From: an uncultured Bacteroidia bacterium
Lineage (GTDB): Bacteria; Bacteroidota; Bacteroidia; NS11-12g; UBA9320
NCBI GenBank assembly: GCA_905478335.1
Contig: CAJQIC010000012.1
Coordinates: 1 to 57,830 of the forward strand
DNA length: 57,830 bases
Reading direction: 5' to 3'
Shown: positions 1 through 57,830 of the stretch, piece by piece
How the letters are laid out: each line of letters begins with the position of its first letter
How positions within the stretch are numbered: the stretch's first letter is position 1
Translations under genes and position numbers: made by a program
Notes under the pieces: generated by a model
Databases searched by the model: none
What the model was told of the DNA's origin: nothing
Seen by the model: the letters and a program-made list of their open reading frames with translations, nothing else

Positions 1-48
1 GTTTTAAATATCATATTGCCTGATAACCAGCGGTATACCACGCGTATT

Positions 49-65
49 TTGGTTTACTAAACCAA
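49..65. promoter_or_regulatory. 17-bp palindrome, possible operator
   Basis: TTGGTTTA and TAAACCAA are perfect inverted arms around one central C at position 57. A single-base centre cannot form a hairpin loop, so a dimeric repressor site is a better explanation than a terminator. A second short palindrome, GGTATACC, lies at 32-39. Both are upstream of the exporter gene at 144 and its promoter box at 123-130. No regulator gene is visible nearby, so the function is inference. Confidence 0.35.
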
Positions 66-122
66 GGAAAGAAGTCATTCAAATTAGCCAGTTTCTACCA
101 CGTTTTCTACAAGTATTATGCA

Positions 123-130
123 TACTTTTG
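123..130 (+). promoter_or_regulatory. Bacteroidota -7 promoter box of the MMPL exporter gene
   Basis: TACTTTTG matches the Bacteroidota -7 consensus TAnnTTTG exactly and is followed by C. It ends 13 nt before the ATG at 144, so the untranslated leader must be very short. No clear -33 TTTG/TTG element is seen at ideal spacing; T-rich stretches at 92-95 and 103-106 are the candidates. Confidence 0.6.
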
Positions 131-143
131 CAGCCCTTAAATT

Positions 144-2663
144 ATGTGGGAGAAATTATCCGTTTTTGTACTGAGAAATAGATTGTTGCTAATCGCAATT
201 CTAGCACTTCTCACAGCATTCATGGCATTTACAGCTAAGGATGTTGAGTTGCAATACGACAATCCAAAATTCATCCCCGACAACGACCCCGACTACGTAA
301 AGTACCAAGAATTCAAATCTACCTTCGGCGATGATGGTAGCGTTTTGGTTATTGGGATCAACACAGACAAAATCAATAGCCCAGCGTTTTTTAATGACTG
401 GTGCGCGCTATCTAATTCTATTGAAAGAATGGATGGCATAGAGAAAATTCTGTCTATCGCCAATGTGCCAAAAATGGTTATTGGACAACAGATAACTGTT
501 TACGAAGGGGACTCATCGTTTGTTGAAGTTTTTCAACAAGAAGAAGTTGTAAAAGGCAGGGCAGAATCACAATCAGATGTTGATTCATTAATAGCAGAAG
601 TCAAAAACCTACGGTTTTATCAAGGTATTTTAGTTAAAGACTCGTCCAACTTCACTTTGATGGCGGTAACGCTTAAAAAAGACCTATTAGATTCCAAAAA
701 GAGGATTCCTTTTGTATCTGGAGTTGTTGAACATGTGCAATCTGTCTGTGAAAGCCATGAAGTAGAACCGCATTTTTCTGGACTGCCATACATACGTACA
801 AAGTTTTCAAGCATGGTGCAAAGTGAACTGCAATTGTTCACAGCATTGTCTATGCTCATTACCGCGTTAATTCTTTTATTCTTCTTCCGCTCGTTATATA
901 CATTGATATTTTCAATGTTGGTAGTAGCCATCGGTGTAATCTGGAGTTTCGGTATTGTTGTATTACTTGGTTTTAAAATAACGCCTTTCATTGGTTTATT
1001 GCCGCCTTTAATTGTGGTGATTGGTATTGCCAATTGTATCTACCTCTTGAATAAATACCACGACGAATACAAAATGCACAACAACAAGATGAAAGCCCTT
1101 CAGCGGGTGATAAGTCGGGTTGGAATCGCTGTATTCTTCACCAACCTAACGACAGGTATTGGCTTTGGTGTATTTGTATTAACGGGTAGCACCGTGCTGA
1201 AAGAGTTTGGTCTAACGGCATTTCTGAGTGTCATGTCGGTGTTCGTCATTGCCATCGTGCTCATACCGTTAATATTTAGTTATTTACCCAATCCAACGTT
1301 AAGACAGACCAAACACCTTGACAATAAGATATTAAATGCAGGGATAGCTAAACTGAGTCATATTGTAACCAATAAGCGACAACAGGTATACATCGTAACC
1401 ATTGTTGTGGTTGTGTTAATGTTTATTGGCTTAAGTAAAATAAAGGCTGTGGGTTACATGGTCGATGATATTGCAAAAAGTAACCAGATTTACACAGACT
1501 TAAAGTTTTTTGAAGAAAACGTGAATGGGGTTATGCCATTCGAAATCGTGATTGATAGTCGTGTGCCTTATGGCATTCAAGATCCAAAGCTTCTGAGGAA
1601 GATGAATGATTTTGAGACCAATAAACTGTCAAAATATCCGGAACTATCTCGCTCCATTTCAATAGCACAAGTAATCAACTTTGCACGTCAGGAAATGAAT
1701 GGAGGTAATCCGGCTTATTACAGAACGCCAAGCACCTTGGAGCTTTCTAGGATACTAGGTTTGTTCCCAAACAACACCCATAGTTCTGATCAAAAAATGA
1801 TGGGCTCTATGATTGACAGTTCTAGACAGAAAGCTAGAATTTCTGTTCAGATGGCCGATGTTGGGTCGAAGCGTATCCAAGAGTTGAAAACAGAAATTGC
1901 TGCAATTGCAGATACGGTATTCAATTTCCAACGTGAGGTAGTGAATGAAATTACAACCGATTCGATAATCGATATTGTTCAAAGTGACATGGATTCTACA
2001 GTAATGGATACCATCTATCACACTGATCTGGAATATGCCTTTACCCCTGTGGATTCGAGTGCAAGAAGGGACATATCGCTAACAGGTACGTCAATTATTT
2101 TCTTAAAAGGTAACGACTACCTGAACAACAACTTGATGATTAGTCTGTTGGTAGCCTTTTTGATTATCGGATTAATCATGGCAACCATTTTTACCTCAGC
2201 AAGAATGATTGCGATATCATTAATTCCAAACCTAATACCATTGTTGATTACAGCCGGGCTAATGGGTTACTTTAAGGTAGCATTAAAACCAAGTACTGTG
2301 CTGGTCTTTAGTATCGCCTTTGGTATTGCTGTTGACTTTACCATCCATTTCTTATCAAAGTATAGAATGGAATTGAAACGCAACAAATACAACATCCAGA
2401 AATCAGTTAAAAAAGCATTGAACGAGACCGGTGTAAGTATGGTATATACTTCTGTGATTCTTTTCTTTGGCTTTATCATTTTCTCTGGTTCCTCTTTTGG
2501 TGGCACCATCGCCCTTGGTATATTTACGTCACTTACGTTGATTGTAGCGCTGTTGTCCAACCTTATCGTTTTACCGAGTTTGTTGCTGAGTTACGACCTG
2601 GCAAAAGAGCGCGCTAAGAAGAAGAAATCTCCTTTGATTTCTTACCCAGACGAGGAAGCATAA
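144..2663 (+). CDS. MMPL/RND-superfamily exporter
   Basis: An 839-residue inner-membrane protein with the two-repeat RND layout. TM1 is at about residues 12-30, followed by a large periplasmic domain, then a block of five or six helices at about 230-385. The second half repeats this, with a helix near 415, a second periplasmic domain, and a helix block at about 670-820. The sequence FIPDNDPD just after TM1 and the sterol-sensing-like helix block fit the HAE3/MMPL branch, which is proton driven and handles hydrophobic molecules. No membrane-fusion or outer-membrane partner is adjacent, as is usual for this branch. The substrate cannot be read from the sequence. A conserved promoter box lies just upstream of the ATG. 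Confidence 0.85.
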   Translation: MWEKLSVFVLRNRLLLIAILALLTAFMAFTAKDVELQYDNPKFIPDNDPDYVKYQEFKSTFGDDGSVLVIGINTDKINSPAFFNDWCALSNSIERMDGIEKILSIANVPKMVIGQQITVYEGDSSFVEVFQQEEVVKGRAESQSDVDSLIAEVKNLRFYQGILVKDSSNFTLMAVTLKKDLLDSKKRIPFVSGVVEHVQSVCESHEVEPHFSGLPYIRTKFSSMVQSELQLFTALSMLITALILLFFFRSLYTLIFSMLVVAIGVIWSFGIVVLLGFKITPFIGLLPPLIVVIGIANCIYLLNKYHDEYKMHNNKMKALQRVISRVGIAVFFTNLTTGIGFGVFVLTGSTVLKEFGLTAFLSVMSVFVIAIVLIPLIFSYLPNPTLRQTKHLDNKILNAGIAKLSHIVTNKRQQVYIVTIVVVVLMFIGLSKIKAVGYMVDDIAKSNQIYTDLKFFEENVNGVMPFEIVIDSRVPYGIQDPKLLRKMNDFETNKLSKYPELSRSISIAQVINFARQEMNGGNPAYYRTPSTLELSRILGLFPNNTHSSDQKMMGSMIDSSRQKARISVQMADVGSKRIQELKTEIAAIADTVFNFQREVVNEITTDSIIDIVQSDMDSTVMDTIYHTDLEYAFTPVDSSARRDISLTGTSIIFLKGNDYLNNNLMISLLVAFLIIGLIMATIFTSARMIAISLIPNLIPLLITAGLMGYFKVALKPSTVLVFSIAFGIAVDFTIHFLSKYRMELKRNKYNIQKSVKKALNETGVSMVYTSVILFFGFIIFSGSSFGGTIALGIFTSLTLIVALLSNLIVLPSLLLSYDLAKERAKKKKSPLISYPDEEA

Positions 2664-2704
2664 TAATTCTTAATGTTTAATTCTGAATTGTTAAATCAAC
2701 CTCA

Positions 2705-3277
2705 ATGGCGCAATCAAAAAAAACAAACATACTCTGGACTATAGCAGCTACATGTTTACTGGTTGTAGCCTTGTTATATCTCAAACAGGCATATCAAACG
2801 CCAGCCAGTGCTGTCGCCACTGAAGTCGTAAAACAAGACACAGTTAAGGTAAAAGAACCAAAGGTTGAGATTGCACCTTTGGTTAAAACCACTAAAGCGG
2901 ATAGCCTTATAGATCTTGGCATGCAGCATTTAGGCACACCGTACATAGCCGCTGGGAATGGAGAAGATGGATTTGACTGCTCTGGTTTTGTGCATTTTGT
3001 ATTCAAACAGTTCAACATCCAAGTGCCCCGCTCGTCAATTGAGTTTGATCAGTTTGGGACAGAAGTAGCCATTGATAAGGTACAAAAAGGAGACATCCTT
3101 TTGTTCTTAAGTCCAACACGAAATGAAATTGGGCATGTTGGTATCGTTTCTGAAGCCGACAGTCTAAAAAGCAACTTCATTCACGCGTCTTCTGGCGAAG
3201 CCATGGGTGTTACCGTTTCAAGTTTAACAACCAAAGGGTATGCCGATAGATTTGTGAAAGCGATTCGGGTGTTGTAA
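2705..3277 (+). CDS. NlpC/P60 cell-wall hydrolase, membrane anchored
   Basis: A 190-residue protein with an N-terminal hydrophobic segment (residues 9-26) that acts as a signal anchor, a Lys/Val-rich linker, and a C-terminal NlpC/P60 (C40) domain from about residue 62. The catalytic triad is visible: Cys92 in DCSGF, His144 in GHVGI and His160 in FIHASS. The family cleaves peptide stems of peptidoglycan in the periplasm. It starts 41 nt after the exporter gene and may be cotranscribed with it. No substrate-specificity domain such as SH3b is seen, unlike the second C40 protein at 11924-12598. Catalytic assignment is firm; the exact bond cut is not known. Confidence 0.88.
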   Translation: MAQSKKTNILWTIAATCLLVVALLYLKQAYQTPASAVATEVVKQDTVKVKEPKVEIAPLVKTTKADSLIDLGMQHLGTPYIAAGNGEDGFDCSGFVHFVFKQFNIQVPRSSIEFDQFGTEVAIDKVQKGDILLFLSPTRNEIGHVGIVSEADSLKSNFIHASSGEAMGVTVSSLTTKGYADRFVKAIRVL

Positions 3278-3313
3278 TATAATTCCATAAAAAGCCGAGT
3301 TGGTCAATCAATA

Positions 3314-3340
3314 TTATTCAAGTAAATCAACTTTGAATAA
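3314..3340. terminator. AT-rich inverted repeat between convergent genes
   Basis: TTATTCAA (3314-3321) and TTGAATAA (3333-3340) form an 8-bp arm pair around an 11-nt loop, midway between the NlpC/P60 gene and the converging sugar porter. There is no clear U-tract and the stem has little GC, so termination by this element is only possible. Confidence 0.3.
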
Positions 3341-3359
3341 CGTGTGGTCTCTTCCGTTT

Positions 3360-4703
3360 CTAATTTTCGACTGTCAATTCCTCCTGCAGTTCTTCCAAAC
3401 TGCGTCCTTTCGTCTCTGGAACTTTTAGTAACACCCATATAAGTTGTAGTACCATCATGCCAGCAAAAAATGCAAAAATCACCCACGGGGCATCTTTTAA
3501 GATTCCATCCTTACTGTCGACAAATAACGGGGCAATCAAGGTGATGACGGCGGCCATAACCCAGTGCACGCCAGAACCAAAAGATTGGCCGTAAGCACGC
3601 ACTTTGTTCGGAAAAATCTCTGCAATAAACACCCAAATCACAGCGCCTTGTCCGATAGCATGCGAAGCAATAAACAAACACAAAAAGAACAGTATCATAC
3701 CTGGTGCAGCTGCAGACTTAAATGCTAGCGCTACCCCAATAAGACTGACGATATAACCAACCGAACCATAAACAAGTAAGGTCTTTCTGCCAAGTCTATC
3801 GATCAAATACATACCCAACAAGGTGAAAATGAGGTTTATCCCCCCTATCGAAATGCTGCTTAACAAGGACTCTGACGTAGCGAAACCGGATAGCTCTAAT
3901 ATTTGCGGTGCATAGTAGAATATAAAGTTTACACCCGACCATTGATTAAAAAAGGCAAGTACAAAAGCAAGCATAATTGGCCTTCGATATTTCTTGTCCA
4001 ATAGGGAAACCCGTTGTTCAACTTCTTGGTGATTCAGAATAGATTCCAGCTCTGCCTCTGCTTCCGCATCTGTAAACATCTCCTTTAAGACGGCTGACGC
4101 CGCAACCGTATCTTTTTTCGCAGTCGCTAACCATCTCGGGCTTTCAGGCACCTGCATAACGAGCAATATGTACAACAGCGCGGGAACTGCCTCAACGCCC
4201 AACATCCATCTCCAATCGTGCTCCCCTCCTATTTGTGCGATAACATAGTTAGACAAAAAAGCAATGAAAATACCCAACACAATGTTGAACTGATATTGCG
4301 CTACTAACCGGCCTCTATTGTGTGCAGAAGCAATTTCTGAGATAAATGCTGGTGCAGCAACAGACGATGCGCCAACTGCCAATCCTCCTATAAACCGAAA
4401 AATGGAAAAGCTAACAGGATCTGGTGCTAATCCACTGCCTACAGCCGATATAAAATACAACACCCCGATTGCAATGAGCGTAGGTTTACGACCAAATTTT
4501 TGGCTCGGGCCGCCACCAAACAGCGCTCCGACAACGGTCCCCCACAATGCCATTGACATGATAAAAGTGCCGTGAAACAACGGTGATAAATCCCAAAGGG
4601 CCTTAATGGGTTGGTTTGCGCCAGATATAACCACGGTATCAAAGCCAAACAAGAATCCGGCTAGTGCTGCGGTAAATGCCCAAAGTGCTGTTTTGTTTTT
4701 CAT
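3360..4703 (-). CDS. MFS sugar porter (sugar:proton symporter)
   Basis: A 447-residue, twelve-helix major facilitator protein of the sugar porter branch. Diagnostic motifs are GRKPTL after TM2, a sugar-transport signature starting RFIGGLAVG and ending ISEIA around residues 105-125, PESPRWL before the central loop, DRLGRKTLL after TM8, and PETKGRSLEELQ near the C-terminus. These match XylE/GLUT-type transporters that move pentoses or hexoses across the inner membrane. It stands alone with no sugar kinase or isomerase adjacent, so the substrate is unknown. The upstream 339-bp region shared with ileS contains a palindrome at 4842-4859 that could be an operator for either gene. Confidence 0.88.
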   Translation of the reverse strand: MKNKTALWAFTAALAGFLFGFDTVVISGANQPIKALWDLSPLFHGTFIMSMALWGTVVGALFGGGPSQKFGRKPTLIAIGVLYFISAVGSGLAPDPVSFSIFRFIGGLAVGASSVAAPAFISEIASAHNRGRLVAQYQFNIVLGIFIAFLSNYVIAQIGGEHDWRWMLGVEAVPALLYILLVMQVPESPRWLATAKKDTVAASAVLKEMFTDAEAEAELESILNHQEVEQRVSLLDKKYRRPIMLAFVLAFFNQWSGVNFIFYYAPQILELSGFATSESLLSSISIGGINLIFTLLGMYLIDRLGRKTLLVYGSVGYIVSLIGVALAFKSAAAPGMILFFLCLFIASHAIGQGAVIWVFIAEIFPNKVRAYGQSFGSGVHWVMAAVITLIAPLFVDSKDGILKDAPWVIFAFFAGMMVLQLIWVLLKVPETKGRSLEELQEELTVEN

Positions 4704-4841
4704 CGTATTACTAAATCAGTCTGTTCAATGTTAGGTAAAGTCGATTTCAATAAAAAACGAATATGAAAGTAACTGAAAAGGCTTTGGTGCTGTACTTTTT
4801 TCCTCTGGGTTTGTTTTGATTTTCAAAAGCATTGCTAAACC

Positions 4842-4859
4842 CTTCAGTAATAACTGAAG
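4842..4859. promoter_or_regulatory. Inverted repeat, possible operator
   Basis: CTTCAGT and ACTGAAG are perfect 7-bp arms around AATA. The site lies about 140 bp upstream of the sugar porter ATG and 185 bp upstream of ileS. It has the size of a dimeric repressor site, but no regulator in the window can be tied to it. Confidence 0.3.
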
Positions 4860-4969
4860 CCTAAATATACATAATGGCACCATGAAAAAGCGAAAACCGA
4901 CACGCTCTTAAAATCTTGGTCGACAGTCTTTACACTTTCAACTATCCGCTATGATCTATCAGCTCCTTG

Positions 4970-5011
4970 TTAATTGTTAATTGATAATTGACAATCATTA
5001 ATTCTCAATTA
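4970..5011 (+). repeat. Decayed tandem heptamer array (TTAATTG-like)
   Basis: Six consecutive 7-nt units read TTAATTG, TTAATTG, ATAATTG, ACAATCA, TTAATTC and TCAATTA. The first two are identical and the rest differ by one to four bases. The array runs directly into the ileS -7 box, so the -33 region of that promoter lies inside it. Confidence 0.45.
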
Positions 5012-5012
5012 A

Positions 5013-5020
5013 TACCTTTG
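5013..5020 (+). promoter_or_regulatory. Bacteroidota -7 promoter box of ileS
   Basis: TACCTTTG is an exact TAnnTTTG match followed by C. TTGAC at 4988-4992 lies about 20 bp upstream and fits a -33 element. The ileS ATG is 22 nt downstream of the box. This is the best two-element promoter in the window. Confidence 0.7.
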
Positions 5021-5042
5021 CCGCTTCTTTAAACGAGATAGT

Positions 5043-8000
5043 ATGTCTGACAGTAATTCTAGCAAAAAAACGTATCGGGAATATCAGGGTCTTAACTCCC
5101 CGAAAATTGAGCAAGAAGTCGCTCAATACTGGAAAGAACACGATATATTTTCTAAGAGTGTCACAACACGTGATGAGTCAAAGCCATTCGTTTTTTTCGA
5201 AGGCCCTCCATCAGCAAATGGGTTACCCGGCATTCATCATGTGATGGCGCGTACGATTAAAGATATCTTTTGTAGATATAAGACGTTACAAGGGTATCGT
5301 GTTGAACGTAAAGCCGGATGGGATACGCACGGATTGCCGGTAGAATTAGGTGTCGAAAAAGAGCTTGGAATAACCAAGGAAGACATTGGAAAGACCATTA
5401 CGGTTGAAGCATACAACGAGGCGTGTAAAAAAGCGGTAATGCTTTATACCGACATCTGGAATAAGCTTACGCAACAAATGGGGTATTGGGTAGACATGGA
5501 AGATCCATACATTACCTACAAACCCAAATACATGGAAAGTGTATGGTGGTTGTTGAAGCAGATTTACGACAAAGGGAATATTTATAAAGGGTACACCATC
5601 CAACCATATTCTCCAAAAGCCGGAACAGGACTAAGCTCTCATGAATTAAATCAACCGGGTACGTACCAAGATGTAACGGACACGACGGTTGTAGCGCAAT
5701 TTAAATACAAGGCAAACCCTGGCGACTCAACACCTTGGGATGATGTCAGCGGAGACGTTTTCTTTTTGGCTTGGACCACAACACCATGGACCTTACCATC
5801 GAATACGGCACTAACTGTTGGTGCTAAAATCGATTACGTTTTGGTTAAAACGTTTAATCAATATACACACGAACCCATCAACGTTATTTTAGCCAAGAAC
5901 TTAGTAGCAAAGCAATTTACAGGTAAATATGAGGCCTTAGAAGCTGGTGCTGCGTTTGAATACAATGCTGAGACCGATAAAAAGATTCCATACCAAATTG
6001 TAAGTGATTTTAAAGGTTCTGATCTGGTTGGTTTGACATACGAGCAACTATTCAATTATGCGCTACCGCACGAAAACCCGGAAAACGCTTTCCGTGTAAT
6101 TTCAGGAGATTTTGTCACCACAGAAGATGGTACAGGAATCGTACATACTGCTCCAACTTTTGGTGCAGACGATGCAAAGGCGGCCAAAGAGGCCACGCCA
6201 GAGGTTCCTCCCATGTTGATCTTAGATGACAACAACAATCCAATTCCTTTAGTCGATTTACAAGGAAGATTCATTTCTGTAATGGGCGAGTATGCTGGCA
6301 AATATGTTAAGAACGAATATTATGACGACGGTACAGCTCCAGACAAATCTGTAGACGTTGAGTTAGCCATCGAACTAAAGACACGCAATAGAGCATTCAA
6401 GGTTGAAAAGTATAACCACAGCTATCCAAACTGCTGGCGTACAGACAAGCCTATCTTATACTACCCATTAGATTCTTGGTTCATCAAAATTCAGTCTGTT
6501 AAAGACCGTATGTTTGATTTGAACAATACCATTAATTGGAAGCCAAAGTCTACAGGAGAAGGCAGATTCGGCAATTGGTTGAAAAATGCCAATGATTGGA
6601 ATTTATCTCGATCAAGATTTTGGGGTATCCCTCTCCCTATTTGGAGAACAGCTTCTGGAAGTGAAGAAAAAGTCATTGGATCATTAGAAGAGTTAATGCC
6701 TGAAATTGAGAAATCAATGGACAAAGGCTTTATGGCAGCTAACCCGTTTGACGGTTTTACAGCTGGCGACATGTCAGAAGAGAACTACGACAAAGTTGAC
6801 TTGCATAAAAACATCGTTGATCAAATTGTTTTGGTTTCAGACACGGGAGAACCTATGCAAAGGGAATCTGACCTGATCGACGTTTGGTTTGATTCTGGAT
6901 CCATGCCTTACGCCCAATGGCATTATCCTTTCGAAAACAAAGACCGGATCGACAATGGACAATCTTTCCCAGCAGACTACATTGCTGAAGGAGTTGACCA
7001 AACTAGGGGTTGGTTTTACACGTTACACGCTATCGGCACACTGGTTTTCGACTCCGTTGCCTATAAAAATGTTATTTCTAATGGATTGGTACTAGACAAA
7101 AACGGCAACAAAATGTCGAAACGCCTAGGCAATACAGTTGATCCATTTGAAACAATGGATGCCTATGGTGCGGACATTGTACGCTGGTATATGCTTACCA
7201 ATGCGTCTCCTTGGGACAACTTAAAATTCAGTCAAGAAGGTCTAGACGAAACGAAACGCAAGTTCTTTGGAACATTATTCAATGTGTATTCATTCTTCTC
7301 TTTGTACGCCAACATTGACGGATATGAGTTCAAAGAAAACAAAACAGAAAACTACCAAGAAATAGATCGTTGGATCATATCTAAGCTTAATAGTCTTACC
7401 AAAACGGTTACCGCGTCGATGGATGATTATGAACCAACAAAGGCAACAAGGGCGATTCAAGAGTTTACTATCGAGCATTTAAGCAACTGGTATATTCGCT
7501 TATGTCGTCGTCGATTTTGGAAAAATGACGACCCAGCAGACAAGGAGACCGCTTATGGTGTTCTGTATACCTGCTTGAAGGAACTGTCTGTATTGATGAG
7601 TGCTTTTGCACCTTTTTACGCTGATAGACTTTTCCAAGACCTAACCGGTAACAAAACTGGTGATTCTGTTCACCTCACTTCTTTTTCTGTAGCTAAAGAA
7701 CAATTGATAGACCTCGATCTTGAAAAGAAGATGGATATTGCCCAACGCATCACCTCAATGGTCTTAGCCATTCGTAAAAAGGAAAGATTTAAGGTAAGAC
7801 AGCCCCTTCAAAAGTTGTTAATTCCTGTTCAAGATGCCGAACAGCAGCATCGCATTGAATCTGTTGCAGATATCATTAAAAGAGAAGTAAACATTAAGGA
7901 AATAGCCTACTTAACTAAAGACAGTGAGATTCAAATTGTTCAGGAGTTAAAACCTAATTTTAAAATACTAGGGCCAAAGGCTGGCCCCAATATGCGCTTT

Positions 8001-8462
8001 ATTGCAGCAGCATGCGGTAAACTTACCCAGGATGACATCGCGGCATTACAGCAATCAGGCAGTTTCAACCTGTCTTTAGACAATGGAGAATCGTTTGAAT
8101 TGACCCTTGATGAGGTAACCATCAATTCTACCGACATGCCTGGCTGGCAAGTAACGTCTGAAAACGGGATTACGGTGGCGTTAGATTTAACGATTACGGA
8201 AGAATTAGAACAGGAAGGATTGGCCCGAGAAATTGTAAATAAAATCCAGAACTTGAGGAAGACAAAAGACTTTCAAGTGACTGATTATATTGATGTTACG
8301 TTGTCGTCACACGACAAAATAAATGTTGCAATTGAGGCGTTTAATGACTACATTAGCGGTGAAATTTTAGCAAATAAAATCACTATTGACGCAGGTCTAC
8401 AGAGTGAAGAAGAAATCGATATTAACCATGACATTTTAAAAGTACGTTTGCGTAAATCTTAA
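5043..8462 (+). CDS. ileS: Isoleucyl-tRNA synthetase, type 2
   Basis: A 1139-residue class Ia synthetase that charges tRNA-Ile. The ATP-binding HIGH-type motif appears as GIHH (residues 63-66) in PPSANGLPGIHH, and KMSKR is at 690-694. An editing (CP1) domain lies between them, around residues 200-420, including TWTLPSNTAL. The length and the GLPGIHH form are typical of the eukaryote-like IleS2 group found in Bacteroidota; this group is generally poorly inhibited by mupirocin, but resistance here is inference. The gene heads an operon with a TraR/DksA-like gene (4-nt gap) and lspA. Confidence 0.96.
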   Translation: MSDSNSSKKTYREYQGLNSPKIEQEVAQYWKEHDIFSKSVTTRDESKPFVFFEGPPSANGLPGIHHVMARTIKDIFCRYKTLQGYRVERKAGWDTHGLPVELGVEKELGITKEDIGKTITVEAYNEACKKAVMLYTDIWNKLTQQMGYWVDMEDPYITYKPKYMESVWWLLKQIYDKGNIYKGYTIQPYSPKAGTGLSSHELNQPGTYQDVTDTTVVAQFKYKANPGDSTPWDDVSGDVFFLAWTTTPWTLPSNTALTVGAKIDYVLVKTFNQYTHEPINVILAKNLVAKQFTGKYEALEAGAAFEYNAETDKKIPYQIVSDFKGSDLVGLTYEQLFNYALPHENPENAFRVISGDFVTTEDGTGIVHTAPTFGADDAKAAKEATPEVPPMLILDDNNNPIPLVDLQGRFISVMGEYAGKYVKNEYYDDGTAPDKSVDVELAIELKTRNRAFKVEKYNHSYPNCWRTDKPILYYPLDSWFIKIQSVKDRMFDLNNTINWKPKSTGEGRFGNWLKNANDWNLSRSRFWGIPLPIWRTASGSEEKVIGSLEELMPEIEKSMDKGFMAANPFDGFTAGDMSEENYDKVDLHKNIVDQIVLVSDTGEPMQRESDLIDVWFDSGSMPYAQWHYPFENKDRIDNGQSFPADYIAEGVDQTRGWFYTLHAIGTLVFDSVAYKNVISNGLVLDKNGNKMSKRLGNTVDPFETMDAYGADIVRWYMLTNASPWDNLKFSQEGLDETKRKFFGTLFNVYSFFSLYANIDGYEFKENKTENYQEIDRWIISKLNSLTKTVTASMDDYEPTKATRAIQEFTIEHLSNWYIRLCRRRFWKNDDPADKETAYGVLYTCLKELSVLMSAFAPFYADRLFQDLTGNKTGDSVHLTSFSVAKEQLIDLDLEKKMDIAQRITSMVLAIRKKERFKVRQPLQKLLIPVQDAEQQHRIESVADIIKREVNIKEIAYLTKDSEIQIVQELKPNFKILGPKAGPNMRFIAAACGKLTQDDIAALQQSGSFNLSLDNGESFELTLDEVTINSTDMPGWQVTSENGITVALDLTITEELEQEGLAREIVNKIQNLRKTKDFQVTDYIDVTLSSHDKINVAIEAFNDYISGEILANKITIDAGLQSEEEIDINHDILKVRLRKS

Positions 8463-8466
8463 AAAA

Positions 8467-8859
8467 ATGAAAATGAAAGAATCAGAAAAGTCACGTTACT
8501 CCGACTCAGAACTCCAAGAATTCAAGGAGATCATAGAAAAAAAACTAGCTTCTTCAACTGAAGAACTTAACAACTTGTTAAAATCGTTACAAACGAGTAA
8601 CGAAAATGGCACTGACGACACAGGGTCCGTATATAAAACGTTAGAGGATGGTTCTTCAACGATGCAGAAAGAGAGCATTTCTCAAATGGCTGCACGTTTG
8701 AAAAAGTTTATTCAAAATTTACAGGCTGCACTAGTTCGCATAGAAAACCACACCTATGGTATTTGCCGTGTAACGGGAAAGTTAATCTCAAAGGAAAGGT
8801 TAAGAGCAGTTCCACATACGACACAGAGTATGGAAGCTAAGTTGAACCAATACAAGTAA
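8467..8859 (+). CDS. TraR/DksA-family protein, zinc finger degenerate
   Basis: A 130-residue protein with an N-terminal coiled coil (about residues 10-85) and a C-terminal DksA/TraR-type domain. The coiled coil of DksA relatives enters the RNA polymerase secondary channel. The usual four-cysteine finger is reduced: GICRVTGKLISKERL keeps one Cys, and later positions read HTTQS where CxxC is expected, so zinc binding is unlikely. This zinc-less form located before lspA is common in Bacteroidota. The start is MKMKES; a second Met at codon 3 is possible. It is separated from ileS by 4 nt and directly abuts lspA. A regulatory role through RNA polymerase is inference from the family. Confidence 0.85.
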   Translation: MKMKESEKSRYSDSELQEFKEIIEKKLASSTEELNNLLKSLQTSNENGTDDTGSVYKTLEDGSSTMQKESISQMAARLKKFIQNLQAALVRIENHTYGICRVTGKLISKERLRAVPHTTQSMEAKLNQYK

Positions 8860-9549
8860 TTGGACGCTTCAAAAAAAATTATACGTAACAAACTGTTATT
8901 CGCATCGGCCATTGTCATAGTCATATTGGCAGCCGATCAATTCCTGAAGTTTTGGGTCAAAACCACCATGGTGCCCGGAACATTGGGCGAAATTCACGTA
9001 ATCGGCGATTGGTTCAGACTTCATTTCACCGAGAATGATGGTATGGCCTTTGGTCTTGAATTACCTGGTACCTGGGGCAAACTTGTACTTACCTTGTTTC
9101 GTTTGGTAGCCGTTACCGGAATCATCTATTACTTAAGACTTCAAGCCAAAATGACGGCTGCTACCAGTACCATTGTATTGTTAGCACTTATTCTTGGTGG
9201 CGCCTTAGGCAATATCATTGATAGTGTTTTTTATGGACGATGGTTCACTGACGGTGGATTTGGACTATCTGAGTGGAGTAAAGAGGGCAATGGATATGCC
9301 CCTTACTTTCATGGCAAAGTTGTTGACATGTTCTACTTCCCATTGTTTCACGGTAACTATCCATCTTGGTTTCCTGTTATAGGTGGTAACAGATTCACCT
9401 TTTTTAGTGCCATTTTCAATATAGCCGACACCGCCATAAGTGTTGGGTTAATCTCGATACTTGTATTTAAACGAAGCTTGTTTAATACCAAGGTTGAAGA
9501 CGAGCTACCAACTGCTGAAGAACCGAAAGAGGTTGTAAACCAAGACTAA
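8860..9549 (+). CDS. lspA: Lipoprotein signal peptidase (signal peptidase II)
   Basis: A 229-residue inner-membrane aspartyl protease that removes signal peptides from diacylated prolipoproteins. Family blocks are present in order: ADQFLKFWV in TM1, ENDGMAFG (59-65), GGALGNIID (113-121), VVDM with catalytic Asp156, and FNIAD with catalytic Asp190. The protein is longer than the usual 160 residues because of a loop at about 125-175, which is common in Bacteroidota. The start is TTG at 8860, directly after the stop of the preceding gene. The next in-frame ATG (codon 37) would delete TM1, so TTG is preferred. Its clients in this window include the predicted lipoproteins at 30819, 50038, 50891 and 52123. 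Confidence 0.93.
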   Translation: MDASKKIIRNKLLFASAIVIVILAADQFLKFWVKTTMVPGTLGEIHVIGDWFRLHFTENDGMAFGLELPGTWGKLVLTLFRLVAVTGIIYYLRLQAKMTAATSTIVLLALILGGALGNIIDSVFYGRWFTDGGFGLSEWSKEGNGYAPYFHGKVVDMFYFPLFHGNYPSWFPVIGGNRFTFFSAIFNIADTAISVGLISILVFKRSLFNTKVEDELPTAEEPKEVVNQD

Positions 9550-9618
9550 CCCATTCAGGTTAAGTCGTCACCATTCAATACATCTTGTGGATATTAGACA
9601 TCGCGATTAACGTTTCGA

Positions 9619-10152
9619 ATGATGTATACTGCATACATGAAATTGCTTTTGACGGCTGTTCTTATACTATTGGGATTAACATCCCATGGTCAGGTACACT
9701 TCGAGAACTTATCTTTTACGGAGGCTATTGTTAAGGCTGCTTCCCAGCATAAATACTTGTTTATTGACTTCAGAGCCGACTGGTGCAAGCCTTGTATTGA
9801 TATGGAACAAACCACGTTTCAGGATACCAGTATTGGTAACTACCTGGATAAAAAAGCCATTTCCCTAAAAATAGATGTTGATCAAGCGTCTGGAAAGAAA
9901 ATAAAAGACAGGTATCGAGTTAATCAGTACCCTACTATGCTGATAATCAATCCTGCTGACAGCAGTGTTCAACTCAGGATGATTGGGTTTAAACCAGCGC
10001 AAATATTGCTTGGTGACCTAAAATTTGTGATGGAAGAAAATGAGTCTAAAGACAGTAAGCACTTGTCAGAAATACCCGCTGTAAACGCAAATGATTCGAA
10101 GAAAACATGCTTCTTAAAACGATGGTTCCAACCCAAAGCTAAGATAGATTAG
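9619..10152 (+). CDS. Secreted thioredoxin-like protein
   Basis: A 177-residue protein with a signal peptide and a thioredoxin fold carrying the redox motif WCKPC (Cys56, Cys59), preceded by FIDFRADW. A cis-proline is visible in NQYPTM. The short C-terminal tail is charged and carries an extra Cys in KTCFLKRW. The start may be the third Met (position 9637), which gives a cleaner signal sequence beginning MKLLLTAV. It lies 69 nt after lspA and may be read through from that operon. Its likely role is periplasmic thiol-disulfide exchange. Its 3' end overlaps the converging microprotein gene by 4 nt. Confidence 0.8.
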   Translation: MMYTAYMKLLLTAVLILLGLTSHGQVHFENLSFTEAIVKAASQHKYLFIDFRADWCKPCIDMEQTTFQDTSIGNYLDKKAISLKIDVDQASGKKIKDRYRVNQYPTMLIINPADSSVQLRMIGFKPAQILLGDLKFVMEENESKDSKHLSEIPAVNANDSKKTCFLKRWFQPKAKID

Positions 10153-10289
10153 TCGGTATTTTCGTCTTCTTCTTTTTTATTGAAATACGGTTTCAATATG
10201 AAGTAAGCACCAACGAAAACAATAACCGGAACTAATATTTCCGAAGCGATTAAAAGTATCTTCAATGATTGTGAGGCCTCTCCTCCCAT
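10149..10289 (-). CDS. 46-residue membrane microprotein coupled to AGCS symporter
   Basis: A short reading frame on the minus strand translates to 46 residues, beginning MGGEASQSLKILLIASEILV and ending KKEEDENTD. It has one predicted membrane helix (about residues 10-32), then a basic patch and an acidic tail, consistent with an N-out, C-in small membrane protein. Its ATG shares one base with the symporter's TAA stop (TAATG), an arrangement typical of translational coupling. A purine-rich GGGAGGAG follows the ATG rather than preceding it. I do not recognise the family. Position and topology suggest an accessory or stability subunit of the symporter, which is inference. Confidence 0.6.
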   Translation of the reverse strand: MGGEASQSLKILLIASEILVPVIVFVGAYFILKPYFNKKEEDENTD

Positions 10290-11890
10290 TACTTATTTTT
10301 TATTGCCGACAAATATCGCTTCAATTCTTCTCTTACCTTAGGGAAAAGTATAAATAGACCGATAATATTTGGAACAGACATGGCAAAAATCATGGCGTCA
10401 CTAAAATCAGTAACTGCTCCTAAACTTGCCGCTGAACCAACAACGATAAACAAACAAAATAAAATTTTATACGCATAGTCTGCTTTCTTGGTTCTACCAA
10501 ATAAGAACAACCAACTTTGAAGTCCATAATACGACCAAGACAACATGGTAGAAAAAGCAAACAAGACAACGGCAATGGTCAATACGTAGGGAAACCATGG
10601 AATCACAGACGCAAAGGCTTTAGAAGTAGCCAAAACACCATCAGGCGACTTTACACCGTATGTCATGATACTTCCGTCTCCGTTACTAATGATTATAACC
10701 AGTGCAGTCATTGTACAAACCACTACTGTATCAATGAATGGTTCTAATAATGCTACCAGCCCTTCTGAGGCAGGATATTTTGTTTTTACTGCCGAGTGTG
10801 CAATTGCCGCAGAACCGACTCCAGCTTCGTTGCTAAAAGCAGCACGTTGAAAACCGATTATCAACACACCTAGCAAACCACCCGATATTCCTTTAGCGTT
10901 AAACGCGCCATCTAGGATTTGCGCAAATGCCGAACCAACACTACCGACATTCATTCCAATGATAACTACAGCTGCTAAGAAATATATCCCCACCATAAAT
11001 GGCACTACTTTTTCCGTTATACGCCCAATCCGTTTGATTCCGCCTATAATGACAATACCAACCAAAATGGCCATACATATGCCAAACACCACGCCTGCTG
11101 AAGTAGAATTCGCTCCAAGCATGGTATTGAACTGTTGCGCAGCTTGATTGGCTTGGAACATGTTTCCGCCACCAAACGATCCGCCAACACACATAACAGC
11201 AAAAATGGCTGCCAAAACTTTACCCAATTTGCTTTTACCAACTTCGGCTAAACCCTTTTTTAGATAATACATTGGCCCACCATAAACAGTTCCGTCGGCA
11301 CCCACATCTCTATATTTTACACCAAGTGTACATTCGACAAACTTGGACGACATGCCAATCAAACCAGCTAATATCATCCAAAACGTAGCACCAGGACCAC
11401 CTAAAGAAATAGCAATGGCAACCCCAGCAATGTTCCCTAAACCTACTGTACCAGAAAGTGCAGCGGTTAAGGCTTGAAAATGAGATACCTCACCATCATG
11501 TCCTTCAACACGTATCGTTTCAATAGCGTCTCCTCCAGGCGTAACGTCCCCCTTCATCGGCTCTATTGTTGCGTGATCTACATCATCATATTTACCTTTT
11601 ACGATATTGGCAGCGACACCAAATTTCCGAACGTTGACAAACTTGAAAACAATTGTAAAAACGAGACCTGCCAGTAACAGTAGAATAATAACAAGTGGCA
11701 TTGACACCTCGTCTGTAATTTTAACTGAGGTAAAAACAAAACCAGACCACGCATCAGAAATGGGTTTAAACTTGTCGTTTATGCGTTCGTCTAAGCCTTT
11801 CTCAGTTGCATCCTGTGCAAATAGCAGAAGAGAATTAAAAGTAAAAATCACTAGTCCGATTAATCGTTTCATATTACATGTTAAGGTCAT
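10289..11890 (-). CDS. Alanine/glycine:cation symporter (AGCS family)
   Basis: A 533-residue inner-membrane transporter of the AGCS (DAACS/AgcS) family, which imports alanine or glycine with Na+ or H+. The family signature is visible at about residues 145-178, including GTVGLGNIAGVAIAI and GGPGATFWM. Further matches are GGPMYYLKKGL and NEAGVGSAAIAHSA. It has an N-terminal signal-like helix followed by about 35 residues before the first core helix, which is longer than minimal members. The annotated ATG at 11890 is followed by a second ATG six codons in (11872) that begins MKRLIGLVIF and may be the real start. It ends with TAATG, overlapping the microprotein gene. Confidence 0.92.
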   Translation of the reverse strand: MTLTCNMKRLIGLVIFTFNSLLLFAQDATEKGLDERINDKFKPISDAWSGFVFTSVKITDEVSMPLVIILLLLAGLVFTIVFKFVNVRKFGVAANIVKGKYDDVDHATIEPMKGDVTPGGDAIETIRVEGHDGEVSHFQALTAALSGTVGLGNIAGVAIAISLGGPGATFWMILAGLIGMSSKFVECTLGVKYRDVGADGTVYGGPMYYLKKGLAEVGKSKLGKVLAAIFAVMCVGGSFGGGNMFQANQAAQQFNTMLGANSTSAGVVFGICMAILVGIVIIGGIKRIGRITEKVVPFMVGIYFLAAVVIIGMNVGSVGSAFAQILDGAFNAKGISGGLLGVLIIGFQRAAFSNEAGVGSAAIAHSAVKTKYPASEGLVALLEPFIDTVVVCTMTALVIIISNGDGSIMTYGVKSPDGVLATSKAFASVIPWFPYVLTIAVVLFAFSTMLSWSYYGLQSWLFLFGRTKKADYAYKILFCLFIVVGSAASLGAVTDFSDAMIFAMSVPNIIGLFILFPKVREELKRYLSAIKNK

Positions 11891-11923
11891 GCAATATGAT
11901 TAAAACGCCATGATAATGCAAGT

Positions 11924-12598
11924 TTATTTCAAACGACGAATCTCAAACAATTCATGTGTTTGATTTCCTGTACTGGCGTGTACGATTCCGTGAATTGAAA
12001 ATGGGTCTATACGCACCTCCCCGGAGGCATGAATTATTTCATCCTGAGAAACCAGCAACCCAACATGATTTACCTTTCCTTTTGCATTCCCAAAGAACGC
12101 CAAATCGCCTGGTTTACGGTCTTGAAAGCCCACCTCAATACCCAGCTTAGCCTGCTGAGAGGCGTCGCGTGGCAGGGCAATACTTTTTGCCTTATGAATC
12201 ACCTGCATAAAGCCTGAGCAATCTATACCCATAAACGTCTTGCCTCCCCATAAATAAGGGCTGCCCAATAAACGTTTGGCGAGAGTTGTAATTGGCTCGT
12301 TGGCGTATTCCGTTTGGACAGGCAAGCTTCCGCCAAATGGAACGATGATATCTTCTATAATTTCAAATTTGTCTTTAAAAACAATACCTGCTGCTTTAAA
12401 TTGAGGTTCACTGAATTGATTGGCGCTAATCCATCCCGTATAACCGTCAAAATCTATCTGGATTTCTAACCATTCGGTACCATGTGTGATGACCGTATAG
12501 GTTTCTCCGAACAACAACTGGGTAACAATTTCTGCCTTACTTTTTGCTTCCGATCGAACTGGAATAACAGACAGTACGCATTGACCCTTTGCTTCCAT
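11924..12598 (-). CDS. SH3b plus NlpC/P60 peptidoglycan hydrolase
   Basis: A 224-residue C40 peptidase. The N-terminal half (about residues 5-75) is a bacterial SH3-like domain, seen in PVRSEAKSKAEIVTQL and GYTGWISANQF. The C-terminal NlpC/P60 domain has Cys127 (DCSGF), His178 (NHVGL) and His190 (IIHASG). The architecture matches YkfC/DppVI-type enzymes that cut cell-wall peptides next to D-Glu. There is no clear signal peptide, which fits a cytoplasmic muropeptide-recycling role better than a periplasmic one; this is inference. It lies 3 nt downstream of the ferredoxin gene and 33 nt upstream of the AGCS symporter gene, in the same direction. Confidence 0.88.
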   Translation of the reverse strand: MEAKGQCVLSVIPVRSEAKSKAEIVTQLLFGETYTVITHGTEWLEIQIDFDGYTGWISANQFSEPQFKAAGIVFKDKFEIIEDIIVPFGGSLPVQTEYANEPITTLAKRLLGSPYLWGGKTFMGIDCSGFMQVIHKAKSIALPRDASQQAKLGIEVGFQDRKPGDLAFFGNAKGKVNHVGLLVSQDEIIHASGEVRIDPFSIHGIVHASTGNQTHELFEIRRLK

Positions 12599-12601
12599 TG
12601 C

Positions 12602-12949
12602 TTACAGGTGCAATCTTGCCTTACGTTCTAACAATTCCTCTTCTGTTTCAACGTGATCTTCATCAGGTACACAACAATCTACAGGACAAACCGCAGCACA
12701 TTGAGGTTCTTCATGAAAACCTTGGCACTCTGTACATTTATCAGGAACAATGTAATATACTTCGTCAGAAACAGGCTGCTGTTTTGCATCGGCGTCTACC
12801 GTTACATCACCCATTAGTTTATAGCTTCCAGAAACACCTGTACCGTCTGAAACTGCCCATTCTGCGCCAGCTTCATAAATCGCATTGTTCGGACATTCAG
12901 GCTCGCAAGCCCCACAGTTGATACATTCGTCTGTAATGATAATTGCCAT
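12602..12949 (-). CDS. 2[4Fe-4S] ferredoxin
   Basis: A 115-residue electron carrier with two cluster motifs. The first is Cys9, Cys12, Cys15 and Cys19 in [12 protein letters not shown]. The second is Cys72, Cys75, Cys84 and Cys88, with the widened spacing [13 protein letters not shown] that is typical of Alvin-type/YfhL-like ferredoxins. About 50 residues separate the clusters, longer than in minimal ferredoxins, and contain a beta-rich insert. Two further cysteines (92, 93) follow. The protein has no signal peptide and acts in the cytoplasm. It is separated by 3 nt from the downstream NlpC/P60 gene and 41 nt from the upstream cytochrome gene. The redox partner is unknown. Confidence 0.9.
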
Positions 12950-12990
12950 AACTAATTATTTGTGGCGAAGATAAGTTCCATTTTTATTAT

Positions 12991-14892
12991 TTACTGTCCA
13001 TTCAACTGTGAATATCTCCTCACGGCAGCGTCATGTTTTGGGTTTTGGGTTAAGATGGCCTCCAACCAAATACGTTCATTCGCCACATCGTTCAATTGAT
13101 TGAACAACAACACCAGATTCTCCTTGCCTTTCATATTATCCGGGTCCAGCTCCAATGACTTCAATAAAATCGATTTTGCTTTACTGTACTGTCCGGTAAG
13201 TAAATACACATAGCCTAGGTTATTGTGTGTAGGAGTGTAATTATCGTATTGCGCCATAGCCTCTAACAAAACCTCTTTAGCAGATTCAAATTCTTTGAGC
13301 TTTATTAACTGAGAAGCCAATTCACTTTTAAAGGCAAATTCTGTTGGCTCTTTGATAACAGCAAGTTTTAACCAATTTACCGCGTATTGAACTGAGTTAG
13401 AAAGTGCATATGCTTTACCTACTCTATAACACGTATGACCGGTTACGTTGTCAGAGAGTTCATTCCAGTCGATAAAACTGATAATCTTATCCCATTGTTG
13501 TTTTTGATAATACAAATGAATGGAAAGTTCAGGTTCTTGAACGTGCTTTAATAATTCCTCCGCTTTTTGTTGATAAATGGGCAAATTGTCAAACTTCTCG
13601 TAATACGTTAGGTATGCTTTAATCAATGTTTTCGGATCAGGTTTTTTGTTATTTACACTATACAACCCCACTACAGGCCCTTTGCTGTTGGTCGTAACTC
13701 CTTTATGAACACCTATTTTATGATCATGCACCGTAACGTGCGGTATGTCTTCAGTTCCACTTTGGGGCATATGACACGTAATACAGTTATCGTCAACACC
13801 AATTCTAACCTCGAGTATTTCTTTGCAATCCTTTTCGTCAGGATGACAAGACATACAGGCTTTGTTGAAGCTCGCTGTAGCTGTTTCCTTAACACTTACG
13901 TGTGGATTATGACAAGTAATACACGTGAATGTTTTGCCCGCCTCTGAACTTTGTATAAAACATTGACTGTGTTGAAATCGATCAGCATGATTGGCCATGT
14001 TAAATAATTGATCGTCCCCTTCATATTCTGGCAGAAAAATTTCAAATACATCCGACAAAACCATACCTGGCCTAAAGTCGTTAAATGTCTTGCCCTGTTT
14101 AAGCACATTATTCCCTTGTAAATGACAGCGTTGGCACACATCAATTTGCCTTTCCCAGGCCAATTTGGATGGGTTCACAATGGCCAGATCCTTTTCCCCC
14201 TCTGGTATTAATCCAGCCAATCTATTGGATACGTGCAAAGAACCAGGCCCATGACATCTTTCGCAATCAATACCATTGGGGACATACGAAAACGCTTTTT
14301 TACTATCAGGCATCATAACCGGAAGGCCGTTATGACAACTCATACATTCTTGATCTATTACCCGGCTAAAACGACTATTCGCACCATTTTCGAAGCCAGG
14401 AGGAAGGTCTAACTTTTCGTCCTGTGCATACCAGGTAAATGGCGCTTGAACAATATAATCTCCTTTTTTAATGAGGTGACTATTGGTGTGCTGACCTGAC
14501 CCAATGATGTATGTAATTTCTTCTGTTCTTTGGTATACCGTGTCTAAATTTCTTAATCTAAACTCTTTAACATACAGTTTGTCACCTGCCCAATACGGGT
14601 AATAATGAAAGTCATTTATACTGTCGTATATGACATGATTCGTATGGAGATTAGCACTGCTTTTTTGTGGTGAAGCAGTATCGAAACTTAACCCCATTCC
14701 CGTATGTACAAATGTTTGCACCTTGTCTAAATGGCAGCTCCCACAGACTTGCATACCCACATACGTAACACTATCGTTGTGGTTCAGATATTCAGATGTT
14801 GTGTTTTGTTTGGCAGGAGTACAGAATTGTGTGAGAAACACAATGGCTCCCGCCAATGATCCAAAAACCCAAAAGGATTTTCGGGTAATCAT
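12991..14892 (-). CDS. Seven-heme cytochrome c with C-terminal TPRs
   Basis: A 633-residue exported protein with an N-terminal membrane segment and Cys24 in LTQFC, a possible but non-ideal lipidation site. Seven CxxCH heme-binding motifs begin at residues 50, 183, 210, 253, 324, 346 and 370. The C-terminal part (about 400-633) is helical tetratricopeptide repeats, for example THNNLGYVYLLTGQYSKAKS. This architecture resembles the cytochrome c554-like/TPR family found in Bacteroidota and Planctomycetes. It probably moves electrons in the periplasm or at the cell surface while the TPRs bind a partner. Its ATG directly follows the rhodanese stop. No terminal reductase is adjacent. Confidence 0.88.
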   Translation of the reverse strand: MITRKSFWVFGSLAGAIVFLTQFCTPAKQNTTSEYLNHNDSVTYVGMQVCGSCHLDKVQTFVHTGMGLSFDTASPQKSSANLHTNHVIYDSINDFHYYPYWAGDKLYVKEFRLRNLDTVYQRTEEITYIIGSGQHTNSHLIKKGDYIVQAPFTWYAQDEKLDLPPGFENGANSRFSRVIDQECMSCHNGLPVMMPDSKKAFSYVPNGIDCERCHGPGSLHVSNRLAGLIPEGEKDLAIVNPSKLAWERQIDVCQRCHLQGNNVLKQGKTFNDFRPGMVLSDVFEIFLPEYEGDDQLFNMANHADRFQHSQCFIQSSEAGKTFTCITCHNPHVSVKETATASFNKACMSCHPDEKDCKEILEVRIGVDDNCITCHMPQSGTEDIPHVTVHDHKIGVHKGVTTNSKGPVVGLYSVNNKKPDPKTLIKAYLTYYEKFDNLPIYQQKAEELLKHVQEPELSIHLYYQKQQWDKIISFIDWNELSDNVTGHTCYRVGKAYALSNSVQYAVNWLKLAVIKEPTEFAFKSELASQLIKLKEFESAKEVLLEAMAQYDNYTPTHNNLGYVYLLTGQYSKAKSILLKSLELDPDNMKGKENLVLLFNQLNDVANERIWLEAILTQNPKHDAAVRRYSQLNGQ

Positions 14893-15201
14893 TTAGGCAC
14901 CGATTTGGGCTTGCCAAGCCATCATTCCGCCAGCAAGGTTTCGAGCATTTTTAAACCCCTGACGGGTCATAAAATCAACCGCTGCCGCGCTTCTTCCTCC
15001 TGATTTGCAGTGCACTACTACTTCCTCATTCATCCAAGCATCTAAATCATCAATCTTACCTTGTAAATCTCCCAACGGAATCAATTTTCCTTTGATGTTA
15101 AATTCCTCAAATTCCCATGGCTCTCTAACGTCGATAATATGGATGTTCTCGCCGGCGTCAAGGCGCTGCTTCAGTTCTGTTACGGTAATGTCTCCAGTCA
15201 T
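14893..15201 (-). CDS. Single-domain rhodanese
   Basis: A 102-residue cytoplasmic protein with one rhodanese domain. The active-site loop is HCKSGGRS with catalytic Cys65, and the family motif DVREPWEFEE lies at 24-33. Such proteins carry sulfur as a persulfide or act as phosphatase-like relays; the acceptor here is unknown. The gene is 1 nt from the upstream T9SS protein gene, and its TAA is followed immediately by the cytochrome ATG, so it is almost certainly cotranscribed with both. Confidence 0.92.
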   Translation of the reverse strand: MTGDITVTELKQRLDAGENIHIIDVREPWEFEEFNIKGKLIPLGDLQGKIDDLDAWMNEEVVVHCKSGGRSAAAVDFMTRQGFKNARNLAGGMMAWQAQIGA

Positions 15202-15202
15202 T

Positions 15203-17116
15203 TTATTCTTTAATTACTTTAGCGTTTAAAACGCTATTTTGTTTGTCTATAAGGGTTAAAAAGTAAATTCCGGTCTTTAGTTGTGATAAATCAATTTGGT
15301 TCGTATCCAAACCTTGTGCAGAGGCAACAACTACACCGCGCAAGTCGGTAATGGCATACGACTCAAACTCGGCGTCTACATAGAGCATGCCTCCAGTAGG
15401 ATTAGGATATACCTTCAGTCTCTTTTGTACTTGAACAGACGCTATACTTGCCGTCCAAGGGTCTGCACCACCAACTATTGGTCGGATCATGGGTGCCCCA
15501 ACCAAAGAGCTACTGCTGTTTTGAATCCAACCATCGCCCACATTGAAATAAATATTCTTATTGGCTTCTTTCGACCTGATATGTCCGTTATTCTTATCAA
15601 ATCCAACTGTTAAATTGAAGTTCCTTTCTTGACTCCACCCGATGTAAAACTTTCCTGCAGGTAATACTATAGGCGTATCTAACCCAATGGTATAAAAGCC
15701 ACGGTTATCTATTCCATCGTAAATGTCTTGGCCAACGAAAGATCTTTCAAAGACAACTTCATCCTCACCACCATTAAAAGCAATGTCCCTATAAATTTGG
15801 AAAACAAATCGCTGTCTTCCGACATCTTGCGTATTGTAGGTCAACATGAAATCAACCGCTCGCAATGTGTCTGCCTTCTTCATATCAAAGGCCAACACTA
15901 TCCTGCCATCGCCAGTGCGTAAATCGTTAAACCCAAACCCCGATTCAGGCGTGCCATCGTCGTAAGCATAATGACGCGTGAAAACGTGTTCAACCTCAAT
16001 GGCATCGTTTTTTTGAAAGATCGGAATGTCGTTCACCGATTCTCCTTTCAGAAAGAATTCTCGCTTGATACGAATGGGATAAGCCGTATCAATGAACTTG
16101 CTTAAGTCGTAACCTTTCACTTTTCGTTCGACATATCCCCTTTTAGGCGTATTGACAAAGTTTAAATCGAAAGACGTATTCGCAAAAAAGGAGTCGTTTT
16201 GGCTCTCTTGATACCTCACTTGGGCATTAACATTGTCTGGGCTTAGATTGGCCACTTCAAAGTAAAAACTGTCGGAGGCCTCTGTCTGATCTGCTAAAAA
16301 ATGATCGTAAGGCATTGAAAAATAACGCTTTAATAATGATGTCGGCTTCCCCGCTATGGTGTTGTCAAGTTGATAGTCTTCAGCTACTGTTCGATTCTGA
16401 TCGATGTATACATGGTCGAGGTGCCAGTGATTGTTATTTCCCCATCGGTGTGTCAAATTCACAAATTGAAGTTGAAAAGTTTCGTGTAAATATTTCGTTT
16501 GATTGATGGGCAGCATGACTTGGATAAACTCGGTCAATCCATCACCACGAACGCCCCACATATGCTTCCAACTCCCTGAACTATCTTTAAATAACAGTTT
16601 TAACGAATCGTTTTCAGTGATAAAATCACCCAGTCCTTTCGCTTGATAATAGAAACTGAGATAGATAGAATCCGATAACTGGTATGGATTATTAAAAACA
16701 TCCGTTTTTAAATTGATGAATTGAGATGTTAACGTATCACCATAATCCAAGCTCTCTCCTTGAATTGATGAATATGGTTGACCAGTTGGATTCAGATAGT
16801 CAAACGTTGCTACACCATAAGAAGGCGGATGTATGCCAAAATCCCTGTTCACATAAACATCATTGTCTTGCCATTGGGAAGAATCTGGATAAACGAGTGT
16901 CGATGTGAAGTCTTCAAAGAAAGGAAGGTCTAACGTATCGAGTTGCCCCCATTTCCCATGCTGTTTAACATCGTTCCATTGATAGCCCGGATTCTGCTTT
17001 AGATATGAAATAATTGTTGGATTGCTTGTTAGCGGTGTTAAACCGATTTGACCAAACGCTGGCTTACACAGAACAAGTCCTAAAGCAATTAAAACCAACT
17101 TATTATAAATTTTCAT
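15203..17116 (-). CDS. Secreted protein with T9SS type A sorting domain
   Basis: A 637-residue protein with a signal peptide (MKIYNKLVLIALGLVLC, cleavage near AFGQ) and a C-terminal type IX sorting domain of about 75 residues. That domain begins VYPNPTGGMLYVD and ends LKTGIYFLTL plus a short tail. This routes the protein through the outer membrane to the surface or medium. The middle is beta-rich with no catalytic motif I recognise; it resembles jelly-roll modules of large adhesins or peptidase-associated proteins. The gene sits between the PASTA and rhodanese genes, after a 173-nt gap from PASTA, and could have its own promoter. Confidence 0.82.
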   Translation of the reverse strand: MKIYNKLVLIALGLVLCKPAFGQIGLTPLTSNPTIISYLKQNPGYQWNDVKQHGKWGQLDTLDLPFFEDFTSTLVYPDSSQWQDNDVYVNRDFGIHPPSYGVATFDYLNPTGQPYSSIQGESLDYGDTLTSQFINLKTDVFNNPYQLSDSIYLSFYYQAKGLGDFITENDSLKLLFKDSSGSWKHMWGVRGDGLTEFIQVMLPINQTKYLHETFQLQFVNLTHRWGNNNHWHLDHVYIDQNRTVAEDYQLDNTIAGKPTSLLKRYFSMPYDHFLADQTEASDSFYFEVANLSPDNVNAQVRYQESQNDSFFANTSFDLNFVNTPKRGYVERKVKGYDLSKFIDTAYPIRIKREFFLKGESVNDIPIFQKNDAIEVEHVFTRHYAYDDGTPESGFGFNDLRTGDGRIVLAFDMKKADTLRAVDFMLTYNTQDVGRQRFVFQIYRDIAFNGGEDEVVFERSFVGQDIYDGIDNRGFYTIGLDTPIVLPAGKFYIGWSQERNFNLTVGFDKNNGHIRSKEANKNIYFNVGDGWIQNSSSSLVGAPMIRPIVGGADPWTASIASVQVQKRLKVYPNPTGGMLYVDAEFESYAITDLRGVVVASAQGLDTNQIDLSQLKTGIYFLTLIDKQNSVLNAKVIKE

Positions 17117-17289
17117 TGTCTAATTTGTTTTGAATATGAACGGCCTTAATTCTGCGCTTATTGCAACAAATTTATTGAAATTGAAATAAGACCAACCGTT
17201 GACATAAAATAATGTGGATTACTATTACCTAAAACTGATTGTAGTGGGCTAACCTCTTTATTGAAATGGGTATTGTTTATACCACCAGA

Positions 17290-17898
17290 CTACCCTTCAT
17301 CGACATAATCGTTGACCTCTAACTCATCCTCGTCCAAGGGTTCGTCATACTTTATCATCACACCCACTACTAAGTCAATGGTGGAGTTTCTTTCAATTTT
17401 TGTTCCACTGGGGATTTGCTTATCAGAATTGGGATATCGTTGTTCTAAAACAGGTTCACTTGCCGCATCCATGATGCCTGCCAATTGCCTTTCAATCTTT
17501 TGGCCAACTCGAATTCCGCGGTTCTTTAATATCCTTTCTGCTTGGGTAAATGATGTTTTACCTGCAAGATCTGGCATTTCGACATCAGGAATTTGTTCAG
17601 CGTTTAATACCAAGTACACCTTTCTTCCAGACTTAACTTCAAAACCGGCTTCTGGTATTTGGTCAATTATGGATAACAGTGGGACACCATCTCTGAACAC
17701 CGTATCGGTTATTTCATAGTTAAACCCACCATTTTCTAACACTCTTACTGCTTTATCAATGCGCAGTCCTTCAATTTCAGGGACTTTAACAAGTTCTTGG
17801 CTGTGCTTGGTGTATGTGTGAATAAACAGCAACACGCCACCCACCAAAACCAGTGTTGTCAATGCAATGAAAATGATAGACCTAAAGGTTTTTTTCAT
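17290..17898 (-). CDS. PASTA-domain membrane protein
   Basis: A 202-residue protein with one N-terminal transmembrane helix (about 7-29) and at least two periplasmic PASTA domains. PASTA1 is at about 37-102 (VPEIEGLRIDKAVRVLENGG) and PASTA2 at about 103-182 (MPDLAGKTSFTQAERILKNRG). The tail is acidic. PASTA domains bind peptidoglycan stem peptides or unlinked muropeptides. There is no kinase domain, so it is not a PknB-type sensor. Its ATG overlaps the ligase stop by 4 nt (ATGA). The ddl-PASTA pairing is common in Flavobacteria-like genomes and suggests a joint role in peptidoglycan precursor sensing or wall assembly. Confidence 0.88.
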   Translation of the reverse strand: MKKTFRSIIFIALTTLVLVGGVLLFIHTYTKHSQELVKVPEIEGLRIDKAVRVLENGGFNYEITDTVFRDGVPLLSIIDQIPEAGFEVKSGRKVYLVLNAEQIPDVEMPDLAGKTSFTQAERILKNRGIRVGQKIERQLAGIMDAASEPVLEQRYPNSDKQIPSGTKIERNSTIDLVVGVMIKYDEPLDEDELEVNDYVDEG

Positions 17899-20570
17899 AC
17901 GGCTAAATTATGTCTTAATCGTTGTCGACCAAAGGTTAATATTTCGTCAATAAAATCAAAAGGTTTGTATCCATTGATGGCAGCCTGATGGTATATACAG
18001 GTTGCAGGCGTCATCCCAGGCAAAGAATTTATTTCTATGATAACCACTTCCACTCGTTTATCCTCAAATATGCGAACAAACGCGTCGATACGACAATACC
18101 CTTGAACATTCAAGCATTTGGCTACTTTTTCAAACTCATTACGAACAACCTCGCTGACATGTGCGTTTAAGTTTTTGTCTGTCGAGAATCGAGCAGGTGT
18201 AATATTCTGCCCTTCTCCAGCTAAAAACTTCTCTGCCAACGACAAGATTTCTCCTTCTGCCAAAGCTTCCGAAGGTTCGAAAATTTCATAGACCAGTTCC
18301 CCATCTTGGTATTTGGTTAACAAGCCTCCAGTTATTTCAAGGAAGTTTTGCGCTTCTTCATGATCAATAAACTGCTCTACTAAAAAATAATCCTTGGCAG
18401 GAAACTCTTCTTTTTCCTGAATACTTAACGTTTTCTTTTGGTCTCCTGTGATAGACGCATTCCCTCTAAAGGTAGCTTCTGCATAGGCCTCAAAAGCCTC
18501 TGTAGACTTCAATTTTTTCACTGCACTACTGCAGCCTTCATCTGATGGTTTGGCTATTAACGGAAACTTCATCAGTTGAATTTCTTTCAAGACAGTTTCT
18601 TTATTCGCTTCCCAAGAAGATTTTTGGACCAAAGCGCCATCTGCCACTAGAAAACCATTTTCTCTAAGGATGTTGTTGGTCTTAAACTTGTCAATTGTTG
18701 TTGATGAAGAACTTACATCGCTACCGTTATATGGAAGGTTTAAAGCATCTAGGTGCTTTTGTACTTGACCATCTTCTCCAGGTCTTCCATGTAATGCGAT
18801 AAACACCGTTTCGCAAATTGATGTTAAATCCGTGTACGATATTTTTCTTGGCTCAAATACCGGTGGCGTTTCTGTATATTTCTGTGTTATGGACGCGGCC
18901 TCCTGAATAATCTTTGAAATAATTGGTGCATGATGATATGCTTCAACTTTTGCTTTGATATCGTCCGCATTGTCTTTTAACATGACATTGATTGGCAACA
19001 CATACAGATGATGGTCGTCATCCTTTCCCGTTAAGAATACCGGTATGGGTTGGTACTTGCCTGATGAGGATAGCTTTTCAAATATATTTCTACCGCTTTC
19101 GACAGATATATGTCTTTCTGTTGAGTACCCTCCCATAATGATGGCCACATTTTGTTTGGCGCTTTTTTCAGATGCGTCTTTAATCAACTGCCCATCCAAG
19201 TGTTGCAACATCTTTGATTTCATGACCATAGACGGTATGGTTCGGATCCTTTCTGCAATTGAAGTCCGAATAAGGTAGGTTAAAAACTGACTGGGGTTGA
19301 GACCAATCTCCGCGGCTTGGTGAAAGAAAAACGACGACGGCATCATCCCCGAAGTTGTATTTGGATCATTCAGAAATATCTCTCCTTCGTGGGTGTAAAA
19401 TCCGTCGATTCTTGCATAAACGTTAAAGCCGAAGTCTTTGAATAACTTGGAGCAAGACTGTCGAATAGACTCAATCTCCTTATCAGGCAACTCAATGGGT
19501 GTAATCTTACGGGATAAACCAGGAAGATATTTGGACTTATAATCGAAAAACTCTGTTGACTTTGCTATTTCTGTTGGCGGCAAAGCTATTACGTTACCCG
19601 ATTCGTCTTGAACCACGATGCAGCTAAATTCCTTTCCAGCAATCATACTTTCTACCACAACTTCAACTTCTCCCCTAACGGCTTGAAGTTTTAGGGAGGC
19701 TTTGTTTTCCAGTCTTTCATTTAGAAATTCAACGGCCTGTTCAGGATGGTAAACAAGCTGTTGATCCATAATCAACGGAAATCCTAAAGAACTCCTTATA
19801 TCAGAGAGGTCCCGAATGTATTGGACTTTGTCCAGTCCATTCCACTCTTCTGCTTGAATTTCTTTTTCGAACAAGCTATTGCCTACCGCCTCGCTAAATG
19901 TTTTATAATCGGAATCTTTAACAATGTTAACTCCTATCGATGAACCTTGGTTGGCTGATTTTACAACCAACGGAAATCCTACTTGTGCCTTGGCTTTTTC
20001 ATAAAACCCATGAGGGTCCACCGCCCATTGTTCTTTTGTTAAGCGTAAATAGGTAGGACCGGGATATCCCTTGTCTGTCATCCAGTCTTTCTGAACAGCT
20101 TTATTCATACCCAAGGCAGATGGTAAGATGCCAGAACCTGAATACGGTATGGCATACCACTCTAACAAACCTTGAACATTGCCATCTTCTCCTCGTTCAC
20201 CATGCAAAGCAAGAAAAGCAAAATCAATTTTGTTCGACAGTGTACTCGGTTCGATTACCTCCCCAATTTCGGAAAGCATTCTTAAACGATCGGCTTGAGA
20301 AAGCTCAATACTCTCGGAATAAATTTGAAATTCGTGCGGTGATTGAGGTAAAAATGAAACAGGTGGATAGAAATCTCTAATGGTCCCTCTATAGATAAAT
20401 TGCCAGTTTAAAGACACCATGTTGCCAAACTCATCTATGAATATGGCCACTGGTTCAAACAATTCCTTGTCCAAATTATCATACACGGTCCTCCCTCCAG
20501 CAAATGAAACCTCGCGTTCCCGAGAACTACCTCCGAAAAATATTCCAACTTTAATACGATCTGAACTCAC
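17895..20570 (-). CDS. ddl: Tandem-fused D-alanine-D-alanine ligase (two ATP-grasp modules)
   Basis: An 891-residue protein, more than twice the normal Ddl length (about 310-370). Two full ligase modules follow each other. Module 1 (about 1-450) has GGSSREREVS, HGERGEDG (123-130), GSSIGV, KSKY and RIDGF, but its metal-binding motif reads NDPNTTSG instead of the usual E-I/V-N-T-x-P-G. Module 2 (about 473-885) has GGYSTERHIS, HGRPGEDG, RIDAF and a canonical EINSLPGMT, but its ATP-loop is GCSSAV and the expected K-Y pair is K-F. The enzyme makes D-Ala-D-Ala for peptidoglycan. The start is GTG; an in-frame TAA precedes it directly, so no earlier start exists. Confidence 0.9.
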   Translation of the reverse strand: MSSDRIKVGIFFGGSSREREVSFAGGRTVYDNLDKELFEPVAIFIDEFGNMVSLNWQFIYRGTIRDFYPPVSFLPQSPHEFQIYSESIELSQADRLRMLSEIGEVIEPSTLSNKIDFAFLALHGERGEDGNVQGLLEWYAIPYSGSGILPSALGMNKAVQKDWMTDKGYPGPTYLRLTKEQWAVDPHGFYEKAKAQVGFPLVVKSANQGSSIGVNIVKDSDYKTFSEAVGNSLFEKEIQAEEWNGLDKVQYIRDLSDIRSSLGFPLIMDQQLVYHPEQAVEFLNERLENKASLKLQAVRGEVEVVVESMIAGKEFSCIVVQDESGNVIALPPTEIAKSTEFFDYKSKYLPGLSRKITPIELPDKEIESIRQSCSKLFKDFGFNVYARIDGFYTHEGEIFLNDPNTTSGMMPSSFFFHQAAEIGLNPSQFLTYLIRTSIAERIRTIPSMVMKSKMLQHLDGQLIKDASEKSAKQNVAIIMGGYSTERHISVESGRNIFEKLSSSGKYQPIPVFLTGKDDDHHLYVLPINVMLKDNADDIKAKVEAYHHAPIISKIIQEAASITQKYTETPPVFEPRKISYTDLTSICETVFIALHGRPGEDGQVQKHLDALNLPYNGSDVSSSSTTIDKFKTNNILRENGFLVADGALVQKSSWEANKETVLKEIQLMKFPLIAKPSDEGCSSAVKKLKSTEAFEAYAEATFRGNASITGDQKKTLSIQEKEEFPAKDYFLVEQFIDHEEAQNFLEITGGLLTKYQDGELVYEIFEPSEALAEGEILSLAEKFLAGEGQNITPARFSTDKNLNAHVSEVVRNEFEKVAKCLNVQGYCRIDAFVRIFEDKRVEVVIIEINSLPGMTPATCIYHQAAINGYKPFDFIDEILTFGRQRLRHNLAV

Positions 20571-20733
20571 TTAATAATGTGTTGTAGGCCATAACTATAG
20601 CCTGATTGTCAATTCATTAACTTACAACTGATGTCTTTTGTTGTTAAACAATTTACTTTATCTTGAATTTGATTAAACTTGCAGACTTCCTTGTTGGAAC
20701 AATAATTGAAATCTATCTTAACAAAAACAAGAA

Positions 20734-21279
20734 ATGAAGAATATAGTTATCTCCATTGCTCTTTGCTTAACAACTATCGCATCACAAGCAGAAGTTAAAG
20801 ACAGTACAACCACTAAACAAACATTGCCTGCAGTTACTTTAAAGAACACAGAAGGTGAAAATGTTGATGTATCTCAATACGCAACAAATGGTAAGATCAC
20901 CATACTTTCATTCTGGGCGACTTGGTGTAAGCCATGTCTTAAAGAATTGAAAAACATTAACGAGGTATTGGATGATTGGATTGAAGATTACAACGTTGAG
21001 CTTGTTGCTGTATCGGTAGACGATAGCAGAAACTCACCTCGAGTTAAACCATTCGCTGATGGCCAGGGTTGGGACTTCGACATTTTGCTAGATCCAAACG
21101 GTGAATTACAAAGAGACTTAAACGTCACCAATCCACCCGTTACTTTTCTTATAGACCAAAACGGAAAAATAGTTTACACCCATACAGGCTACCTTGAAGG
21201 TGATGAATTAGATTTAGAAGACAAAATAATTGAACTTCAAGAAAATGCGGCAGAAGAGGCTGAAGAAGACGAAGAATAA
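20734..21279 (+). CDS. TlpA-family thiol-disulfide protein
   Basis: A 181-residue protein with a signal peptide (about 1-19) and a TlpA/ResA-type thioredoxin fold. The redox site is WCKPC (Cys65, Cys68) in SFWATWCKPC, and a cis-proline occurs in NPPVTFL. This family reduces periplasmic disulfides, for instance the CxxCH cysteines of apocytochrome c. A seven-heme cytochrome is encoded about 6 kb away, but a functional link is only inference. The C-terminal tail is strongly acidic. The gene is monocistronic, with a strong hairpin terminator right after the stop. Confidence 0.9.
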   Translation: MKNIVISIALCLTTIASQAEVKDSTTTKQTLPAVTLKNTEGENVDVSQYATNGKITILSFWATWCKPCLKELKNINEVLDDWIEDYNVELVAVSVDDSRNSPRVKPFADGQGWDFDILLDPNGELQRDLNVTNPPVTFLIDQNGKIVYTHTGYLEGDELDLEDKIIELQENAAEEAEEDEE

Positions 21280-21290
21280 AATTACGTTAA

Positions 21291-21327
21291 AAAGAAAAAA
21301 GGCACGAAGTACATCGTGCCTTTTTTT
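21291..21327. terminator. Bidirectional intrinsic terminator, tlpA-like gene / uvrA
   Basis: GGCACGA (21301-21307) and TCGTGCC (21314-21320) form a 7-bp GC-rich stem with a 6-nt loop. A T-run follows on the plus strand (21321-21327) and an A-run precedes the stem (21295-21300), so both converging transcripts get a U-tract. The T-run overlaps the uvrA stop codon. Confidence 0.9.
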
Positions 21328-24184
21328 ATGCTTTTTTTAACGCTGGATTTAGAAACCCGCCAGCCAATTTTGTTTTCAGAAACTTTCCGGTATGCGTGTC
21401 GCTTGCCGACAAATCTTCAGGTGTTCCTTCAAACACTACCTGTCCACCCGCCTTTCCGCCATCAGGGCCAAGGTCAATAACCCAATCTGCAGACTTTACA
21501 ACGTCCAAATTGTGTTCGATGGTAATAACCGTATTGCCACTATCCACTAAGGCATTTAATGACTTTAACAGCTTTTGGATATCATGAAAATGCAAGCCTG
21601 TAGTTGGTTCGTCAAAAATAAATAGTGTATGTGTTTGACTGTTGTTTTTCCCTAAAAATGAAGCGAGCTTAATTCTCTGTGCTTCACCACCGCTTAAGGT
21701 ATTAGATGATTGCCCAAGAGAAACGTAACCTAAACCGACATCTTGAAGTGGCTTCAATCGTTTGAGAATTAGCGAAACGTCATGAAAAAAGTCCATGGCA
21801 TCATCTACCGTCATAGAAAGCACATCGTGGATGTTTTTACCGTTATAGGTGACCTCTAAAACTTCCTGTTTAAATCGTTTTCCGCCACACACTTCACAAG
21901 GCAAATGTAAATCGGCCATAAACTGCATTTCAATGACTTCTTCTCCTTCTCCTTTACAGTTATCACACCTTCCACCTTCAACGTTAAATGAAAATATAGA
22001 ACCCTTATACCCGCGTTGTTTCGACAAAACCTGCTCGGCAAAAAGATCTCGGATTGCATCATAGGCTTTTACATAGGTAACTGGGTTAGAACGAGAAGAT
22101 TTCCCAATTGGATTTTGATCAATCATCTCTACCGCCTGAACCGTTGAAATGTCTCCAACTATTCCGTCTGATTCTCCTGGTTTGATACCAGCATACTGAT
22201 CCAAGGATCGTAAAATCAATGGATAAAACACCCCTTTAATCAAACTCGTTTTACCGGAACCAGAAACGCCTGTAACAACCGTTAATGCAGACAACGGAAT
22301 CTTTGTAGTGACCCGTTGTAAATTATTGAATCGAACATTTTTGACCTCAATAAAATTATTCCACTTTCTTCGTTGTTCTGGTATTTTTATTTCGCGAACG
22401 TTATTTAGAAACTCTGAAGTCAAAGTGCTAGACGATATCATGTCATCGAACGTACCATTAAAAACGACTTCACCACCATTGGTTCCAGCAAAAGGTCCAA
22501 TATCAATCAATTCATCGGCAGAATTCATAAGCTCTTCGTCGTGTTCTACGACAACAACGGTGTTTCCAGCCTTTTGTAATTTCTTTAAAACCTTGATTAA
22601 GCGTTCTGTGTCACGAGAGTGAAGCCCGATACTCGGCTCGTCTAAAATGTATGTAGAACCAACCAAACTACTGCCTAAAGAAGTAGCTAAGTTGATTCGC
22701 TGTGATTCTCCACCAGACAGGCTATTCGATAATCGGTTTAAACCTAAATACCCTAGTCCAACGTCTGACAAAAAGTCTAAACGCGCGTAAATTTCTGTTA
22801 ATAGTCGGTTTGCAATCTCCTGATCTGTTTTGCTAAAGGTAAATACCACAAAGAAATCCTTAGCCTCATCTACCGTTAAAAGTAAAACCTCAGACAAGGC
22901 TATCTTGTTCGGTGTCTTTTTTGAATGGAAGGGGAGATTTGTTTCACTAACAATCTTAACAAAGTTAGAGTCGTGTCGGAGTCTTGTGCCTTTACAATCA
23001 GGACAAACGGTACGACCGCGATATTTAGCAAGCATTACGCGGTATTGTATTTTGTACGAACTTTCTTGTAAAAACTTCACAAACGCGTTGATGCCTTCAA
23101 GATGATCATCACCTTGCCATAAAAGGTCTTTTTCTGATTCTGACAACTCCAAATAGGGTTTGTGAATCGGGAACTTCTCAGCATCGACATTTTTCATGAA
23201 CGCTCTTTTCCACTTGCTTAACGACTCGCCTCGCCAAGGAGCGACTGCTCCTTCAAACAATGACAAACTGCTATCAGGAATTACCAAAGATTCGTCTATA
23301 CCTATAATAGTACCAAAACCTTGACACGTTTTACACGCTCCGTATGGATTGTTAAAACTTAAAAAATTGATCGTTGGTCGCTCGAATTGAATGCCGTCCA
23401 ATTCAAATAAGTTACTGAACTCCTTTTGAGCTGTGTCCTCGGCTGTTTTGATTTGAATAGTAAGTATGCCCTTGCCTTCGTAAAACGCAGTTTGCACAGA
23501 ATCACTCAACCGTTGTAAGTACTCGTCATCGGTTTTGGATTCTACTAAAACCCGATCAACCAAAAGAAACAAGTCCTTACTGCGCACTTTGGTTTCTGTA
23601 AAGTCTGCAATTTTTATGACTTGATCTTTGTATAAAAGTCGGCTATATCCTTTTTGGACCTCTAAATCCAAAACTTCAGCAAGCTCCTTGGCATTTTCGA
23701 AAGGAACGGACGTAAGAATATAGACTTGATCATCTGGTTTGGCCTGACCAAGTATATGGTCTACAACATCCTGTGGTGTGTGACATTTAACTTCACCTCC
23801 TGAAATGGGTGAAAATGTTTTACCTACCCGCGTAAACAACAGTTTTAAGTAGTCATAAATCTCTGTAGACGTAGCTACCGTAGATCGAGGATTCCGTGTA
23901 TTCACCTTTTGTTCTATAGCGACACAAGGTGTTAAACCTTTGATATGATCAACTTCAGGTTTATCAAGCTTTCCTAGAAACTGTCGTGCGTAAGACGATA
24001 AGCTTTCAACGTATCTACGCTGACCTTCGGCATACAAGGTGTCAAATACAAGCGATGATTTACCAGAGCCGCTAACACCAGTAACCACTGTAAATTTATT
24101 ACGCTTAATCTGTATATCAATATTCTTCAGATTGTGCATCCTCGCCCCAACAATATCTATAACTTTTTCAGATTTGTATCCCAT
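21326..24184 (-). CDS. uvrA: Excinuclease ABC subunit A
   Basis: About 952 residues; the damage-recognition ATPase of nucleotide excision repair. Two ABC modules are seen. The first has Walker A GVSGSGKSSL near the N-terminus, a zinc-finger pair of the CPDCKG type, and the signature LSGGESQRI. The second has GVSGSGKTSL, CDNCKGEGEE with CEVCGGKRF, and LSGGEAQRI. I chose the ATG at 24184 (MGYKSEKVID). A longer frame opens with TTG at 24211 but adds nine residues unlike UvrA and overlaps a TATTTTG promoter-like sequence. The gene stands alone and ends in the shared bidirectional terminator. Confidence 0.96.
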   Translation of the reverse strand: MGYKSEKVIDIVGARMHNLKNIDIQIKRNKFTVVTGVSGSGKSSLVFDTLYAEGQRRYVESLSSYARQFLGKLDKPEVDHIKGLTPCVAIEQKVNTRNPRSTVATSTEIYDYLKLLFTRVGKTFSPISGGEVKCHTPQDVVDHILGQAKPDDQVYILTSVPFENAKELAEVLDLEVQKGYSRLLYKDQVIKIADFTETKVRSKDLFLLVDRVLVESKTDDEYLQRLSDSVQTAFYEGKGILTIQIKTAEDTAQKEFSNLFELDGIQFERPTINFLSFNNPYGACKTCQGFGTIIGIDESLVIPDSSLSLFEGAVAPWRGESLSKWKRAFMKNVDAEKFPIHKPYLELSESEKDLLWQGDDHLEGINAFVKFLQESSYKIQYRVMLAKYRGRTVCPDCKGTRLRHDSNFVKIVSETNLPFHSKKTPNKIALSEVLLLTVDEAKDFFVVFTFSKTDQEIANRLLTEIYARLDFLSDVGLGYLGLNRLSNSLSGGESQRINLATSLGSSLVGSTYILDEPSIGLHSRDTERLIKVLKKLQKAGNTVVVVEHDEELMNSADELIDIGPFAGTNGGEVVFNGTFDDMISSSTLTSEFLNNVREIKIPEQRRKWNNFIEVKNVRFNNLQRVTTKIPLSALTVVTGVSGSGKTSLIKGVFYPLILRSLDQYAGIKPGESDGIVGDISTVQAVEMIDQNPIGKSSRSNPVTYVKAYDAIRDLFAEQVLSKQRGYKGSIFSFNVEGGRCDNCKGEGEEVIEMQFMADLHLPCEVCGGKRFKQEVLEVTYNGKNIHDVLSMTVDDAMDFFHDVSLILKRLKPLQDVGLGYVSLGQSSNTLSGGEAQRIKLASFLGKNNSQTHTLFIFDEPTTGLHFHDIQKLLKSLNALVDSGNTVITIEHNLDVVKSADWVIDLGPDGGKAGGQVVFEGTPEDLSASDTHTGKFLKTKLAGGFLNPALKKA

Positions 24185-24370
24185 GATTTTACTAACAACA
24201 AAATAACTCAATTGCTTTGTTTTTTAATCTAGTTGAAGGGAATAATATTTTGAATTTCAAATTGAATTCGCTATCTTAGTATTTCATTTAAAGCACAAAA
24301 GCCTATAAAGTATACCTCTACTCTACAAATTTTATTTACAATCGACTGATTTTCAGTCACGTAACACATT

Positions 24371-24377
24371 AGGAGGT
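24371..24377 (+). promoter_or_regulatory. Strong Shine-Dalgarno site of the sigma factor gene
   Basis: AGGAGGT lies 4 nt before the ATG at 24382. It is a near-perfect anti-Shine-Dalgarno match. I saw no comparable site before the other starts I inspected in this window, where translation seems to begin from AT-rich leaders, as usual in Bacteroidota. Confidence 0.75.
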
Positions 24378-24381
24378 ATAT

Positions 24382-24960
24382 ATGAGCGAACAAATCAAAG
24401 ACCGTGCTTTAATCAAGCAGTACATTCAAGGTAATGAAGCGTGTTTAGAAATGCTTATCAATAAGCATAAAAACAAAGTTTTTACAACAATCTTATTAAT
24501 TGTAAACGACACATACATTGCAGAAGACTTATTCCAGGAAACATTTATCAAGGTGATTAGAACCTTCAAATCTGGAAAGTACAATGAAGAAGGCAAGTTT
24601 TTACCATGGGTTGTGCGCATTGCTCGTAATTTGGCTATTGATCATTTTAGAAAATCTAAACGTATGCCGACGATTACTTCTCAAGACGGAGAAGACATTT
24701 TTAGAACGATAGAAATCAGAGAAAGTAATCGAGAAGAATCATTCATTCGCAACCAGCGGGATGATACGGTTAGACAAATCATAAATATGTTACCAGCAGA
24801 GCAAAAAGAAGTTCTTGTGTTGCGTCATTATGGAGACATGAGTTTTAAAGAAATCGCAGAACTTACTGGTGTAAGTATTAATACCGCACTTGGAAGAATG
24901 CGTTACGCTTTGAATAACATGCGAAAAATTATTGCAGAAAAATCAATAACACTGCAATAA
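24382..24960 (+). CDS. ECF-type RNA polymerase sigma factor
   Basis: A 192-residue sigma-70-family protein with region 2 (about 22-95, including DLFQETFIKVIRTF and the DNA-melting part NLAIDHFRKSKR) and region 4 (about 125-185, MLPAEQKEVLVLRHYGDMSF followed by the helix-turn-helix EIAELTGVSINTALGRMR). Regions 1 and 3 are absent, which places it in the extracytoplasmic-function group. It is preceded by an unusual strong Shine-Dalgarno site. A 77-residue protein starts 46 nt downstream and may be its partner. No classical transmembrane anti-sigma gene is adjacent. Target promoters are unknown. Confidence 0.92.
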   Translation: MSEQIKDRALIKQYIQGNEACLEMLINKHKNKVFTTILLIVNDTYIAEDLFQETFIKVIRTFKSGKYNEEGKFLPWVVRIARNLAIDHFRKSKRMPTITSQDGEDIFRTIEIRESNREESFIRNQRDDTVRQIINMLPAEQKEVLVLRHYGDMSFKEIAELTGVSINTALGRMRYALNNMRKIIAEKSITLQ

Positions 24961-25006
24961 TTGTTTGACGTCGTCGTTCATGAGGTAAAGAAACTAATTT
25001 TACTTT

Positions 25007-25240
25007 ATGGATTACAGCTCTACTCTAAACTCTATTATTCAACTTTCATACTCAGAACTCACTAATAATGAGCGCTCTGTGGCGCTTGACAAGATGTCTG
25101 AGTCTGAAGATCTTTGTGACACGTTTAGTCAAATTGAACAAATTAAAACAGTTCTTGACTCTGAAATGTATAGCCCGAACCCAACTTCGGTTAAAATAAT
25201 TTTAGAAGAATCGCAACGTTCTGAATTGGAAATGCACTAG
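25007..25240 (+). CDS. Small protein downstream of sigma factor, possible modulator
   Basis: A 77-residue acidic, helical protein with no signal peptide, no membrane segment and one cysteine. I do not recognise a named domain. The sequence LSYSELTNNERSVALDKMSE resembles the N-terminal helices of Bacteroidota anti-sigma-like proteins (a short YGELxxxE-type helix pair) but lacks the membrane helix and the zinc-binding HxxxCxxC motif. Its position 46 nt after the sigma gene suggests a cytoplasmic modulator of that factor; this is inference. The 3' end overlaps the converging response-regulator gene by 4 nt. Confidence 0.65.
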   Translation: MDYSSTLNSIIQLSYSELTNNERSVALDKMSESEDLCDTFSQIEQIKTVLDSEMYSPNPTSVKIILEESQRSELEMH

Positions 25241-25608
25241 ACCATACCTTCGGTCTGTAGTATTTCAGAAAGTCTTTCTACCACTAATGGTTTACATATA
25301 AATCCGTTGACAACGTCATACGTCTCTGATTTTTGTATGTCTTTACTATTGATGGACGAAGACAGCATGTAAACACGAACTTTATTCTCCAATTTGATAT
25401 AGGCGTCCAGAAAATCCCAACCATTCATTTTAGGCATGTTGATGTCTAGAAAGATCATCTCGGGTAACGCTTCACTGTTATCTTCAAACTTTTGTAAAGC
25501 ACTCTCCGCAGAGGTAAACGCCTGTACAGGTATGTTGTCTGCTACAATACTTATTACACGAGTGTTGATCAGATTTTGAATCTCATCGTCGTCAATCAAA
25601 TAAATCAT
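25237..25608 (-). CDS. Single-domain response regulator (CheY-like)
   Basis: A 123-residue receiver domain with no output domain. The acidic pocket is Asp6-Asp8 (DDD), the phosphoacceptor Asp55 lies in FLDINMPKMNGW, the switch serine is in MLSSS (83-85) and the conserved lysine is Lys106 in CKPL. The start lies 2 nt after the stop of the multi-PAS kinase, so the two form a cotranscribed pair. With no DNA-binding domain it probably acts by protein contact or phosphorelay. Confidence 0.92.
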   Translation of the reverse strand: MIYLIDDDEIQNLINTRVISIVADNIPVQAFTSAESALQKFEDNSEALPEMIFLDINMPKMNGWDFLDAYIKLENKVRVYMLSSSINSKDIQKSETYDVVNGFICKPLVVERLSEILQTEGMV

Positions 25609-25610
25609 TG

Positions 25611-28337
25611 TTACTTACTAAAGTTCTTAAATGTCACCGTAAAAGTAGTGCCGTCTCCATATTTGGACTCCACTTTTATCTTACCTTTCAATTTATCTAC
25701 GGTCTCTTTTACGATATACAGTCCAATGCCCGTGCCTTTTGAATTAGAACTAGCTCTGTAGAACAATTCAAAGATTGAGGTCAGGTGCTCTTTTTCTATC
25801 CCTAAACCGTTATCAGATACCGTTACTTTGGCTTGCTTGGCATCAGCTTCAACGTCAATGTTTAAAAAGCAATCCGGCTTCTCTGGATCCATGTATCTCA
25901 CTGCATTGGACACCAGGTTGTTCATTACAACAGATAAGCGGTTTACATCGGTTACAAACTTACCAGGCTGCTTTACGTTTATAGCAATCGCTAACTTTTC
26001 TGCATTCTCTGAGAAGCGGTATTGATCCACAACTTCGTTAACAAATTCATCCAAGTTGATTTCGTCTTTAGATAAACCCAGGCGTGAATTCCGAGAATAG
26101 TCCACAATACTTCTGATAAACTCATCAAGCTTTGCTAAACTCTTTTCCTGAAGTCCGATATAATGTGATGCTGTTTCGGATATTTCTTCCATGCGTATCA
26201 GCTTCACTAGACCCATAACGTTAGCTATCGGTGCTCTTAAATCGTGCGCAGCGCTATAAACAAATTGATCAAGCTCTTGATTTATTTTAATGAGCTCTTC
26301 GTTTTGTTTCCGTATTTTTCTGTCTGCGGTTTTTCGTTCGGTAATGTCTTCAATGATGGTAACATTTCCATAATGGTTTCCACTGTCGTCGTATAACGCG
26401 CTAGAAGCCGTTTGTGCTACAATTCTCTTACCTGATTTAACTTTATATTCCTTTTCAACAGACACGTATCGTTTTAAACCTGAAGCAAAATCCGCTGTTA
26501 TTTGGTCGTTTATTTTCCGGAAAGAAGGCACCAACATGTCATTCTCTTTAATAACCTGCATGTCTTCCTCTGTGTAGCCAAAAATCTGGGTAAACGACTC
26601 GTTTATTTTGACCATGTCTTTTTGGTAGTTGGTGTAAACCACTGCCAAACTATTGCTATCAAACATGGTACGGTAACGCTCTTCACTTTCACGTAAGGCT
26701 TTAACGGACTCTTTGAGGTCAGTTATGTCCTGTATACCATATAACAAGTCTCCCTTTCCTCCTACGTCGGCAAAATGGACATTGATATTTAGGTTTCTCA
26801 TTTCACCATAATTGTTTTTTATCACAACTTCGCAGGTAAAACTATCCAGTTTGTTTTTAATGGCACCGAAGAACTTCGCAGCTAAATCTTCTATACCTTC
26901 ATTAATATATCGTAGTGGCTCAAAATCAGCTGGATTCATACCCTTAGACAAACCAAAAATATCTCCTGCTCTTTGGTTAAACCGTGTAACCAAGCCAATG
27001 TCTTCTCTATGTTCCTCAATTACTTTTTTGAAGTCATAATTGGCTTCAACTACGGATCTTATCAGGTTTGGTGCGCTCACCTCAACCCAACCAATAGAAT
27101 CACTGTTAAAGAAATGCTTGTAACGTCGTTCTTGGTCAAGCATCTTATTTTCCGACTCTACATCGTCAGTAATATTTTGCGCGTATATAATAATTCCGCC
27201 TATTGTAGCCTCATCCACATACCATGGCTTCACATCCCATCTGCACCAGGCCGAATTTCCATTTTCATCTGTAACCTGATCACGCTTCATGCTTGAAGAA
27301 TGTCCTTTTAGCGCTTGCTTATGTTGCAATTTCCATCGTAACGGAATTTGCGGATTCAACTCATAATGATTTCTTCCAATGATATCTTTTCCGTACTTGG
27401 TCGGAAACGTTGCGATCCATTCATCAGCAACAAACAAATAATTCATGTTGTTGTCGAGCATGGCTACAGGCATAGGACTATCCCTTACAAAGGCTCGTAA
27501 ATAATTCTCTTGTTGTTCCCGAATGGCTTGATTGATGTTACGCTCAAACTTGAGCTCATTTTCTTCTATTTGTATGGACACGTCACGTTTCAAAGAGATA
27601 TCAATCACGCTGCATCTTATATACGTACCATTTTGAGTCGGGAGTTTGAAAACACTCACTTCACAAGGCAACAATGTACCAGTCTTTTGTCGTATCTGCC
27701 ATTCAAAAACCACACGTTTATTGGTTTGCACACACTGCTTCAGGTGCTTTGTCGCCGATTCCGTTGCGTCGATTCCATCCATTGACCCAGGACATAGGTC
27801 TCCAAGCTCCAATGATTTAAGCTCTTCCATTGAATAACCAAACAATGCTTCCGCTTTCTCATTACCTGCCACATAACGCTTACGGTCAAAATCGAGAATC
27901 AATACCGCTTGCGGCGAGTTCGCCAGAACAGATTCCATAAGTTTTAAATCTGCGTTGTTAATGGAAGAAGATCCCTCTACAGCGTGTTTTGCCCGCTGCA
28001 TTATCAATGCTGTTGTTGAAGGTATCGAAACCATACAATACGGTTTACCATTCAACCTCAGTGTTCGAAATTCAATACCAGTGCTTTTGTCATTAATAAA
28101 TTCATCCTTATCCGACTGAAATACTGTTTGACAATGATTGTCCCAGTGTAGCTTAACATCATCTATAGCTAGGAATTCGTCATACGCGTTTCCAAATTGC
28201 TGTGTAAATGAAGTGTTTTGATATACGGGATCTCGATCGGGATCAATGACAATGATGGCGTTCGGATTGGAGTCAAACAGCGAACAGTACTGCCTAACAT
28301 TCTCAATCGTATCAACATTTGGTTGATAGAGACTCAT
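25611..28337 (-). CDS. Cytoplasmic multi-PAS sensor histidine kinase
   Basis: A 908-residue kinase with no convincing transmembrane helix. About five PAS/PAC-type modules can be read, centred near residues 60, 180, 330, 470 and 600 (for example SEERYRTMFDSNSLAVVY). They are followed by a HisKA domain with His698 in SAAHDLRAPIANVMG, then an HATPase_c domain with NNLVSNAVRY (N box), DNGLGI (G1) and GTGIGLYIV (G2). The many PAS modules point to sensing of internal ligands, redox or light, but no cofactor-binding residue can be assigned from sequence alone. It precedes the single-domain response regulator by 2 nt. A good -7 box lies upstream at 28383-28390. Confidence 0.9.
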   Translation of the reverse strand: MSLYQPNVDTIENVRQYCSLFDSNPNAIIVIDPDRDPVYQNTSFTQQFGNAYDEFLAIDDVKLHWDNHCQTVFQSDKDEFINDKSTGIEFRTLRLNGKPYCMVSIPSTTALIMQRAKHAVEGSSSINNADLKLMESVLANSPQAVLILDFDRKRYVAGNEKAEALFGYSMEELKSLELGDLCPGSMDGIDATESATKHLKQCVQTNKRVVFEWQIRQKTGTLLPCEVSVFKLPTQNGTYIRCSVIDISLKRDVSIQIEENELKFERNINQAIREQQENYLRAFVRDSPMPVAMLDNNMNYLFVADEWIATFPTKYGKDIIGRNHYELNPQIPLRWKLQHKQALKGHSSSMKRDQVTDENGNSAWCRWDVKPWYVDEATIGGIIIYAQNITDDVESENKMLDQERRYKHFFNSDSIGWVEVSAPNLIRSVVEANYDFKKVIEEHREDIGLVTRFNQRAGDIFGLSKGMNPADFEPLRYINEGIEDLAAKFFGAIKNKLDSFTCEVVIKNNYGEMRNLNINVHFADVGGKGDLLYGIQDITDLKESVKALRESEERYRTMFDSNSLAVVYTNYQKDMVKINESFTQIFGYTEEDMQVIKENDMLVPSFRKINDQITADFASGLKRYVSVEKEYKVKSGKRIVAQTASSALYDDSGNHYGNVTIIEDITERKTADRKIRKQNEELIKINQELDQFVYSAAHDLRAPIANVMGLVKLIRMEEISETASHYIGLQEKSLAKLDEFIRSIVDYSRNSRLGLSKDEINLDEFVNEVVDQYRFSENAEKLAIAINVKQPGKFVTDVNRLSVVMNNLVSNAVRYMDPEKPDCFLNIDVEADAKQAKVTVSDNGLGIEKEHLTSIFELFYRASSNSKGTGIGLYIVKETVDKLKGKIKVESKYGDGTTFTVTFKNFSK

Positions 28338-28382
28338 AGGAACTTATTAATAATTTTCTTTAAAAGTTATATAGTAGTACCT

Positions 28383-28390
28383 CAAAGATA
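28383..28390 (-). promoter_or_regulatory. -7 promoter box of the multi-PAS kinase gene
   Basis: On the minus strand the sequence reads TATCTTTG, an exact TAnnTTTG match. The kinase ATG is at 28337, giving a leader of about 40 nt. A T-rich stretch (TTTTAAC on the minus strand, around 28402-28411) lies at plausible -33 spacing. Confidence 0.55.
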
Positions 28391-28463
28391 ACACATTAAG
28401 AATGTTAAAACCAGCTGTTTCGGCAGTTTTTTGGACCGGATCAGTTCAATTAAGTAGACGATA

Positions 28464-29405
28464 TTACGCCAGAAGGTGGCGCATAATATCCAAAGCAGCT
28501 TTTGCCATTTTGTTATCCTGATCTATTAGTGGGTTGATTTCCGTTATCTCTAAAGCCGCAATTTTAGGGCTCTTGTAGAGATGCTCTAGCAATGACTTTG
28601 CATTCTCAAGCGTCAAGCCATTCGGCACACTTGTACCTGTACCGACACTAACAGACGGATCCATAGAATCAACGTCGAATGAAATGTATATAAGATCACA
28701 ATTCTCAAGATATTCTAACGTTTCAGAAGCAACTTGCTCCATTGTTTTATTCAATAACCTGGCTGGAACGTAGTTAAATATGTTGTTGTCGTCTATGTCG
28801 TTCCATTCCGCGTCTTCCAAGTCTCTAATGGCGATAAGGGCTAAATCTTTTGGATCCACCTTCGGGTGAATCTGGTTTTTTCCCATATGTGTTAATGCAC
28901 GCCAACCTTCGACCACTTCGGCGTTTGGCTCATTGATTGCATCAGATTCGTACCCTTCACCTAAGCTTGCCCCTAAGGGCATGCCATGCACATTTCCGCT
29001 TGGTGTGGTATACGGTGTATGTAAATCCGCATGGGCATCGATCCAGATAACGCCAAGCCTTTTTGTTGGGTGGTAATCTTTTATGGCAGCTATTGTACCA
29101 AGTGCGTTACTATGATCGCCAGATAGAATTACAGGAAACTTGCCGTCTTGTAGTAAAGGCTGAATACGTCCAATTAATCTGTTGTTCTGCTCAACAATCT
29201 CATTAATGTATTTTGCATTTGGCGTGGTAATGGGGTTGCACAAAGCACCATTGGAAGTTTCAACAGTTATATGCGGAAACCTGCCATACACGGTGTTGCC
29301 GGTTTCATTGTCCTGTAACCTTACTGCGAACGGTCCTGTTCCGGCACCACGTGCTCCCGCTCCTACTTCAGAAGGATTCTCTACTATTACAACATCTCTA
29401 TTCAT
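28464..29405 (-). CDS. Arginase/agmatinase-family ureohydrolase, probably arginase
   Basis: A 313-residue binuclear manganese hydrolase. The metal ligands are in order: His98 in SGDHSNALG, Asp123, His125 and Asp127 in IDAHADLHTP, and Asp244 and Asp246 in SFDVDSMDPS. HGMPLG (140-145) and GLTLENA fit arginase more than agmatinase. The reaction is L-arginine to L-ornithine plus urea in the cytoplasm. It lies 12 nt downstream of the DUF58 gene in the same direction, so it is probably cotranscribed. No ornithine or urea catabolic gene is in the window. Formiminoglutamase is an alternative but less likely. Confidence 0.88.
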   Translation of the reverse strand: MNRDVVIVENPSEVGAGARGAGTGPFAVRLQDNETGNTVYGRFPHITVETSNGALCNPITTPNAKYINEIVEQNNRLIGRIQPLLQDGKFPVILSGDHSNALGTIAAIKDYHPTKRLGVIWIDAHADLHTPYTTPSGNVHGMPLGASLGEGYESDAINEPNAEVVEGWRALTHMGKNQIHPKVDPKDLALIAIRDLEDAEWNDIDDNNIFNYVPARLLNKTMEQVASETLEYLENCDLIYISFDVDSMDPSVSVGTGTSVPNGLTLENAKSLLEHLYKSPKIAALEITEINPLIDQDNKMAKAALDIMRHLLA

Positions 29406-29417
29406 GAATAACTTCTT

Positions 29418-30320
29418 TTACACGCGCATCTTATGCCTTTTCACTAAAAACGGCAATAATACTTGGTCTAATGGTTTGTTGATATCACAGTTTACAAAAT
29501 CAATTTTGTACTGTGCGCATTTATTCTTCAAGTTGGTATAGAACGCCTCGAACTGTTTGGAATATGCTTCCTTAACTTCAGATGGAAATAACTTGACCTT
29601 TTCCCCTGATTCCAAATCTTCGAAGGTGTAAGGCCGATCTGAAAAACTAAAATCTTTCTCTGATTCGTGGTCCATAATGTGAAACAAGACAACTTCATGC
29701 TTATTAAATTTGAGATGCTGCAAAGCATCAAACAAGGCTTCTTCGTTTTCTCCATCAAACATATCACTGAAAATAACCACCAAGCTCCTTTTGTGGATGC
29801 GCTCTGCGATTTCGTGTAGCACACCAGCCACGTTCGTCTTTTTTTGTATGGTTTTGTTACTATAGCCATTGCTCAACTCAGTAAGCAATTGTGCGTGATG
29901 ACTAGCCGATGATTTCGCTGGTAAATGATTGACAATTGAATTATGAAACAGCGTCAGACCCACGGCATCTCTTTGCTTACGCAGTAAGTGCATGATCGAA
30001 GCGGCGCCTACCACACCATATTTAATTTTGTTCTCGTCCTGATTGGGATAAAACATAGATGAGGAGACATCAAGCAGCAATTGACAACGCAAGTTTGTTT
30101 CCTCTTCGAATCGTTTAACATACAAACGACCCGTTCTAGCAAATAACTTCCAATCAATGTTCTTGGTGCTCTCACCACGATTGTATTGCCGATGCTCGGC
30201 AAACTCAACAGAAAAACCGTGATATGGACTTTTATGCAGCCCAGTAATAAAACCTTCAACCACTTGTTTGGCAAGCAATTCTAGGTTTTGAATTCGTACG
30301 GTTTCTTTGTTTAAATCCAT
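29418..30320 (-). CDS. DUF58-domain protein with VWA-like MIDAS
   Basis: A 300-residue protein with the DUF58 core: the family segment RQYNRGESTKNIDWKLFART at about 45-63, then a von Willebrand A-like fold with the metal-binding motif DVSSS (Asp84, Ser86, Ser88). There is no transmembrane helix. DUF58 proteins usually work with MoxR AAA+ ATPases in chaperone-like complexes, but no moxR gene is adjacent. The neighbours are trxA upstream (divided by a terminator) and arginase downstream. Its ATG sits at the end of the trxA terminator U-tract, and a perfect -7 box lies inside the terminator loop at 30337-30344. Confidence 0.85.
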   Translation of the reverse strand: MDLNKETVRIQNLELLAKQVVEGFITGLHKSPYHGFSVEFAEHRQYNRGESTKNIDWKLFARTGRLYVKRFEEETNLRCQLLLDVSSSMFYPNQDENKIKYGVVGAASIMHLLRKQRDAVGLTLFHNSIVNHLPAKSSASHHAQLLTELSNGYSNKTIQKKTNVAGVLHEIAERIHKRSLVVIFSDMFDGENEEALFDALQHLKFNKHEVVLFHIMDHESEKDFSFSDRPYTFEDLESGEKVKLFPSEVKEAYSKQFEAFYTNLKNKCAQYKIDFVNCDINKPLDQVLLPFLVKRHKMRV

Positions 30321-30353
30321 AAAAAAACGATGGCTACAAAAATAACCATCGTT
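30318..30353 (-). terminator. trxA terminator, with U-tract touching the DUF58 start codon
   Basis: On the minus strand AACGATGG (from 30353 to 30346) and CCATCGTT (30333 to 30326) form a perfect 8-bp stem with a 12-nt loop. It is followed by a T-run that ends in the ATG of the DUF58 gene (30320-30318). The element lies 31 nt after the trxA stop. Confidence 0.8.
30337..30344 (-). promoter_or_regulatory. -7 box inside the trxA terminator loop (DUF58 promoter)
   Basis: The terminator loop on the minus strand contains TATTTTTG, an exact TAnnTTTG match. The DUF58 ATG is 16 nt downstream, the same spacing seen for other promoters in this window (13-18 nt). No good -33 element is visible upstream, so the assignment is moderate. 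Confidence 0.5.
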
Positions 30354-30383
30354 CTAACTATAATATTGTTGCTTTGGCTTTAG

Positions 30384-30704
30384 TTATGCCAATTGTGCTT
30401 CTAATTTTCCAGAAATTGTGCTCTTTGGTACAGCTCCTACAAGTTTGTCAACCACTTCACCGTTTTTAAATACTAGTAAAGTAGGGATACTTCTAATTCC
30501 ATACTTCATTGGCGTGTTTCTGTTTTCATCAACATTCATCTTGCCAATTTTAACTTTACCGTCGTACTCTCCAGCCAATTCTTCTACAATTGGTCCAATC
30601 ATTTTACAAGGACCACACCATACTGCCCAAAAGTCTACTAGAACAGGAACGTCAGAATTTATCACTTCTGCTTCCCAATTGTCGTCATTAAATTCTAATG
30701 CCAT
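30384..30704 (-). CDS. trxA: Thioredoxin
   Basis: A 106-residue cytoplasmic thioredoxin with the classical active site WCGPCKM (Cys30, Cys33), DFWAVW before it and the cis-proline in RSIPTLLVF. Length and motifs match the housekeeping enzyme that reduces protein disulfides with thioredoxin reductase. It has its own consensus promoter box at 30742-30749 and a strong terminator after the stop, so it is probably monocistronic. Confidence 0.95.
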   Translation of the reverse strand: MALEFNDDNWEAEVINSDVPVLVDFWAVWCGPCKMIGPIVEELAGEYDGKVKIGKMNVDENRNTPMKYGIRSIPTLLVFKNGEVVDKLVGAVPKSTISGKLEAQLA

Positions 30705-30741
30705 TATTTTATGTGTTTATTTCGTTAACAAATCTTTCCTA

Positions 30742-30749
30742 CAAAGGTA
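30742..30749 (-). promoter_or_regulatory. -7 promoter box of trxA
   Basis: The minus strand reads TACCTTTG, an exact TAnnTTTG match, 38 nt upstream of the trxA ATG. TTTCTTG about 17 bp further upstream could be the -33 element. The box overlaps the first codons of the longest frame of the divergent M23 gene, which argues for a later M23 start. Confidence 0.6.
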
Positions 30750-30818
30750 TTGGTTCAACAAGAAACACAATATTATTGTTCCATAATTTGTTTTGATAGT
30801 GTTATAACGCCTCTTTAT

Positions 30819-32126
30819 TTGAAGACATACAACCTAACTTTCACCCATACCATTTTAATAGGTATTCTTATTTCGCTGTTTGCTTGCAAACCTGACAAAT
30901 CGCGCAAAGAGACTAAAGACGAAAAAATTAGAAAAGAGCAACCCGTCATTGCTGCCGTTGATTCATCGTTTCCACATTACGGTTTACGATTAAACAAATA
31001 TTTCGACAAAATTGACACCTTTAAGGTGCGCAGAAACAGCGTCTTTAGCAACCTTTTTGATGATTACAAAACGGCTGACTCGCTTCTGTTTGAAGCCATT
31101 GGAATTGCAGACTCTTTGTATCCAATAAACCGAATTATTGCAGGAAAACCCGTGCACATGGTTTATAGAACGGTCAAGAGGAAAAAGCGTGCATCTAACT
31201 TGGTGTACCACATAAACGAGACGGATAAACTCATCCTGGGGTTTAAAGATTCAGCCTACGCATTTATTCACAAAACACCTCTAGATACGGTTAGAAGAAG
31301 CATCTACGCGCATATTAATCAAACACTTTATCACAGTATTCTTGCCAGTAACACGTCTTATGAACTTGGTATCAAAATGTCTGAGGTATTTGCATGGCAA
31401 GTGAACTTTTTCAGAATAGATAAACACGATTTTTTTAAGGTCGTTTTTGATGAATATCAGGTTGATGGCAAGGCTGTTGAAATTGGAGAAATTAAAGCCG
31501 CACTATTCTACCACAGAGGAGATTCATTTTATGCATTTCCTTACCAAAAAGGCAAGGACGACGGTTACTTTGACGAAGCAGGACAGAACCTCAAAAAAGC
31601 CTTTTTAAAAGCCCCTTTAAAGTACAGTCGAATTAGTTCAAGATACACCAAGCGTCGTTTCCATCCTGTCCAAAAAAGATGGAAGGCGCATTTAGGCACC
31701 GATTATGCAGCTCCCAGAGGGACGCCTATACGAACAGTTGGAGACGGCAAAATTATTGCCGCCAGTTATACCCGTGGCAACGGGCGTTACGTCAAAGTCA
31801 AACACAACAGTAAGTATACCACACAATACCTGCATATGAGTCGGATTGCCAAGGGCATCAAAAAAGGTCGTCGTGTTAAACAAGGTGAAGTGATTGGTTA
31901 CGTAGGAAGCACCGGTTTGGCCACAGGGCCGCACCTTTGTTTCAGATTTTGGGACAACGGCGTACAAGTAGATCCATTCAAAATCAAAGCGCCTCCAACT
32001 ACGCCTGTTTCAAAATCAAATATGGAAGACTTTAAGAAATTGGCTAAAATTGGTCGAAGTGAATTGAATCAAATTCAATTGTCTGTGTCGGACTCTACAA
32101 CGATTTCTAAAGACAAGGTAGACTGA
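30819..32126 (+). CDS. M23-family peptidase, lipoprotein
   Basis: About 435 residues from the preferred TTG start at 30819. This start gives a signal peptide ending LISLFAC, a lipobox, so the protein is a predicted lipoprotein. A longer frame begins at TTG 30750 but runs through the trxA promoter. The C-terminal LytM/M23 domain holds HLGTD (His291, Asp295), His339 in YLHM, and GPHLCF, where the usual HxH is H-x-C (His372, Cys374); a Cys could still bind zinc. M23 enzymes cut peptidoglycan cross-bridges. There is no ATG in the N-terminal region. Its last 52 bp overlap the converging TonB-C-like gene. Confidence 0.83.
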   Translation: MKTYNLTFTHTILIGILISLFACKPDKSRKETKDEKIRKEQPVIAAVDSSFPHYGLRLNKYFDKIDTFKVRRNSVFSNLFDDYKTADSLLFEAIGIADSLYPINRIIAGKPVHMVYRTVKRKKRASNLVYHINETDKLILGFKDSAYAFIHKTPLDTVRRSIYAHINQTLYHSILASNTSYELGIKMSEVFAWQVNFFRIDKHDFFKVVFDEYQVDGKAVEIGEIKAALFYHRGDSFYAFPYQKGKDDGYFDEAGQNLKKAFLKAPLKYSRISSRYTKRRFHPVQKRWKAHLGTDYAAPRGTPIRTVGDGKIIAASYTRGNGRYVKVKHNSKYTTQYLHMSRIAKGIKKGRRVKQGEVIGYVGSTGLATGPHLCFRFWDNGVQVDPFKIKAPPTTPVSKSNMEDFKKLAKIGRSELNQIQLSVSDSTTISKDKVD

Positions 32127-32791
32127 ACATTTACAGGTCGGTTGCGAATTTTTCCAGGTATCGCATTGGGTAAGGAACGTATCACATAAATCCAATAGTC
32201 ATCTGGGATAAGGTTGTCGCTTTCTAAAACATATGCGTCAATGATTGACGAGTCTGCACCAACAACAAATTGAATTTCAATAGCTGTTGTATCAAATTTA
32301 AAATCAAACGTATCGACCAACATGGTACGTACAAAGCTTTTGATAGAGTCTAATCCTCCGTAAAACGTTGGGGGTTCCTCACTTTCTTTGTAGTACGTAT
32401 ATTGCTGTGTATCAAGGTCTAATTCCGAATCAACGTAAGTAAACTGAAAGTTTAATACCATTTGTGAGTTAGCTACTACGCCATTATGAACCGCTGGATG
32501 CCACGCTGGCATTCCGGCTACAAATCGTTCGACTTCTTCCTCAAATCCGTTATCACCCTTTGGAAACACAAAACTTTGAATCCTAACTTTTCCAAGTGTA
32601 TCAATCTCGACAACCACTCTGATTTCTCTAGAATTTTTTGATTCAATGGCTTTCTCAGGAAAAACCAAGTTGGACTGAAGATATGCATTATAGGCATTGT
32701 CTCCTCCCGGAAAGCTTGCCGATTTATCATTTTGTGCAATGGATATAGTTGCAAACAACAACATTAAACATGTTGAAATGCTTCGTATCAT
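32075..32791 (-). CDS. Secreted protein with two TonB-C-like repeats
   Basis: A 238-residue protein with a signal peptide (MIRSISTCLMLLFATISIAQ). The first half carries FPGGDNAYNAYLQSNLVFP, the signature of Bacteroidota energy-transducer TonB C-terminal domains, followed by a beta segment and the W-x-P-A-x-x-N-G pattern (AWHPAVHNG). The second half has a divergent copy (FYGGLDSIKSFVRTML). It has no N-terminal anchor or proline-rich spanner, so it cannot work as a normal TonB; a periplasmic binding role is more likely. Its ATG overlaps the kinase stop by 4 nt (ATGA), so it may serve that kinase. The 3' end overlaps the M23 gene by 52 bp. Confidence 0.72.
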   Translation of the reverse strand: MIRSISTCLMLLFATISIAQNDKSASFPGGDNAYNAYLQSNLVFPEKAIESKNSREIRVVVEIDTLGKVRIQSFVFPKGDNGFEEEVERFVAGMPAWHPAVHNGVVANSQMVLNFQFTYVDSELDLDTQQYTYYKESEEPPTFYGGLDSIKSFVRTMLVDTFDFKFDTTAIEIQFVVGADSSIIDAYVLESDNLIPDDYWIYVIRSLPNAIPGKIRNRPVNVQSTLSLEIVVESDTDN

Positions 32792-33951
32792 TTGCGTAAA
32801 CTTATTTTAAACGTTGTACGTTCATTAGGGATAGATTCTTTAACCACAATGGTACCATCGTGGTAGTTATGTACAATTCTTTTGACCAATGAAAGGCCTA
32901 ACCCCCAACCACGCTTTTTTGTCGTAAATCCGGGTTCAAAAACAGTTTTAAACCTGCTTCCAGGAATTCCTTTGCCCGTATCAGATACCTCTAAAAAAAG
33001 AAATTTGTCATTTTCTGTAATGGTATAGGTCAATGCGCCATCACCATTCATGGCATCGGTGGCATTTTTAGTCAGGTTTTCTAAAACCCATGCAAACAAG
33101 GGCACATTCAGTTGGCAAAATCCGTCAGTGGTGTTATCGATTATTGTAAAAGAAACACGGCTAGATAAACGCTTTTCAAGATAGCCAATCGTTTGATAGA
33201 CAACTGATTTCATGTTTGTAGCTGTTAGTACTGGCTCTGAACCAATCTTACTAAACCGCTCAGTGATTAATTCTAACCGGACAATATCATTGTTGATCTC
33301 TTCATATATCTCGTCAGACATTTGGCCATCGCTTCCTTTAATCAATTCCATCCAGGCCATTAAAGAGGATATGGGCGTGCCCAATTGATGCGCAGTCTCT
33401 TTACTCATACCAACCCAAACCTGATTTTGCTCTGATCGTTTTGCATAACTAAATGCATAGTAGCTCACCAACAAAAACACCGCAATAATGATTAATTGGG
33501 CGTAAGGATATAGTTTAAGTTTGGTAAAGAAAATAGAATTTTCGTAATATATAATGATGTTTTGATCCTCGTACAACCCCGCAATGATTGGCTCGTTAGC
33601 AGCTTTCATACCCTTGATTTGATCTTGGATATACACCTTATCTTCGGCCGAAGCAGAGTCAATATTTCTATGCGCGATTACCGTTCCATCTTCCAAGGTT
33701 ACAATCACAGGAATCGTGTTGTTTGCCCGTATTACAGAAAGTGCGTATGTAACGTCCGTTTCATCTTCTACCTCCAACGTAGCAATTAAACGAGTTGCTT
33801 CAGCCCACAAAGCGACTTTAGAACGCTCATCCTCTTTCAGGTTTTTAGCCAGGTTGTCGGTGTACAAAAGGGACAAGGCGACAATAGACATGGCAACGGC
33901 AAACAATGCTACCTTTACTATGGTTCTGGATTGATACTTATTTATCGCCAT
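32788..33951 (-). CDS. Membrane sensor histidine kinase
   Basis: A 387-residue kinase with two transmembrane helices (about 11-30 and 151-168) enclosing a periplasmic sensor region of about 120 residues. The phosphoacceptor is His188 in KETAHQLGTPISSLMAW, a form common in Bacteroidota. The ATPase domain shows ENLTKNATDAM (N box), DTGKGIP (G1) and GWGLGLSLV (G2). No response regulator gene is adjacent. The next gene in the operon encodes a secreted TonB-C-like protein overlapping by 4 nt, which could be a ligand-binding partner; this is inference. Confidence 0.9.
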   Translation of the reverse strand: MAINKYQSRTIVKVALFAVAMSIVALSLLYTDNLAKNLKEDERSKVALWAEATRLIATLEVEDETDVTYALSVIRANNTIPVIVTLEDGTVIAHRNIDSASAEDKVYIQDQIKGMKAANEPIIAGLYEDQNIIIYYENSIFFTKLKLYPYAQLIIIAVFLLVSYYAFSYAKRSEQNQVWVGMSKETAHQLGTPISSLMAWMELIKGSDGQMSDEIYEEINNDIVRLELITERFSKIGSEPVLTATNMKSVVYQTIGYLEKRLSSRVSFTIIDNTTDGFCQLNVPLFAWVLENLTKNATDAMNGDGALTYTITENDKFLFLEVSDTGKGIPGSRFKTVFEPGFTTKKRGWGLGLSLVKRIVHNYHDGTIVVKESIPNERTTFKISLRK

Positions 33952-34027
33952 TGGTACAAAGAACGATTTTTTTTGAGTTTCCTATATAGAATGAAATTGT
34001 GGATGAATTAAAAATGCACAGGAAGCT

Positions 34028-34035
34028 TATTTTTG
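34028..34035 (+). promoter_or_regulatory. -7 promoter box of the cyclase-family gene
   Basis: TATTTTTG is an exact TAnnTTTG match. A TTG that opens the longest frame (34033-34035) lies inside the box, so translation must begin at the ATG at 34051, 15 nt after the box. Confidence 0.6.
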
Positions 34036-34050
34036 GGACTTAGTTATACT

Positions 34051-34803
34051 ATGGAATTTCAATTCAATCACAACGGACAAGCCTATACATTTGAAAGTAC
34101 AAAATTTCATGATCTCTCTACACCGATCAGGAATGGTTCGGAAAATGTAAATGCCTACTATCTTGAAGATCCCAAATTCGAGCCTTTTAGAGCTGGAGAT
34201 TTTGTTGGATCTGTTAAACAGGGTGGCGCTTGCAATTGTGAAGACATAACCTTTAACGCTCATGGCAATGGAACACATACAGAATGTGTTGGACATATCA
34301 GTGATGGTGGGCAAACGATTAATGGATGTTTAAAAGATTTCACTACCATGGCCTTGGTTGTCAGTCTTACACCAGACCAAATGGATAATGGCGACAAATT
34401 ATTGTCAAAAGATTCTCTTGCTCAATACGACTTAAACGTTATTGATTCACTGATTGTCAGAACGTTACCAAACTCAACTGATAAAAAGACAAAGCGGTAT
34501 TCAGGAACAAACCCGACGTATTTGTCTCCGGAGTTTACTGCTGCACTGGCAGCAAATAACATCAAGCACCTGATTGTAGATTTGCCTTCAGTAGATCGTG
34601 AAGAAGACGGCGGATTGCTTAAAGCGCATCATGCATTTTGGCAATACCCTGATAACCCGCGCACAACATCCACCATAACAGAGTTGGCATACATCCCGGA
34701 TGAAGTAGCAGATGGGCAATATCTCCTTCAAATTCAAATTGCCGCATTTGAGTCGGACGCTAGCCCAAGCAAACCAATCCTTTACCCTCTAACCGAGATT
34801 TAG
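34051..34803 (+). CDS. Cyclase-family metal hydrolase (kynurenine-formamidase-like)
   Basis: About 250 residues of the cyclase family (PF04199-type), metal-dependent hydrolases that include bacterial kynurenine formamidase. The metal motif HGNGTHTECVGH (His71, His76, Glu78, His82) corresponds to the family H-x-G-T-H-x-D/E-x3-H. The start is the ATG at 34051; the TTG frame beginning at 34033 lies within the promoter box. No other tryptophan-catabolism gene is close, so the exact substrate is uncertain. The TAG stop shares its G with the GTG start of the glycosyltransferase gene (TAGTG), implying cotranslation. Confidence 0.8.
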   Translation: MEFQFNHNGQAYTFESTKFHDLSTPIRNGSENVNAYYLEDPKFEPFRAGDFVGSVKQGGACNCEDITFNAHGNGTHTECVGHISDGGQTINGCLKDFTTMALVVSLTPDQMDNGDKLLSKDSLAQYDLNVIDSLIVRTLPNSTDKKTKRYSGTNPTYLSPEFTAALAANNIKHLIVDLPSVDREEDGGLLKAHHAFWQYPDNPRTTSTITELAYIPDEVADGQYLLQIQIAAFESDASPSKPILYPLTEI

Positions 34804-35801
34804 TGGATACCGAAAAAATTCTTTACTTAGGCACTTCGCTCGTTTCATCCGTTGTTAATGCCTTTAAACAAAGTCCGAGCAAGGTTGATTCTATCCTCGT
34901 TGTTAAGTTAGACGAGATAGGCGATATGGTCTATACACTTCACTGCATACAAGCATTACACGATCAATTTCCAGAATCAAGCCTATCGGTGTATTGTAAA
35001 CCCATGAATAATGCATTGGTTATGCAAACGGGTTGTGTTTCGCATGTGGTCAATGAGATTAACGATTTGCACACCAAGTACGACATTCAAATAGACTTCA
35101 GAGGGAATTACGAAACACTTCAGCGAGCCATTACTGGTAAATGTGATATCTATTTAGATCGTGGTATCGTTCGGCTAAAAAATAAGTTTACAGGTGGTCA
35201 GCGTCATGAAGTATATACGAATCAAGAAACCATATCGTGGCTCTTTCCCGAAGATTATACATTTAAAAAACCTAGTTTCACTATTTCAGAAACAGATATC
35301 CACTTCGTTCAAGATTTAGTAAAGTCGGCTGGTATTGACAAATACGTAGTGATGCACTGCGGTGCCAGAGACGAAGCCCGAAGATGGCCAGCTGAGCGGT
35401 TTGCAAGTTTGATTGACGAGATTCACAAAATCTATGGCTTAAAGACAGTTCTTATAGGCTCTCAGAACGAAAGTGCGTTAAACCAAACAGTTGTGGCTCA
35501 ATGCAAGAACGCTGTTAACTTGGCAGGTAAAACGAGCTTGCTTCAGATGGCCGCGGTGATGCGACATAGCGCGTTTTTTGTTGGAAACGAAAGCGGGCCA
35601 TTACATTTTGCCATTGTCGAGCAAAAGCCACTGGTAGCGTTATTCGGTCCAGGGGTTAAGGATGTTTTTTATCCGTTGTTTCCGAATCAACAGGTGATTC
35701 ACCATATTACCTCAGGACTCAAAGGAAGTGATGACAGTATGCAAAAAATCACTGTTGAAGAGGTGGTCACTGTTATTGAGCAGGCGATGCATTCAAAATA
35801 A
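34803..35801 (+). CDS. Glycosyltransferase family 9 (heptosyltransferase-like)
   Basis: A 332-residue GT-B enzyme of family 9. The N-terminal domain opens with VVKLDEIGDMVYTL, and the C-terminal donor-binding domain contains HCGARDEARRWPAERFASL and GNESGPLHFAIVE, hallmarks of ADP-heptose:LPS heptosyltransferases. It acts on the cytoplasmic face of the inner membrane to extend lipopolysaccharide core or a related glycan. The start is GTG, overlapping the upstream stop by 1 nt. The HldE-like kinase gene at 49060 could supply heptose precursors. The real donor sugar is not determined. Confidence 0.86.
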   Translation: MDTEKILYLGTSLVSSVVNAFKQSPSKVDSILVVKLDEIGDMVYTLHCIQALHDQFPESSLSVYCKPMNNALVMQTGCVSHVVNEINDLHTKYDIQIDFRGNYETLQRAITGKCDIYLDRGIVRLKNKFTGGQRHEVYTNQETISWLFPEDYTFKKPSFTISETDIHFVQDLVKSAGIDKYVVMHCGARDEARRWPAERFASLIDEIHKIYGLKTVLIGSQNESALNQTVVAQCKNAVNLAGKTSLLQMAAVMRHSAFFVGNESGPLHFAIVEQKPLVALFGPGVKDVFYPLFPNQQVIHHITSGLKGSDDSMQKITVEEVVTVIEQAMHSK

Positions 35802-35862
35802 GCCTGTACATTAAGTGGCAATACACCTATTACATACAGCAATATTCAATTTTTACATACAC

Positions 35863-35870
35863 TATATTTG
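35863..35870 (+). promoter_or_regulatory. -7 promoter box of the secreted unknown gene at 35892
   Basis: TATATTTG is an exact TAnnTTTG match followed by C. The ATG lies 21 nt downstream. The upstream region is T-rich, but no clear -33 element is evident. Confidence 0.5.
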
Positions 35871-35891
35871 CTCACCAAGCGTTAAAACACT

Positions 35892-37019
35892 ATGACTCTA
35901 AGACTGACTTTATTTACTTTCTGTTTCCTGTTTGTTGCCCAAGTGAATGCCCAGGATTATTACAAATACCGTAAGGTTACAGACCCATTTGTATTCCTAG
36001 AATTACCCGTGCTAGACGCGAAAAAAAAGCAATACATTATTGACAATAACATTAGAAAGGTTGATACGAAACGATATGGTTTTAAGAAGAATGGTAAGCA
36101 AAAGAAATACTTCTATGGCAATAGATTCTTCTTCAACAGCAATGGCCAAATTCTTGAAATATTAGGTAAAACAAATAAGAAGTTTTTAGGCTCTAGTTCT
36201 TATACGTACTACGACGACGGTCGATTGGAGTCACATAGCTATTTCAACCGCAAAGGTGAACTGGAGAAATTTCACAGGCAACACTTTGAAGGGGTTAAAA
36301 GGGCTTACGTTCAACTTAATGCAGATTCCGATACGCTACTTTATGTGGTTCGAGGACTTCAAAATGAAGACAATAAGGCTGTTGACTTTTATTATAAAAA
36401 AGGAAAACTACAATATCGATGGGTAAATGAGTATGACGAAGCGGACAAATTACAGCAAGTGACCATGTTTAAAGGAAATGGAAAAGTTAAGTACATCTGG
36501 GACTATCGTTGCAATGAAGAAGGCAAGGAGATATTGAAGCACAAAGACACCACTACAATTTGCACGCGTATCACCGACAATGAAGATGGCACAACAACTT
36601 ATATATATCAGAATATCAATGAAAAAGGCGAGCTGATAAAAACAATCAACAGGCTTAACAAGTCTGGCAAAATGGAACATTATAGAAAGTTGAAAGGCGT
36701 TGAAGAGGTCATTGCTTACGAATATGATATTGAATACGATGACGACGATTCTACCATCACGAATACCTTAACCAAGTATTACAGAAAAGGAATCCTTCGA
36801 AGTGTAACCGATAAAACATTCGACGCTGACCATCATTTTGATTCCGATGTCACAACCAAGTTTAAAAAAGGAGCAATCGTTTCCGAATCAATACGGCGTT
36901 ATGAGTATGGCCCAGACGGTCTACCAACCATGTTGGTTCGAGAAAACAAAAAGGACAAATACAAAGGTGTAACCGAGTACGAATTCATCACAAAAACAGG
37001 ATCCAATGACATGAATTAA
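35892..37019 (+). CDS. Secreted protein of unknown function, YwqK-like repeats
   Basis: A 375-residue protein with a signal peptide (MTLRLTLFTFCFLFVAQVNAQ). The mature part is rich in Lys and Tyr and contains repeats such as YYDDGRLESHSYFNRKGELE and YYKKGKLQYRWVNEYDEADK. These resemble the beta-hairpin repeats of MORN/YwqK (toxin_YwqK-like) proteins. No catalytic motif is seen and no function is assigned. It is flanked by its own promoter box and a hairpin terminator, so it is a single-gene unit. Confidence 0.7.
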   Translation: MTLRLTLFTFCFLFVAQVNAQDYYKYRKVTDPFVFLELPVLDAKKKQYIIDNNIRKVDTKRYGFKKNGKQKKYFYGNRFFFNSNGQILEILGKTNKKFLGSSSYTYYDDGRLESHSYFNRKGELEKFHRQHFEGVKRAYVQLNADSDTLLYVVRGLQNEDNKAVDFYYKKGKLQYRWVNEYDEADKLQQVTMFKGNGKVKYIWDYRCNEEGKEILKHKDTTTICTRITDNEDGTTTYIYQNINEKGELIKTINRLNKSGKMEHYRKLKGVEEVIAYEYDIEYDDDDSTITNTLTKYYRKGILRSVTDKTFDADHHFDSDVTTKFKKGAIVSESIRRYEYGPDGLPTMLVRENKKDKYKGVTEYEFITKTGSNDMN

Positions 37020-37033
37020 GGCACTGTCCAATC

Positions 37034-37061
37034 TTACTGACGGATATCAGTAAAACTTTTT
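37034..37061 (+). terminator. Intrinsic terminator after the secreted unknown gene
   Basis: TTACTGA (37034-37040) and TCAGTAA (37047-37053) form a 7-bp stem with a 6-nt loop, followed by AACTTTTTC and further T-runs. It ends 33 nt before the next promoter box. Confidence 0.6.
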
Positions 37062-37093
37062 CACTTTTTATTTTTAATCATTCTAAATAAAAA

Positions 37094-37101
37094 TAATTTT
37101 G
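37094..37101 (+). promoter_or_regulatory. -7 promoter box of the porin/FMN-binding operon
   Basis: TAATTTTG is an exact TAnnTTTG match followed by C. The TTG at 37099-37101 that opens the longest frame is the end of this box, which rules it out as a start. The ATG at 37120 is 18 nt downstream. Confidence 0.6.
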
Positions 37102-37119
37102 CCCCATCAAATTGAAAGG

Positions 37120-38307
37120 ATGAGGAAATTTATTGCGTTTACAGCATTATTAATCACTGTTACTTTCGCTTCAGCACAAAACACTGATAGCGTTTACAAT
37201 ACCAAAAACTCGGCTCAAACATTAATTGCAGCCAAAAGCGGTAAGCTTTTAATGGCTGCTTACGGCGAAGCACATTACAACCAGCCAGTCAATGCCGGGA
37301 AAATTCAAAACGGCAACATGGACATTCATCGCCAAGTGTTGTTGTTTGGGTACAAGTTTAACAGCAAAACATCCTTTATCACAGAAATTGAAATAGAACA
37401 CATTAAGGAAGTATACTTGGAACAAGCGTTCTTGAACTATCAGCTGAAACCATGGTTAAACTTTCAAGGTGGTTTAATACTTATCCCAATGGGTATTGTA
37501 AATGAATATCATGAACCTACGACGTTTAATGGTGTAGAACGCCCGCTGATTGATAAGATTATGGTGCCCAGTACCTGGAGAGAGTTAGGAACAGGATTTA
37601 CAGGTAATTTCCCAAGCATCAATTTACGCTATCAAGTATTTGCCGTTAACGGGCCTATGGGTTACAATGGAGATACACGACTAAGTGGCAATGCACCGAT
37701 TCGAGGAGCAAGACAAAAAGGATCTGAAGCAAAAATGCGTCAACCAGACCTTTCAGCTAAATTCAATTACTATGGAATTCGCGGTTTAAACATAGGCGCA
37801 TCTGTATATATGGGTACTACCGAATCTTCTTTGTTTGCCAACTTAAATACGGACAGTACAATGCAATCAGCCATGGCTGACAGTTCTGTCATTAATGTAA
37901 AAATGGTTGGCTTAGACTTTAGATATACAAGAAAACAATTCGAAGCGCGTGGTCAGTTGATATATGGCATGTACAACAATACAAGTGCTTATAACCAATT
38001 TGCCGGATCTGATTTAGGTACTGCAGCTTATGGTTACTACGCTGAATGTGGGTACAACATTAGCAAGCTGTTAAAAATCAAAAATAAGTTGGTTCCATTT
38101 GTGCGATACTCGAAGTATAACACACATCATGAAACTGCGAGTGAAACGACAGCGAATCCGAACTACGACCAAACGGTAATTACCACGGGATTGAGTCTTT
38201 TTCTTGACCAAGCCTTTGTTGCGAAAGCAGATTTCCAACACAGTTTCAATGCAAATAATGTAACCAACAATACGGTAAACTTAGGGTTAGGTTTCTGGTT
38301 CCGATAA
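37120..38307 (+). CDS. Outer-membrane porin-like beta-barrel
   Basis: About 395 residues with a signal peptide (MRKFIAFTALLITVTFASAQ) and a beta-rich body ending in an aromatic-type strand (NLGLGFWFR), typical of outer-membrane barrels. Alternating strands such as LNFQGGLILIPMGIVNEYHE and the overall length resemble phosphate-selective porin (OprP/OprO-like) families. The start is ATG 37120; the longer TTG frame begins in the promoter. The FMN-binding protein gene follows after 3 nt, so the two are one operon. The solute is unknown. Confidence 0.8.
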   Translation: MRKFIAFTALLITVTFASAQNTDSVYNTKNSAQTLIAAKSGKLLMAAYGEAHYNQPVNAGKIQNGNMDIHRQVLLFGYKFNSKTSFITEIEIEHIKEVYLEQAFLNYQLKPWLNFQGGLILIPMGIVNEYHEPTTFNGVERPLIDKIMVPSTWRELGTGFTGNFPSINLRYQVFAVNGPMGYNGDTRLSGNAPIRGARQKGSEAKMRQPDLSAKFNYYGIRGLNIGASVYMGTTESSLFANLNTDSTMQSAMADSSVINVKMVGLDFRYTRKQFEARGQLIYGMYNNTSAYNQFAGSDLGTAAYGYYAECGYNISKLLKIKNKLVPFVRYSKYNTHHETASETTANPNYDQTVITTGLSLFLDQAFVAKADFQHSFNANNVTNNTVNLGLGFWFR

Positions 38308-38310
38308 TCA

Positions 38311-38847
38311 ATGAAGAAAGGATTTGCATTCATACTTTTTTGTTCGTTTAGCGCGGCATTTGGAGTGGCTACTTTTAGTTATTTCCCACAAAACGTCTGC
38401 AAAAAAATGGACAAGGTAGTACGCAAAACCTTTGGCAAAGAGAGCCAGTACTTCTCCATTGAAACACCGGATAGTTTAAAAATCAATCATGAAGTGTACA
38501 AGGTGATTGAAGGAGACAGTGTACAAGGATTTTCTATTGTCACCAGAGCATTGGGCTGCCAGCTAGGTGGCTGCGATAAACCTAGTACGGATAGTTTGGC
38601 CTTTGAACAGTTTTTCTTTGTCACCCTGTTTGACAATATGAAGCGTATTAAGAAAGTTCGTGTTTTGGAATACACGTCTAACCATGGCTACGAAATCGCC
38701 AACAAAGGATGGTTAAAACAATTCTCAAAAGACGAGCATTTTGAAGTTGGTGAAAATATTGATGGCATCAGTGGTGCAACGATTTCTGTTAAGTCTATTA
38801 CTAAAAATGTCAACTTCCAACGTCAAATTATTAATCAAATCGATTGA
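38311..38847 (+). CDS. FMN-binding domain protein, predicted covalently flavinylated
   Basis: A 178-residue exported protein with an N-terminal signal or anchor and a C-terminal FMN-binding domain as in RnfG/NqrC. The motif DGISGATIS places Thr157 as the expected covalent FMN attachment site (S-G-A-T), normally modified by an ApbE transferase. SNHGYEIANKGWLKQF is the usual conserved block before it. A Cys pair in GCQLGGC (83, 88) may bind metal or form a disulfide. There is no apbE, rnf or nqr gene in the window. Coupling to a porin suggests extracytosolic electron transfer or solute reduction at the envelope, which is inference. Confidence 0.85.
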   Translation: MKKGFAFILFCSFSAAFGVATFSYFPQNVCKKMDKVVRKTFGKESQYFSIETPDSLKINHEVYKVIEGDSVQGFSIVTRALGCQLGGCDKPSTDSLAFEQFFFVTLFDNMKRIKKVRVLEYTSNHGYEIANKGWLKQFSKDEHFEVGENIDGISGATISVKSITKNVNFQRQIINQID

Positions 38848-38851
38848 TTAA

Positions 38852-40300
38852 CTATTTCCATTGCTGCCGGATCAGCACAATGGTTTCTGAAATTTGAATA
38901 AGCACATCTCTGTGGATCGTTGAAGATTGTCGGGCCAAGTTATACGCATCAAATAGTCTGTTTATCAGTTTGTCTGAAACACCCGTTTTCGATTTAAATC
39001 GAGACTTAAAATCATCATTTAATTCGTGGGTGGTAAGTCCATATCGATTGCGAACCTCAAACAAAAACATTTTCATCTTTTGGTCTGCCATTTTCCGGTG
39101 ATTTGGATTTAACCAATACAACCTCGCTATCGTTTTAGAAAAATCAATAGAACTATTTGTAACCGGGTCAACAACCTCAATTGTATTGTATTTGCGTTTT
39201 ATACCAACAACTAAAAACACAATCAACCCAATTAAGAAGAAATAAAACGCAGCTTTTAGGGCCCTGTTTTTAAAGATATATTCAAAGTAACTTTTGTCTG
39301 ACAAACCGTACCCCTCATTCTTCGCGTTTAAAAACTGAAATGAAAGTTCGTCCCAATACACGTGTGTATAGTCAATATCAGAAAACATCGATTTAACGTA
39401 ATCGAACACCTCGGGTTTATCAAATTGGGCATTGGTGAATAGCACAGGATTGCTATGTAAATAAATACTCCCCTCCCCCATGTCTATTCTTATCAGATTG
39501 GCGTTCAGCTTTTTGGTTTTACCTAAAACAGTTATTTGCTGAATATCGTCAATGTCGATCGACGCATTTGTTTCCCCTAACTCAACCGGGTCTAACTCAA
39601 CTGTTTCTAATTTTTCATACTCATAGGATTCTTCTTCGTATTCATATGCCTCTTCCTCGTAAGCGTATTCTTCTTCCTCGTACGCATATTCATCCTCTGC
39701 ATAAGCTTCTTCGTCCCACATATAGGTCGTTCTTTCCCCATAAATGTCGTTTGCCAGATTATTTGTATCTATACGAAAGCTCGATCTCAATGCATTTTCT
39801 CCGTAGGTAATGATTTCGATAGGTGTAATTTTATCGTGCAAAGACAACTCGTCTACCAGTGTTATGGCTGAATCAACCCGATCAATACTAAAATAAGACT
39901 CGTCGGTATTGAATTGTACTTCTCGTATCTTCTGAAACAATTCGTAATTAAACTCATGCGCAATAATCACTGCATTATTACCCTCTGCAACGAATTGATA
40001 CAACGCGTCAGACTCTGTTCTGTCTATGGCAAAATTGTCGTTATAGAAAAAATAAAGTCCTTTGCCTTCTTCCTTATCTATTCGAGAAAACCGCTCTTCT
40101 AGTTCGTCAAAATCTCCGGAAGTTTCCTTCATGAAGTCAATAAAGAAATCACGATCGTAAGGCAATTTTTCTCCTTCGTAACCGTAATTAAAGCGCCACT
40201 TGGCCATGTCTGAGCTTGATTTTGACGCATTAGACAAGTAGACCAAAAAGCCTAAGACAACCAAGATGACAACAATCAAAACAATGTTACTTCTACGCAT
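38852..40300 (-). CDS. DUF4350 membrane protein with Tyr/Glu-rich repeat
   Basis: A 482-residue protein with an N-terminal helix (about 5-23), a periplasmic DUF4350 domain, a second helix (about 347-366) and a cytoplasmic C-terminal region. Between about residues 195 and 230 lies an extraordinary stretch of Glu, Tyr and Ala in which near-heptad units such as EEEYAYE recur; the DNA shows a matching 21-bp tandem repeat at 39609-39713. It is the last gene of the SpoIIM-DUF4129-DUF4350 operon and overlaps DUF4129 by 8 nt. The molecular function of DUF4350 is unknown. The stop is 4 nt from the convergent FMN-binding gene. Confidence 0.8.
   Translation of the reverse strand: MRRSNIVLIVVILVVLGFLVYLSNASKSSSDMAKWRFNYGYEGEKLPYDRDFFIDFMKETSGDFDELEERFSRIDKEEGKGLYFFYNDNFAIDRTESDALYQFVAEGNNAVIIAHEFNYELFQKIREVQFNTDESYFSIDRVDSAITLVDELSLHDKITPIEIITYGENALRSSFRIDTNNLANDIYGERTTYMWDEEAYAEDEYAYEEEEYAYEEEAYEYEEESYEYEKLETVELDPVELGETNASIDIDDIQQITVLGKTKKLNANLIRIDMGEGSIYLHSNPVLFTNAQFDKPEVFDYVKSMFSDIDYTHVYWDELSFQFLNAKNEGYGLSDKSYFEYIFKNRALKAAFYFFLIGLIVFLVVGIKRKYNTIEVVDPVTNSSIDFSKTIARLYWLNPNHRKMADQKMKMFLFEVRNRYGLTTHELNDDFKSRFKSKTGVSDKLINRLFDAYNLARQSSTIHRDVLIQISETIVLIRQQWK
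39609..39713 (-). repeat. 21-bp tandem repeat encoding Tyr/Glu-rich heptads
   Basis: Five adjacent 21-bp units can be laid out at 39609-39629, 39630-39650, 39651-39671, 39672-39692 and 39693-39713. The central ones share TCTTC(C/T)TCGTA on the plus strand. The length keeps the DUF4350 frame open, so copies can be gained or lost in steps of seven residues. Confidence 0.75.
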
Positions 40301-40967
40301 GATCCATCTCCTCTCTTAATTGTGCGAACAAGACAGCAATTTTTTCGTAGTCTTCTAAAGAAAGAATGTGTTCACCATACCAATAATACTCATAAACGAT
40401 GGTCAAATCTCTTATACGCTTGTAATGAACAAACTGTATGATTTGGTTAAGATATTCTCCGTTCGTGTTGTACTTATGCCAGCGTATTAATCCTTTTGAC
40501 TGAAGCCTTTCAAAAAGCAGTAAAAACTCATAACGCAAACAGCGATTATAGTTATTCGCAAACGCGGCATCTTGTAGTTCTTTTTCCAACTCAGACAACA
40601 CCAATTCTTCAGGATTTTCCGCGTCGTAGGTTTGATTCAGTTGTACCTTCCTAGATCCTACCTTAATGACATCGGCCTGCACCAACACATAAATGAGAAG
40701 TGCGATTAAGGCCGCTATGCCCAAATACAGCAATATGTTTATAAAATTGGTATCAAAACCGCCGCCATTTGGTCCTTTAGTCTCTTTCCGCTCTTCCTTC
40801 TTTTCTGGTTTTTCTGCTTCTTTCTGTTTTGCCTCAGGTGGTGAGTAATTATACTTATCAGACATCTTCACCCAGGTGGAACTGTCAAGTTCGTTGGCCT
40901 GCACGCTTGATGTTCCAGCAAGTGTGAAAAGCAAAATGCACAGTATGATTCGTATCCGCTTATGCAT
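40293..40967 (-). CDS. DUF4129 membrane protein
   Basis: About 224 residues, with a signal peptide (MHKRIRIILCILLFTLAG), a Lys/Glu/Pro-rich periplasmic linker, one transmembrane helix (about 80-100) and a cytoplasmic DUF4129 domain ending YEYYWYGEHILSLEDYEKI. I prefer the ATG at 40967; a TTG three codons earlier is possible. The gene overlaps the SpoIIM stop by 8 nt and DUF4350 by 8 nt, so the three are translationally linked. In Bacteroidota this family occurs with MoxR ATPases and SpoIIM-like proteins; a transglutaminase-associated origin of DUF4129 is known, but the role here is unclear. Confidence 0.83.
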   Translation of the reverse strand: MHKRIRIILCILLFTLAGTSSVQANELDSSTWVKMSDKYNYSPPEAKQKEAEKPEKKEERKETKGPNGGGFDTNFINILLYLGIAALIALLIYVLVQADVIKVGSRKVQLNQTYDAENPEELVLSELEKELQDAAFANNYNRCLRYEFLLLFERLQSKGLIRWHKYNTNGEYLNQIIQFVHYKRIRDLTIVYEYYWYGEHILSLEDYEKIAVLFAQLREEMDHA

Positions 40968-42804
40968 TGGCCACAATTTCTTCCACTTCCTTTTTAAGAT
41001 GAATCGCCTCGTACTTTTCGACTAAGGAAAGTACCATATAATAAGTCGTATACATATAGAATGGGATGGTTGCCATAACCACCGTCATATACAAGCAGAT
41101 TTGAGCACCAATAGCAATTTTCTCTTTTTGATTTGCCTCAAAAGGCAACAAGTCGTTTAATACATAGATAGACAATTCCGTTAATCCAGAATGGACCAGC
41201 ATTTGGACAAAAAACAGGAGTACCGAAACGGCGAGCCACAAGATGAGAAAGTGAAACACCTTCCCCAAAATCAAGGTCATAATGGTTTGTTGGCTGCCGG
41301 TATAGTAATGCACGGTTAACAAAAGTGTTACGGCTAGCGCTATAGCAATCATACTGCCATAACTTGTTAGATATGCCAAGGGGAATCCAGGACTAAGATA
41401 AAACCTCAAATAACTGGCAAGCCCCAGAATGGCAACCACCAACAAATATTGAGGTAGATGTTTAATTCTCAGTTTAAACTTAAACGCATGCAATGCATTA
41501 ACGGCGAATATGAGTATGGTCCAGAGGGCAAAATACAACCCAGTAAATAAGCGATAATCTGTTGTTTCCGGCAAACCTGTATTACCCAAGCTACTAGACC
41601 TAGTGACCGAAAAGATATTGTTCAGCCATTCCATGGCTGGCGTAGAATGGAATAAAAAATACCGATCAAAATTAAAATAGAGTAACACTGGATATATCAA
41701 CCCTGCAATGAGGCAGAGGGTGATGTTTCTTCCGAACTGCATTTTATACGTCGTAAATGAATCGGTGATTATTTGCGATGTCGTCTTGATTTCTTTGTCT
41801 GATATAACTTTGGGTGGATGGTCTTTCCGTAATTTCTCATGATGTGGATTGGTTCCATGCCTTCTGTGCATCATGGCCGGATATACAAAAAAGTAAATGA
41901 CGACCAATGCCAAGTTTAAGAGAATAAAGATTCCTTTTATGGCGTCAGGCATACCCGTCATACGGGTTACAAAACCTTCAATTACAGCAGCAACGAAGGT
42001 AAACGGTAGAACCATTAGCAATAGCTTCCCAGCATTTCCAGCACTCAAACGCCATGATTGGTATCTGGTATAATTTCCTGGAAACAAAAGTCCTTTGCCG
42101 GCCAACAACGCAACACCGCCCATCAAACCAATGGTCGATATTTCGATTGTACCGTGTAGCCAAATGGTGAGTATAGAATCTTTGAAACCGCCATGCTGGA
42201 CAAAAAAGTATTGAAAAACGCCTACCATTATGCCGTTTCTGACCAACACCCAGATGGCGCCAAAACTAAAAAACAAACCGAGGCCTAACATCATGATATC
42301 AATCCTGGCATTGTTCTCCAAAATCATTAAAAACCCTTCGATACCTGAACCACCGGTATACACAGCCATTGCATCACCATTTTCGATGTTTGCTTTGGTC
42401 ATCGCCACATACGATTCGCCAAGCACAACGGATGCAAATTCTGGGTTTTTAATGGAAGAGTAAATTCCAATTCCCATGGACAGGATAAACACCAGAAACG
42501 AAATAATCATTTCCCGTCTGGCAAGATACATGAGCTGTGGAACCTCAATGGTATAAAAATCCTTAATCACTTGAAAGTCAAGACGTTTTCGTTTGCCAAG
42601 CTTATCAAATATCTTGCTGGCCAAATCATTCAAGTAGACGCGAACAGAACGGTTTGGGTAATGCGAACGACTATGACTTAAATCGTCGGTTACTTGAATG
42701 AAAACGTCACTTAATTCATCTGGATCATTTTCCGATTGGGTGATTATTTTTTCATAATCAATCCACTTATTCTTATTTTGGTCGATGAATTCGGATTCCT
42801 TCAT
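40960..42804 (-). CDS. SpoIIM-family (stage II sporulation protein M) membrane protein
   Basis: About 614 residues: a cytoplasmic N-terminal region (MKESEFIDQNKNKWIDYEKI), then a SpoIIM-type helix block (about 105-330) with AKANIENG-like and IWLHGTIEISTIGLMGG motifs, and a second helical half to about residue 590. The IWLHGTIEI segment is the clearest family marker. The start is the ATG at 42804. A longer frame from 42972 would overlap the divergent RDD gene by 137 bp and has an unlikely N-terminus. In non-sporulating Bacteroidota this protein travels with RDD, DUF4129 and DUF4350; its biochemical role is unknown. Confidence 0.85.
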   Translation of the reverse strand: MKESEFIDQNKNKWIDYEKIITQSENDPDELSDVFIQVTDDLSHSRSHYPNRSVRVYLNDLASKIFDKLGKRKRLDFQVIKDFYTIEVPQLMYLARREMIISFLVFILSMGIGIYSSIKNPEFASVVLGESYVAMTKANIENGDAMAVYTGGSGIEGFLMILENNARIDIMMLGLGLFFSFGAIWVLVRNGIMVGVFQYFFVQHGGFKDSILTIWLHGTIEISTIGLMGGVALLAGKGLLFPGNYTRYQSWRLSAGNAGKLLLMVLPFTFVAAVIEGFVTRMTGMPDAIKGIFILLNLALVVIYFFVYPAMMHRRHGTNPHHEKLRKDHPPKVISDKEIKTTSQIITDSFTTYKMQFGRNITLCLIAGLIYPVLLYFNFDRYFLFHSTPAMEWLNNIFSVTRSSSLGNTGLPETTDYRLFTGLYFALWTILIFAVNALHAFKFKLRIKHLPQYLLVVAILGLASYLRFYLSPGFPLAYLTSYGSMIAIALAVTLLLTVHYYTGSQQTIMTLILGKVFHFLILWLAVSVLLFFVQMLVHSGLTELSIYVLNDLLPFEANQKEKIAIGAQICLYMTVVMATIPFYMYTTYYMVLSLVEKYEAIHLKKEVEEIVANA

Positions 42805-42835
42805 TTTGAGACCGAAAAAGTAGCTAAATTTTTTA
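42805..42835. promoter_or_regulatory. 31-bp divergent promoter region, SpoIIM / RDD
   Basis: Only 31 bp separate the two start codons. The core is a near-symmetric AAAAAG-TAGCTA-AATTTTTT (42815-42834). On the minus strand TACTTTTT (42822 to 42815) is one mismatch from TAnnTTTG and lies 10 nt before the SpoIIM ATG. For RDD, TCATTTTG (42801-42808) is also one mismatch away and lies across the SpoIIM start codon. The promoters must therefore overlap each other's coding region. Confidence 0.45.
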
Positions 42836-43570
42836 ATGCGGACAATAGAAATTACCACCACACAAAATGTGGTTATACAGGTTAAACTAGCCACCTTAAT
42901 GGACCGGATTGTGGGTTTTATTATTGACCTCATTATTATGATAATCAGTTTCTTGATACTGGCTGGCATCATTTTAAACTGGTTAATTCAATCTTCAAGC
43001 GACGAATGGTGGGTGTTTACCATTTTAACCATTGGGTTTTCGTTTTACACATTAATATTTGAGATGGCCCTACGAGGTCAAACTTTGGGTAAAATGATTA
43101 TGGGTGTTAAGGTCATAAAGGTTGATGGAGGGCAACCAGAGTTTATTGACTACTTCCGGAGATGGGCCGTACGTTGGATCGATATTTGGGCGTCGTCTGG
43201 TGCGGTTGGAATGATTTCAATTAGCACTTCGGATAAAGGTCAACGACTTGGGGATAAGATTGCCGACACCATATTGGTCAAGAAAAAGCAAACCTCAGGA
43301 TATAACCTAAAAGACATTTTAAGCATTACAAGTACAACTTCGTACACACCTGTATACCCTGAAGTAACTGGTGCAACAGAAACAAACATGCTAACGGTTA
43401 AGCGTTTATTGAACCGATACCAGAAGTATCCAAATATTGATGCCTATGGCGATATGATTCGTCAGACGAGTCGCGCTTTTGAGGCAAATCTAGATCTGAA
43501 GCGAAAGGAGAAAAACCACGTCGCGTTTCTAAAACAACTGCTTAAAGATTACGTCATTTTGACGAGGTAA
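42836..43570 (+). CDS. RDD-family membrane protein
   Basis: A 244-residue protein with an RDD domain (about 15-150): LMDRIVGFIIDLIIM in the first helix, GQTLGKMIMGVKV in the cytoplasmic loop, and DKGQRLGDKIADTILV after the later helices. About 90 extra, charged cytoplasmic residues follow (LLNRYQKYPNIDAYGDMIRQ). RDD proteins are helical inner-membrane proteins, some of which affect ion homeostasis. The gene is divergent from the SpoIIM operon with only 31 bp between starts, a pairing seen in many Bacteroidota that suggests a shared function. Confidence 0.85.
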   Translation: MRTIEITTTQNVVIQVKLATLMDRIVGFIIDLIIMIISFLILAGIILNWLIQSSSDEWWVFTILTIGFSFYTLIFEMALRGQTLGKMIMGVKVIKVDGGQPEFIDYFRRWAVRWIDIWASSGAVGMISISTSDKGQRLGDKIADTILVKKKQTSGYNLKDILSITSTTSYTPVYPEVTGATETNMLTVKRLLNRYQKYPNIDAYGDMIRQTSRAFEANLDLKRKEKNHVAFLKQLLKDYVILTR

Positions 43571-43588
43571 AGTTTTACATTTGAGAAA

Positions 43589-44248
43589 ATGAACCGAATC
43601 TTCTCCATTTTTATTTGCATTCTTCTTGTAGGTATTCCTTCTGTTCTCAAGAGTCAGACTGCAAAACATACCGTCGGTGTAAACTTTTTACGTCTTACAG
43701 ACCTAAGTATAATTGGAGACATTAGCAACATACAAACTGGATTTTCACCAACCCTCGGTCTAACGTATCAGTTTGCTTTGAAACAAAACGCAAATGTGAG
43801 ATTCGCGTACGCCAAGGATCGAAAATATTTGAAGTCGACTGGCTTTTTTGGAAATTTTAGCGAATTATCTGAACGTCGAATGTATAGCGTCGGCATTCAA
43901 GCCCCGTTAAAGCCCAAAAAAACGTTGTCTTGGGTACTTATACTTGATGGGTATGCAACGACAGGTTCATTGACCTCACATAACAGCATAGGACGTAATA
44001 CTTTCTCCCCCATTATATCTCCGTGGGAAGGCGTTTATCATAATGCGTACACATTTAATGAATTTGGCTTACAACTAGGCCTCGGCAAAACCGTTCAACT
44101 GTCTAAAGCCATTTCGTTTACTATAGAATCGGCCGCCATGTTTGGAGAACAACACCTGACTGATACAAAAAACCTAAGGTCGAGTATTTTCAGTGTCGCA
44201 CATTTTAACCCAGTATCTAGGTTTAGCGTCAATTACTCGTTGAAGTAG
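43589..44248 (+). CDS. Exported beta-rich protein of unknown function
   Basis: A 219-residue protein with a signal peptide (MNRIFSIFICILLVGIPSVL, cleavage near LKSQ). The mature sequence alternates hydrophobic and polar residues in strands such as TLGLTYQFALKQNANVRFAY and FGLQLGLGKTVQL, which suggests a small outer-membrane barrel. It ends SVNYSLK without the usual terminal aromatic residue. No family is recognised. It lies 18 nt downstream of the RDD gene and its last 16 bp overlap the convergent glycosylase gene. Confidence 0.65.
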   Translation: MNRIFSIFICILLVGIPSVLKSQTAKHTVGVNFLRLTDLSIIGDISNIQTGFSPTLGLTYQFALKQNANVRFAYAKDRKYLKSTGFFGNFSELSERRMYSVGIQAPLKPKKTLSWVLILDGYATTGSLTSHNSIGRNTFSPIISPWEGVYHNAYTFNEFGLQLGLGKTVQLSKAISFTIESAAMFGEQHLTDTKNLRSSIFSVAHFNPVSRFSVNYSLK

Positions 44249-44817
44249 CTTTCAACATGCGCCTGTAACATCGGCACCACTTTGTCTTCAAACCAGGGGT
44301 TTTTCTTCAACCAAAATCGATTTCGAGGCGATGGGTGTGGCATGGCAAAAAACTTCGGTAAATATTGTTCGTAGTTGGCAACAGTCTCCGTCAAAGTTTT
44401 CTTGGCCATTTTCCCTAAGTACTGTCTTTGGGCATACTGACCAATAAGCAATATCATTTCTACTTCGGGCATCTGGGCAAATAGCTTCTTATGCCAAGCA
44501 GCATAGCATTCCGGTCTTGGAGGCAAGTCGCCTGATTTACCTTTCCCTGGGTAGCAAAACCCCATGAGCACAATAGCGATTTCAGGATTATCGTAAAATG
44601 TTTCTTTGTTCATGTTCAGCCATTTGCGTAGTTGATCTCCGCTTGGGTCGTTCCATGGAATCCCGGTGCTGTGCACCTTTGTTCCCGGGGCTTGTCCAAT
44701 GATTACCAATTTTGCCTTTGGGTGTGCCCAAACAACTGGGTTTGGTCCCAAAGGCAAATGTGCTTCACAAATTGTGCAGGTTTTTATGTCTTTAAGCAGA
44801 TTGGTTAGATGCCATAT
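44233..44817 (-). CDS. Fe-S uracil-DNA glycosylase family protein, unusual start
   Basis: A single-domain uracil-DNA glycosylase of the iron-sulfur type. Motifs are IIGQAPGTKVHSTGIPW (active-site motif A), FCYPGKGKSGDLPPRPEC with two cluster cysteines, and MPHPSPRNRFW (motif B). The conventional frame starts at TTG 44757 and lacks the N-terminal CxxC. In the same frame upstream, the DNA encodes KTCTICEAHLPLGPNP, exactly the conserved N-terminal cluster motif, back to the clpB stop at 44827. No ATG, GTG or TTG lies in that stretch. An ATA at 44817-44815 would give a 194-residue protein with cysteines 14, 17, 88 and 104. I extend the gene to this point. Confidence 0.72.
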   Translation of the reverse strand: MWHLTNLLKDIKTCTICEAHLPLGPNPVVWAHPKAKLVIIGQAPGTKVHSTGIPWNDPSGDQLRKWLNMNKETFYDNPEIAIVLMGFCYPGKGKSGDLPPRPECYAAWHKKLFAQMPEVEMILLIGQYAQRQYLGKMAKKTLTETVANYEQYLPKFFAMPHPSPRNRFWLKKNPWFEDKVVPMLQAHVESYFNE

Positions 44818-44826
44818 ACTGGCAAA

Positions 44827-47427
44827 TTAACTATTCTTAAAGACAAACTTCTTGTTTGTATCGATGTCTAATTCAATGGTATCAGAACTGGAAACCGTAC
44901 CAGAAAGAATCTCTTTAGAAAGAATATTGAGCACCTCTCGCTGAATCGCTCTTTTCAGTGGTCGGGCACCGAAACTTGGATCGTAACCAATTTCACCTAA
45001 CCAATCTAAGGCGGCTTGAGAAGCCTTTATAACGATGCCTTGCTCTGCTAACATCTTACGTAAAGATTCGAACTGTATGTCTACGATTCCGCGAATTTCA
45101 TCGCGCCCTAGCGGTTTAAACATAATCAGCTCATCAATTCGATTTAAAAACTCTGGTCTTATCGTAGTCTTTAACAAATCAAAGACCTCTCGTTTTGTTT
45201 TGGCTTCAATTTCTTCCTGATTGTCTGACGTTAGCTCGTTAAACCTTTCTTGTATCAAATGAGCACCGATATTCGAAGTCATGATGATAATGGTATTTCT
45301 AAAGTTCGCCGTTCTTCCTTTATTGTCTGTCAATCGACCATCATCCAATACTTGCAACAGAATATTGAATACATCTGGATGTGCTTTCTCTATCTCATCT
45401 AATAGAATAACCGAATACGGCTTTCTTCTCACAGATTCAGTAAGCTGTCCACCTTCGTCGTAGCCAACATACCCTGGAGGGGCTCCAATCAATCTTGACA
45501 CGGTGTGTTTCTCTTGGTACTCGCTCATGTCGATACGCACCATAGAATCTTCTTTATTAAACAGATAAGAGGCCAATGCTTTGGCGAGCTCTGTTTTACC
45601 AACGCCCGTCGTACCTAAGAAAATAAAGCTCCCTATCGGTTTTTTAGGATCTGACAACCCCGCTCTACTTCTTCGAATGGCATCTGAAATGGCGTTTATC
45701 GCTTCGTCTTGACCTACAACACGCTTGTGCAATTCATCTTCCAGGTTAAGCAACTTCTCTCGCTCGCTTTGCAGCATGCTTTGAACAGGAATGCCTGTCC
45801 AACGACTCACCACTTCGGCGATGTCTTCATTGCTTACCTCTTCCTTTACCAAGCTCGAATCCGTTTGCTTTTCGGACAATTCGCTTTTTAACGTGTTTAG
45901 CTCGTCTTCAACTTCCTTAATCTTCCCATACCGGATTTCAGCCACCTTCCCAAAGTCACCAGAACGTTCTGCTTGTTCGGCTTCCAACCGTAATTCTTCA
46001 ATACGTTTCTTACTAATTTGGATGCCGTCTACGATAACCTTTTCGCTTTGCCATTTTGCTTTTAAACTATCACGCTCTTCGCTAAGGTTAGCAATTTCTT
46101 CATTCAATGACGCCAATTTCTTTTTATCATTTTCACGCTTAATAGCCTCCCTTTCAATTTCAAGCTGACGGATTCTTCGATCCAGTTCATCCAGTTCTTC
46201 TGGTACAGAGTCAATTTCTAAACGAAGCTTGGCTGCAGCCTCGTCAATCAGGTCTATCGCTTTGTCTGGAAGAAATCTATCTGAAATATATCGTTGTGAC
46301 AGCTCTACAGCAGAGATGATTGCTTCATCCTTGATGCGTACCTTGTGATGCACTTCATAACGCTCTTTTAGTCCACGCAGAATTGAAATGGCATCAGCCG
46401 TATCAGGCTCATCTACCAAAATACTTTGGAAACGACGTTCCAGTGCTTTATCCTTTTCAATATATTTCTGGTATTCCGCAAGCGTCGTGGCACCGATTGC
46501 ACGCAGTTCCCCTCGAGCCAATGCTGGCTTCAATATATTGGCTGCGTCCATCGCTCCTTCACCGCTTCCACCAGCACCCACAAGGGTATGAATCTCGTCA
46601 ATAAACAAGACCAATTCTCCGTTGCTGTCTACCACTTCTTTAATTACGGCTTTAAGTCTTTCCTCAAATTCGCCTTTGTACTTAGCACCTGCAACAAGGC
46701 TACCCATGTCTAAAGAGAATATACGCTTACTTCGTAAATTTTCAGGCACGTCTTCAGAAATGATTCGATGCGCCAAACCTTCAGCTATGGCCGTTTTCCC
46801 GACACCAGGTTCTCCAATAAGAATTGGATTATTCTTTGTTCTTCGGGATAGAATTTGCAAGAGTCTACGAATTTCATCGTCACGTCCAATTACTGGATCC
46901 AGCTTACCATTTTTAGCAAGTTCATTCAGATCTTTGGCATACTTTTTCAGAGCATTGAATTGGTTTTCATCGCTTTGACTTGTGACTTTGCTTCCTCCGC
47001 GTAGTTCTTCAAAAGCCTTTTTAATCTCAGACAACTTTATTCCTGCATCTTTTAACAGGTTGCCAATTTGGTCTTTGGCGTCAACCAAGGCCATAAATAT
47101 ATGTTCGATGCTCACGAATTCATCGCCAAGTTCTTTCTTAAACTTTTGGGCCTTAATCAGTACCCGATCTGCATCGTTGCTAATGTAATTTTTAGTGACT
47201 CCTGATACTTTGGAATATGATCCGAGTATGGCGTCTAGCGCTTGTTCAATCCTGCCAAGGTTGGCATTCACTTTCTTAATGGCATAAGAAACAATGTCCT
47301 CATCAACCAAAAGTATCCCTTTTAGTAAATGGCCTGTCTCTATGGCCTGGTTCTCAGCACCAACAGTCAGCTCTTGTGCTTTTTGAACGGCTTCTTGTGC
47401 CTTTATTGTAAAATTATTTAAATCCAT
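44827..47427 (-). CDS. clpB: ATP-dependent disaggregase ClpB
   Basis: An 866-residue AAA+ chaperone that rescues aggregated proteins with DnaK. The N-terminal Clp repeat domain (1-145) is followed by the first AAA+ module ([13 protein letters not shown]), a coiled-coil middle domain (about 400-525), the second AAA+ module ([13 protein letters not shown]) and a C-terminal small domain. Length and the middle domain distinguish it from ClpA and ClpC. The 437-bp upstream region has no clear TAnnTTTG box, which would fit stress-specific transcription. The glycosylase gene follows in the same direction with only about 10 nt between them. Confidence 0.96.
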
Positions 47428-47864
47428 GTTTGTCCTGTTTGCAGCGTGTACTTCAAAAAACGTGACGAACGTAGTTTTCTGACAAAATTTCCTAAAACAC
47501 CCTGTGCATTGTTGTGATTACTGACAACATTACACCACAATTGATTGATTTTTAATTATTTACAGTCAAAATGACATTTTTAGACCCGAAACAAAGAAAG
47601 ATTGAATACTAAACGAGTAATTGGGTCGGTTTGAATAAGAAAATCAAATTACAAGGCATAATGTAGTATCTTGTCGTGAACAACAAACGCAAATCATCTG
47701 TATGGTCGTCGGATTTATTACTAAGGTTTGCGAACTTCATTATCCCCAATTTTTAATAATTTTCTTCATTAGTTTTTTACAACATTTATCTAATGATATA
47801 TGTTGCAAAGAATTATGCATATCTGGTTCAATTTCAAAACAAAAGGACTTAATTTCGCCCAGAT
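47428..47864. other. Intergenic region between clpB and the aminotransferase gene
   Basis: A 437-bp AT-rich region containing both divergent upstream sequences. Two direct CTGACA repeats (47479-47484 and 47521-47526) are 42 bp apart, about four helical turns, upstream of clpB. A TCAaaaTGA inverted motif occurs near 47564-47572. TAATTTCG at about 47851-47858 is one mismatch from the -7 consensus and lies just before the aminotransferase ATG. I see no CIRCE element, RNA gene or credible open reading frame; the 73-codon frame at 47702 lacks coding features. Confidence 0.5.
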
Positions 47865-49055
47865 ATGGAAGTATCCAAGCGACTACAATCAGTTTCAGAA
47901 TCACAAACCCTTGTGATGACTAAGAAAGCGCGAGCGCTTGCTGCTACTGGCGTTAAAGTAATAAACTTGAGTATTGGCGAACCAGATTTCGATACGCCAA
48001 ACTTTATTCGTGATGCGGCCAAACAGGCCATTGACGATGGTTGGACCCACTACCCTCCAGTGGCAGGCTACCCAGAACTGCGTCAGGCCATATCGAAGAA
48101 GTTTAAAGACCAAAACAACCTTGACTACGCTCCGGAGCAAATCGTTGTAAGTGGAGGTGCAAAACACTCTATTACCAACGTCATCTTTTCCTTAATTAAC
48201 GACGGTGACGAAGTTATCATACCAGCGCCCTACTGGGTAAGTTACCCAGAGATGGTTAAGCTAGCTGGAGGAGTCCCTGTGGTAATCAACTCAGATATTG
48301 ATACAGATTATACATTCAGTCTAGACGACTTAAAGCAGGCCATAACCGACAAGACAAAAGTCCTGTTGTTTAGTTCGCCTTGTAACCCAAGCGGTACTGT
48401 GTTTTCTGAAGCATTTTTAAAAGAAGTTGCCTCTATCATTGATAGTCACCCAAACATAATTGTGATATCAGATGAAATATATGAGCATATACAATACGGT
48501 CAAAAACATAATAGTATTGGTTCTTTAGGTTACCTAAAGGATCGGGTTGTGACGGTAAACGGTTTAAGCAAAGGCTTTGCCATGACTGGCTGGCGAATTG
48601 GTTTTCTCGGTGCCCCTCTGTGGATAGCCAAAGCCGTTGAAAAGCTACAAGGTCAGTTCACCTCTGGCACCAATTCAGTTGCACAACGTGCAGCAATTAC
48701 CGCCCTTGAAGGGAGTTTGGACGATACGAAACAAATGCGTGAAACATTCGAAAATCGCAGAAAGGTGATTTGTGATTGTTTGTCGGACATTGATGGAATC
48801 AAACCTAATTTTCCAAAAGGTGCGTTTTACGTCTTTCCAGATGTTAGTGCATACTTTGGCAAGTCGTACCAAGGGCAAACCATAAAATCTTCCACGGACT
48901 TATGTTTGTTTTTATTAGAAAATGCCCATGTTTCGATAGTTGGTGGAGATGCTTTTGGCAATCCCAAATGTATCCGAATAAGTTATGCCGCATCGGAGGC
49001 AGATTTACTGGAAGCCATGGACAAAGTTAAAAACGCACTGGCCAAGTTGACCTAG
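47865..49055 (+). CDS. PLP-dependent aminotransferase, aspartate aminotransferase type
   Basis: A 396-residue fold-type I (class I/II) aminotransferase. The PLP lysine is Lys236 in SKGFAMTGWRIGF. Other conserved blocks are LSIGEPDFDTP (substrate arm), PCNPSGTVF and SDEIYEHIQY. This group (AspAT subfamily I-gamma) usually transfers the amino group between aspartate and 2-oxoglutarate, and some members also accept prephenate or aromatic acids; the substrate cannot be fixed here. The stop lies 4 nt before the sugar kinase gene, so the two form an operon without obvious metabolic logic. Confidence 0.92.
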   Translation: MEVSKRLQSVSESQTLVMTKKARALAATGVKVINLSIGEPDFDTPNFIRDAAKQAIDDGWTHYPPVAGYPELRQAISKKFKDQNNLDYAPEQIVVSGGAKHSITNVIFSLINDGDEVIIPAPYWVSYPEMVKLAGGVPVVINSDIDTDYTFSLDDLKQAITDKTKVLLFSSPCNPSGTVFSEAFLKEVASIIDSHPNIIVISDEIYEHIQYGQKHNSIGSLGYLKDRVVTVNGLSKGFAMTGWRIGFLGAPLWIAKAVEKLQGQFTSGTNSVAQRAAITALEGSLDDTKQMRETFENRRKVICDCLSDIDGIKPNFPKGAFYVFPDVSAYFGKSYQGQTIKSSTDLCLFLLENAHVSIVGGDAFGNPKCIRISYAASEADLLEAMDKVKNALAKLT

Positions 49056-49059
49056 TTGG

Positions 49060-50043
49060 ATGGCAGAAATTCACAAAATATTTGATGGTTTTAAACACCT
49101 GAATGTACTCATTCTAGGTGATGTAATGGTAGACGAATACTACGTCGGAGAAGTTACAAGAATTAGCCCTGAAGCACCGGTTCCGGTTGTTTCTGTTAAG
49201 AAAAGAGAGCGTAGATTAGGAGGAGCGGCTAATGTCGCACTGAATATCAAAGCGCTTGGTGCTAACCCCATTTTATGTGCCGTACGCGGAAACGACCCTG
49301 AGGGTGAATGGTTGTACAATCGATTAAGCGAAGTTGCACTTGAAAATGAAGGCATCATCGTTGACCGAAAAAGACCTACGACCATTAAAACAAGGGTCAT
49401 TGGCAACGAAAAACAACTGTTGCGTGTAGACCAAGAGGACTGTAGGGAAGTTGATAATGAGATTGAAAAACATGCTATTGACTTTGTCAAATCGATAATA
49501 AACCGAGTAGATGTTGTCATTTTACAAGACTATAACAAAGGTTTGTTAACTAAGAAAATCATCAGTGGCGTTATAAAACTGTGCACCAAAGAAGATATAC
49601 CAACGTTAGTAGACCCAAAAATTGATCACTTTCTTGATTATAAAGGGGTCACACTTTTTAAGCCGAACAAAAAAGAAATAATAGACGGGCTCCAATTACA
49701 AAGCGAACTTTCCACCAAAACAGAAATTGAGTCAGCAATTCAATTGCTTGCTAAGAAATTAGATGTTAAGCAAGTGCTTTTAACCTTATCGGAAATGGGC
49801 GTTGCTATTTTGGAAAATGGACAGGTAGTATTTATGGACGCCCACAAACGCAAGATTGTTGACGTAAGCGGTGCAGGCGATTCTGTAATCAGTGTCGCAG
49901 CGCTAGCTGTAGGCTCTAAAATGCCCTGGACATCCGTAGCTGAACTCAGCAACTTAGCGGGTGGTTTAGTCTGTGAAAAAATTGGTGTTGTCGCTATAGA
50001 CAAAACCAAATTATTGGCAGAAGCCGTTCGTATCGGCTTATAG
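49060..50043 (+). CDS. HldE/RfaE1-type PfkB sugar kinase (heptose-7-phosphate kinase)
   Basis: A 327-residue ribokinase-fold kinase closest in motif to the kinase domain of HldE (RfaE), which phosphorylates D-glycero-D-manno-heptose 7-phosphate for LPS core synthesis. Markers are ILGDVMVDEYYVGEVTRISP near the N-terminus, RRLGGAANVALNIKALGA, LQDYNKGLLT and the PfkB signature DVSGAGDSVIS with catalytic Asp274. The nucleotidyltransferase domain of bifunctional HldE is absent, so an HldA-like single enzyme is likely. The GT9 enzyme at 34803 could use the same pathway. The last 6 bp overlap the convergent GH16-like gene. Confidence 0.88.
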   Translation: MAEIHKIFDGFKHLNVLILGDVMVDEYYVGEVTRISPEAPVPVVSVKKRERRLGGAANVALNIKALGANPILCAVRGNDPEGEWLYNRLSEVALENEGIIVDRKRPTTIKTRVIGNEKQLLRVDQEDCREVDNEIEKHAIDFVKSIINRVDVVILQDYNKGLLTKKIISGVIKLCTKEDIPTLVDPKIDHFLDYKGVTLFKPNKKEIIDGLQLQSELSTKTEIESAIQLLAKKLDVKQVLLTLSEMGVAILENGQVVFMDAHKRKIVDVSGAGDSVISVAALAVGSKMPWTSVAELSNLAGGLVCEKIGVVAIDKTKLLAEAVRIGL

Positions 50044-50898
50044 TGGTCTGTATTCGAAGTTTCGAATAATCATTTCTACATCTTTCCCTTTAGTTGGTCC
50101 TTGATTGCTTCCTCCAGTGACCAACCAAAGATTTATTCTTGCATTTGTTTCAGAACCTGGTTTAGGTATTACTATTGGCTCAGAGGTTTTACCTCCCTCT
50201 TGCTTAACGCGTGTGGGTTGTGTATCATCAAAGCTCCATTCGCCAAGTACTTTTCCTTGACCATAAGTGTCTCCGGCGTATGATATCCAAGTAATCTCTT
50301 TCTCAGTCCATGTGAAAGCATGCGTTGTTATACCTTTTAAGCTACCTAAAGGGTAATCAGGGATATACTTACGTTCTTCGTTTAACTGTCCGAAAAAGAT
50401 CGGCTGCACACCGTATTGGAGCGTTCTTTCTTGATCCTTGTTGCTCCATTTACTCACTTCAATATCCACCTCAGAATTCGCGTCTGTTTGAAAGGTATTG
50501 TTGTCCCAAGTAAACAGTCCCAATACGATGTTCTCGGAGATATCTTCAAGATCGGCGTCAACCGTAAAAATGTAGGTACCAAAGCCCATATTTTTATCCG
50601 AAACAACCTCGGTGCTGAACCATTTGTTGTCTCGTTTAACAATCTTCATGTGTAAATAGCCATTATCATCGATGGTTATATCCCGTTCGTTACCAGAAAA
50701 ATAATTGGGTCCTGGTCCCCATTTCCCAGTTTCATGTATTTTAACAGTCCAATCTAATCCTGCAAAACGAATGCTATCGCCAACCCTACCAAACGACTCC
50801 GTATTTACTGATGGGTCAGGTGGTGTGGATTGTTGACAAGCCACCATTGTGGTGGCTATAAATAGAAGTCCGAACAGCTTACCTTTAATATTATTCAC
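50038..50898 (-). CDS. GH16-fold lipoprotein, predicted glycosidase
   Basis: A 286-residue lipoprotein with the lipobox MVAC (Cys21) and a concanavalin-like GH16 fold. The GH16 catalytic signature ExDxE is visible as SEVDIEVSKW, with Glu143 as candidate nucleophile, Asp145 assisting and Glu147 as acid/base. Tryptophans typical of a sugar cleft occur in LGLFTWDNN and ITWISYAGD. GH16 members cut beta-1,3/1,4-glucans, agar, carrageenan or related galactans; the substrate here is unknown. The start is GTG, and the gene overlaps the upstream CBM9-like gene by 8 nt. It is the last gene of the sodium/sugar symporter operon. Confidence 0.72.
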   Translation of the reverse strand: MNNIKGKLFGLLFIATTMVACQQSTPPDPSVNTESFGRVGDSIRFAGLDWTVKIHETGKWGPGPNYFSGNERDITIDDNGYLHMKIVKRDNKWFSTEVVSDKNMGFGTYIFTVDADLEDISENIVLGLFTWDNNTFQTDANSEVDIEVSKWSNKDQERTLQYGVQPIFFGQLNEERKYIPDYPLGSLKGITTHAFTWTEKEITWISYAGDTYGQGKVLGEWSFDDTQPTRVKQEGGKTSEPIVIPKPGSETNARINLWLVTGGSNQGPTKGKDVEMIIRNFEYRPL

Positions 50899-52120
50899 TT
50901 TTATCTGTTGTATATGTTATGTTACCCCAAAACGATGGGTTTTTATGAAATCCCTCTATCCCACTGCTATTCCACTTGAGCTGCTTCGTTCTGTTTTGGC
51001 CATTGCCATCGTTAATAGCTACCTCTAAATGATAATTGATATTAGATTTCAATTCTCCTCGTTTAAAATGTGCGAATGGAATTTGAGCTTCAAACTGATA
51101 CCCCGTTGTGGTTTTTTTGTACGCTATTTCGGTATCTGCAACGCCATCATGCGTCTGCCAATCCCATACCATAGGCTTTTCACCAAGTTTGATACAAATG
51201 TGCTGATCGGTTAACAACAGTTGTTTTCTTCTTGGATTTGCCTCTGGATTTGTGCTAAAGGCAAGCTCTACCCCATCGCCATTCCACACATCGTCGCCTG
51301 ATTTGTTGTTTGACAATGGGCTGGCATCTTGAACTTCTCCACTAACGTAAATGTATTCTGAATTACCTACGATTGAGATTTTGTTCCCGTCTATGTCAAT
51401 TGGGCTGCCCCAATTGGTTTCATCCAATTCGCCATCAATAACGAATCCTGGATCGTGGTCAAACCGTGATGCGTAATGCTTGTTTAAAGTTCCTTCAAAT
51501 GGAACTACGCTAATCTCATCGAAATAGACTTCACCTGCTGCTTCAAATTGAATAAGCATCTGTTTTACGTTGGATGGGTCAGCATCAAACATATCCCAAT
51601 CAAAATCACCGATAGGCAGTGTCACTGTAGCCCAAGTTTCGTCATTCTTATATGAAATGTATTTACCTGCAAATCCAATCCAAGCGGCTTTACCCGCATA
51701 ATCTTCCATTGCAGCAGCTAATGGCAAACCTGCAATTTTCCCACCCGTGCTATATACTTTAAACTGTATGGCGGCCTTATTCATAATCATGCTTAAATCT
51801 TTGGGCGCCCATCCGTCCCAACCGATTCCCATGCCAATCCAATCACAACCACCTTCTTGTTTGTCCCATTTGAGGTGGATGGCGTTAGACCCAGCGAAAA
51901 CGTTTTCTGTGGAATTTTCAACACGAATACATTTCACATCTGCGGTATACCAAACCTCCCCACTTAACTTTTCGTTAAGAACGTTGAGGGCATAAAAGTT
52001 TTCGATATGTGGTGGCTCTGGCTTACTAGATGCCTCATCAAATAATGCTGTAGGTTTAACGGTAACACAGGCTGTGCCTATCACCACTAAAGCTGTAAAT
52101 GCTATGCTTTTAATCCACAT
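50891..52120 (-). CDS. Lipoprotein with CBM9-like sugar-binding domain
   Basis: A 409-residue protein with a lipoprotein-type N-terminus (VVIGTAC, Cys18). The N-terminal half is a beta-sandwich module (about 40-215), containing GCDWIGMGIGWDGWAP and ending VYFDEISVVPFEG, which resembles carbohydrate-binding CIA30/CBM11-like domains. The C-terminal half (about 225-405) matches the CBM9/DOMON-like pattern, including FVIDGELDETNWGSPIDIDG, DDVWNGDGVELAFS and YQFEAQIPFAHF. It probably binds a polysaccharide at the cell surface. It lies 2 nt after the upstream lipoprotein gene and overlaps the GH16-like gene by 8 nt. Confidence 0.74.
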   Translation of the reverse strand: MWIKSIAFTALVVIGTACVTVKPTALFDEASSKPEPPHIENFYALNVLNEKLSGEVWYTADVKCIRVENSTENVFAGSNAIHLKWDKQEGGCDWIGMGIGWDGWAPKDLSMIMNKAAIQFKVYSTGGKIAGLPLAAAMEDYAGKAAWIGFAGKYISYKNDETWATVTLPIGDFDWDMFDADPSNVKQMLIQFEAAGEVYFDEISVVPFEGTLNKHYASRFDHDPGFVIDGELDETNWGSPIDIDGNKISIVGNSEYIYVSGEVQDASPLSNNKSGDDVWNGDGVELAFSTNPEANPRRKQLLLTDQHICIKLGEKPMVWDWQTHDGVADTEIAYKKTTTGYQFEAQIPFAHFKRGELKSNINYHLEVAINDGNGQNRTKQLKWNSSGIEGFHKNPSFWGNITYTTDKSE

Positions 52121-52122
52121 AA

Positions 52123-53154
52123 CTACAGTTTTAAAGGTCCGTCGTTTGTGAATACTACGAAATCCATAAGGACTTGTGAGTAGCCCGTTGCTGGATTAGC
52201 CAAAAACAGGCACGATAAGGTGTGTAGCTTATCTGGATTGTGCAGTGCGTTTCCTCTCGGCGTAGTTGGCTGACCATTCTCTAAGGCAATTAAGTCTGCA
52301 TATTTTATAGACACAATTTGCCATCCTGGATCAAGGTCTTTAAGCTCCAAAGCGTACATGTCTTCATTTGCGTCATTGAAGTTACCATCGCCGTTTTCGT
52401 CTTCTTTAAACTGGAATAATACGATACCATTGGTTAGTGTATCAGGTCTGTAAAGAACTGCATTAAAGTATGACTCATTTGGATTACTTGACCTGTCAAA
52501 ACCATTAGGTCCAACTGCTGTAGCTGGAAAATCAACCAATCCTATAAGGTAATCCCAGTTAACTGCACCAGCCATGTCGAAATAATTATTTCCCTCCGGA
52601 ACAGGTTTGTCGTTTGCAATAGTGAAGGTCATATCTGCACCGCTTTGTGCAAATACAGTCCATCCAGGATTTATTCCTGATTCAAAATCGGCAACAACGG
52701 TTCCGGTAGGAACGCGTAATCCTGTAACATTGACGTTTGCGTTCTGCTTTGAGCTATCAGCTTCCGTCCAAAGTTCAACGGTACAAGCCCCCGTACCAAA
52801 AGACGGAAAAACAGTTGTGGATCCATCCCAAGTGCCATTCTCTTCATTGATCAGGTTAGATCTTCCTTCAATTATTTTCGTCGCATCCGAAGTGGAGCTT
52901 TTAATTGTAATGGTCCAAGATGTAATCGTTGAAAAACGGGCTGTAAAATAAACTGTTTCGTTGGCTGAAAAGTCTACATCGGCTTGGCTCGTTTTGAAGT
53001 CTTCAAGCACGGTGAACTCTCCGTATATGTCAGACAAATTTGGTCCTTCAGTTTCTGTAACTCTGTCACAACCTGCTGCAAATACTATAGTGCCAAATAC
53101 GACAAGAGCTGCTAATCGATTTAACATAGATGTTTTATTTAATGTCATTTTCAT
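52123..53154 (-). CDS. Surface-type lipoprotein of unknown function
   Basis: A 343-residue protein with a signal peptide and lipobox FAAGC (Cys29). The mature region is made of beta-sandwich modules: an N-terminal Ig-like part (about 45-145) and a C-terminal jelly-roll part (about 155-340) with VVADFESGINPGWTVFAQS and an EF-hand-like acidic loop DENGDGNFNDANED that may bind calcium. This layout recalls SusE/SusF-type glycan-binding lipoproteins, but no sequence family is recognised. It starts 11 nt after the upstream barrel gene and ends 2 nt before the CBM9-like gene, inside the symporter operon. Confidence 0.7.
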   Translation of the reverse strand: MKMTLNKTSMLNRLAALVVFGTIVFAAGCDRVTETEGPNLSDIYGEFTVLEDFKTSQADVDFSANETVYFTARFSTITSWTITIKSSTSDATKIIEGRSNLINEENGTWDGSTTVFPSFGTGACTVELWTEADSSKQNANVNVTGLRVPTGTVVADFESGINPGWTVFAQSGADMTFTIANDKPVPEGNNYFDMAGAVNWDYLIGLVDFPATAVGPNGFDRSSNPNESYFNAVLYRPDTLTNGIVLFQFKEDENGDGNFNDANEDMYALELKDLDPGWQIVSIKYADLIALENGQPTTPRGNALHNPDKLHTLSCLFLANPATGYSQVLMDFVVFTNDGPLKL

Positions 53155-53165
53155 TTCCTTTCAAT

Positions 53166-54878
53166 TTAAAAGTACATACTATAAACGATGCCAAACTGGC
53201 TTAGGTCAAACGCAGGAGTTTCTGCATTTGCGGCATCTTCGTAATTTAATTTTTGCCAAACCACGTTTAGGTGGTTCTTTTCGTCAAACGTATAGCGAAG
53301 CGCAACAGACATGATTGACTGATTCATTTCGGTATTAAAGCGCTCATAGTCTACAATTTCGCTATAGTCGTTTCTTGTATTAAGGAACTCCAATCCTGTA
53401 GCGTTAATCATTCTGTAACTACCGATGATTGCGAAATTCTTTGACAAACCAACCTTCACACCCAAATCAACCATAGTAGAAGTAAAATCTACATCTGCTG
53501 TATCAAGGTCTATATCACGTTGTGTGTTTTGATTTTTAACACCAATACTTACCTCCAACGGATTTTTAAAGCTTGGCATCAATGTATCAAGTCTGATTAA
53601 CGCCGAAAGATCAATCACATTAAATGTGCGCAGTTCTTCAGTTCCCTGACCAACTACCTCAGACAACATGCGGTATGTCGCATCAACGTTTATCAATTCG
53701 TTATTTGTACTATGCACAGCATTTACAGACAATCCTTTTCTGTTAGGCGTTGCTTTGCCGTATGGCTGAACATTGTCGTATTGTGGTGCAAATCTTTGCA
53801 GCTCCATTGAAAGTGTTGGTTGATATAAGGAAGCATCTTGCATCATATCTAACTGTGTTACAGGACGAACAACCTGGTCGTTACCATAACGATTAAACAA
53901 CTGCGTTTGCGATTCAAAATCGATTCGTCTGCTTTGAGCGCCAACACTTCTAAATTGAGGTCCCACATTAATATAATTCACAGACAGGCTAGGAAGTTTG
54001 TCTCCTCGCGTAATTTTCAAGTCAAGATCGTAAAAATAATCGCGGAGGCCAGTAGCATTAGGATCGTTCAGCGTATACATTTCTGAAATACCACTTTCTG
54101 AAGTAAAGCTAAGATCGTATGCATTCACCTTTTGATGAATTTCTGTCGTTCCGGTAATTACTGGATTATGAAAGGCCATATCTGAACGCGAAGTTCCAGC
54201 GATGTCCATCATATCAACATAATTTAAGCCAACTGCCAGTTTATCGCTTTGCAGTAGTGTTGCGTTTCCACCAAAGAATATACGTTCACTTGTTTGTCCG
54301 AAATCAGTTGGTCTGTTGCGAAACATAAACGAGTTCACTTGTAATTCTTTTACGGCTTTAGAAAATTCTAAAGTAAAGTCAACTGCGGCGCCCTGCTGTC
54401 TCCAGGTATTGTCGTCGGTATAAAATAAGTCATAGTGTACCATATCACGATAGATATCAAGTAACTCAGACTGGTGACTGCTCAACTCTTCTTGATTGTT
54501 ATAAAAGGTGTATGGACTCAGTTTGTAGTTGATGTCCCCTAATTGGTAACGGACAGCATCGTTAACTAAACCTTTCAAATACATCTGACGCATGTCGAAT
54601 GTAACACCTGCTCCCCAAAATCCGCCGAAGTCGTTTCTTACTCGAACCATGGCATGAACAAACGTGTTTGCATTTGGCCGTGCGTTTAGGGCAACATCAA
54701 CCAAAGTATTCCCAGAGTTTAAGTTGGTTGGTGTAATGGTATCTCCTTCAGTGCCCAGTGTGTTCTGCTGGAATACGCTACGTGCAGCGCCGGAAGCCCA
54801 CACTTTCTTTCCTTGTGCTAGTGTAATGGTTGAGCAAAGCGTCAATGCGATTACGACTATATATTTCTTCTGAATCAT
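53166..54878 (-). CDS. Outer-membrane beta-barrel protein A of the sugar operon
   Basis: A 570-residue protein with a signal peptide (MIQKKYIVVIALTLCSTITLAQ) and a long beta-rich body ending LSQFGIVYSMYF, a typical terminal barrel strand. It has no TonB box, no plug domain and no carboxypeptidase-like N-terminal domain, and is far shorter than SusC (about 1000 residues), so it is not a SusC transporter. I do not recognise its family. Its ATG directly follows the stop of barrel B (TAAATG), so the two are cotranslated. A passive or gated glycan channel is inference from position. Confidence 0.7.
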   Translation of the reverse strand: MIQKKYIVVIALTLCSTITLAQGKKVWASGAARSVFQQNTLGTEGDTITPTNLNSGNTLVDVALNARPNANTFVHAMVRVRNDFGGFWGAGVTFDMRQMYLKGLVNDAVRYQLGDINYKLSPYTFYNNQEELSSHQSELLDIYRDMVHYDLFYTDDNTWRQQGAAVDFTLEFSKAVKELQVNSFMFRNRPTDFGQTSERIFFGGNATLLQSDKLAVGLNYVDMMDIAGTSRSDMAFHNPVITGTTEIHQKVNAYDLSFTSESGISEMYTLNDPNATGLRDYFYDLDLKITRGDKLPSLSVNYINVGPQFRSVGAQSRRIDFESQTQLFNRYGNDQVVRPVTQLDMMQDASLYQPTLSMELQRFAPQYDNVQPYGKATPNRKGLSVNAVHSTNNELINVDATYRMLSEVVGQGTEELRTFNVIDLSALIRLDTLMPSFKNPLEVSIGVKNQNTQRDIDLDTADVDFTSTMVDLGVKVGLSKNFAIIGSYRMINATGLEFLNTRNDYSEIVDYERFNTEMNQSIMSVALRYTFDEKNHLNVVWQKLNYEDAANAETPAFDLSQFGIVYSMYF

Positions 54879-56873
54879 TTAAAATGTTAATTTAAGTTCT
54901 ACAACTGTCTCAGTACCATTGAACGCATCACGCTCAAAATTGCGGTCTTCAAAATGAAACCATCTGTGACGTAAAAATAAAGCGGTGTTTTTAGATAAAT
55001 CATAGTCTACCCCAAGGCCTACTCCCCAGCCTCTTTGATCTCTTGGTGCGTTCGTAATCGCATCCAAATCAGTTTGATAATTGGCTACGATACTTTCATA
55101 ACCTAAGTATGTTGCGATAACACATCGATCATTGTATTCATAGTACATTTCTAACTCATTGCTATAATGTCTTAGATAGGCATCCTCTGAGAAAACGGTT
55201 ATTGGTGAAATAAAATCTTGAACCGAAGAATATCGATTTAACAAAAAGGCATGAAATCTTTTCAGACCTATTTTACCAGAGTATTTTGCCTGAATTTCCA
55301 TTACGTTAAACTTCTTCGCAACAAAAGTGTCTGACAATTCGACGAGTTCATATACATCCCTAAAAATCACGTTGTATCTGCCATAGGCGCCAACATTTGT
55401 TGGGAAGTTCCATCGCCAGAAACGAGACCTTGTTAACTGGTTAACTGGATGTCCGTAACTAATTTGATTACTCAGTCCTTTCAATTCTGAAGAAATGCCA
55501 TTGGCAATCGAAAGCTTGAGTTTTTTAATTGGGAACTCAGCGTTGATGTTAAGTCCTTGTCGGTTGTTTGTAAACTGACCAATCGCAGTGAGTGCGCTTG
55601 CAAAAGGCGCCAATACTTGACTGGAGCCAACCGTACCTGCAGCAAGCGTATTATTACTCGCCTCTTGAATTGCTGAGTTAAAGAATATGGCGTTGTTGTT
55701 AATCACGTTAGGGCTCACTCTAAAGAAGTGTAACTCAAACGGCACCTTGCTGATTTTTTCAGTGAAGTTTAGTTTTACGTTAATCGCTTCTCCGAAAGGA
55801 TTGCTGTGTACCGGACTGTAATACTGTCCTGCACCAATTTCCGATTTCAGGATAATTCCTTTCGAAATGTTTGCTTGAAACTCTATTGTAGAGATATCAA
55901 AACCAATACTGTTCGTGCCAAGGCTATCGCTGAAGGTTTGATTATGGAACGTGTTGAATGCTACAAATCCAAAAGGTGTTTCCTTTTTTAATTTACCTCC
56001 GTACGATAAATTTGGAATGGTAAGAAAGCCTCCGTTTAATTCGGTTTTCCCATACAAGGCTTTTAAACTCAAATTGCCTGGTAGATTTGAGGCCTCTACA
56101 ATAGTTCCTGTAAATGCCCGCTCTCCCCAACGCGTATCTTGGTTAATGTTTCCTTGGTTATAGAAACTGCTATACCTGTCTGAAACATTGGTATTAACGG
56201 GATCCCATGGGTTTCTCTCGAACAACATAAATCGGTTGTAGCCTTTAAAACCTGCCAATGTTAAGTCACTTATAGACACCCAGTGTATACCACCTGTTTT
56301 AACCCCAAACGTACCTATGTCTGTATCAAAGTTTCCGTACAGATTAATACCAAGCAATAATCCTAGGTTTGTTGCAAATCGTGTACCTGTAAGCGGACTA
56401 TATATCGTTGGCAAATTGGTTTGACTAACTTGTCCTTGTCCATAAGTTTGGTTGATTTTCCCATCTAAAAACTGAAAAGCATACAAGTCGAAACCCCAAG
56501 CCGTTTTAGCCGAAGGTCTTCCAGAAAAATTCAACGTAAGATTTGGCAATTGGCTGTCATCCCCTACAAAGACACTTTTTTGTATCGCTGTATCGTTGTT
56601 TGCTTCGTTTAAAATTAACGCATCTTTATGCCGTGTATACGTGCTAAAGAACCGATAATTTCCTGCAACTTTGAACGTATACAGCGCGTCTGCCGGCTTC
56701 TTTGGATAAACCCCGACCTTAGGTTTTATCGTAGAATCGAAACGGGTGTTCCAGTTGGCTTGCCAACGTTTAAACGAATCTAACTCCTGATTATCAGGAG
56801 GTGCCTGACCAGAACTAGATTGCCATCCAATCAGACAGCAGATGATTGTAATTATTCTTTTTGAATTCATCAT
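54879..56873 (-). CDS. Outer-membrane beta-barrel protein B of the sugar operon
   Basis: A 664-residue protein with a signal peptide (MMNSKRIITIICCLIGWQSS), a short helical N-terminal segment (LDSFKRWQANWNTRFDS) and a beta-rich body ending NGTETVVELKLTF, consistent with an outer-membrane barrel. Paired strands such as WGVGLGVDYDLSKNTALFLR near the C-terminus support this. No known family is recognised, and no TonB box or plug is seen. Its ATG overlaps the stop of the sodium/sugar symporter by 4 nt (ATGA). It and barrel A may form one outer-membrane assembly, which is inference. Confidence 0.7.
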   Translation of the reverse strand: MMNSKRIITIICCLIGWQSSSGQAPPDNQELDSFKRWQANWNTRFDSTIKPKVGVYPKKPADALYTFKVAGNYRFFSTYTRHKDALILNEANNDTAIQKSVFVGDDSQLPNLTLNFSGRPSAKTAWGFDLYAFQFLDGKINQTYGQGQVSQTNLPTIYSPLTGTRFATNLGLLLGINLYGNFDTDIGTFGVKTGGIHWVSISDLTLAGFKGYNRFMLFERNPWDPVNTNVSDRYSSFYNQGNINQDTRWGERAFTGTIVEASNLPGNLSLKALYGKTELNGGFLTIPNLSYGGKLKKETPFGFVAFNTFHNQTFSDSLGTNSIGFDISTIEFQANISKGIILKSEIGAGQYYSPVHSNPFGEAINVKLNFTEKISKVPFELHFFRVSPNVINNNAIFFNSAIQEASNNTLAAGTVGSSQVLAPFASALTAIGQFTNNRQGLNINAEFPIKKLKLSIANGISSELKGLSNQISYGHPVNQLTRSRFWRWNFPTNVGAYGRYNVIFRDVYELVELSDTFVAKKFNVMEIQAKYSGKIGLKRFHAFLLNRYSSVQDFISPITVFSEDAYLRHYSNELEMYYEYNDRCVIATYLGYESIVANYQTDLDAITNAPRDQRGWGVGLGVDYDLSKNTALFLRHRWFHFEDRNFERDAFNGTETVVELKLTF

Positions 56874-57830
56874 TTAAATAAATACCATAAAATGAAAACT
56901 GAGATTATTAATAAAAGTGACAGTAAAATATTGACACTTGATTTTTGAAATGTTAAAGCACCTTTAGACCATGTAATGTCTTCAAGTTGTGAATCAGACA
57001 AGGCATCTTTTTCTTTCGAAAATGCATAAAGCAAAGCCACGCAAACCAGAAACAGGAATAAGGCAAAGTGCAAAAAGTTTATTTGCGTAAAGGCATGTAA
57101 TGGCCCAGACAAATCGTCTTGAACCAGCTCTAAACCTAGTCTTACCAAACCTATAGCAGCGCCGCTCAACAAAGATATTTTAGCAGCCTGAGGTGTTATC
57201 TTTTTGCTCAGAATGCCTACTAAGAAAACAGCTGCAATTGGAGGCGAGATGTACGCCTGAATACTTTGGAGTACTTTGAATAAGCCACCCTTGATATCCT
57301 CCATGAAAGGAATCCATGCCATGCCCAATACAATCAGTACAACCGTGGCTATCTGACCGACGTAAACAAGTTGCTTTTTAGTTGCTTCAGGCTTGTACTG
57401 GCGATAGATGTCCATGGTAAACAACGTGGAACAAGAGTTAAAGACAGAAGACAATGAGCTCATTAGTGCGGCCAATAAGCCTGCAATAACAAGGCCTTTA
57501 AAACCTGCTGGCAAGACCGCTAAACTGAGCAGAGGTAATGCCGCATCGTAGTTGGTTGACCCATCCGCTTTTAATGGAAATGTAACTAAAGCATCGTCTC
57601 CAACAGAAAGTGCCAAGGCAATCAGACCTGGAACGACAAATAAAAACAAGGGTAATAGTTTTAAGAAACCACCGAATATGGTCCCTTTTCTAGCGTGATC
57701 AATATTTTTGGCTGCCAATACGCGTTGAACGATAAATTGGTCTGTACACCAGTACCAAACCCCTAAAATGGGTGCCCCAAACAGTATGCCTGTCCAAGGG
57801 TAATCTGGATGCTGCATGTTCTTCCAAAGA
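56870..57830 (-). CDS. Sodium/sugar symporter (SSS/SLC5 family), partial
   Basis: The C-terminal part (about 319 residues) of a sodium:solute symporter; the N-terminal helices lie beyond the window edge. The frame continues upstream of the Met at 57817 to the end of the sequence. The segment WYWCTDQFIVQRVLAAKNID followed by AFLK-like FGGFLKLLPL closely matches the sodium/glucose (SGLT) branch rather than proline or pantothenate carriers. It moves a sugar across the inner membrane with Na+. It is the first visible gene of the operon that ends with the GH16-like gene. Whether genes lie upstream cannot be seen. Confidence 0.88.
   Translation of the reverse strand, partial: LWKNMQHPDYPWTGILFGAPILGVWYWCTDQFIVQRVLAAKNIDHARKGTIFGGFLKLLPLFLFVVPGLIALALSVGDDALVTFPLKADGSTNYDAALPLLSLAVLPAGFKGLVIAGLLAALMSSLSSVFNSCSTLFTMDIYRQYKPEATKKQLVYVGQIATVVLIVLGMAWIPFMEDIKGGLFKVLQSIQAYISPPIAAVFLVGILSKKITPQAAKISLLSGAAIGLVRLGLELVQDDLSGPLHAFTQINFLHFALFLFLVCVALLYAFSKEKDALSDSQLEDITWSKGALTFQKSSVNILLSLLLIISVFILWYLFK

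Follow-up and report, generated by a model that had tools for sequence, protein, structure and literature searches.

The two predicted outer-membrane β-barrels BarB and BarA, encoded side by side in the genome of an uncultured Bacteroidia bacterium (GTDB lineage NS11-12g; UBA9320), are on balance best read as part of a second or additional outer-membrane module for β-glucan use, which combines barrel channels with lipoproteins and glycoside hydrolases and occurs with or without SusC/SusD. A more far-reaching reading is that BarB-BarA and two binding lipoproteins make up a second uptake system of Bacteroidota that is independent of TonB and SusCD, is dedicated to β-1,3-glucan, can trade places with a SusCD-PKD module where the gene sets are otherwise equivalent, and has escaped notice because searches for glycan loci rely on susCD. 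In our estimation this has an even chance of being correct.

The stretch of DNA that was analysed (the window; 57,830 nucleotides) is contig C12 of a 2.78-Mb genome in 74 contigs. It ends in six open reading frames, all on the minus strand and all located exactly where the original prediction had placed them, the first of which continues on another contig, C14:

Contig C14, L003:17643-18452: N-terminal part of the symporter (contig overlap; full-length orthologs have 545 amino acids)
56870-57829, minus strand: C-terminal part of an SGLT-type Na+/solute symporter (SSF 1.4e-38, Pfam); the reading frame is open at the window end
54879-56873, minus strand: BarB, predicted outer-membrane β-barrel, 664 amino acids (fold prediction, large barrels by fold search, C-terminal Phe)
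53166-54878, minus strand: BarA, predicted outer-membrane β-barrel, 570 amino acids, no N-terminal plug (fold prediction, large barrels by fold search, C-terminal Phe)
52123-53154, minus strand: lipoprotein with a CBM11-like domain seen in its family, candidate surface glycan-binding protein (family profile, conserved Cys)
50891-52120, minus strand: lipoprotein with an N-terminal CBM30/SGBP-like and a C-terminal CBM9-like domain (Pfam matches)
50038-50898, minus strand: divergent GH16-like lipoprotein with an ExDxE (lichenase-type) catalytic motif (sub-threshold GH16 match and motif)

In operon order the genes are joined by a 4-nt ATGA overlap, a TAAATG junction, spacings of 11 nt and 2 nt, and an 8-nt overlap with a GTG start, likewise as described before, and the gene order is far above chance expectation. 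On the plus strand a kinase-like gene (49060-50043) converges with the last gene of the operon and overlaps it by 6 bases (window 50038-50043).

Contig C14 and the window share about 244 bp at their ends, within the symporter gene, and differ there by one A in a homopolymer; G033, a congener, has a single intact gene for a symporter of 545 amino acids at this junction. The assignment of the symporter to the SGLT type is upheld by its SSF domain and by similarity, its nearest relatives being human SGLT1/2 and vSGLT (a 95%-identical ortholog gave E 7e-109 against human SGLT1, 7sl8, and 4e-76 against vSGLT), as is expected of an SGLT-type Na+/sugar symporter. Further upstream on C14 lie the gene for a 474-amino-acid protein, predicted to be a GH158 endo-β-1,3-glucanase (PDB 9oro 4e-93, 6pal 6e-73; the catalytic NE and E segments align to 9oro), and then that for a Nudix protein with NrtR/AraR winged-helix domains. 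A divergent arm encodes an MFS sugar porter, a GH16 laminarinase lipoprotein (laminarinase match 9e-61), a GH30 lipoprotein related to an endo-1,6-β-glucanase, and a 1138-amino-acid GH149 β-1,3-oligoglucan phosphorylase, which matches the NCBIfam equivalog NF058639 over residues 5-1130 with 1627.7 bits (cut-off 1150) and PDB 6hq6 with 1250 bits. Assignments of the 1138-amino-acid protein to GH94 and of the 474-amino-acid protein to GH2 were considered and proved wrong. The GH149 gene is adjoined by a gene for a 466-amino-acid protein in which a module is duplicated and which carries a type IX secretion tail (L003:6157-7557); weak relatives of this protein occur near many barrel operons.

Together, GH158, GH149, the GH16 laminarinase and GH30 point to β-1,3-glucan as the substrate class, and judged by these families the substrate is probably a β-1,3-glucan with β-1,6 branches, that is, laminarin-like. 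The original prediction of a sugar-uptake locus stands and gains a substrate; in the strict sense the locus is not a polysaccharide utilization locus (PUL), which is defined by an adjacent susC/susD-like pair in the cluster. Neither SusC nor SusD is encoded in the visible part of the operon within the window, and reading upstream into C14 bears out their predicted absence from the locus, as none was found on L003, which was read past the GH149 gene. With its GH158, GH16, GH30 and GH149 genes and its MFS and SSF transporters, the locus belongs among the CAZyme clusters lacking susCD.

By sequence, BarA and BarB are new, unclassified families of outer-membrane barrels. Modeled by AlphaFold with 66 aligned relatives, BarA is confidently predicted to be a plug-less 22-strand barrel that extends from residue 26 to the C-terminus and ends in Phe (mean pLDDT 89.0, pTM 0.83). 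Less confidently, BarB is predicted to be a large barrel of about 22 strands, with its first strand at residue 66 and with loops of low confidence (mean pLDDT 74.5, pTM 0.72). A C-terminal Phe is present in 60 of 66 BarA and in all 61 BarB sequences. Neither barrel reached the curated cut-off of any Pfam, NCBIfam or PHROG family or gave a convincing E-value in these searches; the only Pfam signal was a sub-threshold match to OMP_b-brl, and sequence search returned no meaningful solved relative. Fold searches with both models gave Z scores of 13-17 to many unrelated large barrels, tied throughout; these generic matches include ushers, OccK/OprD, AlgE and TonB receptors, and no single family stands clear. 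That the two barrels represent unclassified families, as originally proposed, is supported. A relation to SusC or other TonB-dependent receptors was rejected, since there is no family match, no plug (PF07715 is not matched by any of the 66 BarA and 61 BarB sequences), and a length of 570 and 664 amino acids as compared to the roughly 1000 expected. FadL-type fatty-acid transporters were rejected as well: no member has a FadL/OmpP1 Pfam match, and the FadL barrel has 14 strands as opposed to about 22. Nor are BarA and BarB duplicates of one another (hhalign probability 5%). No match to BarA was found on plasmids. When residues were assigned to the lumen or the lipid side from strand hydrophobicity, the residues inferred to face the lumen were more conserved than those facing the lipid (weakly so for BarA, p 0.025; clearly for BarB, p 2e-6), and the long loops of the barrels are strongly conserved. 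The conservation of the modeled lumen fits a selective channel without proving one.

As to the lipoproteins, Cys29 of the CBM11-like protein is invariant in its family, 10 of 33 members of which match CBM_11 (best 4.4e-6), the window protein itself having no Pfam match. Its neighbor matches CBM9_1 (2.2e-13), SGBP_B_XBD (5.5e-4) and CBM30 (1.1e-3), and the profile of its family matches solved CBM-type chains. The GH16-like window protein gives sub-threshold matches to Pfam GH16 (0.036) and a weak profile match, below the cut-off, to 1,3-1,4-β-glucanases; the ExDxE motif previously noted in it is real (EVDIE), with E143, D145 and E147 invariant, and is kept in 44 of 44 relatives examined.

A scan of GTDB genomes yielded 137 loci with a relative of BarA, 80 of which, all from Bacteroidota, were retained for analysis. 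BarB immediately precedes BarA in all 79 testable loci, the CBM11-like lipoprotein directly follows BarA in 78 of 78, the CBM30-like protein is present in 67 of 68, and GH158 is encoded at most four genes upstream in 62 of 63. This conserved order bears out the expected co-conservation of the operon, with the symporter being present in only a minority of the 80 loci. GH3 belongs to the operon of many relatives and is absent from that of the window genome, and barrels without GH149 are common in the host order. In this order 33 of 108 genomes have BarA, counting a probably spurious match in G039, and 31 have BarB, every one of them within the BarA set. A sample of the phylum contained BarA in 7 of 392 genomes, one match being very weak; four of the seven are GC-rich and lie outside the class, and in these BarB, BarA and the lipoprotein remain adjacent, with GH158 nearby in two and a LacI-like gene upstream in two. 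The barrel module is thus rare in the phylum overall and yet widely scattered. In one draft genome (locus L035, G035:C9) BarB and the SSF gene are split over several frames while BarA is intact; sequencing errors are the likely cause, decay a less likely one.

SusC and SusD are missing from the locus but present elsewhere in the genome: contig C56 encodes a trio of laminarin-type SusC (1032 amino acids), SusD (492 amino acids) and a PKD-like lipoprotein. This contig (L155, G000:C56:1-7705) is 7.7 kb long; a recombinase-like gene lies on one side of the trio and, at the contig end, a 127-bp repeat on the other, and this repeat recurs on contigs C1, C8, C19 and C33. The sister genus (G036) has a SusC/SusD/PKD trio of its own, 67, 70 and 62% identical to that of C56, next to GH149 in the corresponding cluster, and G105 and G107 have SusC-SusD immediately upstream of the barrel operon. 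Of the 80 loci, only one has SusC/SusD at a distance of up to 10 kb from the barrels. Conversely, 15 genomes of the same family contain the SusD ortholog (at least 66% identity) and no barrels, and in such barrel-free relatives SusC-SusD-PKD is found beside GH16 and GH149 (G019, G020) or beside NrtR-SSF-GH3 (G022, G029). Three congeners (G033, G034, G035) have barrels and GH149 and neither a PF07980 SusD nor a SusD ortholog, although these are draft genomes, in which single absences may be gaps, and only G034 is listed as 100% complete. Across the order SusD is present in 21 of 32 barrel genomes and in 50 of 76 others, about 66% each, as counted with Pfam PF07980 and one ortholog, a search that divergent SusD-like genes would escape. 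One such gene, the SusD-like partner of a second SusC, is found with a short lipoprotein gene on contig C16 of the window genome (L156, G000:C16:26000-42000), adjoining topoisomerase-subunit-like genes. Around one set of enzymes, SusCD and barrel modules thus replace each other or occur together, and this is our main argument that the barrels do an outer-membrane job in β-glucan use. The simpler idea that the barrels just replace SusCD is not supported as it stands, given the trio on C56 and the SusCD within the cluster in G036, G105 and G107.

We propose the following sequence of events. At the cell surface the GH16-like enzyme and the CBM11-like and CBM30/CBM9 lipoproteins would hold and cut the glucan, and BarB and BarA would serve as channels, selective for their substrate and independent of TonB, through which the oligosaccharides cross the outer membrane. 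GH158, GH30 and the second GH16, with GH3 in most relatives, would trim the oligosaccharides; the SGLT symporter would then take in glucose and the MFS porter sugars or short oligomers, with GH149 phosphorolyzing β-1,3-oligoglucan in the cytoplasm and an NrtR/AraR-type regulator at the head of the operon. Transport through the barrels, its independence of TonB, the cue for induction and the location of each enzyme are what we infer here from gene content and predicted folds. The earlier notion of sodium instead of TonB as the driving force is too simple, as the symporter is confined to a minority of the loci and acts at the inner membrane. The barrel module would be alternative or additional to the laminarin SusCD-PKD module, together with it in some genomes and alone in others.

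But why would a genome that holds a laminarin-type SusCD-PKD trio keep the barrels as well? The presence of SusCD in the window genome, G036, G105 and G107 counts against our preferred reading, and the barrels may serve another step. Also counting against it are the frequency of barrels without GH149 in the order, the generic nature of the fold matches, the low confidence of the BarB loops, and the GH16-like enzyme and CBM11/CBM30-like domains, which would suit mixed-linkage glucan as well. SusCD encoded elsewhere might do the importing, with the barrels acting as a scaffold or assembly factor for enzymes and lipoproteins of the surface, or as an accessory general porin. The retention of the C56 trio, the SusCD within the same cluster in the three other genomes, the constant position of the barrels beside binding lipoproteins and their long conserved loops, which could bind partners, would all agree with this. 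We nevertheless regard a role other than that of import channel as unlikely, because three congeners bearing the operon, one of them 100% complete, have no PF07980 SusD or SusD ortholog, because SusD occurs in the order as often with barrels as without them, and because known SusCD clusters of the family do without barrels.

Two further alternatives concern what is handled and in which direction. Since AlgE is among the fold matches and several of the GH families also act in glucan remodeling, the operon could in principle reshape or export a β-glucan of the cell's own envelope or matrix, with the barrels as AlgE-type exporters; envelope-glycan remodeling had also been the alternative offered by the original prediction. 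This is highly improbable, as no glucan synthase was recognized among the Pfam-scanned genes of the cluster, the locus encodes two importers for sugars along with a phosphorylase of the cytoplasmic type and a regulator of the sugar type, and its enzyme set is that of proven catabolic β-1,3-glucan PULs. A mixed-linkage β-1,3/1,4-glucan or another β-glucan in place of laminarin is quite unlikely. Mixed-linkage glucans and cellulose are ligands of the CBM11 and CBM30 families, and the CBM11/CBM30-like domains, together with the ExDxE motif and weak lichenase matches of the GH16-like protein, leave room for such a substrate when we infer the exact glucan. GH149, GH158 and the other GH16, however, are β-1,3-glucan families, and GH30 suggests β-1,6 branches.

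Our reading of BarB and BarA as β-glucan channels invites comparison with known systems. Substrate-selective diffusion porins are plug-less barrels of 16 to 18 strands for sugars and small substrates. Chitoporin, maltoporin and OccK/OprD resemble BarB and BarA in lacking a plug, and such porins are among the fold matches; the barrels described here differ in having about 22 predicted strands, in forming an obligate pair and in showing no sequence relation. With the Bacteroides 1,3GUL, which carries a GH16-GH158-GH3 set (PMC7157763), the locus shares GH16, GH158, GH3 (in many relatives), non-enzymatic surface glycan-binding lipoproteins and a regulator. In place of the SusC, SusD and hybrid two-component regulator of 1,3GUL, however, it has the barrel pair, the CBM11-like and CBM30/CBM9 lipoproteins and an NrtR-type regulator. 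In the SusCD utilisome (PMC7618045) a large barrel works in concert with glycanases and binding lipoproteins at the surface, a combination also encoded here, albeit with no plug, no TonB-dependent receptor match, no SusD lid and two different barrels. For marine Bacteroidetes, both laminarin PULs and CAZyme clusters lacking susCD are on record among the GH149 clusters, which, like the present one, combine GH149 with GH30, GH16 and a sugar transporter, and the parts of these reports available to us name no outer-membrane replacement for susCD, the place taken here by a conserved barrel pair (PMC5827456; PMC10108472). A laminarin cluster devoid of SusCD is therefore already known, and the new part is the barrel pair with its binding lipoproteins, for which our literature search found no report.

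Laminarin ranks among the largest marine stores of fixed carbon, taking up more than 10% of the carbon dioxide fixed annually according to one account (PMC11345257). Organisms that consume it are often recognized by their susCD genes, and surveys may thus miss users that rely on barrel-pair loci without SusCD. If our reading is true, there would be a TonB-independent route for glycans across the outer membrane of Bacteroidota. Phaeocystidibacter luteus, a cultured and named strain, has the full set (locus L064), so that the idea is directly testable.
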